DNA of 35,540 bases from Gammaproteobacteria bacterium (lineage in GTDB: Bacteria > Pseudomonadota > Gammaproteobacteria > HK1): NCBI GenBank assembly GCA_021773635.1, contig JAJFJV010000029.1:1-35540 (forward strand). Direction: 5' to 3'. The notes below the pieces were generated by a model. The model did not search any database and was not told the origin of the DNA. It saw only the letters and a list, made by a program, of their open reading frames with translations. Positions 1 to 35,540 of this stretch are shown piece after piece. The position numbers were made by a program, and so were the translations under genes. The first letter of the stretch is position 1; every line of letters begins with the position of its first letter.

Positions 1-152
1 GAGATCCGAGCCTCATGGCGCAAACCCTCCAGATCCGTGGCATAAAAATCAGCGCTGCCATTGAGGCCAACAAATTCACCACGAAACATCTCGATCTCAG
101 GGTCGTACTGAATCACGGCGCGATAGCCGTCGATATCCAAAAAATTCATCAT
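1..152 (-). CDS. hicB: HicB-family antitoxin, N-terminal fragment (runs off the left edge)
   Basis: The minus-strand frame starting with tandem ATG codons at 152-150 and 149-147 stays open to base 1 and gives about 50 residues. They include GYRAVIQYDPEIEMFRGEF and end in DLEGLRHEARI, the pattern of the HicB N-terminal partial RNase H-like fold. In this family the antitoxin binds HicA and usually carries a C-terminal DNA-binding domain that represses the operon; that domain lies outside the window. Its first ATG overlaps the hicA TGA stop (ATGA, 149-152), so the two are translationally coupled. Family assignment is fairly secure from sequence and order; completeness cannot be judged. Confidence 0.85.
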   Translation of the reverse strand, partial: MMNFLDIDGYRAVIQYDPEIEMFRGEFVGLNGSADFYATDLEGLRHEARI

Positions 153-406
153 GATGGCATTACTCCATGCAGTTTCAGCCAGTCACGAACGCTGGCAACA
201 GCCCCCTTGTCAGTATCCGGTCGTGGGTGGGGTCGATGGTAAACACGCACCTCATCGAATAGAAACACCTCAACCCGGGAGCCCTCGCGCTGGGAGATTT
301 CCGCACCCAATGCAACAAACAGGCTCTCTATATCCCGCCAGGGGATGTTGGCGCTGACAGGCCGGGAATAAAGGCGTTCCACAGTCCTCTGATGTTTGCG
401 CTTCAC
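149..406 (-). CDS. hicA: HicA-family mRNA interferase toxin
   Basis: This 85-residue protein starts at GTG (406-404) and belongs to the longer HicA subfamily. IPWRDIESLFVALGAEI (21-37) is the first helix-strand unit, REGSRVEVFL (40-49) is the strand that carries GSHH in short HicA proteins, and YHRPHPRPDTDKGAV (56-70) is the characteristic histidine/proline segment. HicA toxins are ribosome-independent RNases with a dsRBD-like fold; here the catalytic histidine is presumably in HRPHP. The toxin precedes the antitoxin, the usual hicAB order, with a 4-base stop/start overlap. It sits 109 bases downstream of hsdS on the same strand. An imperfect palindrome lies just upstream of the start. Confidence 0.85.
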   Translation of the reverse strand: MKRKHQRTVERLYSRPVSANIPWRDIESLFVALGAEISQREGSRVEVFLFDEVRVYHRPHPRPDTDKGAVASVRDWLKLHGVMPS

Positions 407-414
407 GGCACCAT

Positions 415-433
415 GGTACTAATAACTGGTACC
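415..433. promoter_or_regulatory. Candidate hicAB operator (imperfect palindrome)
   Basis: Bases 415-433 read GGTACTAATAACTGGTACC: GGTAC/GTACC arms around an AT-rich centre, ending 9 bases upstream of the hicA GTG. HicB repressors bind palindromes at this position in other operons. The arms are only five perfect bases, so this is suggestive only. Confidence 0.3.
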
Positions 434-515
434 GCAGTCCAGGCTGGCTGCACAGCTGCGGGCGCGTGGAGGTGACGTACAGCGATGCGCAGGAGCGGTC
501 TTATGATATGTGTGA

Positions 516-1739
516 TTAGCTATCATCCGGTGGATTCCAGTCGCGCACGTCGATCTTGCCGGTGACGGCGGCGGAGATTAGGGCGGTGCGGCGTTCTTGG
601 AGCAGTGCGATGGGTTTTTGAATGCGCTCGCGCAGGGCCTTCTCTTGGAATACCAACTTCGCAACGGTTTGCTGAGCCTCCAGAGGGGGGACTGGAATCT
701 TCTCCTTCTTCAGGCTGTTCATATTCAGTGGCCGGTTTCGTCCAGCGGCCCCTCGCGAACTCTGGTTCAGCAGGAAATCTCCGATCTGTGAGGTAAATAA
801 AGCCCAGAGGAATGCCGTCTCCGTTACCTCGGGCTTGCCTCTGACGATTGGGTAGCGGTGGGTTGCGACACAACCACTTTCTTCCGCGCCCGCCAAGCCA
901 ACCGCTCCCTCCCAGGCGAATTGCCCGCTGAGGATCAGGTCACCTTCTTCGACGTAGAAGAAGTCCGAGTCCCCTAGATCGCAACCCAGCGTCGGATCCT
1001 TGTGGAAGATGCCGCGTCCACGGTTTAGTAGCCCGATTGGGTAGTAGAGCTCATCGTTTAGTCTAGGAGTACGCCTACTCACTCTCTTCCAGCAGTGCTC
1101 CAAGCGGACGTTTTCCGTTCCTTTCTCATTGATCGCAACATGAAGCAGCCCCTCGCGCTTCTCTTTGAGCAAGGCGATGAGCTGCTGTTGCTTCTCAATC
1201 AGCGCATCAATCCTCGCCGTCTCGTAGTCGAGGAACTTGGCGATTTGGGTTTGTTCTTCGAGGGGGCACCACCTAACGACAATCTCGTTCATGTCGGATT
1301 GGTTGAGTTTGTCTCTCGTGCTTCCAGTGATATGTAGGTGGAAAGGCGCGCAGTTAAGACCGTAGGTGAGGAAACGCGGTTCGATCCTTGCGGTATCGGG
1401 TCGAAGGACGTGAACGTGGTTGTTCGGCCAAATCTTCCCAGTGACGAAGAAGGCGACATCTCGGTTTGGCTCAAAGAACGGCGCACCATCCTCGCCCAAC
1501 AACACAAGATCTTCATCAAATAGGAAGTCGTTCACATGCCCCACCACTTTGTTGGCGCCCCAATACGGGATTTCACCTTCCAACTCGCCTCGTTCTGTGG
1601 CGTTTAGCGGAATCCGCTGACCATCAAGACATCTGGAGACGAACTTCAGGCGTGTCAGGGACCAGTCTGCGGGGATTCTTCTGACGCCATCGAGCTCACA
1701 ATCTCGGTAAGAAGGGTATTCGTGGTACCGCCTGCTCAC
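516..1739 (-). CDS. hsdS: Type I restriction-modification specificity subunit HsdS
   Basis: The 407-residue protein has the two-half architecture of HsdS. A first target-recognition domain spans about residues 25-158. A central conserved helix follows ([20 protein letters not shown], 161-180, continuing into a Q/E/K-rich coiled coil to about 200). The second recognition domain covers about 207-350, and a matching C-terminal helix starts at [13 protein letters not shown] and ends in [17 protein letters not shown]. HsdS chooses the bipartite DNA target and the helices set the spacer between half-sites. Length is normal and no frameshift is seen. Its ATG overlaps the hsdM stop by 4 bases (1736-1739), so hsdM-hsdS are coupled. 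The target sequence cannot be read from the protein. Confidence 0.95.
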
Positions 1740-4084
1740 GAATGCACCTCCCGCAGCATCTCCATGATCTCTGCGCTCAGCACATCCAGATCCGCATCAA
1801 TCTCTGCTAAATCTCGCGGCGGCTCGTACTGGTAGAAGTGTCGGTTGAACGGGATCTCGTAGCCAACGATGCCGATCTGTTCGTCGCGAGCATCGCACTT
1901 TCCCGCGTCGATCCAGGCGTCTGGTACGTGGGGTGCGACTTCCCTGTTGAAGTAGGTCTCGTTCACGGTGTTCACGTTTGCGCCACGGGCAGTCTCGGCG
2001 GTGAGCGGTATGTCTTCGTTGTCGCGCAGGTTGCTGTCGGGCTGGAACTGGACGATTTGGCCTTGGTGCTCGAAGGCCCCGTACATTGGGTCTGCTGGTG
2101 TTTTGAGGACTTTCTTGAGGACTTTCTTGATGACGGGTTGGGCGTTGGGGTTGGTCCAGGTGATGGCATCGAGTAGCTGCTTCTTCTCTTTGGCCTCCAG
2201 TTTGATGCCGGTCTTTTTGAGCGCCTGTTTCAGCGTGTTTGAGAATTCGTTGAAGTCATCCGATTGCCTGCTACCAATCACGGCCTGAAGCTGCACCGCC
2301 TTATCGAGTAGCGTCCTCTGGGCATGCCAGGTCTTTGGGGCCAGCAGGTCCTTCACCTGCTTCTCCTTCAGGTTCTTGAAGTCAGCCTTGATCAGCGTGC
2401 GCACCTCGGCTTCGACCTCTGCGAGTTGGCCGTAGCTGGTATCCGTCCAACCGGACCCGTGCCACTCGTAGACTTTCTGCATTACGGCGTTCAGCGGGCC
2501 GCTCGCAAAGCGCAGCCCTGCAAGACGCTCATTGGTGAATTGTGCCGAGGGCCGCAGCGGTCGCTCCACGGTGATGCGCCGGTAGCCGAACTCATGGCTT
2601 GCGAATATCTTGCTGCCGAAGGTCTTCTTCCCGGCCTTCTTCGCGGTGGTGGCCGGGCGGCCACGCTTGCTCTTTTCGTCGGCTGCCTTGCCGAGCTGAT
2701 AACTCTCTATCGCCTCGAACTTCCCGAAGGTACGGGTGATCAGCGCGATGTCATCGTCGCCAATGAGGCGGCGCTTGGAGCCGAGGCTCTTTCGCATCTG
2801 CTGATAGAGATGCACGCCGTTGATGAGCTGCACCTTGCCCTTGCGCTCTTTGACCTTTTTGTTGGACAGCACCCAGATGTAGGTGGCGATGCCGGTGTTG
2901 TAGAACATGTCCGTGGGCAGGGCGACGATGGCCTCCAGCAGATCGCTCTCCAGAATGTGGCGGCGGATCTCGCTCTCGCCGCTGCCTGCACCACCGGTGA
3001 ATAACGGTGAGCCGTTGAGGATGATGCCGATGCGCCCGCCGGATTTGTCTTTGGAACTCGGGTCGTAGTCACGCATTTTGCTGAGCAAGTGCATGAGGAA
3101 CAGCAGCGAGCCATCGCTGACTCGTGGCAGGCCCGGGCCGAAGCGGCCATCGAAGCCCTTGAGCTTGTGCTCATTTTTTATCCCGCCCTCGACCTTCTTC
3201 CAGTCCACGCCAAAGGGTGGATTGGAAAGCATGTAGTCGAATTTATCGGCGTAGAGCTGATCTTCGCTGAGGGTGTTGCCAAGCTTGATGCGGCTGACAT
3301 CTTGCCCTTTTATGAGCATGTCGCCCTTGCAGATGGCGTAGCTCTCGGGGTTGAGCTCCTGGCCGAAGGCACGCATGACGGCTTTCGGGTTCAGCTCGTG
3401 GACATACTCCATGCCGCTGGAGAGAAAGCCGCCGGTGCCCGCCGTGGGATCATAAATGGTGCGGATAATGCCCTTTTCGGTGAGCGCATCGTCGTCCTCC
3501 ATGAAGATGAGGGAGGTGGTCAGGTGCACGATGTCGCGTGGGGTGAAGTGCTCACCGGCGGTCTCGTTGGAGCTTTCCGCGAAGCGCCGAATCAACTCCT
3601 CGAAGACGAGCCCCATATCGTGGTTGCTGATGGCCTTGGGGCTCAGATCTGTGCTGGCCACTTTCTGTACGACCTTGAACAGCAGGTTGGCGTCTTCGAG
3701 TTGGCCGACGAACTCGCTGAACTTGAAGTGCTCGAAGATCTCGCGGGCCTCTTTGGAGAAGCTGTCCACGTAGGTGAGCAGATTGCTCTTGATGTCGGAG
3801 CTACCGAGCCTGGAGAGATCCATGGGCGAGGTGTTGTAGAAGGATTGCTTGGCGGCTCTGAGCAGGAACTTCTCGCGCGCCTCTTCCTCCAGATGATTCA
3901 TGGTCTTGAGCTTGGTGGTCTGCTTGAGAACTTCCGACTTGCGGCCCTCCAGCACGCACTCCAGGCGGCGCAGGATGGTGAATGGGAGGATCACGCGGCC
4001 ATACTGGGATTGTTTGAAATCACCCCGCAGCAGATCGGCAAGGGACCAGATGTAGGCGGCGGTCTGGGAGAAGTTGGTGGTCAT
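1736..4084 (-). CDS. hsdM: Type I restriction-modification DNA methyltransferase HsdM (long form)
   Basis: The 782-residue protein has an N-terminal HsdM helical domain (residues 1-165), SAM-binding motif [10 protein letters not shown] (212-220) and catalytic motif IV NPPF (288-291), so it should be an active N6-adenine methyltransferase. Classical HsdM proteins have roughly 500-530 residues. The excess lies in the C-terminal half, which contains a basic linker ([14 protein letters not shown]) and charged helical sequence before the closing segment [19 protein letters not shown]. That segment is typical of a long HsdM subfamily, so the size is not a frame error. It begins 64 bases after the AbiEii-like gene on the same strand and is followed with overlap by hsdS. 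No hsdR is visible in the window. Confidence 0.95.
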
Positions 4085-4148
4085 GCAGGTGGCCTTCTAA
4101 GGGGTGTGAGCCTGCCTGTTGAACAAGAAATCTTTCCTAGAGTATTCA

Positions 4149-5003
4149 TTAGTTCATACCCGTAACAAAATTGACCAGCAGGTCAGTGTATTGAGCATCA
4201 TTGATGAATAGCTTGCTTGAACCCTGCATCATATCGGCCAGAAATTCACTCTCGTCGCCACGGTTGATTTCCTCCTGAATAAACTGCCGCACATAATCCA
4301 GCGCGGCTCCCGGCGCCAATGACGAGAGGTCGCGACCTGCCAGGCGACCGCCAATAGTTCCCATGTCCAGGTCCCCCTCGTACAGGGTCGGGTCGTCGTA
4401 GACCCGCATGTCGTTACCATCTAACTCAACATAATGGTGCATCGCATAGGCCGCGTCCGGGGCATCCGTTCGTTTGTAGTGCTTTCGATCACGCCAACTA
4501 ATGATCTTGAGCATGATCAGGACGGCAGGGTGAGGTACTTTCAGGATGAGAACAGGATCCTCCGAGACCTGGCACGCTATTGCGGTATCGAGCGCTTCCT
4601 GAAAGCCAAGTATTGAGAGTTCGTTATCAGGCTCATCCGGCCAACGATACTTGCCGTCTTTGTTGGCGATTTCACCGAATGGAATGATATCGATCCAGAG
4701 CCGGGAGTCCGGCAGCTCGAGGCGGTGCCCGGATTTTGTCCGTGAGTACCCATGGTCTTCGACCAGGGATTTGGTGATTGTTTTGAAGGTATCCCAGCTG
4801 TCGACATGAATCGCGAAGTCGATATCAACAGTAGCGCGCTTGATCGGTAATCCGAATGCGGCGTGATAAACCATGTCTCGGGCGGTTGCTCCGACAATGA
4901 GCCAGTCAGCACCCACGGTGTTCGCGGCTGCCGAGATGTTGCTGTAAATGAATCGTGTAGCTGGATCAATCTTATTGGCGATCGATAGCGATGTACTTTT
5001 CAT
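4149..5003 (-). CDS. AbiEii/AbiGii-like nucleotidyltransferase (putative type IV toxin)
   Basis: With the ATG at 5003-5001 the protein has 284 residues. This start was preferred to an in-frame one at 5099 because the upstream sequence codes for the previous gene's C-terminus; overlap falls to 32 bases. The nucleotidyltransferase core is visible: LIVGATARD (35-43) replaces the usual GG/GS signature, the DxD pair is in TVDIDFAI (D60, D62), and a third acidic residue is in LWIDIIPFG (D105). AbiEii-class toxins transfer nucleotides, for AbiEii-related MenT onto tRNA ends, and cause abortive infection. The order regulator-then-nucleotidyltransferase matches AbiE operons. An alternative is another minimal nucleotidyltransferase TA type. 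Toxicity is inferred. Confidence 0.8.
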   Translation of the reverse strand: MKSTSLSIANKIDPATRFIYSNISAAANTVGADWLIVGATARDMVYHAAFGLPIKRATVDIDFAIHVDSWDTFKTITKSLVEDHGYSRTKSGHRLELPDSRLWIDIIPFGEIANKDGKYRWPDEPDNELSILGFQEALDTAIACQVSEDPVLILKVPHPAVLIMLKIISWRDRKHYKRTDAPDAAYAMHHYVELDGNDMRVYDDPTLYEGDLDMGTIGGRLAGRDLSSLAPGAALDYVRQFIQEEINRGDESEFLADMMQGSSKLFINDAQYTDLLVNFVTGMN

Positions 5004-6006
5004 ACAGCATCCTCGCCGTTTCAATGGTTCGATCGTCACCGATGGCCAGCAGATCCGCGTAGACCACGATAAAGGGGGCACAGCCTTCCCGGGTGGCATT
5101 TAATTCAGGGGGCCAAAAGGCCTTGAGCAACTCGATATTTCCATCGGGATCTTTTCGTAATTTCAACTTGGCCTGAACTCGGCCCGCGGGTGGATTAACA
5201 TAAATGGTTGTTGTTTCCGGTCTGAGATAGCCGGTTATTTTTGCCGCGGCTATTTCACCGCCCCACCAGGCACCCAATTGCTCCAGGTTCATGTCCGGCC
5301 ACTGGTCGGCGCCTGCCCCGGTGTATTTGCCGATGACCAATTTCTGGCGGGTTGTTTCTATATACGCGTCTGCCCACTTGTGGACGAGCTCGTCAAATTT
5401 TCTGAGCCGACGGTGACGACCGACTGTCTGCAAGAAGCCAAGCTCTCCAAGATCATTGAATACGTTTGTGATGGTTCCTAGGGCCACGCCCGTTACGTCG
5501 GCAATCTGTCGATATTTGGCGTTTAGCAGGGGCTGATCGTTGAGCAGTGCCAGAATGAGCTTCAGGCCAGCGGTTCGGAACGCGCGTGTCGGGGCTTTGG
5601 TCTTCCTTTGGCCTACTGTGACCTTTCGTCCCGTGATGTATACAAAAACATCTTCAAAGTTAATCAGCGCATTGCCAGCGGTATCGATATAGGGGATGTT
5701 TCTCTCAAAGAGAGTCTCGCCCATCTTGGGATTTACGTACTCGGTGGCGATGAGTGTTGGAAACTCCATCCTTCGCGTTTGGAGCATAATTTGCCCCAGG
5801 TTGGCGCGGTCTAATCGGCGTTTTACCTCGATCGCCCATGGGCCAACAGTGCGGCCGTTGGGCATTCTCAGGTGCAGGAGGGCATCTGGAGCGGTTTTGT
5901 CCATCGCCATAGCAGGCCTTTCCAGCTCCAGTCGAATACGGGTGGTTTGCTGAAAGGCCTCAATTGCTCGGTCAAGGATGGTCGGCTCTGTCGCGGTTCT
6001 TTCCAT
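4972..6006 (-). CDS. AbiEi-like antitoxin/regulator with PD-(D/E)xK-type N-terminus and winged helix
   Basis: The 344-residue protein starts at ATG 6006-6004 and is first in a minus-strand gene series. Residues 40-62 carry a PD (40-41) and, 18 residues on, IEVK (59-62), the spacing of a PD-(D/E)xK nuclease fold. This continues into FPTLIATEYVNPKMGETLF (82-100) and YIDTAGNALI (106-115). Residues about 145-195 form a winged helix-turn-helix (YRQIADVTGVALGTITNVF). Position directly upstream of, and overlapping, an AbiEii-like nucleotidyltransferase argues for an AbiEi-type antitoxin that represses its own promoter, and repeated inverted half-sites overlap that promoter. Whether the nuclease-like part is catalytic is unknown. 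Confidence 0.75.
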   Translation of the reverse strand: MERTATEPTILDRAIEAFQQTTRIRLELERPAMAMDKTAPDALLHLRMPNGRTVGPWAIEVKRRLDRANLGQIMLQTRRMEFPTLIATEYVNPKMGETLFERNIPYIDTAGNALINFEDVFVYITGRKVTVGQRKTKAPTRAFRTAGLKLILALLNDQPLLNAKYRQIADVTGVALGTITNVFNDLGELGFLQTVGRHRRLRKFDELVHKWADAYIETTRQKLVIGKYTGAGADQWPDMNLEQLGAWWGGEIAAAKITGYLRPETTTIYVNPPAGRVQAKLKLRKDPDGNIELLKAFWPPELNATREGCAPFIVVYADLLAIGDDRTIETARMLYEKYIAIDRQ

Positions 6007-6009
6007 GTT

Positions 6010-6088
6010 TGTTCATAAATTATTAGTGTTCACTATGTGTGAATGCTTGATATTTATGAACACTAGGCTTTGCGTCAGGCCTTGTCAA
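6010..6088 (-). promoter_or_regulatory. Promoter and operator of the AbiEi-like operon
   Basis: On the minus strand a perfect -35 box TTGACA (6088-6083) is followed after 17 bases by TAGTGT (6065-6060, a weak -10). A perfect 11-base inverted repeat flanks the transcript start region: TGTTCATAAAT at 6010-6020 and ATTTATGAACA at 6052-6062. An extra half-site AGTGTTCA lies at 6025-6032, mirrored by TGAACACT at 6057-6064. The distal arm overlaps the -10 box and the proximal arm ends four bases from the ATG, so a bound protein would block transcription. AbiEi proteins are known to bind inverted repeats in their own promoters; its use here is inferred. Confidence 0.6.
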
Positions 6089-6210
6089 GGTAGTTAAGAA
6101 CAGGAGCTATATTTAATAAATACCAATAAGATCATATATTATATGGCTTAATTCTGAAATATAAGAATTTAAAAATCTCTTTTTTCATTTTATGCGTTCA
6201 TTATTTTAGC

Positions 6211-6248
6211 TTGTTCATGATTATTGAACATTGATAAATAATGAACAA
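6211..6248. promoter_or_regulatory. Second cluster of TGTTCA/TGAACA half-sites
   Basis: TTGTTCAT (6211-6218) and ATGAACAA (6241-6248) form a perfect 8-base inverted repeat, with another TGAACA at 6225-6230. The half-site is the same as in the operator 150 bases away next to the AbiEi-like gene. The intervening 6090-6200 is very AT-rich with no gene. The cluster could be a second operator or part of a loop-forming pair; it may also serve the divergent gene at 6353. Confidence 0.45.
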
Positions 6249-6352
6249 CGATGGGTTTTCCGAGCTGGCAGGCTGAAAACTATAGTTCCCTCGAAGCCCG
6301 AGCGGAAAAGGGGCGGAGTGATTAAACTTTATACAGCCACCACAGCTGCAAT

Positions 6353-6661
6353 ATGGCACGTAAAATGAAACTCATTGGTCTACTGATAGTCTTCGGCATT
6401 GGTTTTTACATCTATTCGCTATCGGCCCAGCAGCGAGCCGCCGCCGATTTGTGCGAGCAAAATCCTGCCGGTTCCCGGATTGTAAGCCTTACAAAACTGG
6501 AACGGTCCTATGGGCTCAAACTGATGGGGCCTATGGATATTAAGGACAAGCCGGGAACTCAAAGGGCCATATTTTGTGCAGCACTAACCATGTGCGATAC
6601 CTCATGTACTCTGGAGATTCAGGATGGACGGGTAACGCGGTCCGATTACTCGAAGCTTTAA
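6353..6661 (+). CDS. Small membrane-anchored or exported hypothetical protein
   Basis: This 102-residue frame begins with ATG at 6353 and is not a family I recognise. Residues 1-25 are a basic start followed by a hydrophobic stretch (LIGLLIVFGIGFYIYSL), an uncleaved anchor or signal sequence. The rest is small and polar with four cysteines (in DLCEQ, IFCAAL, TMCDTSC), which could form disulfides if periplasmic. No strong Shine-Dalgarno precedes the ATG; a GGGGCGGAG run lies about 35 bases upstream, too far. The next gene follows 18 bases after the stop in the same frame. It borders the AT-rich regulatory region and may be an island passenger. Existence as a gene is likely but not certain. Confidence 0.55.
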   Translation: MARKMKLIGLLIVFGIGFYIYSLSAQQRAAADLCEQNPAGSRIVSLTKLERSYGLKLMGPMDIKDKPGTQRAIFCAALTMCDTSCTLEIQDGRVTRSDYSKL

Positions 6662-6679
6662 TTCCTCTCGTGGTGGGAG

Positions 6680-7105
6680 ATGGCGGAACTACTTGCAAAA
6701 CTTTATATCGAGCCGTCATGGCAAGGTACGCTGGAAATCAGACTCCACGCGTCCGGTGATGTGGGCGGTAGCTTAAGTTGTGCCCGTACGGGTGCGCCTT
6801 ATCAGCCATATGACGAAAAACCCGCGAACGAAAAACGGCAAGGTCACTGGAAGATTACGCTGTCCTCAAGGGAGATGGATGGTTTGCGACGTCGGCTCGA
6901 ATCCACACGGGTTCCCCTGTCTTCCGGGAGTATTTTGGGGTGTGATGGCACCACGTACAGGCTCGAAGTCGGAAGTGGCGCGAACCGTGCGAAATATACT
7001 TGGTGGAACACGGTGCCCGAGGGGTATGAGCCGCTGGTCGAAATTGCCAGAGAGCTTGTCCGGCTCTCGGCGGTGAGGGACAGGGAGCCCGGTTTTTGTG
7101 CTTGA
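6680..7105 (+). CDS. Hypothetical cytosolic protein
   Basis: This 141-residue frame begins at ATG 6680, directly after GGGAG, which is closer than an ideal ribosome site. It has no signal peptide or membrane span. It starts MAELLAKLYIEPSW and has a regular strand-rich pattern (LEIRLHASGDVGGSLSC, WKITLSSREMDGLRRRL, TYRLEVGSG), suggesting a small beta-rich fold. I do not recognise the family. It lies 18 bases after the membrane-anchored small gene, so the two are probably cotranscribed. It is followed by 97-100 bases without a gene before the mutarotase. Confidence 0.55.
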   Translation: MAELLAKLYIEPSWQGTLEIRLHASGDVGGSLSCARTGAPYQPYDEKPANEKRQGHWKITLSSREMDGLRRRLESTRVPLSSGSILGCDGTTYRLEVGSGANRAKYTWWNTVPEGYEPLVEIARELVRLSAVRDREPGFCA

Positions 7106-7205
7106 AGAATCGCCGAGGCGGGCATCGTACCTGGCGCCGCGAATGATGGCCGGGAAGTACTCTTGTCGCGTGCCCGCGAAGAATAAATCAGAGGTTCCCT
7201 AAGTG

Positions 7206-8126
7206 ATGACTGCAACACTGGCAATGCTTGAGGAGCGTTTTGCCGTTAGCGGCCAGATCAGTTTTCGTGAGTTGGGTGATGGATTCATCATCATCGATAT
7301 TCATAATGACCATTGCACCGCATCAATCGCCTTGCAGGGCGCACATCTGCTCTCTTGGACGCCGGCTAATGAGCAGCCGGTAATCTGGTTGTCAAAGGAT
7401 GCACGCTTCACCGAAGGCAAAGCGATTCGCGGTGGTATTCCGGTTTGTTGGCCGTGGTTTGGTGCGCACGATAGTGAGCCTTCCTTTCCGGCACATGGTC
7501 TTGCCCGCACGGCACCTTGGGAAGTGGTCGGGACAGAGCGGCTCGATGACGGTGGAAGCCGTATCAGCTTTTGCCTGGACATGGACGGCAGCAATCCTAT
7601 GTGGCCCTATCCGACCGCATGCGAATTGTGCGTGACCTTGGGCAACACGCTGGAGATGGCGCTTACCACCACCAATCAGGGTGCTGGAGCCATTGTGGTC
7701 GGGCAGGCATTGCATAGCTATTTTGCCGTCGGTGACATAGGCAAAGCGACGGTCCACGGACTGGATGGCCGTCCCTATCTCGACAAGCTCGATGGTTTCA
7801 AACGCCAGATACAGGAAGGATCGATTTCTTTTGACGCGGAAACGGATCGGGTCTACCTGCAAACCGCCGGCGAATGCCGCATTGAAGATCGGGAACTGAA
7901 TCGCACCATCCACATTGAGAAGTCCGGTAGCGCCTCCACCGTCGTGTGGAATCCTGGGCGGGAGCGCGCCGCCGCTATGGGTGACTTGGGCGAAGACGGC
8001 TATCGCACCATGCTTTGCGTGGAAAGTGCCAATGCCGCCGATGATGTGGTGCGTATCGCCCCGGGCTGCTCAACCAGCCTGTCCGTGTGCTACCGGGTTA
8101 AGCACGGCACGAAGGATTTTAGTTGA
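7206..8126 (+). CDS. D-hexose-6-phosphate mutarotase (YeaD-like aldose 1-epimerase family)
   Basis: The protein has 306 residues from ATG 7206; a GTG directly before it (7203) is an equally in-frame start, with AGAGG 6-9 bases upstream. It interconverts alpha and beta anomers of hexose 6-phosphates in the cytosol. The family signature is clear: ALQGAHLLSWTP, then IRGGIPVCWPWFG and SFPAHGLARTAPWEV near the active site, GQALHSYFAVGDI with a catalytic-type histidine, and VVWNPGRERAAAMGDL near the C-terminus. Length is normal. It is 36 bases ahead of mneA, so they may share a transcript, though no functional link is evident. Confidence 0.93.
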   Translation: MTATLAMLEERFAVSGQISFRELGDGFIIIDIHNDHCTASIALQGAHLLSWTPANEQPVIWLSKDARFTEGKAIRGGIPVCWPWFGAHDSEPSFPAHGLARTAPWEVVGTERLDDGGSRISFCLDMDGSNPMWPYPTACELCVTLGNTLEMALTTTNQGAGAIVVGQALHSYFAVGDIGKATVHGLDGRPYLDKLDGFKRQIQEGSISFDAETDRVYLQTAGECRIEDRELNRTIHIEKSGSASTVVWNPGRERAAAMGDLGEDGYRTMLCVESANAADDVVRIAPGCSTSLSVCYRVKHGTKDFS

Positions 8127-8162
8127 GGGGTCCGCAGCGATTCGCCTAGCACACGCTTCAAT

Positions 8163-8750
8163 ATGAGTTGGCTTGAGTTAACGACGGCATCGGGCGCCAG
8201 TTTTGCGCTCATATTTGCCGCTGAAATCGGGGATAAAACCCAGTTGGTATGCATGATGCTTGCCGCCAGATACAGGGCCTTGCCCGTTATGTGCGGTTCT
8301 GCTCTCGCTTTTATCTTGCTCAACACCCTGGCTGTGATCTTTGGGACAACCATCGCCAACTGGATTCCCGAGATTTATGTTTATTCTGCGGTGGCCATTT
8401 TATTTGCTGCCTTCGGGGTGCATGCATTACGCATGGAAGATGAGGCCGCTGATGTGAAGGCGGCGATACGCAGCCACGGAAGTATATTGGCGGGCACCTT
8501 CGTGCTTATAACGATTGCCGAGTTTGGCGACAAAACTCAATTGGCCGTCGTGGCTTTAAGCAGCACCAGCCCGGCAGTTGCGGTTTGGGTCGGTTCTACC
8601 CTGGCCTTGATAACAACCTCAGCGCTCGGGGTATGGGCGGGTCGAACACTATTGCAAAGAATACCGATTACCTTGCTTCATCGGGTGAGTGGTGTGATTT
8701 TCATCTCCCTGGCCCTGTTTGCCGCCTACAAAATTTACTCGCTGTATTAG
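8163..8750 (+). CDS. mneA: Manganese exporter MneA (UPF0016/GDT1 family)
   Basis: The 195-residue membrane protein has the duplicated three-helix architecture of the UPF0016/TMEM165 family. Each half carries the metal-binding motif: EIGDKT at residues 21-26 and EFGDKT at 120-125. Members export Mn2+ (or exchange Ca2+/Mn2+) across the inner membrane and protect against manganese overload. About six transmembrane segments can be read, with a charged loop near residues 90-106. Only 36 bases separate it from the mutarotase, leaving no room for the Mn2+-sensing yybP-ykoY riboswitch that controls some relatives. It ends 14 bases from the convergent pseudouridine synthase gene. Confidence 0.93.
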   Translation: MSWLELTTASGASFALIFAAEIGDKTQLVCMMLAARYRALPVMCGSALAFILLNTLAVIFGTTIANWIPEIYVYSAVAILFAAFGVHALRMEDEAADVKAAIRSHGSILAGTFVLITIAEFGDKTQLAVVALSSTSPAVAVWVGSTLALITTSALGVWAGRTLLQRIPITLLHRVSGVIFISLALFAAYKIYSLY

Positions 8751-8764
8751 TAATCGTTTCGCCG

Positions 8765-9661
8765 TCATACGGCATGCTTTGTTTCAGGCTGGCAGTTGGC
8801 TGGCATCTGCGCCTCATTCAGCCTGAATTTCCGATCTTTCCCGGACACCGGGCATGTGAATGACAAGGAAACGGCGACCAGAGCCAGGTCTTCGCTTTGT
8901 TCACCGTCGCCATACAGGCGATCGCCGATGACGGGGAAGCCGGCACTAGCGAGGTGCTTTCTAATCTGGTGTTTGCGACCGGTTTCCAGGTGGATGTCCA
9001 GCCAGGAACGATTTTCAGTGGCCGAGTATTTGCGTAATCGGATATGGCTGATCGCGGGCTTGCCCTGCAGCGGCTGGCGGATAGTGGTAACCGGGGAATC
9101 CTGGGGAAACTGGCCCATGACACAGGCGCGGTAATGTTTTTCTATTTCACGCTGGCGGAACATGCGTGACAGGGTGGCGGCCATGGATTTGCTGTGGGCG
9201 ATTAACATCAGGCCGGCGGTGGCCCGGTCCAGACGGTGTACGCCAAAGGCGGGCCTTTGCGGTTGCAGATGTTGTTCCACCCAGCGTTGGATGGTGCAGT
9301 GGTCGCCCCATTTTGAACCCTGGGAGAGCATGCCACGCGGTTTGAACCAGATGCTGTATTGGCCTTCGTCAGCGACCAGTTGGGCCGTTGCCGGGATGGC
9401 TTCCAATACCTGGGGATTGTAGTAAAAATCGAGAATGTCTCCCTCGGCCAGTATCTTGCTGGCGCGTCGCAGGCGCTGGCAGTATTTGTTGCGTGTCAGC
9501 CATACGGCACCTTTTTGCATCGCCGCCTTAATCCCTTGCCTGGATAAATCACTGGCCTTGGCCAATAGGTCAACAGCCTTGCTGTCATCCTTACTGACTT
9601 CAATGTGGAAATACTGTGCTTTGTCGTTCACAGGGTGAATAAACGGTCTGCCCGGCGACAC
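8765..9661 (-). CDS. RluA-family pseudouridine synthase
   Basis: The protein isomerises uridine to pseudouridine in rRNA or tRNA. The family motif HRLDRATAG is at residues 142-150, with catalytic Asp145; ETGRKHQIRKHL and GDRLYGDG later complete the active site. An S4-like N-terminal part (about 25-80) is degenerate. I chose GTG 9661 (298 residues) because GAGG lies eight bases upstream and it avoids the preceding gene; a GTG at 9706 would add 15 residues and overlap the TM2-like gene by 35 bases without a ribosome site. Which uridine is modified cannot be told. It is last in a minus-strand group with the TM2-like, DUF4177 and MFS genes. Confidence 0.9.
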   Translation of the reverse strand: MSPGRPFIHPVNDKAQYFHIEVSKDDSKAVDLLAKASDLSRQGIKAAMQKGAVWLTRNKYCQRLRRASKILAEGDILDFYYNPQVLEAIPATAQLVADEGQYSIWFKPRGMLSQGSKWGDHCTIQRWVEQHLQPQRPAFGVHRLDRATAGLMLIAHSKSMAATLSRMFRQREIEKHYRACVMGQFPQDSPVTTIRQPLQGKPAISHIRLRKYSATENRSWLDIHLETGRKHQIRKHLASAGFPVIGDRLYGDGEQSEDLALVAVSLSFTCPVSGKDRKFRLNEAQMPANCQPETKHAV

Positions 9662-9671
9662 GGTGCCGGCC

Positions 9672-10061
9672 TCAGGAGGATGGTTGTAGTTCCTCAAGGA
9701 GTTCACGCATCAGCCGGTTGTTGTGATCGAGGACAATGAGCTGGGCCCGGAACAGGGCGTAGAGTTCCAGTGCGGAGATGGCGCCAATAACCACAAGGCC
9801 GGGGACGGTGAGGCCTATCACCATCAGGGCAATTCCGGCACCGAAGACCGCGAGATTCATCAGGCCACGAAACCACTTGCCCAGATAAAAGTGGTGCAGG
9901 CCGGCGATGAACAGGTAGTTAAGTACCGCGTAGGTGTCCGGGTCACGGACCGCTTTGCCAAAGTGACGATGAAAGCGCTGGCGCTGGTCGTCAGGCAGGG
10001 TGCGCACCTGCTGGCGCAGGGCCTCGGTTTCCGCGGCTATTTCGTCGCTATCGAGCATCAA
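9672..10061 (-). CDS. TM2-domain-like membrane protein
   Basis: The 129-residue protein has a charged cytosolic N-terminus (1-40), then two hydrophobic segments. The first includes YAVLNYLFIAGLHHFYLGKW (44-63), close to the TM2 signature in which a glycine and histidine precede FYLG. The second half (65-108) is one long or two short membrane spans, followed by a polar tail LDHNNRLMRELLEELQ. TM2 proteins are small membrane proteins of largely unknown role in bacteria. It starts 10 bases after the DUF4177 gene and ends 10 bases before the pseudouridine synthase GTG, so these form a tight operon. Confidence 0.75.
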   Translation of the reverse strand: MMLDSDEIAAETEALRQQVRTLPDDQRQRFHRHFGKAVRDPDTYAVLNYLFIAGLHHFYLGKWFRGLMNLAVFGAGIALMVIGLTVPGLVVIGAISALELYALFRAQLIVLDHNNRLMRELLEELQPSS

Positions 10062-10071
10062 CAGTGTGGGG

Positions 10072-10287
10072 CTATTCGCGGCCCAGGGTGATGATGACTG
10101 TTTCCCGGTTCCAGAACAGCCAGAAGCGACGGCTTTCTATAACCTGAAATACCAGCTGCCAGCCCGCCGCAGCCTCTTCATTGAGGGTGGCCTCCAGTTT
10201 CTGAATGGGCATGCCTGATGCGCCGAGAAACAAAGTGCCGAGTGCGCCTTCGGAAACGATCATTACCTTGTATTCCTTGAATGCCAT
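10072..10287 (-). CDS. DUF4177-type small protein
   Basis: This 71-residue protein has the short alpha/beta pattern of DUF4177: FKEYKVMIVSEGALGTLFLG, then LEATLNEEAAAGWQLVFQVI and a closing strand ETVIITLGR. The phrase N-x-x-A-A-x-G-W-Q-L is the recognisable core. A good ribosome site AGGAGAG precedes the ATG. Function is unknown in the family. It is 30 bases downstream of the MFS transporter gene and 10 bases ahead of the TM2-like gene, all on the same strand; DUF4177 and TM2-like products may work together, but this is only inferred from spacing. Confidence 0.75.
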   Translation of the reverse strand: MAFKEYKVMIVSEGALGTLFLGASGMPIQKLEATLNEEAAAGWQLVFQVIESRRFWLFWNRETVIITLGRE

Positions 10288-10317
10288 GATTCTCTCCTGT
10301 GATGGTCGGTGGGCATG

Positions 10318-11526
10318 TTAACCGGCAGGCAATTTATCCGCCATGCGGCGCAGTAGCAGCGCGCCCATTGCGACACCCGCACCAAGGGTCATGAAGGCGA
10401 TTCCCCAGGATGTGATTGTGGTGCCGCCACCCGTGGCATCCAGTACCAGCCCCATGGCCAGGGGAGCCAGCGATGCGCTGGCAAAGCCGAACAATGACTG
10501 GGCGGCCATGGCGGAGCCTTGCAATGCGGGAGGCGCGCTGAGAATGACCCCGGTATGGAGTGCAGCGGATTCGCCCTGGGCAAGAAACAGGTAAAACACG
10601 GCCAGTATTGCCACCCAGTGATAGGGCAGACCGGCGGTAAAGCCGAAAGCCATGGCCATCAGCGCCGAGGAGAACATGATGAAGGTGATGATCCGCCTGC
10701 GCCCGAAGCGTAGCGCCAGCTCCGCGCCTCCCACGCTGGCCCACATGGCAATCAGGCCTCCGATGGCCGCTACGGTGGCCGGGGGCCAATAGCTGGCGCC
10801 CTCCGGTTGCAGGGTGATGCAAAAGGCAAGAAAGGCAACCAGCCAGGAACGCAGGCCAAACAGTTCCCACATGTGGGCGGTGTAGGCGAGCGTGTAGGCA
10901 AAGGTGGTGGGATTGCGCAACACGGGCCGGAAGTCGAGCAAGTGGGCGGGGCTGGCATTTCGGGTGATCCGGGATCCCGGGCGGAGTATCCAGAGAGCCA
11001 GCAGCAGGGCGAGGCAGGAGCCCGCGGCGGCGGTGGTGAAGGCGGTCTGCCAGCCGTAGCTCTGGCCCAGCCAGCCGCTGACAAAAAAGGAAAGACTCAT
11101 GCCCAGGCTGAAGGTGGCGGTATAGAAGGAGATGGCGCGTGCCCTGGCGGTCCCCTCCAGTCGATCCACCAGTGCCTTAAGCCCGGGAATGAAGGTGCCG
11201 GCGAGGGCCAGTCCGCCCAGAGCGCGAAAACCGAGTGCACTCCAGAAGCCGCTGGCATAGCCGGCGAATCCGAGTGCTGCCAGGGCGCTCAAGGCGGCGG
11301 AAACGAGATAGATGCGGCGCCCGTCCACGCGGTCGGTCAGGCTGGCCAGTACCGGCACCGCAAGGCTGTAGCCGCCAAAGAAAACGCCGTTAATCCAGCC
11401 GGCCTCGGTGTGGGTGAGCTGCCACTCGTTGATGAACTGCGGCAACAGCGCCGGGAAGGTGAATACACTCACCATGCCGATAACCTCGGCAAGACACATC
11501 AATGCGATCAGACGGAAGGGCGACAT
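10318..11526 (-). CDS. Major facilitator superfamily transporter
   Basis: The 402-residue protein shows about twelve hydrophobic spans and a motif A-like loop after the second span (ASLTDRVDGRRIYLVSA, 61-77), typical of MFS carriers. Glycine- and alanine-rich helices and a central polar loop (LRPGSRITRNASPAHLLDF) between the two six-helix halves agree. Substrate cannot be predicted from sequence alone; the general look is that of single-gene MFS permeases of unknown specificity. It is divergent from typA, with 119 bases between them, and leads the minus-strand group ending in the pseudouridine synthase. The ATG at 11526 has no clear ribosome site. Confidence 0.88.
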   Translation of the reverse strand: MSPFRLIALMCLAEVIGMVSVFTFPALLPQFINEWQLTHTEAGWINGVFFGGYSLAVPVLASLTDRVDGRRIYLVSAALSALAALGFAGYASGFWSALGFRALGGLALAGTFIPGLKALVDRLEGTARARAISFYTATFSLGMSLSFFVSGWLGQSYGWQTAFTTAAAGSCLALLLALWILRPGSRITRNASPAHLLDFRPVLRNPTTFAYTLAYTAHMWELFGLRSWLVAFLAFCITLQPEGASYWPPATVAAIGGLIAMWASVGGAELALRFGRRRIITFIMFSSALMAMAFGFTAGLPYHWVAILAVFYLFLAQGESAALHTGVILSAPPALQGSAMAAQSLFGFASASLAPLAMGLVLDATGGGTTITSWGIAFMTLGAGVAMGALLLRRMADKLPAG

Positions 11527-11645
11527 GGGCAGAGCATAGCTTTTCCGTCGGCATCGATCCCAAACGCGCGAGCCTCGGAAAGATGTACAATGGCCGGTTC
11601 AGTTGCCATGTGTCGAGGACCCTGTAACGGGGCGCCGGGCACTTT

Positions 11646-13478
11646 ATGAGGAAAGTTAAGTTGCGGGAAACACTGCGGAATATCGCCATTATCGCTCACG
11701 TGGATCATGGTAAAACCACTTTGGTGGATTGTTTGTTGCAGCAGTCGGGAATACTCGGCGAGCGGGCGCGGCCGGTAGAGCGGGTGATGGATTCGGATGA
11801 TCTGGAGCGCGAGCGCGGTATCACCATCTTCTCCAAGAACACCGCCATCACCTGGGGCGAGTACCGAATCAATATCGTCGATACCCCCGGACACGCGGAT
11901 TTTGGCGGTGAAGTGGAGCGGGTGTTGTCCATGGTGGACGCCGTGCTGCTGTTGGTGGATGCGGTGGATGGGCCCATGCCCCAGACCCGTTTCGTGACCT
12001 CCAAGGCCTTTGCCCAGGGCTTGGTGCCCATCGTGGTGATCAACAAGGTGGACCGCGAGGGCGCGCGCCCGGATTGGGTGCACGATCAGGTTTTTGACCT
12101 CTTTGACCGTCTGGGTGCCACTGAAGAACAGCTGGATTTCCCGGTGATCTATGCCTCTGCTATTGGCGGATATGCCAGTACCGATGGCGAGGTGAAGGGC
12201 AAGAATATGCAGCCCTTGTTCGAGGCCATTGCGAAATATGCTCCGCCACCGCAGGTAGACCCGGATGGCCCGTTGCAACTGCAGATCAGTACCCTCGATT
12301 ATTCCAGTTATGTGGGCGCCATAGGCATTGGCCGTATCCGGCGTGGCAAGCTGGCACGTAATACGGCTGTCATCCTGGTGGACTCGGAGGGCAGCGAGCG
12401 CCGGGGCCGTGTGCTCCAGGTCATGCATTCAGAGGGTCTGGAGCGCGTCGAGGTGGATGAGGCCGAGGCGGGGGATATCGTGGCCATCTCGGGTATCGAG
12501 GGCCTGCGCATCTCTGACACCCTGTGTGATCCCGAGCAGGTGGAGGCCTTGCCCGCACTGGTGGTGGATGAACCCACCGTGCAGATGGGTTTCCAGGTGA
12601 ATAATTCACCCTTTGCCGGGCTTGATGGCAAGTTTGTCACCAGCCGCCAGATCCGTGAGCGCCTGCAGCGTGAGCTGATTCACAATGTGGCACTACGGGT
12701 AGATGACACCGAGGACCCGGATCGTTTTCTGGTCTCGGGTCGGGGTGAGTTGCATCTCTCTATCCTCATCGAGAATATGCGTCGTGAGGGCTATGAGCTG
12801 GCGGTATCGCGCCCCCAGGTGGTGACCCGGGAAATTGATGGCAAGCGCTGTGAACCCTATGAACAGCTTACCGTGGATGTCGATGTCAGCAGTCAGGGTG
12901 GGGTGATGGAACTGTTGGGTGCCCGCGGCGGTGAACTGCGCGGCATGGAACCCGATGGCCGTGGCCGGGTGCGCCTGGATTACCGTATTCCCGCCCGCGG
13001 TTTGCTCGGCTTGCGTAGCGAGTTTCTCAGTGCCAGCTCTGGCAGCGGCCTGATGTATCACATCTTTGCCGATTACGCGCCGGTGGCGAGCGGTGATCTG
13101 GGTGGACGGCGTAATGGTGTGCTGATCTCCAATGGCAAGGGCAAGGCAGTGGGCTTTGCGCTATTTAACCTGCAGCAGCGCGGCAAGATGCTGGTGAGCC
13201 CGGGTGTGGAGATTTATGAGGGCATGCTGGTAGGCATCCACTCGCGCGGTAACGATCTGGTGGTGAATGCCCTGAAGGGCAAGCAGCTGACCAATGTTCG
13301 CGCCTCTGGTACCGATGAAGCCATCATCCTCACGCCGGCGGTGCGCATGAGCCTGGAGCAGGCCATGGAATTTATTGCCGATGACGAGTTGGTGGAAGTC
13401 ACACCGCAGCACATCCGCTTGCGTAAACGGTACCTGTCCGAAATTGATCGCAAGCGGCAGGCGCGCGCAGCCAGCTGA
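11646..13478 (+). CDS. typA: Translational GTPase TypA/BipA
   Basis: The 610-residue protein matches TypA in length and layout. The GTPase domain holds AHVDHGKTT (P-loop, 17-25), the switch region [12 protein letters not shown] and [12 protein letters not shown] (NKxD). It is followed by the EF-Tu-like domain 2, EF-G-like domains and a C-terminal domain beginning near [11 protein letters not shown], with [15 protein letters not shown] close to the end. TypA binds the ribosome, helps assembly of the large subunit, and supports growth under cold and stress. The start differs slightly from the common MIEKLRN opening: [12 protein letters not shown]. dtd follows 18 bases later, so both are likely cotranscribed. 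Confidence 0.97.
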
Positions 13479-13496
13479 GTCTGGCCGCGGTAGTCC

Positions 13497-13949
13497 ATGA
13501 TCGGGTTGTTGCAGCGCGTCAGTCGAGCGCAGGTGACGGTGGGTGAAAAGACCGTCGGTGCTATTGATGCCGGGCTGTTGGTGTTTCTGGGCGTGGAAAA
13601 GGACGACGGTGAGGCCGAGGCCACGCGTTTGCTGGAGCGCCTGCTGGGCTATCGCGTATTCGCTGATGCCGACGGCAAGATGAATCTCAGCCTGCGGGAC
13701 ACGGGGGGTGGCCTGCTGCTGGTGCCGCAGTTCACGCTGCCGGCGGATACGCGCAAAGGTATGCGTCCGAGTTTTACCCCAGCAGCTCCGCCCGAGCAGG
13801 GGCGGGCACTCTTTGACACGGTTGTTGCTGCGGCACGGGATTGTCACCCGCGCGTGGCAGCGGGCCGGTTTGGTGCCGACATGCAGGTGGAACTTATCAA
13901 CGATGGACCGGTCACTTTCTGGCTTCAGACAGTGGCCGCGGCGCGATGA
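13497..13949 (+). CDS. dtd: D-aminoacyl-tRNA deacylase
   Basis: The 150-residue protein hydrolyses D-aminoacyl-tRNA (and Gly-tRNAAla) to recycle mischarged tRNA. Both family signatures are present: [17 protein letters not shown] (77-93) and the cross-subunit gatekeeper NDGPVTF (around 138-144). The first position of the usual SQFTL is proline here. Length is close to the typical 145. It starts 18 bases after typA and probably shares its transcript, a recurrent arrangement in Gammaproteobacteria as far as I recall. A GC hairpin follows the stop. Confidence 0.96.
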
Positions 13950-13956
13950 AATAGAA

Positions 13957-13982
13957 CAGGGCCATCTGGCAGAAAGGCCCTG
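13957..13982 (+). terminator. Hairpin downstream of dtd (weak terminator candidate)
   Basis: CAGGGCC (13957-13963) pairs perfectly with GGCCCTG (13976-13982) across a 12-base loop, starting 7 bases after the dtd stop. No T-tract follows, so intrinsic termination would be weak; it may only protect mRNA ends. Confidence 0.3.
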
Positions 13983-14035
13983 AAGTTACGTTACAATTAG
14001 CCGTTTAATTTCGACTTAGGATAGACAGCAGGACT

Positions 14036-14947
14036 ATGGCTTTGAAAGCACACAATCTCACACATCTGAAACAGCTCGAAGCAGAGAGCATCCACATCAT
14101 GCGCGAGGTGGTTGCCGAGTGCGAGAAGCCGGTGATGATGTATTCGGTGGGCAAGGATTCAGCGGTGATGGCTCATCTTGCCCAAAAGGCCTTTGCCCCG
14201 GGCAAGCTGCCCTTTCCGCTGCTGCATGTGGACACCACTTTCAAATTCGGCGAGATGATTGAATTTCGTGACTGGTTTGCCAAGCATATCGGTGCGGAAC
14301 TCATCGTCCACACCAATGAGAAGGCGTTGGAGCAAATCGGTTCCTATGACGATTGGAGCTGTTCTTTGTGCGCAGACCTGCTCAAGACCCAGGCGCTGGT
14401 GGAAGTGCTGCAGGAGCACGGCTTTGATGCCGCCTTTGGTGGTGCGCGTCGCGATGAGGAGAAGTCCCGCGCCAAGGAGCGAATCTTTTCCTTCCGTGAT
14501 CGTTTCATGCAGTGGGACCCGAAAAACCAGCGGCCGGAGCTGTGGAATGTCTACAACACCCGTCACGCTGAGGGCGAATCCTTCCGGGTGTTTCCCATCA
14601 GCAACTGGACCGAACTGGATATCTGGAATTATATCCACGAGGAGAAAGTGCCACTGCCGTCCCTCTATTTTGCCAAGGAGCGTCCGGTTATTCGCCGCGA
14701 TGGCATGTTGATATTCGCCGGCGAGCTGAATCAGCCTCGTGAAGGCGAGAAGGTGGAGATGGTGACTTGCCGTTTCCGCACCCTGGGTTGTCAGCGTTGT
14801 ACTGGCGCGGTGGAATCCGATGCCGATGATATCCTCAAGATCGTCGAAGAGACCATGGTGGCGCGTAACAGTGAGCGCGAGCATCGGGCGGTAGATAAAG
14901 ACCGCGAAGGGTCTATGGAGGAGAAAAAGAGAGAAGGATATTTTTAG
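14036..14947 (+). CDS. cysD: Sulfate adenylyltransferase small subunit CysD
   Basis: The 303-residue protein is the ATP-sulfurylase catalytic subunit that makes adenosine 5'-phosphosulfate from sulfate and ATP, driven by GTP hydrolysis in CysN. The PP-loop is [12 protein letters not shown] (37-48). Other family marks are [38 protein letters not shown] and the C-terminal [16 protein letters not shown] ribosome site AGGA lies close before the ATG. cysNC follows 70 bases later. There is no sulfite reductase or PAPS reductase gene in the window, so the pair supplies APS/PAPS to enzymes encoded elsewhere. Confidence 0.98.
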
Positions 14948-15017
14948 GGAATCCTTCATCCGCTCCCATCTTGCGTCTCGTACCCACCCGAAACTTTTTT
15001 AATAGTTACTAAACACC

Positions 15018-16955
15018 ATGACCCATACCACCCCAGAAAATATCACCAGCCTGCACGAGCAGGATGAGCACAAGGATCTGCTGCGCTTAGTGACAGCCGG
15101 CAGTGTCGATGACGGCAAGAGCACCCTCATCGGTCGCCTGCTGTTTGAATCCAAGGGCATCTACGAGGACCAGCTGGAGGCGGTGCGTTCGGCTTCTGGT
15201 CAAAAGGGGTCTACTCAAGGCGATCTGGATCTGGCGCTGGTAACCGACGGGCTCAAGGCCGAGCGTGAGCAGGGCATTACCATTGATGTGGCCTATCGCT
15301 ACTTCTCCACCCCGCGGCGCAAATTCATCATTGCCGATTCACCCGGACACGAGCAGTACACCCGCAATATGGTGACCGGCGCTTCTACTGCCAACCTTGC
15401 CATCATTCTTATCGATGCCAGCCAAGGGGTATTGACCCAATCCCGGCGCCACGCCTTTCTTGCCTCGCTGTTGGGCATTCCCCATGCGGTGATCACCATC
15501 AACAAGATGGACCTGGTGGATTTCTCGGAGAAGGTTTACGACGAGATCGTGGCAGACTTCCGGGAATTCTCCGCCAAGCTGGATATCCAGGATCTCACCT
15601 TCATCCCCATCTCAGCGCTTACCGGGGACAATGTGGTGGAACGGGGCGAGAATATGCCATGGTACGAGGGCACCACGCTGCTAAATCATCTGGAGACGGT
15701 GCATATCGCCTCGGATCGCAACCTCATCGATTTGCGCCTGCCGATTCAGTATGTCTCGCGTCCGCATTCGGATTTCCGAGGTTATATGGGCACCCTGGCC
15801 TCGGGCATTATCCGGGCTGGTGATGAAGTCATGACCCTGCCTTCGGGCAAGCGATCCTCGGTGACTCAGGTCATTGGCCCGGATGGTCCTTGTGAAGAGG
15901 GTTTTCCGCCCTTGCCAGTGACCGTGACCCTGGCGGATGAAATCGACATCAGCCGTGGCGATATGCTGGTCCATGTACACAACACGCCGCAGGTGGATCG
16001 CGATTTTGAGGCAATGGTGGTGTGGATGGCGGAGGAGCCTATGGACACCCGTCGCCAGTACACCATTAAGCATACGAGTCGTCTCAGCCCGGGACAGATC
16101 TCGAAGATTCGCTATCGCATCGACGTTAACACCCTGCATCGTCTGGATGCCACGACGCTGGAGTTAAACGAGATTGGTCGTTGCACGGTGGAGGTTGCCC
16201 GCCCGCTGGCTTTCGACCCTTACCGCGAGAATCGCACCACGGGCGCCTTTATTATTATTGACCGGGTGACCCACAACACCGTCGGCGCGGGCATGATTCT
16301 GGATCGCAAGCCGGGTGAGCGGGAGTTGGAGGCGCATCATCGGGTCACTGAGACCCGAGCCCGTCACCTGCAGCTTGACCGCAGTCTGGTGCCGCTGGAG
16401 GAGCGTAACGCCCGCAGTGGGCAGCGGCCGGTCACGGTTTGGCTTACCGGCCTCATGGGCTCGGGCAAGAGCACCATCGGTTGCGCGCTGGAGCGCCGGC
16501 TGTTTGATGATGGCCGTTTGGTGACTCTGTACGACGGCGAGAATACCCGTCTGGGACTCAACAAGGACCTGGACTTCACTGCCGATGATCGCGCCGAGAA
16601 CGCCCGGCGTGCTGCAGAGGTGGCCAAGCTGTTCAACGAGGCCGGGATGATCAGCGTCTCCACCCTGCTTTCACCCTGTGATGAGGATCGCAAAATTGCC
16701 TGCTCTATTGTTGGCGAAGATCGCTTTATCTTGATCTATTTGTCGACGCCGGTGGAGGTATGCAAGGAGCGGGCACCGCATCGCATCTACGAAAAGGCAG
16801 AGAACGGGGAAATCAAGGTCTTTCCGGGCGTGAATGCCCCTTATGAGGTGCCGGAGTCACCGGATCTGGTTCTGCCGACCCACGAAATTTCAGTAGCGGA
16901 AAGCGTCGATCGTATCGTTACGTATCTGGAAGAACGCGGAGTTTTCGAGGCTTAA
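15018..16955 (+). CDS. cysNC: Bifunctional sulfate adenylyltransferase GTPase subunit / APS kinase (CysN-CysC fusion)
   Basis: The 645-residue protein joins two enzymes. Residues 1-455 form CysN: P-loop GSVDDGKS (28-35), the switch [21 protein letters not shown], and EF-Tu-like beta-barrels. Residues about 465-645 form APS kinase (CysC) with P-loop GLMGSGKST (478-486) and the closing [12 protein letters not shown]. Together with CysD it converts sulfate to APS and then to PAPS in the cytosol. The fusion is common in Proteobacteria and is not a frame artefact. It lies downstream of cysD in the same orientation. The ATG lacks a clear ribosome site (CTAAACACC upstream). Confidence 0.97.
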
Positions 16956-16997
16956 CAGGCCGAGAAGCCTCAGTACCAAAGCATCGTCACACCGGAG

Positions 16998-17017
16998 CCG
17001 GCCCCATACGGGGCTGG
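16998..17017. terminator. GC hairpin between convergent cysNC and DUF2782 gene
   Basis: CCGGCCCC (16998-17005) and GGGGCTGG (17010-17017) form an 8-base stem with one G-U pair on an ATAC loop. It lies in the 69-base gap between the two convergent stops, where a bidirectional terminator is expected, but no T-tract is present on either side. Confidence 0.4.
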
Positions 17018-17024
17018 TGACTGA

Positions 17025-17372
17025 TTACCAGCGAAATAAAACCCACTTATTGATTAGGAAATCCGGGCTCAGTTCGCTCTGCCGGGTTTCCAGTTCACCG
17101 TCTCCATCCGCATCCACCAGGTAATAGATCGGGGCATTCTTTGGGACCACTTTAACGGCCCGCAGGCGACCGTTGACCCGGTACTCATGGATGGTCTCCT
17201 CCTTGCGCTGGATGATGATGACCTCGGGTTCCATGACCTCCCCGCTCTGTACGCGTTGCGGCAGGGGCGGCGGTTCCGGTGCTGCTTCCAGGGCCGCGCC
17301 ATCGCCCGCGACCGCCTGGAGAGAAAACAGCATGCCGGCGGCAAGGGATACAATTATCTTGTTTTTCAACAT
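17025..17372 (-). CDS. DUF2782 periplasmic protein
   Basis: With the ATG at 17372-17370 the protein has 115 residues: a lysine-containing N-region, a hydrophobic core (IIVSLAAGMLFSLQA) and a signal-peptidase-like AVA-G site near residue 22. The mature part holds a proline-rich segment and the conserved block VEEYRVNG-like IHEYRVNGRLRAVKVVPKN then YYLVDADGDG, ending FLINKWVLFRW. DUF2782 genes commonly neighbour polA in Gammaproteobacteria and their function is unknown. A longer frame from 17483 would overlap the LOG gene by 77 bases and hide the signal peptide, so it was rejected. The gene is 34 bases downstream of the LOG gene on the same strand. Confidence 0.88.
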   Translation of the reverse strand: MLKNKIIVSLAAGMLFSLQAVAGDGAALEAAPEPPPLPQRVQSGEVMEPEVIIIQRKEETIHEYRVNGRLRAVKVVPKNAPIYYLVDADGDGELETRQSELSPDFLINKWVLFRW

Positions 17373-17406
17373 GGTCCAGTCTTTGATTTTGGCAACCTGG
17401 TGATTA

Positions 17407-18141
17407 TTAAAGTTGTCGCAGAATTTCGCGTTCCGCGGCCGATGGCTCGAAGCCACGACCCTCATAGTGTGAAAAGATAGCATCCACGACTTCCTGAGGT
17501 TTGTCTACCAACTGAAACAGATCCAGATCCTCGGGTGCAATGGTGCCTTGCGTCACCAGGGTTTGCTTGAACCAGTCGAGCAGGCCCTCCCAGAATTCTG
17601 TACCCACCAGAATGATCGGGATGCGGCGGGTCTTGCCGGTCTGCACCAGGGTCAGGATTTCGGCCATTTCATCCAGGGTGCCGAAGCCCCCGGGCAGTAC
17701 CACATAGGCTGAGGCATACTTCACGAACATGACCTTGCGCGAAAAGAAATGGCGGAAGCTGAGCGCGATGTCCTGGTACGGGTTCCCTTGCTGTTCCTGG
17801 GGAAGCAGGATATTAAGCCCGATACTGAGCGATTTGCCGGCGTGGGCGCCACGGTTTGCAGCCTCCATAATGCCAGGCCCGCCACCGCTGACTACCGAGA
17901 AGCCGGCGTCAGAAAGTAGCCGGGTGATCTTTTCGGCAAGTTGATAATAGGGGTGTTCGGGGGCGATGCGCGCAGAACCAAAAACACTGACAGAGGGACG
18001 TATGCAGGCGAGTCGCTCGAAACCTTCGACAAACTCCGCCATGATCTGGAACACTTTCCATGACTCCAGAGTGAGGCTCTTGTCATCCATGGACTGCAGG
18101 CGGGGACGTGGCGGTGCTGCGTGTTCTTTCGTTGCTTTCAT
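17407..18141 (-). CDS. LOG-family nucleotide 5'-monophosphate phosphoribohydrolase (TIGR00730 type)
   Basis: Starting at ATG 18141-18139, with GAGGT five bases upstream, the protein has 244 residues. It is a Rossmann-fold protein with SGGGPGIMEAANRGA (85-99) and PGGFGTLDE (150-158), the phosphate-binding and catalytic motifs of the LOG family, which cleave nucleoside monophosphates to base and ribose 5-phosphate. These genes were long misnamed lysine decarboxylases. It is longer than plant LOG proteins at the N-terminus, as in the larger bacterial subgroup. It is divergent from polA with a 71-base gap containing an inverted repeat. Confidence 0.92.
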   Translation of the reverse strand: MKATKEHAAPPRPRLQSMDDKSLTLESWKVFQIMAEFVEGFERLACIRPSVSVFGSARIAPEHPYYQLAEKITRLLSDAGFSVVSGGGPGIMEAANRGAHAGKSLSIGLNILLPQEQQGNPYQDIALSFRHFFSRKVMFVKYASAYVVLPGGFGTLDEMAEILTLVQTGKTRRIPIILVGTEFWEGLLDWFKQTLVTQGTIAPEDLDLFQLVDKPQEVVDAIFSHYEGRGFEPSAAEREILRQL

Positions 18142-18151
18142 AATTACCTCG

Positions 18152-18177
18152 GTCGGGGAGGCGGATACGCCTCCGAC
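18152..18177. promoter_or_regulatory. Inverted repeat between the LOG gene and polA
   Basis: GGAGGCG (18157-18163) and CGCCTCC (18168-18174) form a perfect 7-base stem on a GATA loop, extended by GTC/GAC (18152-18154, 18175-18177) around a two-base bulge. On the plus strand it is followed by CTCTTTTTAG (18182-18191). It lies in the leader of both divergent genes, so it may be an operator, an attenuator before polA or a terminator for read-through from upstream. Confidence 0.4.
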
Positions 18178-18212
18178 AAGGCCTCTTTTTAGCACACTTC
18201 AAGCTCATTACC

Positions 18213-20906
18213 ATGGCTAAATGCTTCATTCTCGTCGACGGTTCTTCCTTTCTATACCGCGCCTTCCATGCCTTGCCGGCGCTCACTAATTCCAAGGGCC
18301 AGCCTACCGGGGCAATCTACGGGGTGGTGAATATGTTGCGCCGTCTGCTGGCGGACTATGAGCCGGATTATGTCGCCGTGATCTTCGACGCCAAGGGCAA
18401 GACTTTTCGCAGCGATCTGTATCCGGAATACAAGGCGCAGCGCCCGCCCATGCCCGAGGAGCTGGTTTCCCAGATAGCGCCACTGCACGCCATCGTGCGT
18501 GCCATGGGCTTGCCCCTGCTGGAGGTGGCGGGGGTGGAGGCAGATGATGTGATTGGCACCTTGAGCCGCCAGGCGGAGCTCGCCGGGCTGGACACCCTGA
18601 TGGCCACCAATGACAAGGATATGGCCCAGTTGGTGAGTCCCGCCATCGCTATGCTCAATGCCATGAATGGTGGGCTGATGGATGTTGCCGGGGTAGAGGC
18701 CAAGTTTGGTGTGCCGCCGGAGCGGATCATCGATTATCTCAGCCTCATGGGGGACACCGCCGATAATGTTCCCGGAATTCCCAAGGTGGGGCCGAAGACC
18801 GCGGCCAAGTGGTTACAGAGTTGGGGCTCGCTCGACGAGGTGATTGCCAATGCCTCCGAGATTGGGGGCAAGGTGGGCGAGTCCCTGCGGGAAAATCTGG
18901 GGCAGTTGCCGCTGTCGCGGGAACTGGTAACCATCAAATGTGATGTGCCGCTGGAGCTCGCCCCGCTGGAGTGTGTTCGCCAGGCGGCAGATGTCGGGGT
19001 ATTGCGGCAACGTTATGCCGAACTGGAATTCAATACCTGGCTTGCGGAATTGCCGGAGGATGATGGAGCACCGCCGGAACCGCCGGTGGAGCCACCGGAG
19101 ATTGTTTACGAAACGGTACTTGATGAAGCAACTCTGGAGCAGTGGCTGGAGCGCCTGCAGGCCGCCGAGTATTTCGCCTTCGATACCGAGACCACCGGTC
19201 TGGATTATATGTCGGCGGAGATTGTCGGGCTTTCCTTCTCGGTGGTGGATGGTGAGGCAGCCTACGTGCCGCTCGCCCACGACTATCCCGGGGCTCCGGC
19301 GCAACTGGACCGGGAAACCGTACTCCGGCGCATGCAGCCGCTGCTGGAGGACCCGGCGGCGGCCAAGGTCGGCCAAAATCTGAAATATGATATGAGCGTG
19401 TTGGCCCGTTATGGTATTGAACTGCGTGGCATTCGCCATGATTCAATGCTGGAATCCTACGTGCTCGACAGCGTCTCCACCCGCCACAATATGGATGCCC
19501 TGGCCCTCAAGTATCTCAGCCATGCCACTATCCATTTCGAGGATATTGCCGGCAAGGGCAAGAAGCAGCTCGGCTTTAACGAGATCGACCTGGAGATCGC
19601 GGCACCCTATGCCGCCGAGGACGCCGATATTACCGGTCGTTTGCACCGCGCTCTGTGGCCACGGCTACAGCAGACGGCCGCGCTCCAGGAGCTCTATGAG
19701 GAGCTGGAGATACCACTGGTGCCAGTGCTTTCGCGCATGGAACGCACCGGAGTGATGGTGGATGCGGAGGCTTTGCGGGAACAGAGTGCCTCCCTTTCAC
19801 GCCGGATTCTGGCCTTCGAGGAACAGGCTTTTGAGCTGGCCGGTCAGCGTTTTAATCTGGGCTCCCCCAAGCAGATTCAGGGCGTGCTTTATGACGGTAT
19901 GGGCCTGCCGGTGCTGTCGCGCACCCCCAAGGGACAGCCCTCCACCGCCGAGTCGGTGCTGCAACAGCTGGCCGAGGATTTTCCGCTGCCCAAACTGATC
20001 CTCGAACATCGCAGTTTGAGCAAGCTGAAATCCACCTATACCGATGCCCTGCCGTTACGTATTCACCCTTTAACCGGTCGGGTCCACACCTCTTACCATC
20101 AGGCGGTGACCGCCACCGGCCGGCTTTCCTCCTCGGAACCCAATCTGCAGAACATCCCCATCCGTACCGCCGAAGGGCGACAGATCCGCCAGGCCTTTAT
20201 CGCCCCCCCGGGATATCGCCTGCTGGCGGCGGACTATTCCCAAATCGAGCTGCGCATCATGGCCCACCTGTCGCAGGACCCGGGTTTATGCACTGCCTTT
20301 GCCGAAGGGGCGGACATTCATCGGGCCACCGCTGCCGAGGTCTTTGATACCTCGCCGGAAGAGATCTCTACCGACCAGCGCCGTAGCGCCAAGGCCATTA
20401 ACTTTGGCCTCATCTACGGCATGTCTGCCTTTGGTCTGGCACGTCAACTCGGCATCGAGCGGCGTGAGGCGCAGGCCTATATCGACCTTTATTTTGCTCG
20501 CTACCCCGGCGTACAGGACTTTATGGATCGTACCCGGGAGGCCGCACGCGAGCAGGGCTATGTGGAAACGCTCTACGGGCGGCGCCTCTATCTGCCGGAG
20601 ATCCGGGCGCGTAATGCGCAACGGCGCCAGTACGCGGAGCGCACCGCGATCAATGCACCCATGCAAGGTACTGCCGCGGATATCATCAAGCGGGCGATGA
20701 TTGGACTGGACCGCTGGTTGGCCGATGATCCGGTGGACGCACGCATGATCATGCAGGTGCATGATGAACTGGTCTTTGAGGTGGCCGAGAGCGACCTGGA
20801 ACAGGCCCGGGAGAGCATTGCCCGCCGGATGGAGGCCGCGGGTGATTTGTCGGTGCCACTGCTGGTGGATGTGGGTACCGGCCTGAACTGGGACGAGGCC
20901 CATTGA
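18213..20906 (+). CDS. polA: DNA polymerase I
   Basis: The 897-residue protein has all three domains. The 5'-3' exonuclease (1 to about 260) includes [16 protein letters not shown] and the H3TH region [16 protein letters not shown]. The 3'-5' proofreading domain has FDTETTG (Asp324, Glu326), [16 protein letters not shown] and [12 protein letters not shown], so all exonuclease motifs are intact. The polymerase domain (about 540-897) has DYSQIELR with Asp674 (motif A), the O-helix [20 protein letters not shown] and HDELVFE with His850-Asp851 (motif C). It removes RNA primers and fills gaps in replication and repair. It is monocistronic or leads hisA, 55 bases downstream. Confidence 0.98.
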
Positions 20907-20961
20907 GAGTGGTAGGATTAGCCGCCATTCCCACTGTTCAAAAAACAATCAGGATCCTGAC

Positions 20962-21699
20962 ATGTTGTTGATACCAGCCATCGATCTCAAGGGCGGAAAG
21001 TGTGTACGCCTGCGCCAGGGGCGTATGGACGACGAAACAATTTTTTCCGACAACCCGCTAGATGTTGCCCAACGTTGGGTGGATGCCGGGGCCAAACGGT
21101 TGCACATCGTGGATCTTGACGGCGCCTTCAAGGGGGAGCCGAGAAATGCCGGGGTGGTGCACGAGATCGTCGAGCAGTTCCCTGATATCCCGGTACAGAT
21201 AGGGGGTGGAATTCGCGATGAGGAAACCATCGAAAGCTATCTGAATACCGGTGTGCGCTACGTAATTATTGGCACCCAGGCGGTGACGGCACCGCATTTT
21301 GTAGCCGATGTCTGTGCCGAGTTTCCCAGTCACATAATCGTTGGTCTGGATGCCCGGGACGGCAAAGTGGCGACCGACGGCTGGTCCAAGCTCTCCCACC
21401 ATGATGTGGTAGATATCGCCCAGCACTTCGAGCACGACGGGGTCGAGGCCATTATCTATACCGACATTCATCGTGACGGCATGATGCAGGGGGTCAATGT
21501 GGAGGCCACCGTGGAACTGGCGCGGGCGATACACATTCCGGTCATCGCGGCGGGTGGTGTCACCAGCCTGAACGATGTGCAGGCACTGCTGGACGTGGCG
21601 GATAACGGTATTGAGGGAGTGATTACCGGCCGGGCCATCTACGAGGGTACGCTGGATTATGCCGAGGGCCAGAAACTGGTACTCGGGGCCGAGGCCTAG
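20962..21699 (+). CDS. hisA: Phosphoribosylformimino-5-aminoimidazole carboxamide ribotide isomerase
   Basis: This 245-residue beta/alpha barrel performs the fourth step of histidine synthesis, converting ProFAR to PRFAR. Catalytic Asp8 is in [14 protein letters not shown], the first phosphate site in [11 protein letters not shown], the second catalytic aspartate region in [14 protein letters not shown], and the second phosphate site in [12 protein letters not shown] precedes the ATG. hisF follows with only four bases between stop and GTG. The partner genes hisB and hisH, normally upstream, are absent; polA is there instead. Confidence 0.97.
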
Positions 21700-21703
21700 G
21701 GGT

Positions 21704-22474
21704 GTGAGTCTGGCAAAGCGGATCATTCCCTGTCTGGATGTGGATGCGGGTCGGGTAGTCAAGGGGGTGCAGTTCGTCAATATCCGTGATGCCGGGGATC
21801 CGGTGGAAGTTGCACGCCGCTATGATGCCCAGGGTGCAGACGAAATTACCTTCCTCGATATCACCGCCTCATCCGATGACCGCGAAACCATGGTTCATGT
21901 GGTGGAGGAAGTGGCCAGTGAAGTGTTCATTCCTCTCACCGTCGGCGGGGGTATCCGCTGCGTTGAGGATATACGACGGATGCTCAATGCCGGTGCCGAC
22001 AAGGTAGGAATCAATACCGCTGCGGTGCACCGTCCCGAGTTGGTACGCGAGGCCGCTGACCGGGTAGGGTCCCAGTGCATCGTGGTGGCCATTGACGCCA
22101 AGCAGGTGGAGCATGGGCCGACACCACGCTGGGAGGTCTTTACCCACGGTGGACGCGAGCGTACCGGAATTGATGCGGTGGCCTGGGCCTTACGCATGGC
22201 CGAGTTGGGAGCGGGAGAGATCCTTTTGACCAGCATGGACCGGGATGGTACCCGGGATGGCTTTGATCTTGCCCTCACCCGGGCCGTGGTGGATGCGGTG
22301 CCGGTACCGGTGATCGCCTCCGGTGGTGTGGGCAATTTGGGACACCTCGTGGATGGCGTCAAAGAGGCGGGTGCGGATGCCGTCCTGGCCGCCAGCATTT
22401 TCCACTTTGGTGAGTTTACCGTGGGGCAAGCCAAGAAAGAGATGGCCCAGGCAGGTATCGAGGTACGTGCCTAG
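21704..22474 (+). CDS. hisF: Imidazole glycerol phosphate synthase cyclase subunit
   Basis: With the GTG start at 21704 the protein has 256 residues, the family's normal length, opening [22 protein letters not shown] longer frame from 21659 would overlap hisA and add non-homologous residues. HisF closes the imidazole ring, using ammonia channelled from HisH, and makes IGP and AICAR. The catalytic aspartates lie in PCLDV and VVAIDAK; VGGGIR and ASGGVGN bind phosphate. The stop TAG (22472-22474) lies inside the end of an inverted-repeat element. hisI/hisE, usual downstream partners, are missing here. Confidence 0.97.
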
Positions 22475-22533
22475 GAGTCTGTCGGATTTAGGCGTCCGTA
22501 GCGAGGGGAAGCCATATTGAGACAGACTCCTAG
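22471..22533. repeat. MITE-like inverted-repeat element on the hisF stop codon
   Basis: CTAGGAGTCTGTC (22471-22483) is a perfect inverted match of GACAGACTCCTAG (22521-22533), with GGC/GCC pairing further in (22491-22493 and 22511-22513). The ends read CTAG, so TA could be a target-site duplication of an IS630/mariner-type non-autonomous element, for which CTAG targets are known. Removing the element would rejoin GTGCCTAGCCAGAG and keep the hisF stop. No coding capacity. It could also fold as an mRNA-end hairpin. No second copy was noticed in the window. Confidence 0.5.
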
Positions 22534-22654
22534 CCAGAGTTTCTGGCCTAAAGCCTTCTATATTGCGGAACACTTCTTTACCATTGGCAACGGTTCGCGG
22601 GCAAAAGCCTTGCTTTTGTCACCGGGCCTAGCCCTGTCGCTGCAAGGATAAGCC

Positions 22655-24592
22655 TTGGAACTCTACCTTGAAATCGCCGGCAACCAGATAGATGGTGCCC
22701 GGGATTATCAGGAAGATGCCTTTCTAACCACCTTCCTGGATGATGAGGAGGGTGGCGCCAATTCAGCTGCCCTGATCATCATGGCCGACGGCATGGGTGG
22801 GCATGCGGCTGGCAACATCGCCAGCAATCTGGTCGTCTCCACTTTCAATAAATCCTTCACTGGAAGTTTCGGTACCGATTCGGTGCTGGATAACCTGCGT
22901 GCATCGCTCGACAAGGCGAATGATGCGCTTGCAGCATCCGTACGCGAGACCCCGGCGCTGGACGGCATGGGTTGCACTTTGGTGTCCGCCTCCATCAGGC
23001 GGGGACGGCTGCGCTGGACCAGTGTTGGTGACAGCCACCTGTATCTGTTGCGTGACAAGGAGCTGAGCAAGATAAATGACGATCACAGTTACGGTGGCTA
23101 TCTGGATCGAATGAAGTCCCAGGGCATGGAGATCTCTGCCGAGGCGGGTCTTTCACGCAATATGCTGATGAGCGCCATGACCGGTCAGGAGATCGCGGAG
23201 ATCGATTGTCCCGATAAACCGACCCAATTACTGGCGGGCGATCGCCTGATTATTGCCAGTGATGGCCTGGATACCCTGAGCGCCGGCACCATCAGTCAGA
23301 TGTCCGCCTGGTCTCCTAACACCAGGGAATGTGTGGATGCACTTCTGAAGGCTGTGGAAGATGCAGGCAAGCCACGTCAGGACAACACTACGGTGATTGT
23401 CATCGATGTTCTGGACCGGGGCACCACCGCGGCTACGGCATCGACTGCAGGGCATGGAACAGCTGCCTCGGGGGAACCTGACCACGAGGCCACTCAGCCC
23501 ATCCGGCTGGATGAGCTGGTGGCAGAAGCCGAGGTAGAGGAGGTGGATTTTCAAGCTGCCGCTGAGCCTGCGGGACCTGGCATGAACAAGGCCATGGCAG
23601 GCGCAATTGCGGCGGTGGTCGTGCTGGGAGTGGGCGCGGCTGCGTACTATATGTTGGGCGTTGGCGAGAAACCTGCGACCACGATTCCGGCTCAGACGGT
23701 CAGCCAGCCAACGCCCGAAAAGATCGTATCCCCGATGCCCAAACCGGAGCCACCGGCTGCTGTGGTGGAGGTGCCGAAGGCGGTGAAGAAGGTGCTGAAG
23801 GTAGCCCCGAAACCCAGGGAAATCGTGCCGGAAGAACCGCGAGCGGTAGCCACTGCGATACCGGCGCGGGAGTTTCGTGACAGGCTTGCCAGTGGTGGAC
23901 AAGGGCCACAGATGGTGAATATTCCCGCGGGTAGTTTTGAGATGGGTAGTGGCGGGCTTTCCACCGCCGTGGAAGAACGCCCGCGCCACACCGTTCGCTT
24001 GCCCGCCTTCGCCATGAGCAAGTATGAAATTACCTTTGCCGAATACGCACGTTTCGCCACTGCCACCAAGCGTCCGTTACCGGATAATCTTGCTCTCGAT
24101 AAAGAAACCCACCCGGTTGTCTTCACTAGTTGGGATGATGCCCATTATTACGGCAAGTGGTTGTCCCGGGAGACGGGAAAAAGGTATCGCCTGCCCACCG
24201 AGGCGGAGTGGGAGTATGCGGCCGCGGGCGGCAGCGAAACACCCTATTGGTGGGGCTTTGAATTCAAGCAGAAAATGGCCCATTGTTTTGGATGTGGTAC
24301 AGAGTTCGATCCACGCAAGCCGACCCGCGTAGGGCGCTTTATGGCAAACCCCTTCGGGCTCTACGATACCGCGGGCAACGTGTCGGAATGGGTGCAGGAC
24401 TGCTATCACCTGAATTATCAGAATGCCCCCGTTGATGGCAGCAAGTGGGAAGGGGGGGAATGTTCGTATAGAATCTCACGCGGCGGTTCCTACGATAGTC
24501 CGCCAAAGTCTCTGCGGCACGCCAAGCGAACCAGGCTGAAGGCGGTAAATGTCTACAGTAACGTGGGTATACGGTTGGTGCGTGAGCGGTGA
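22655..24592 (+). CDS. Membrane-anchored PP2C phosphatase fused to an FGE/SUMF1-like domain
   Basis: The 645-residue protein starts at TTG 22655 with AAGGA seven bases upstream; no ATG fits because motif I is at once downstream. Residues 5-255 are a complete PP2C Ser/Thr phosphatase: RDYQED (16-21), DGMGGH (45-50), GDSHLYLL (125-132), SDGL (202-205), DNTTV (243-247). An acidic linker leads to one transmembrane span (about 313-334), then a proline/lysine-rich stretch. Residues 418-645 form an FGE-sulfatase domain (PAGSFEMGS, RLPTEAEWEYAA, NVSEWVQDCY, RGGS). The two formylglycine-generating cysteines are replaced (Ser615, Leu620), so a binding or sensing role outside the membrane is likelier. 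A Ser/Thr kinase gene lies 2.4 kb away. Confidence 0.9.
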   Translation: MELYLEIAGNQIDGARDYQEDAFLTTFLDDEEGGANSAALIIMADGMGGHAAGNIASNLVVSTFNKSFTGSFGTDSVLDNLRASLDKANDALAASVRETPALDGMGCTLVSASIRRGRLRWTSVGDSHLYLLRDKELSKINDDHSYGGYLDRMKSQGMEISAEAGLSRNMLMSAMTGQEIAEIDCPDKPTQLLAGDRLIIASDGLDTLSAGTISQMSAWSPNTRECVDALLKAVEDAGKPRQDNTTVIVIDVLDRGTTAATASTAGHGTAASGEPDHEATQPIRLDELVAEAEVEEVDFQAAAEPAGPGMNKAMAGAIAAVVVLGVGAAAYYMLGVGEKPATTIPAQTVSQPTPEKIVSPMPKPEPPAAVVEVPKAVKKVLKVAPKPREIVPEEPRAVATAIPAREFRDRLASGGQGPQMVNIPAGSFEMGSGGLSTAVEERPRHTVRLPAFAMSKYEITFAEYARFATATKRPLPDNLALDKETHPVVFTSWDDAHYYGKWLSRETGKRYRLPTEAEWEYAAAGGSETPYWWGFEFKQKMAHCFGCGTEFDPRKPTRVGRFMANPFGLYDTAGNVSEWVQDCYHLNYQNAPVDGSKWEGGECSYRISRGGSYDSPPKSLRHAKRTRLKAVNVYSNVGIRLVRER

Positions 24593-24627
24593 TTCAAGTG
24601 GGAAGATTGATTTTGATATGTGTGTTT

Positions 24628-24641
24628 CGGGCGTGAGCCCG
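24628..24641 (+). terminator. Short hairpin after the PP2C-FGE gene
   Basis: CGGGC and GCCCG pair around a GTGA (GNRA-type) tetraloop and are followed by GTAGTTTTG. It lies 35 bases after the PP2C-FGE stop and 37 bases before the cold-shock start. The T-run is short, so termination efficiency is doubtful; it may also act in the cold-shock leader. Confidence 0.35.
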
Positions 24642-24678
24642 GTAGTTTTGATGTGATTCGTAACGTGGAGTATTAGCA

Positions 24679-24897
24679 ATGGCTGAGCGGGAAACCGGAA
24701 CCGTAAAATGGTTCAACAATTCGAAGGGTTATGGCTTTATCGAGCGTAGCGAGGGGGACGATGTATTTGTTCACTTTCGTGCAATACGGGATGACGGTAA
24801 CGACGGTTACCGGACCCTGACAGATGGTCAGCAGGTGGAATTTACCGTGACCCAGGGTGAGAAGGGCCTACAGGCCGAGGACGTGGTCGGCATTTAG
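24679..24897 (+). CDS. Cold-shock domain protein (CspA family)
   Basis: The 72-residue protein is a single cold-shock domain, a five-stranded OB fold that binds single-stranded RNA and DNA. RNP1 is KGYGFI (16-21) and RNP2 is VFVHF (29-33), preceded by GTVKWFNNS. The acidic loop [14 protein letters not shown] is slightly longer than in CspA. GTGGAG lies ahead of the ATG. The 86-base leader is too short for the long structured leader of cold-induced cspA, so it may be a constitutive or growth-phase paralogue. A GC hairpin follows the stop. Confidence 0.95.
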
Positions 24898-24911
24898 CTC
24901 TTTGATGTGTG

Positions 24912-24932
24912 CGGGGTGGTCTTGCCACCCCG
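24912..24932. terminator. Bidirectional hairpin between cold-shock gene and DUF255 gene
   Basis: CGGGGTGG (24912-24919) and CCACCCCG (24925-24932) form a perfect 8-base stem with a TCTTG loop, 15 bases after the cold-shock stop and between convergent genes. The T-rich TTAGTTTTATT (24941-24951) follows after eight bases, so termination is plausible in the plus direction. Confidence 0.55.
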
Positions 24933-24987
24933 TGAGTACATTAGTTTTATTGCCGCTATTGCCTGTGTCCGGCACACGCAGTGGTGG

Positions 24988-26880
24988 TCAGTGTTTTGTT
25001 TTGCCCCGTGTTTTCCACTTGAGCAGTAACCGCAGGTGGGACGCATAGCTATAAGGGGCAGCTGATAATTTCCCGCCCCCGGTCTCCAGGGTTTTTAGTG
25101 CCCGGGCATGAAGTGACGGGATGGGTATCAGGCGGGCAAGTTCCATCGTGCTGTCCACCAGCATGGCGGATGGCGAGGGGCTGGTGCTATCCGTGAGCAT
25201 AGGCTCGCCCGGGCCCAGGCCGATTAGCGGATCCTCACCGCGTTGCCAACTCCCGTTCAGGTAAAAACGTTGCCATGCCTCCCGCAGGATTTTTTTCACT
25301 ACGGGTGCGTCCTGAAGTGAAGTCTGTGCCTGGCCCCAGGACAGTAATCCGTGGGCCACATAGGCATAGTCTTCAAGGCTGGCGACACCATAGGATTTTC
25401 CATCTTTAGTCAGCGTCCTGAATAGTTGGCCATCGCTGCTGATATGGGCGAGGAGCCGGGTTCGCAATATTTCACCCGCCTGCCGATAGGTATCTCCGCT
25501 GGATCCCTTGGCCGCCCCGGCCAGAGCCGCCAGTACCAGGCCATTCCAGCCGCTAATTACTTTGTAATCCCGGGGCAGTTCCCTTTGACTGCGCACCGCA
25601 TGCAAGCGTTTTCGTGCTGCTTGGAGTTGCGCCGCAGCCTGATCCGGGGAGAGGTTCAGGGCGTCCGCTGCCGCGCTGAGCGGGTATAACTGTAACGGCA
25701 GGAAGCCGGCGGGAAAGGGCGCCTCGGCACGGCTATCCCATAACCATTCCAGCAGCACTTGCTCTTCACGGGGCAGAACTCTCTGCAGTTCCTGTTTGGT
25801 CCACAGATAGTAGGCGCCTTCACGACTCGCGCTGTCCACCGCCGAGAGACTGGCTATAAAGCCGCCCTCCGGGGTACGCATATCGGCCAGCAGGAACTGC
25901 AGCGTGTCTTCGGCCACCGCCGCAAACTCAGGCTCTTTCAGGATTCTGGCTGCTTGCAGATAAAGCCGGGCGAGCAGGGCGTTGGTATAGAGCATTTTTT
26001 CGAAATGCGGAGTACGCCAGTAACGATCGGTGGTGTAGCGGAAAAACCCACCGCCAATCTGATCGCGTAATCCCAAGTTTGCCATCTGCCGGAGGGTGGT
26101 GCGCAGAAAAAGTTCAAGATCACGACCCGGGTGTTTGGCCTGGCTGTAAAGCAGTAGCTGCAGTTGGGGAATCGGGGGGAATTTTGCTCCCGGGCCAAAG
26201 CCGCCGTACTCCGTATCCGCCACACTCAGTAGTCTTGAGCGGACCAGGGTATGCAGCTCGTCCGCGTTCTGTGGCAGGGGTGGTCCGCTCGCCGATGGCG
26301 GCGTTTGCTGCATGAGGCGGGTATGTTCGGCAGCGGCACTTTTAAGGGAGGCCCGATCCTTTTTCCAGCCCGTGCTTACCTGATCCAGTAACTTGGAAAA
26401 GCGTGCTTTTGGCAGGTAGGTCATGCCATACAGCGGATGGCCTTCCGGGGTGAGAAATACGTGTAGCGGCCAACCGGCGTGGCCCTGGGTTTGACGCACG
26501 AAATCGAGCAGATAGCCATCCAGAGCCGGCTGTAACTCGCGGTCGATCTTGACGGGTATGAAGTGGCTATTGAGTTTGTTGGCGATGCCGGCGTCTTGAT
26601 AGCTTTCTCGCTGAATGACGTGGCACCAGTGGCAGGAAAAATAGCCGATAGACAGAAACAGGAGCTTGTCTTCGCTTTGTGCCACCGCCATCGCTTTGCG
26701 GTCCCAGGCTTGCCAGTGCACCGGGTCTCCGGCGTGCAGCAGCAGATAGGGCGATGCCTGATCTGCAAGCCGGTTGTTGGCGGTTGCCAGACTGCTGAGG
26801 CCAAAAAGTAACAGGCCAATGAACCATGCCCTTGATGGGCGGCATTTTGTACTCACAAGAAAGGTCGCGCAGAAGCTCAT
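24988..26880 (-). CDS. Exported DUF255 thioredoxin-like protein (YyaL/SPATA20-type)
   Basis: The 630-residue protein opens with a basic region and hydrophobic stretch (AWFIGLLLFGLSSLATA, 18-34), a signal peptide cleaved near ATA. The mature N-terminus NNRLADQASPYLLLHAGDPV is the DUF255 signature, followed by a thioredoxin fold with CHWC (83-86) in place of CGPC. The remainder, about 220-630, is an alpha/alpha-toroid resembling glycosidase or epimerase domains (GGGFFRYTTDRYWRTPHFEKM, VISGWNGLVLAALAGA). Most relatives are cytosolic, so export is a notable variation. The role is unknown; a redox or sugar-related activity is inferred. The ATG lacks a clear ribosome site. Confidence 0.88.
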   Translation of the reverse strand: MSFCATFLVSTKCRPSRAWFIGLLLFGLSSLATANNRLADQASPYLLLHAGDPVHWQAWDRKAMAVAQSEDKLLFLSIGYFSCHWCHVIQRESYQDAGIANKLNSHFIPVKIDRELQPALDGYLLDFVRQTQGHAGWPLHVFLTPEGHPLYGMTYLPKARFSKLLDQVSTGWKKDRASLKSAAAEHTRLMQQTPPSASGPPLPQNADELHTLVRSRLLSVADTEYGGFGPGAKFPPIPQLQLLLYSQAKHPGRDLELFLRTTLRQMANLGLRDQIGGGFFRYTTDRYWRTPHFEKMLYTNALLARLYLQAARILKEPEFAAVAEDTLQFLLADMRTPEGGFIASLSAVDSASREGAYYLWTKQELQRVLPREEQVLLEWLWDSRAEAPFPAGFLPLQLYPLSAAADALNLSPDQAAAQLQAARKRLHAVRSQRELPRDYKVISGWNGLVLAALAGAAKGSSGDTYRQAGEILRTRLLAHISSDGQLFRTLTKDGKSYGVASLEDYAYVAHGLLSWGQAQTSLQDAPVVKKILREAWQRFYLNGSWQRGEDPLIGLGPGEPMLTDSTSPSPSAMLVDSTMELARLIPIPSLHARALKTLETGGGKLSAAPYSYASHLRLLLKWKTRGKTKH

Positions 26881-26962
26881 GATTTAACGCCAACTTCGTC
26901 AAGGTAGCCTGTCATTGCTCTGGTCTCCGCTGCCAGGGAATGGCCGCCCATTGTGAGTCAGG

Positions 26963-28261
26963 CTAGCTGATGGCGGATTGAGGCATTTTGTCCGAGGTGA
27001 GAGACAGACGTTCCACCAGGTTGTTGAGAAACACCTTGTGAAAGCGTAACTGGCAAGCCAGCGAGGTGCGCTCGATAAGCGAGGTGCGAACTTTCATAAC
27101 CGTGACTTCCGTCTTGGCCACAATGCCTACCGGGCGGACCTTTCCGGCAATAAAGCCACTTTCGCCAAAGCAGTCGCCGCGCTCCAGGGAATCCACGACG
27201 CGCTCGCCTTTCTGTACCACCACCGTTCCGGAGACGATGATATAAAAGGAGTTGTCCAGTTCTCCTGCCTCGAAGATGTCCGCACCTGCCCCGTATTCTT
27301 CCCAGCTCGTTGCCGTGATGACCTCCCAAATTTCTGCTACATCAAACTCCCGGAAAAATCGGAGTTCCTTGATGAGATTAAATTTCTCACGATTGGAAAT
27401 TTCCTCTTCCGCCAGGTTCATTTCGTCGAACACCAGACTTAAATCACCCACCAGATCCATACAGGTTTGATAGCGTTTGGCCGGGTCCTTTCTAAGTGCA
27501 CGATCGAGTATGGACTGGAGTACCCGTGGTACGTCCGGCCGTATTTCACGCAGCGGGGTATGGGCGATCTGGGTGATTTGATGAACGATGGCTGGAAGGC
27601 TGCGGGCAGCAAAGGGATGGCGCCCGGTGAGTAGTTCATACATCACTACGCCAATGGAGAAAATATCGCTTCGATTGGTAATTGCGCCATCCAGCATCTG
27701 CTCGGGGGACATATACAGCGGCGAGCCAACATGGCCATGTACCTGGGTTTCGGTGACATCCAGGTGAGTCAGCAGCGCGATACCAAAGTCTCCGATCTTG
27801 ACCTCGCGCTCCCGGGTGAGGAGGATGTTTTTAGGCTTGATGTCACGATGCACAATGCCTTTGCGGTGGGCGTGATCCAGGGCTTTGGCGCATTTGAAAA
27901 TAATGCGCACCACATCATGGATGGGCAGTAGTACATCGGGCCGGCTGAAGCTGTGCAGGGTTTGCCCTCCCGCCACATACTCCATAACGATATACCAGAC
28001 GTCGCCCTCAACGTTGGCGTCGTGGACCTCAATGATGTTGGGGTGCCGGAGCATGCCCGCGACCTTGGCCTCGTTGAAGAATAACTTGCGGCTGCGGGCG
28101 CCGTGCTGACTATCTCGCAGTTTTTCTTCGCGGGCGACCTTGATGGCAACTTTTCGTTCCCCGAAGGGGTCGTAGCCGAGGTAGACATCACTCATGGCGC
28201 CCTTGCCTATTTTGCGCAGGACGTCATATTTTCCGAGTGATTTATCTTTCAAGTTTTCCAT
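26963..28261 (-). CDS. Hanks-type Ser/Thr protein kinase with C-terminal cyclic-nucleotide-binding-type domain
   Basis: From ATG 28261 the protein has 432 residues; an in-frame start at 28420 would add 53 residues unlike a kinase N-terminus. Residues 12-280 are a complete kinase: glycine loop IGKGAMSDVYLG (18-29), Lys41 in VAIK, HRD (138-140) in IVHRDIKPKNILL, DFG (158-160), and SPE (185-187). Residues 300-420 are a Crp-type cNMP-binding beta-roll; the phosphate-binding cassette keeps FGE (365-367) but has RPVG where RxA(T/S) is usual, so cyclic-nucleotide binding is uncertain. There is no membrane span. A PP2C gene lies downstream, suggesting a kinase-phosphatase pair. It is divergent from nnrS. 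Confidence 0.93.
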   Translation of the reverse strand: MENLKDKSLGKYDVLRKIGKGAMSDVYLGYDPFGERKVAIKVAREEKLRDSQHGARSRKLFFNEAKVAGMLRHPNIIEVHDANVEGDVWYIVMEYVAGGQTLHSFSRPDVLLPIHDVVRIIFKCAKALDHAHRKGIVHRDIKPKNILLTREREVKIGDFGIALLTHLDVTETQVHGHVGSPLYMSPEQMLDGAITNRSDIFSIGVVMYELLTGRHPFAARSLPAIVHQITQIAHTPLREIRPDVPRVLQSILDRALRKDPAKRYQTCMDLVGDLSLVFDEMNLAEEEISNREKFNLIKELRFFREFDVAEIWEVITATSWEEYGAGADIFEAGELDNSFYIIVSGTVVVQKGERVVDSLERGDCFGESGFIAGKVRPVGIVAKTEVTVMKVRTSLIERTSLACQLRFHKVFLNNLVERLSLTSDKMPQSAIS

Positions 28262-28281
28262 GGGAGGTGCCGCTGTTGTAT

Positions 28282-28332
28282 TACAGTGGGGCATTGGCAA
28301 TATAGGTGATATTTCCGAGGCAGACCACTGTA
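28282..28332. promoter_or_regulatory. Inverted repeat in the kinase/nnrS divergent region
   Basis: TACAGTGG (28282-28289) and CCACTGTA (28325-28332) are a perfect 8-base inverted repeat 35 bases apart, in the 142-base region between the two divergent starts. It could be an operator controlling one or both genes. I see no clear NsrR, NorR or FNR consensus in the region. Confidence 0.35.
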
Positions 28333-28403
28333 TCACCGTAAATAATGCAGGGGCTTTCGACGGCAGCGTGTTCGTTTTGGTGAGTCCCGGAGCCCGGATA
28401 TTT

Positions 28404-29609
28404 ATGCAGAATAAAGTCAATCTTCAGGTGTCAGCGCCTGGAACCCCCTCGCCGGCCGCCGGCTTCAGGCCTTTCGCCCTCGGTTTTCGCCCCTTCTTTC
28501 TACTCGCTGGCTTCACCGCAGTTTTTCTTTTGGCTTACTGGCTGGCCGTGCTGGCTCTGGGATTGCAACAGCCCGCCTATTACGGCGGTGTGGGCTGGCA
28601 TGGTCACGAGATGCTTTTTGGTTTTGCGGCGGCGGCCATCTCCGGTTTCCTGCTCACCGCGGTGCGTAACTGGACCGGGCGAGACACCGTCAGTGGCTGG
28701 CCGCTGGCGGCGTTGGTGGCGGTCTGGCTGGCCGCCCGGGTGATGCCCTTTTGCCCGTGGTCACCAGGCTGGCTGCTTGCCGGTGTGGATCTCGCTTTTC
28801 TTCCGCTGGTGGGAATCTGCATTGCCCCCGCCCTGTTCAGTGGCAAGGCCCATAATCTGGTTTTTCTCCTGCTACTCGCCGTTTTTGCCGGTGCCAATGC
28901 CATGGTGCATGCGGATGCCCTTGGTTATGCCGTGGGCACTGCGGGTGCGGGCAATCGGCTCGCGGTCAATCTGGTGGTGTTTTTTGTAGTGGTCATTGGT
29001 GGACGAGTGATCCCTTTCTTTACGGAAAAGGCGATCGCAGACTTTCAGATGCCGGCCCATCCGCGCCTGGAGGGGATGGTGATTGTTTCCCTGATCGCCC
29101 TGATTGCGGCCGAGTTATTGGCCCCCCAGCCCCTGGTGATTGCCACTCTGGCGATTATCGTGGCACTTACCCAGGGCGCTCGCCTTGCCGGCTGGCATCA
29201 CCGTGAAATGTGGTCACTCCCCATCCTCTGGGTACTGCACTTGGCTTATGCCTGGTTAATACTGGGTTTTGCGCTGAAGGCCCTGGCCGCTATCGGTCTG
29301 GTGTCCGAATTTATCGCCATCCATGCGCTTACGGTTGGCGGTGTGGGTACCATGGTGCTGGGGATGATGTCGCGGGTTGCATTGGGGCATACGGGGCGCG
29401 CCATAGAGGTGTTGCCAGGGATGGGTATAGCCTTCGTGCTTATCAACCTTGCCGCCCTGTTGCGGGTTTTCGGGCCGCTGGTGTTTCAGGAATCCTACAC
29501 ACGCTGGTTAATGGTCTCGGGCGGGCTGTGGATAGCCGCCTTTGGTCTGTTTGCCTGCATTTATACCCCCATACTCCTGCGGGCGCGGGTAGATGGTCGG
29601 CCGGGTTAG
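28404..29609 (+). CDS. nnrS: NnrS-family membrane protein
   Basis: From ATG 28404 the protein has 401 residues, the usual NnrS length; the open frame extends upstream to 28194, but that part overlaps the kinase gene and lacks family residues. About twelve hydrophobic spans can be read. Signatures are FRPFALGFRPFFLLAG (21-36), WHGHEMLFGFAAAAISGFLL (65-84), GGRVIPFFT, and GMMSRVALGHTGR near the end, with conserved histidines. NnrS is a heme- and copper-containing membrane protein that relieves nitric oxide stress by an unknown mechanism and is normally NO-regulated. No nitrite or NO reductase genes lie in the window. A GTG-start unknown gene follows after nine bases. Confidence 0.93.
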   Translation: MQNKVNLQVSAPGTPSPAAGFRPFALGFRPFFLLAGFTAVFLLAYWLAVLALGLQQPAYYGGVGWHGHEMLFGFAAAAISGFLLTAVRNWTGRDTVSGWPLAALVAVWLAARVMPFCPWSPGWLLAGVDLAFLPLVGICIAPALFSGKAHNLVFLLLLAVFAGANAMVHADALGYAVGTAGAGNRLAVNLVVFFVVVIGGRVIPFFTEKAIADFQMPAHPRLEGMVIVSLIALIAAELLAPQPLVIATLAIIVALTQGARLAGWHHREMWSLPILWVLHLAYAWLILGFALKALAAIGLVSEFIAIHALTVGGVGTMVLGMMSRVALGHTGRAIEVLPGMGIAFVLINLAALLRVFGPLVFQESYTRWLMVSGGLWIAAFGLFACIYTPILLRARVDGRPG

Positions 29610-29618
29610 GGGAGCCGC

Positions 29619-30062
29619 GTGGCGCTAGAACGTCTGTTGCGTCGATATTCGGCCTACTACCGGGGCTGGTGTCAGGCCTTTGGAGATCACGAGATCTCGT
29701 CGGAATCCGATGAGGATATCAACTGGCTATTTGGAGAGGAAAATATCGGCCTCATTATGAGTCCGACCATCCGCAAGCGTTTCTTCCGTGAATTACTGGT
29801 CGGCAAACACGGTGCCCCGACCCTGGAACTGGCGGAGAATTATGCCCAGATCAATGAATTCAGGCACCAGGTGGATGCCGATGCGAGCCGCCTCGGGCTT
29901 GCCCGGCTAATCGCTCTGCTGGAGCAGGATCGGGATATCTTCCTTTTCCAGACTTACCATTTCTGTTATCCCGAGGGCACTCGTATTCTGACCTTTTCCA
30001 CCCGTAAGCCGCTGATAATAATGTACAAGGAAGTGGGTCCAATGCAGGTGAGTATTCTCTAG
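29619..30062 (+). CDS. Hypothetical protein downstream of nnrS
   Basis: The 147-residue protein starts at GTG 29619, with GGGGAG a few bases upstream, nine bases after nnrS, so the two are likely cotranscribed. I do not recognise the family. It is soluble, begins with a basic aromatic helix (LERLLRRYSAYYRGWCQAF), is followed by helical sequence and ends in strands (ILTFSTRKPLIIMYKEV). It has two cysteines, in WCQAF and HFCYPEG. It overlaps the convergent dam gene by 4 bases at the stops. Confidence 0.65.
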   Translation: MALERLLRRYSAYYRGWCQAFGDHEISSESDEDINWLFGEENIGLIMSPTIRKRFFRELLVGKHGAPTLELAENYAQINEFRHQVDADASRLGLARLIALLEQDRDIFLFQTYHFCYPEGTRILTFSTRKPLIIMYKEVGPMQVSIL

Positions 30063-30895
30063 TCAGCGATAAAACAGGCGAGTAATTCGCCTACCGTTTT
30101 ACGATTTCCCCCATCACAGCTGATTTGACGGCGCACTGAAAACTGCACCAGTTTCGCCCTGTTATAGATTTGACGGGTGAAGGGTGTGTCATGATTGGAA
30201 ATGAGCGTGCTGATACCCCGTTCAGTCATACGCTCCGCACAGTCAGCCAGTGCCAGCTGGTCCCCACTGGAAAAATCCCGTCCGTTATAGCCGGTGAAGT
30301 AGGCGGTGTCGCTGAGCGGTACATACGGAGGGTCGGCATACACTACCGCGCCACGCCTTGCCCGCGTCAGGGTTTTGCGAAAGTCCTCACAGATGAACCT
30401 TGTTCGCCGCGCACGATGATGGAACCTGCGCATGCCTTCCGCGGGAAAGAATGGACACTTATAGCGACCGAATGGAACATTAAATCTGCCCTTGGCGTTG
30501 TAGCGCATGAGGCCGTTGTAGCCGTGGCGATTCAGGTAAACAAATAGTGCCGATCGCAGAAAAGGGTCTTGTTCGGCGTTGAAAGTATCCCGCAGGTGAT
30601 AGTAGACCTCCCGGTTGTTGTTTTTGGGGGTGAAGAGCGTTTCCACGTGGTCAATAAAGTTCTCCCCCGCTCGCTGTAAAACCTGGTAGAGAGTGATGAG
30701 ATCGGGATTGGCATCGGCGATCAGGTTGTCTTTAAAGCCGGCATTCATAAATACTGCACCCGAACCCGCAAAAGGCTCGATAAGGCGTCTGCCAGGCGGC
30801 AGGCTGGCCATGATGCGTGGCAACAATCGGTATTTTCCACCCGCCCATTTGAGAAACGGGCGGGTGAAATCCGGCGAAGAGGAAGGTGCTGTCAT
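30059..30895 (-). CDS. dam: DNA adenine methyltransferase (GATC, Dam type)
   Basis: The 278-residue protein equals E. coli Dam in length and follows it throughout. Motif X/I region FLKWAGGKYRLLPRIMASLP and EPFAGSGAVFMNAGF bind SAM; DPPYVPLS is catalytic motif IV. LYLNRHGYNGLMRYN-like LFVYLNRHGYNGLMRYNAK and FNVPFGRYKCPFFP match the DNA-recognition region, and LISNHDT and VRRQISCDGGNRKTVGELLA close the protein. Dam methylates GATC for mismatch-repair strand choice, replication timing and gene control. No endonuclease partner is adjacent, so it is a solitary methylase and not part of a type II system. It converges on the unknown gene after nnrS with a 4-base stop overlap. Confidence 0.96.
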   Translation of the reverse strand: MTAPSSSPDFTRPFLKWAGGKYRLLPRIMASLPPGRRLIEPFAGSGAVFMNAGFKDNLIADANPDLITLYQVLQRAGENFIDHVETLFTPKNNNREVYYHLRDTFNAEQDPFLRSALFVYLNRHGYNGLMRYNAKGRFNVPFGRYKCPFFPAEGMRRFHHRARRTRFICEDFRKTLTRARRGAVVYADPPYVPLSDTAYFTGYNGRDFSSGDQLALADCAERMTERGISTLISNHDTPFTRQIYNRAKLVQFSVRRQISCDGGNRKTVGELLACFIAD

Positions 30896-31036
30896 GGATG
30901 CGACAGGGTGTCTCCTGAGGGCCTCTGTGTCTACGCCTATTCAGCGGAATCCTCAGGGAAAATTGTTTCATATTGCGGTATGTTGGGTGGGACAGTTTCG
31001 GCACGTACAGGCAAAATACTTTCAAGGGAGCGAATA

Positions 31037-31780
31037 ATGAAAAAGCTGTTGATTATCGGCGCTATTGTCATCGTGATTGTTGTGGCGGCAGCACTCATCC
31101 TGCTTGGCAATATCAATACCCTGGTAAAAGAGGGTGTGGAACAGACTGCGCCGCTGGTGCTTAAAGCGCCGGTTGAATTGAAAAGTGTCGATATATCCGT
31201 ATTTTCCGGGTCCGGTACGCTGAGTGGTTTCCGTGTCGGCAATCCCAAGGGTTACAAAACCGACTACGCCTTCAATATGGGGCGTTTGCAGGTGGAGCTG
31301 GATACCGCTTCCGTCACCTCCGACAAAATTCATATCAAGAGTGTGGTCATCGACGCCCCGGATATCGTGTTCGAGGGTGGCTTGAACAAGAGCAACCTGA
31401 GCCAGCTGCAAGCCAATGCCGAGGCCTTTGCTCCCAGTGGGGGTGACAAGGAGGCGGGTTCTGCCGACGGCGCGGGCAAAAAGCTGCAGATTGATCGCCT
31501 GATCATCAGCAACGGCACCATCAGTGTCAGTATGGGGCTGCTGCAGGGGAAAAAATTGAGTGTGCCCTTGCCCAAGCTGGAACTGACAGATATCGGCAAG
31601 GATAAAGATGCCAGCGCCTCGGATGTATTGAAGGAGGTGCTCGCCGCAGTCAATGGCGCCGCAATTCCTGCCGTGCAGCAGGGCATCAGCCAACTCGGTG
31701 GGGTTGGCAAGGTGCGTGAGGTTGTCGAAGGCGGTGTGAAGCAGGGAATGGGCAAGATAAAAGGGCTGTTTGGCAAATAG
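31037..31780 (+). CDS. AsmA-like membrane-anchored protein
   Basis: From ATG 31037, with AAGGGAG well placed upstream, the protein has 247 residues. MKKLLIIGAIVIVIVVAAALILL is an N-terminal membrane anchor, and the rest would face the periplasm. The block LSGFRVGNPKGYKTDYAF then VELDTASVTSDKIHIKSVVI and NKSNLSQLQANAEAF is the AsmA-type beta-repeat pattern. AsmA-like proteins act in outer-membrane lipid transport or assembly; this one is much shorter than AsmA/TamB bridges and may be an accessory. The C-terminus is a glycine/lysine-rich amphipathic helix region (VVEGGVKQGMGKIKGLFGK). It stands alone between dam (divergent) and a 314-base gap. Confidence 0.75.
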   Translation: MKKLLIIGAIVIVIVVAAALILLGNINTLVKEGVEQTAPLVLKAPVELKSVDISVFSGSGTLSGFRVGNPKGYKTDYAFNMGRLQVELDTASVTSDKIHIKSVVIDAPDIVFEGGLNKSNLSQLQANAEAFAPSGGDKEAGSADGAGKKLQIDRLIISNGTISVSMGLLQGKKLSVPLPKLELTDIGKDKDASASDVLKEVLAAVNGAAIPAVQQGISQLGGVGKVREVVEGGVKQGMGKIKGLFGK

Positions 31781-32094
31781 GGTGTTGGGGGCCGGGTGGG
31801 GCTCGACCACCTGGCTCCATTCCTGTCTTGTGCGGTCTGTGGGTGCATGACCTCCGCGGGGCTCGACTCAATATCCGGCTAGGAAACGTCATTTATCGAC
31901 ACCATCCCGGGCTCATCGGTAGCATCTATACTTGGTTTATCCTACCGGGTATCGGGGTGATTGAACGGAATATGCGGCACGAGGTGGTGAGTCGCGTGGC
32001 GTGAGTAGCGCTTGATTATGATGGCCATGAAGGACAAGCAAGGCGGTTAAGAAGTGAACCCGGTTTGCCGGGAAATCCCGAGGATTGAGCCACC
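31781..32094. other. Intergenic region ahead of the CHAD-parA pair
   Basis: No gene is seen in these 314 bases. Two direct copies of GGGGCTCGAC lie at 31798-31807 and 31858-31867, 60 bases apart. TATACT at 31927-31932 could be a -10 box, but no convincing -35 sits 17 bases before it. A GAGGA near 32080 is slightly far from the CHAD ATG. The region probably holds the promoter of the CHAD-parA pair. Confidence 0.4.
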
Positions 32095-33666
32095 ATGGGC
32101 CCAAGGCCGAATCTGCCAGTCGCTTATGAAATCGAGTCCGAGACGAGTCTTCGGCGTGTCCTGAAAATGCTCGCCGAGCATTTTCCGCTCGAGCGCAGCC
32201 CGGCTTTGGAGCGGCATCTGGTCTGCCTGGATACCTTCGACTGGCGCCTCTACAGGGCTGATGCAAGGCTCTCGGCCGTGACTCGGGGGCAAGGGACGCT
32301 GCTCCGGCTTGAGGTCAACGGGAGCTGGTGCGAGAGCTCCCTCAACGGCTCGGTCGTGCCCGCATTTTCCTGGGAGCTGCCGGCTGGCGATCTGCATGAT
32401 TTGATAGCTCCCCTCATTGATGTGCGATGCCTGTTACCACTGGTCAATCTGCAGGTCCGGGAGCAAGCCCTGCGCATTTTGAATGCTGACCAGAAGACTG
32501 TGGTGCGTTTGACCATTGAGCACACCACGGTCACCACGTCGGAAGGGGGTCAGCCAGTTGAGAGTCTTCAACCGGTACTGAGGCTGGCTCCGGTGAAGGG
32601 TTATCAAAAGGCGGCTCGCAGGGTGACGGACTTCCTGGAGTCAGAATTGAAGCTGGCCCGCTCCAGCCCCGATCCCATGGTGCTTGCGCTGGCGGCCATC
32701 GGCCGCACCCCGGGTGATCGGCGCGATCGGCTTACCTTCGAGCTCGATTCCGCCATGCGCTGCGATGCGGCGCTCAGAACCATCCACCGTACCCAGCTCG
32801 ACACCATGCGCCTCAACGAGGACGGCGTGCGCCGGAATCTCGATTCCGAGTTTCTGCACGAATTCCGGGTTGCGGTGCGCCGGACCCGGGCGGCGCTTGC
32901 CCAGGTGAGGGGGGTATATCCACCGGATGTGGTGGCGCATTTCAAGAAGGAGTTCAGGTGGCTGGGTGGGGTCACAGGCCCGGTTCGGGACCTGGATGTC
33001 TATCTCTTCATGATGGACGACTACCGGGCCGAGTTGCCCGAGGCGCTCGGTGATGAACTGACCCCCCTGCATGAGCACCTGCGCCGCCATCACCGCAGCG
33101 AGCACCGCCGACTGGTTCGGGCGCTCGGGTCAGAGCGTTACCAGACCTTGCTTCACGACTGGCAGCAGTTTCTCGATACGGCCGATGAATGTGATCCGGA
33201 GTTCTGCCCGAACGCCACCCGGCCCCTTGCCGAGGTTTCCTCGCAGCGCATCTGGAAGGCCTTCCGTCGAGTCGTCAGTCAGGGCCGGGCTATCACTGCC
33301 GAAACTCCCGCCGAGGCGCTGCACCGGCTACGGATCGAATGCAAGAAACTGCGTTACCTGATGGAGTTCTTCCGCAGCATCCATGACCCCAAACAGATCG
33401 GACGGCTAATCCGCGCCCTCAAGAAGCTTCAGGTTAATCTGGGAGATTTCAATGACCTGGAGATACAGCAGGGTTCGCTGGAGCGATTTGCGTTGGAGAT
33501 GTCCGAGGAGGGAGAGGCGCCGGTCCGGTGCCTGATGGCCATGGGTCGTCTGGTCGATCACTTGTACGAGCGTCAGAAGACGGAACGGACCCGCTTCTCA
33601 CGCTGCTTCGCCCGGTTTTCAACGTCCGCCAACGAGAAGAGGTTTCGGCGCTTGTTCAAGCGCTGA
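32095..33666 (+). CDS. CHAD-domain protein with degenerate CYTH-like N-terminus
   Basis: The 523-residue protein has a C-terminal CHAD domain (about 215-523), a helical bundle rich in conserved His, Arg and Lys. Residues 253-266 (FLHEFRVAVRRTRA, with His255) and the later LHRLRIECKKLRYLMEFFR form its two repeats, and ARRDLDVYL-like PVRDLDVYLFMMDDYR is also typical. CHAD domains bind inorganic polyphosphate and target polyphosphate granules. The N-terminal 200 residues resemble a CYTH (triphosphate tunnel) domain, with VCLDTFDWRLYRADARLS matching the DT-x-x-x-x-L region, but the ExExK motif reads EIESET, so catalysis is doubtful. The ParA gene starts two bases after the stop. Confidence 0.88.
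   Translation: MGPRPNLPVAYEIESETSLRRVLKMLAEHFPLERSPALERHLVCLDTFDWRLYRADARLSAVTRGQGTLLRLEVNGSWCESSLNGSVVPAFSWELPAGDLHDLIAPLIDVRCLLPLVNLQVREQALRILNADQKTVVRLTIEHTTVTTSEGGQPVESLQPVLRLAPVKGYQKAARRVTDFLESELKLARSSPDPMVLALAAIGRTPGDRRDRLTFELDSAMRCDAALRTIHRTQLDTMRLNEDGVRRNLDSEFLHEFRVAVRRTRAALAQVRGVYPPDVVAHFKKEFRWLGGVTGPVRDLDVYLFMMDDYRAELPEALGDELTPLHEHLRRHHRSEHRRLVRALGSERYQTLLHDWQQFLDTADECDPEFCPNATRPLAEVSSQRIWKAFRRVVSQGRAITAETPAEALHRLRIECKKLRYLMEFFRSIHDPKQIGRLIRALKKLQVNLGDFNDLEIQQGSLERFALEMSEEGEAPVRCLMAMGRLVDHLYERQKTERTRFSRCFARFSTSANEKRFRRLFKR
33648..33663 (+). promoter_or_regulatory. Hairpin at the CHAD/parA junction
   Basis: GCGCTTG (33648-33654) and CAAGCGC (33657-33663) are perfect inverted copies; a six-base stem with a GTTC loop can form. 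It covers the last codons of the CHAD gene and ends 5 bases before the parA ATG, where a Shine-Dalgarno would be expected and none is seen. It could influence translational coupling. Confidence 0.3.
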
Positions 33667-33668
33667 TC

Positions 33669-34412
33669 ATGCCGCCTATGAAGATTCTGGCTACTTACAA
33701 TATCAAGGGTGGTGTGGGCAAGACGGCCGCCGCCGTGAACCTCGCATACCTTGCTGCCAGAGAGGGCGCCAGAACACTGGTGGTCGATCTGGATCCCCAG
33801 GGCGCCTCCACCTTTTACTTTCGCATCAAGGCCAAGCGCAAAGGTGGCAAGCAGCTGATCCAGGGCAAGCGCAATATTCACACCTTTATCCGCGGCACCG
33901 ACTACGAGGGACTGGACTTGCTGCGCGCCCGCTTCTCATTCAGAAACATGGACCTGCAGCTGTCCGACTTCAAGAAACCCGCCAGGCGCCTGGCGCGCGT
34001 CATCAAGCCGCTGGCGAAGGACTACGACCTCATCTTCCTGGATTGCCCGCCCAGCATCTCCCTGGTTTCCGAGAGCGTATTCGTCGCCGCTGACACCTTG
34101 CTGGTACCGACCATCCCTACTACCTTGTCCGTGCGCACCCTCCAGCAACTCGGCAGGCACCTCCACGGCGGGGGGCACAAAAAGCTTCGGGTACGGCCTT
34201 TCTTCAGCATGGTCGATCGGCGCAAATCTCTCCACCGGCAAATATGCGAACAGCCCGGTGACAAGACCTACACATTTCTGGAGACCCACATTCCCTACGC
34301 CAGCGCGGTGGAGCAGATGGGTATACGCCGCGCACCGCTGGCCACCTACGCGCGCAGCACGCCGGCGGCCCGGGCCTTTGAGGCGCTGTGGAGTGAAATC
34401 AAGGAGGGGTGA
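33669..34412 (+). CDS. ParA/MinD-type ATPase
   Basis: From ATG 33669 (a second ATG at 33678 is also possible) the protein has 247 residues. The deviant Walker A motif is KGGVGKT (13-19) with the signature lysine Lys13, Walker A' is LVVDLDPQGAST, and Walker B is DLIFLDCPPS. These ATPases dimerise on ATP and bind nucleoid DNA or membrane to position cargo. There is no ParB or parS-like sequence next to it, so chromosome or plasmid partition is unlikely; the two-base gap to the CHAD gene makes a granule-positioning role plausible. Basic residues (RIKAKRKGGKQ, near 52-62) could contact DNA. The longer frame from 33528 would overlap the CHAD gene and was rejected. Confidence 0.9.
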   Translation: MPPMKILATYNIKGGVGKTAAAVNLAYLAAREGARTLVVDLDPQGASTFYFRIKAKRKGGKQLIQGKRNIHTFIRGTDYEGLDLLRARFSFRNMDLQLSDFKKPARRLARVIKPLAKDYDLIFLDCPPSISLVSESVFVAADTLLVPTIPTTLSVRTLQQLGRHLHGGGHKKLRVRPFFSMVDRRKSLHRQICEQPGDKTYTFLETHIPYASAVEQMGIRRAPLATYARSTPAARAFEALWSEIKEG

Positions 34413-34524
34413 TTCCCCAACGTTCCCCTAATACGGTAAGGCTGGTAGGTATCTGCCTACGATGCTTGCCGCGCAATAGAAACTTGCTGCTTTTAGCCAT
34501 AGCTTCTCCGCCCACCGTAGACGC

Positions 34525-35540
34525 TCAGTTGTAAAGCCGCGACCCTGAGATACGTCTTTCGATTATTTGCACGACTTTCTCGTATTCGGGTGAACCTATT
34601 TTTCCGTACCGGCGCCTGAACTCATGCTCCGTCAAGCCCTCTGGCAAATCCAGGACCCGTGGGATCAAATCGGCTTCAGTGATTGCCCCGGCCAGCTTGC
34701 GCTGCAGCTCCCTTGCGCTCGAAAAAGATGCGATGGCAACTTCCCCTAACCGCGTTCCGGCGTTGTCCGCCAGCAAGTCCGTGAAGCTAAAACCGCTGCC
34801 TCCTTGCGAATCGTCCACTTCCTTAAACAAGCCGATCGCTTGAGACAAGGTCGTGCCGCCGGTAACTGCGAGGCCCGCCGACGTTAAGAAATGCTTTGGT
34901 AAGTCATTTCTGCCATGTGATATTACTTTGACTCGTTTGGCCTTCTTCCAATCCTTCACGTCCGGTGCAAGCCGTTCCAGATTGCGACCGTTGATGTAAG
35001 CCGACAACACTACCAGGGCGGCGCGATTGTCTTCGACAGGATTGCCACCGGCGGCGCGCTGCTGTGCGAACACAAAAATCGGTTGCACAACCGCCTCCAG
35101 CGAGGAGCGACGGCCCAATCTATTCACAGTATTCGCCAATTCATGCTGAAAGACTCGCAGCCGCTCCTGGTCCGCGCCACTGACCAGCGTTGAGCGTACC
35201 GCGTCGGCGATGTCACCATGCCACTTGTAGGTAACGTCTACACGTTGATCCGCCAACGCAACCTTCTGGATGACATCTTCGGCATCTTCGTATCCTGGTC
35301 GCGAATAGAGATGGTCCAGCGATTTTTCCAACACGAAGTCGGCAATCAGATTAGGCACCGGAATCTTGCCAAGATCGAGAGATCTGAAGCGCGGCAGACC
35401 ATCTGTTTCGCGCAGGCCGACCTTAAAGTTCAGGTATTGGCCGAGCGGAGTGTTGGGAATCTTGACGCTGGCAGCCATGTCCATCCAGCCACTTTGCACG
35501 AAAATCGCAGCAGAGCCGTCTATAACGTTGAGCAAATAAG
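34525..35540 (-). CDS. Unrecognised protein, C-terminal part (continues past the right edge)
   Basis: The minus-strand frame is open from the stop at 34525 to the window end, giving about 338 residues; the apparent TTG start at 35535 is within an open frame (a TTA codon precedes it), so the true start is probably outside. I do not recognise the family. The segment is soluble-looking, with KIPVPNLIADFVLEKSLDHL, a helical stretch QRVDVTYKWHGDIADAVR, a mixed region around RVKVISHGRNDLPKHFLTSAG with glycines, and FSFTDLLADNAGTRLGEVA near the C-terminus. That last phrase and the ordered helices suggest a folded domain conserved in Proteobacteria, possibly periplasmic. No function is proposed. Confidence 0.7.
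   Translation of the reverse strand, partial: YLLNVIDGSAAIFVQSGWMDMAASVKIPNTPLGQYLNFKVGLRETDGLPRFRSLDLGKIPVPNLIADFVLEKSLDHLYSRPGYEDAEDVIQKVALADQRVDVTYKWHGDIADAVRSTLVSGADQERLRVFQHELANTVNRLGRRSSLEAVVQPIFVFAQQRAAGGNPVEDNRAALVVLSAYINGRNLERLAPDVKDWKKAKRVKVISHGRNDLPKHFLTSAGLAVTGGTTLSQAIGLFKEVDDSQGGSGFSFTDLLADNAGTRLGEVAIASFSSARELQRKLAGAITEADLIPRVLDLPEGLTEHEFRRRYGKIGSPEYEKVVQIIERRISGSRLYN

Follow-up and report, generated by a model that had tools for sequence, protein, structure and literature searches.

What is the purpose of a gene for a CHAD protein that lies directly upstream of a gene for a ParA-type ATPase, at a locus without ParB? This question is raised by the genome of a Gammaproteobacteria bacterium (GCA_021773635.1), in which the two genes reside on contig JAJFJV010000029.1. 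The complete contig of 35,540 nucleotides constitutes the window analyzed here. The known ligand of CHAD domains is polyphosphate (polyP), according to excerpts of PMC6537752. By analogy with known cargo-positioning systems, we lean toward the view that the pair positions polyP granules in the manner of a ParA-type system, wherein the CHAD protein would serve as the adaptor. The relevant features, all encoded on the plus strand, are as follows.

32095..33666, plus strand: CHAD protein of 523 amino acids, with a degenerate TTM/CYTH-fold N-terminal domain and a CHAD domain of the polyP-binding type; proposed granule-bound adaptor
32113..32730, plus strand: N-terminal TTM (CYTH) fold domain, approximately residues 7-212, from structure alignment to 2gfg; ExExK signature absent
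32728..33666, plus strand: CHAD domain and C-terminal helices, residues 212-523, from Pfam, structure match and the polyP-binding residues H255, R258, R262 and R298
33669..34412, plus strand: orphan ParA-type ATPase of 247 amino acids (ATG at 33669) or 244 amino acids (ATG at 33678); proposed positioner
33705..33725, plus strand: KGGVGKT, the deviant Walker A motif, at residues 13-19 if the ATG at 33669 is residue 1, from conservation in 42 relatives
33822..33851, plus strand: basic stretch of ParA, residues 52-61, consensus RIKPKxKGGK; family-specific, candidate binding site for a partner or a polyanion

Gene layout and the missing ParB

A preliminary description of this DNA placed the CHAD gene two bases from the ParA gene. 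This is right for a ParA start at 33669, because the CHAD stop codon TGA (33664-33666) and the nucleotides ‘TC’ precede that ATG. Relatives align with a start at the ATG of 33678, leaving a gap of 11 nucleotides, and the open reading frame as called mechanically begins with a GTG at 33528, inside the CHAD gene, and ends at 34412. As part of the positioning explanation, which we judge to be reasonably probable as a whole, the two genes would form a single operon.

The same description reported no ParB near the ParA gene, as is borne out by the fact that ParB_N yields no match anywhere on this contig. The two ParB_N matches in the genome are located on contigs C21 and C28, each adjoining another ParA-type gene. 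The candidate explanation of an ordinary partition gene present as an orphan copy was rejected, given that the locus is without ParB and that the genome has two other ParAB pairs.

Domains and conserved residues of the two proteins

The CHAD domain matches its Pfam model (PF05235) over residues 231-462 at 7.3e-65, with 219.6 bits versus a cut-off of 25.6, and its structural model resembles the polyP-bound CHAD protein of C. tepidum (6qva) with 35% identity and a TM score of 0.94 by target length. Residues H255, R258, R262 and R298, equivalent to H253, R256, R260 and R296 of the C. tepidum protein (polyP-binding residues taken from excerpts of PMC6537752), are present in 42 of 42 relatives. K443 is retained in 40 of 42, and the back-side positions 388, 391 and 392, as well as position 440, are mostly, but not always, K or R. 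A CHAD domain that keeps the polyP-binding residues is shared with the CHAD phosins, including R. eutropha CHAD proteins, the C. tepidum protein and Streptomyces PptA (6rn5), but the protein described here differs from these in being encoded with ParA and in bearing a pseudo-TTM N-domain.

This N-domain has no Pfam match at 1e-3, and its residues 6-200 align with 2gfg (VIA-align Z 15.7, rmsd 3.2, 172 residues), which has the TTM tunnel fold. The catalytic signature of CYTH/TTM enzymes is ExExK. A regular-expression search for this signature returns 2 of 42 relatives, neither of which is convincing (one match lies in an artefactual N-terminal extension and the other carries R for K). Judging from these sequences, the N-domain is probably a pseudo-enzyme, and the candidate function of a live TTM enzyme or cyclase was rejected due to the loss of ExExK. 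Of 97 ParA-linked CHADs (some loci being redundant), 93 match the N-domain with scores of 54-284 bits. No match is seen in the other 4 or in any of the 14 rows of a clade of CYTH-CHAD paralogues.

These observations bear on a proposal made for Acidithiobacillus, where a CYTH-CHAD protein encoded beside ppk and parA was suggested to be a cyclase, with no role given to parA in the excerpts seen of PMC6416229. It is very improbable that the CYTH-CHAD half of the present pair acts as a polyP-regulated adenylyl cyclase while parA plays no part, as ExExK is gone from this CHAD family (the 2 of 42 matches being doubtful), and a bystander parA fails to explain the fixed order, the overlap and the retention in trans of the two genes described below.

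The ParA-type protein matches the Pfam models AAA_31 (2.7e-35) and CbiA (2.5e-14), as well as weaker ParA/MinD-type models, and it carries the deviant Walker A (KGGxxK[T/S]), Walker A′ and Walker B motifs of this type of ATPase. The deviant Walker A motif was initially described as intact, and indeed K13, G14, G15, G17, K18 and T19 of KGGVGKT are each found in 42 of 42 aligned relatives and the V in 41, with D40, D42 and D125 likewise each conserved in 42 of 42. By profile comparison, the best relative in the PDB is the chromosome-partitioning ParA of M. xanthus (8ray, 1.1e-34), and the McdA structure 6noo is among the matches at 2.5e-13. R185 of the DxR motif is invariant (42 of 42), and the column aligned with the DNA-binding residue R238 of M. 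xanthus holds D or E in 28 of 42 relatives. The basic stretch includes R52 (42 of 42), K54 (35 of 42), K56 (34 of 42), K58 (38 of 42) and K61 (26 of 42), and runs into a loop modeled with low confidence (pLDDT < 50 at 58-66). Both proteins are strongly basic, with a median pI of 9.2 for ParA and 9.5 for the CHAD domain.

Conservation of the pair and its association with polyP genes

The adjacency of the two genes, which had been singled out earlier for a conservation check, is not confined to this genome but recurs across many families from several phyla. Among 369 genomes of the class, a CHAD gene is located directly upstream and on the same strand for 41 of 56 strong ParA matches, with order and strand identical in all 41, whereas the other 15 are without an adjoining CHAD. 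All but one of the 12 rows in the ParA search profile are CHAD-linked (the exception, G041, has an upstream TldD-type gene), and therefore the search leans to linked copies. By a hand count that includes one split copy, 28 families carry the pair. Directly upstream CHAD genes are likewise present, across several phyla, in 59 of the best 80 of 583 named loci, and the pair is linked in the cultured and genetically tractable methanotroph Methylotuvimicrobium buryatense 5G (L132). In a collection of 97 linked loci, some of which are redundant, 44 overlap by 4 nucleotides and 13 by 1 nucleotide. Distances among CHAD proteins correlate with those among ParA proteins for 91 pairs (Mantel r 0.68, versus a highest value of 0.25 in 2000 permutations), a figure that includes shared species history. 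Chance adjacency was rejected as an explanation on the basis of this conservation.

The genes that flank the pair change between families. The possibility of a third conserved gene was rejected, because every cluster other than ParA and CHAD is limited to 10 of 55 loci at most, as judged from rough neighbor maps in which a greedy ORF caller produced shadow ORFs opposite some ParA genes. These surroundings are relevant to a signaling role. ParA-type proteins often control steps of replication, segregation or division, and a CHAD protein that senses polyP might switch ParA to act on such steps, tying cell-cycle exit upon starvation to polyP. Such a role would fit the conservation of the genes equally, and excerpts of PMC9239181 report effects of polyP on the way P. 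aeruginosa exits the cell cycle and on the way Caulobacter progresses through it. However, the genome holds two separate ParA-ParB pairs, and no cell-cycle gene appears among the annotated recurrent neighbor clusters, which are a subset of all clusters. We consider signaling to be unlikely.

The distribution of the ParA is patchy (55 of 369 class genomes). A CHAD above the cut-off is absent from 6 of these 55 genomes, and eight CHADs that both profile score and tree place with the ParA-linked proteins come from genomes without a strong ParA at 1e-40. In a genome of the same genus (G001), the syntenic place is without both genes, and the genome yielded no ParA of this family. Patchiness and the joint absence from a congeneric genome would be expected if horizontal transfer or chance merely kept the genes together with no shared job. 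This explanation is hardly credible, because the order is common to 28 families while the flanks change, and because both genes persist after separation in 16 of 18 genomes.

Separation of the genes was assessed in 18 named genomes (among the best 80 of 583), mostly of methanotrophs, in which no CHAD is present in the stretch around ParA. For L151, L159, L161 and L170, the sequence begins less than 1 kb upstream of ParA and thus covers the absence of CHAD only in part. A CHAD is encoded elsewhere in 16 of these 18 genomes, and all 16 proteins carry the same N-domain. Methylobacter tundripaludum (L167) is one of the methanotrophs whose pair is split in this way. In a CHAD tree whose bootstrap support is unsettled and whose deepest split is weak (47/56), 14 of the 16 fall among the linked CHADs of methanotrophs, and the remaining two are placed with a different linked CHAD and an unlinked CHAD, respectively. 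Linked named loci entered the tree if their number is a multiple of 3, with duplicates and short domains dropped, together with a non-random set of non-linked CHADs (18 hand-picked, nearly all top-ranked, plus G000 and G001). In a further comparison with the same sampling, one paralogue was trimmed to its last 260 residues, and L097 and L099 are labeled ‘noCHADnear’ although a short CHAD adjoins their ParA.

Among the 18 named loci that have no CHAD near ParA, 8 encode this ParA directly upstream of glycogen phosphorylase, an arrangement that would suit another storage body as cargo, such as PHA or, in methanotrophs, glycogen. A carboxysome-like spacing system is also considered possible for PHB in excerpts of PMC13052382. 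However, cargo of this kind is improbable, given that polyP is the known CHAD ligand and that PHA synthase is present in 14 of 41 pair carriers (13 over the cut-off) and absent in this genome. PHA was rejected as a general cargo on the basis of this count.

With regard to polyP kinases, PPK1 is encoded by 38 and PPK2 by 40 of the same 41 carriers. The three carriers without PPK1 all have PPK2, and one carrier is without PPK2. PPK1 was matched in 218 genomes of the class sample, including 50 of 55 that carry ParA versus 168 of 314 that do not (Fisher p 3e-8, kinship included). It is also present in 64 of 71 genomes with CHAD but without this ParA, so that the co-occurrence counts in favor of CHAD no less than of ParA.

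A minority of loci (among the matches listed) have genes for PPK1, PPK2, PPX or a SixA-like phosphatase close to the pair, and in G175 ParA directly follows PPK1. Such neighbors, as well as the strongly basic character of both proteins, are consistent with a function in granule assembly or turnover, wherein ParA would spend ATP on loading CHAD (or PPK/PPX) onto polyP, or on its unloading or remodeling there, and thereby influence the size or number of granules rather than their position. We regard this function as unlikely, since the nearest solved relative is a ParA that partitions chromosomes.

Proposed positioning of polyP granules by analogy with known systems

Because proteins of the CHAD and ParA kinds stay together in many families, the pair probably places polyP granules. 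The CHAD domain would bind polyP on the granule, making the CHAD protein a cargo adaptor like McdB or ParB. ParA would dimerize with ATP and hold on to a scaffold in the cytoplasm, for which the nucleoid is the likeliest candidate, and would be discharged where it meets CHAD-coated granules. The granules would then chase the remaining ParA and in this way become spaced and inherited. Sequence comparisons establish that the pair exists and is widely conserved with its gene order, that CHAD has the polyP-binding residues and ParA the ATPase motifs, and that polyP kinases co-occur with the pair. In contrast, we infer the contact between CHAD and ParA, the stimulation of ATP hydrolysis, the binding to the nucleoid and the spacing of granules, and this positioning step is modeled on McdAB and ParABS.

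The likeness to McdAB would lie in a ParA-type ATPase that has a cargo-bound partner and no ParB (excerpts of PMC13052382). However, a folded TTM-CHAD protein would take the place of McdB, and this ParA is nearer to chromosomal ParA (8ray) than to McdA (6noo). With ParABS, the protein has in common its ParA motifs, its length and its best PDB relative, but no ParB is encoded beside it, and M. xanthus residues Y81, E82, D110, E117 and R238 are not kept in our reading of the profile alignment. Likewise, the CHAD model is without the long disordered N-terminus that ParB has, as evident by pLDDT values below 50 at residues 1-3 only. Thus, the polyP-positioning reading given in the preliminary description holds up well in its link to polyP, which is strong with regard to invariant residues, the match to a CHAD-polyP structure, the co-occurrence of PPK1 and PPK2, and neighboring genes. 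It fits poorly as a plain copy of McdAB or ParABS, due to the missing disordered N-terminus on CHAD and the mostly acidic column at R238.

Since ParA is basic, has a conserved basic stretch and is without the DNA-binding arginine of the M. xanthus protein, a bolder form of the mechanism can be considered, in which ParA may ride on a surface made up in part of polyP itself, in the place of DNA.

A folD-ppk-parA-CHAD neighborhood of Acidithiobacillus resembles this locus at the level of gene kinds, there beside ppk, and has already been published in papers on copper resistance and nucleotide signaling (PMC10892726 and PMC6416229). No positioning proposal was found in the excerpts of these two papers. 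Similarly, no proposal of a CHAD-ParA or ParA-polyP granule system was found in the titles and abstract openings searched, with preprints covered via PMC copies. AlgP of P. aeruginosa, where polyP granules are evenly spaced on the nucleoid, is a histone H1-like tether and not an ATPase (excerpts of PMC9239181). In the excerpts of a 2025 review (PMC13052382), AlgP is the only entry for polyP granules, a question mark stands in for the component that spaces polyP, and the review leaves open both the ATP dependence and the use of energy for localization.

The pair supplies a named two-gene candidate for the spacing of polyP granules, conserved into cultured methanotrophs. We see an even chance that it represents a dedicated and widespread ATP-driven polyP partition system in several phyla, in which a pseudo-TTM-CHAD adaptor would work with a subfamily of ParA. 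If true, polyP granules would be added to the list of ParA cargo, which includes chromosomes, plasmids, carboxysomes and chemoreceptor clusters, and CHAD proteins would gain a cell-biological role.

The gene pair and its surroundings

The window comprises the entire contig (C22 of the source genome, G000), and two genes located close to its end are predicted by the ORF listing as follows:

32095-33666, plus strand: CHAD gene
33669 or 33678 (alternative ATG codons) to the stop at 34412, plus strand: ParA-type ATPase gene

The first protein matches the Pfam CHAD domain at residues 231-462 and yields no Pfam match at 1e-3 within its first 230 residues, and the second carries an AAA_31/ParA-type domain. 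The preliminary description reported that CHAD adjoins a ParA with an intact deviant Walker A motif and without a ParB. These observations are confirmed, and on firmer ground than sequence alone could offer its author. The ATPase motifs are invariant among the aligned relatives. A genome-wide search for ParB_N found none on C22; the two matches in the genome reside on contigs C21 and C28, each adjoining a ParA-type gene.

Upstream of the pair lies an AsmA/DUF748-like gene that scores under Pfam’s cut-offs. In the congeneric genome G002, homology to the window spans the pair and ends at 34414, just beyond which the window carries an opposite-strand ORF (34525-35535, 336 amino acids) with no Pfam match. 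In the congeneric genome G001, homology stops at the stop codon that closes the AsmA-like gene, and CHAD and ParA are both absent beyond it. What follows closely in G001 is a tRNA-Lys gene (L227:5647-5722), in the place that the pair takes in G000 and G002. The corresponding stretch of G002 holds no whole tRNA, and includes a 42-nucleotide piece (L228:12269-12310), ~6.6 kb beyond ParA, that is 90% like one end of the G001 tRNA-Lys; no such piece occurs in the window. The site of the pair in these congeners is possibly an island border. Elsewhere in the window (26963-28420), a protein kinase domain is fused to a cyclic-nucleotide-binding domain, adjoining an NnrS gene.

Conservation of the adjacency

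The preliminary description proposed examining whether the adjacency is conserved, and it indeed extends beyond the source genome. Among the source genome and its relatives, ParA is found at E ≤ 1e-30 in 12 of 55 genomes, and the next gene upstream is a CHAD homologue in 11 of these 12 and a TldD-type gene in the twelfth. A class sample of 369 genomes yields 56 ParA matches above 200 bits spread over 55 genomes; the CHAD domain ends 174-382 nucleotides upstream of ParA in 41 of the 56 (40 genomes), a rate that applies to the subfamily as the search profile finds it because the profile was built mostly from CHAD-linked copies. Strand and gene order are the same in all 41. Together with G299, in which ParA is broken over two frames, 41 genomes carry the pair, representing 28 families by hand count. 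A CHAD over the cut-off occurs anywhere in the genome in 49/55 ParA carriers versus 71/314 others.

Among the best 80 of 583 named relatives, 61 show a CHAD no more than 3 kb upstream of ParA. In two of these (L119 and L124) it is a CYTH-CHAD paralogue lying at some distance, so direct pairs number 59. CHAD is missing from the retrieved stretch of 18 further loci, and the last one carries it in another place. Linked loci are recorded under Gamma-, Beta- and Deltaproteobacteria, Thalassobaculum litoreum (Alphaproteobacteria), Thermoanaerobaculia (Acidobacteriota), Gemmatimonadetes, Geoalkalibacter and one Planctomycetota bin, although single odd phyla may be misbinned because many of these loci are MAG contigs.

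The 97 linked loci, which are partly redundant, show signs of an operon: the CHAD stop and the start of the ParA profile match overlap by 4 nucleotides in 44 loci and by 1 nucleotide in 13, with no gap wider than 154 nucleotides. The pair is constant while flanking genes differ between families. Distances among the CHAD domains correlate with those among the ParA proteins (91 pairs; Mantel r 0.68, shared species history included).

The 18 named genomes without CHAD near ParA are mostly Methylococcaceae or Methylococcales, and 16 encode a single CHAD elsewhere; for the remaining two, CHAD was not found in the 1.5 and 2.9 Mb of sequence searched. All 16 separately encoded CHADs have the same N-terminal domain (145-243 bits). 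In the CHAD tree, 14 of them cluster with linked methanotroph CHADs (support 100/99); of the other two, one groups with a linked CHAD from G363 and the other with a short CHAD that is not linked. In 8 of these 18 loci (L128, L129, L140, L141, L146, L151, L167 and L186), glycogen phosphorylase immediately follows ParA, and MgtE comes next in two of them, L128 and L129; MgtE directly follows ParA in L168 and L179.

A ParA tree of 94 relatives (linked named loci thinned) and four G000 paralogues separates all 94 from the paralogues by a branch supported at 100/99. Its crown (96/97) contains 55 linked rows, 17 rows with CHAD elsewhere in the genome and 7 without CHAD nearby, a composition by which the linkage appears ancient within the crown. 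Outside the crown lie one linked row and 14 of the 21 rows labelled as lacking CHAD nearby; two of these 14 actually adjoin a short CHAD. For the outer lines, the partner may be a CHAD encoded in trans or a different protein, or there may be no partner. In one of them, G175, PPK1 immediately precedes ParA (L059:3771-6789), and the only CHAD match in that genome is a fragment that contains in-frame stops and scores marginally above the cut-off.

Predicted structures and conserved residues

The CHAD protein model (mean pLDDT 93.1, pTM 0.89) resembles the polyphosphate-bound CHAD of C. tepidum (6qva) over residues 214-523, with a TM score of 0.94 by target length, 35% identity, Z 36.7 and rmsd 1.6 over 308 aligned residues. 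According to the available sections of the report on CHAD proteins (PMC6537752), H253, R256 and R260 are mutated polyphosphate contacts in C. tepidum, and R296 is the counterpart of a mutated arginine in S. solfataricus CHAD. By alignment, and by the offset between the two structures, these correspond to H255, R258, R262 and R298 here, each present in 42/42 aligned relatives; K443 is kept in 40/42. The N-terminal domain adopts a triphosphate tunnel fold (2gfg, Z 15.7, 172 residues) but lacks the ExExK signature. The match to full-length YgiF (5a60) extends over both domains, and its rmsd near 20 indicates that the two proteins place them differently. A second CHAD of G000, a CYTH-CHAD adjoining PPK2 (C14:114915-116736; L002, L223), falls in a paralogue clade that is not ParA-linked.

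For ParA (mean pLDDT 84.5), the nearest solved relative is 8ray (1.1e-34), from a study of M. xanthus ParA whose available sections describe R238 as needed for non-specific DNA binding (PMC12462528). The column paired with R238 by profile alignment is D or E in 28/42 relatives, and the DxR arginine is present in 42/42; from these residues, nucleoid binding appears plausible. The family also conserves a basic stretch (R52, K54, K56 and K58) that adjoins a loop of low model confidence.

Association with polyphosphate and candidate functions

PPK1 is present in 50/55 ParA carriers versus 168/314 other class genomes, and also in 64/71 CHAD genomes without this ParA. Among the 41 pair-carrying genomes, 38 have PPK1 and 40 have PPK2; the three without a PPK1 match (G114, G233 and G331) form one family, all with PPK2 and with ParA followed by a Nudix-like gene that scores under the Pfam cut-off. 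In 5/41 (G024, G100, G172, G223 and G282), PPK2 is no more than 3 kb away from the pair, and in G024 (C174:3211-5446) a tandem-domain PPK2 starts right after ParA, its first domain ~50 nucleotides beyond the ParA match. Among 55 retrieved ParA loci, a SixA-like histidine phosphatase occurs in 10, PPK1 in 6 and PPX in 4; the corresponding counts for the best 80 of 583 named loci are 17, 7 and 4. PHA synthase occurs in 14/41 pair-carrying genomes and is absent from G000.

The neighbourhood folD-ppk-parA-CHAD is already published for Acidithiobacillus, and no positioning idea was found in the available portions of those accounts (PMC10892726; PMC6416229). By term search, polyphosphate, CHAD and granule are absent from the main text of a paper that examined the several ParA/MinD ATPases of H. 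neapolitanus (PMC10241942). A 2025 review, in its available sections, names only AlgP for polyphosphate granules and leaves open whether energy is spent (PMC13052382). A literature search by titles and abstract openings found no proposal of a CHAD-ParA granule system.

The best reading is that the pair would constitute a ParA-type positioning system in which CHAD serves as the adaptor on polyphosphate granules. This interpretation, put forward in the preliminary description, is well motivated and unproven. There are two rivals: polyphosphate sensing might switch a cell-cycle ParA, which predicts altered cell-cycle behaviour, or the ATPase might drive granule assembly, which predicts altered granule size. 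If the pair instead positions granules, its loss would be predicted to leave them misplaced.
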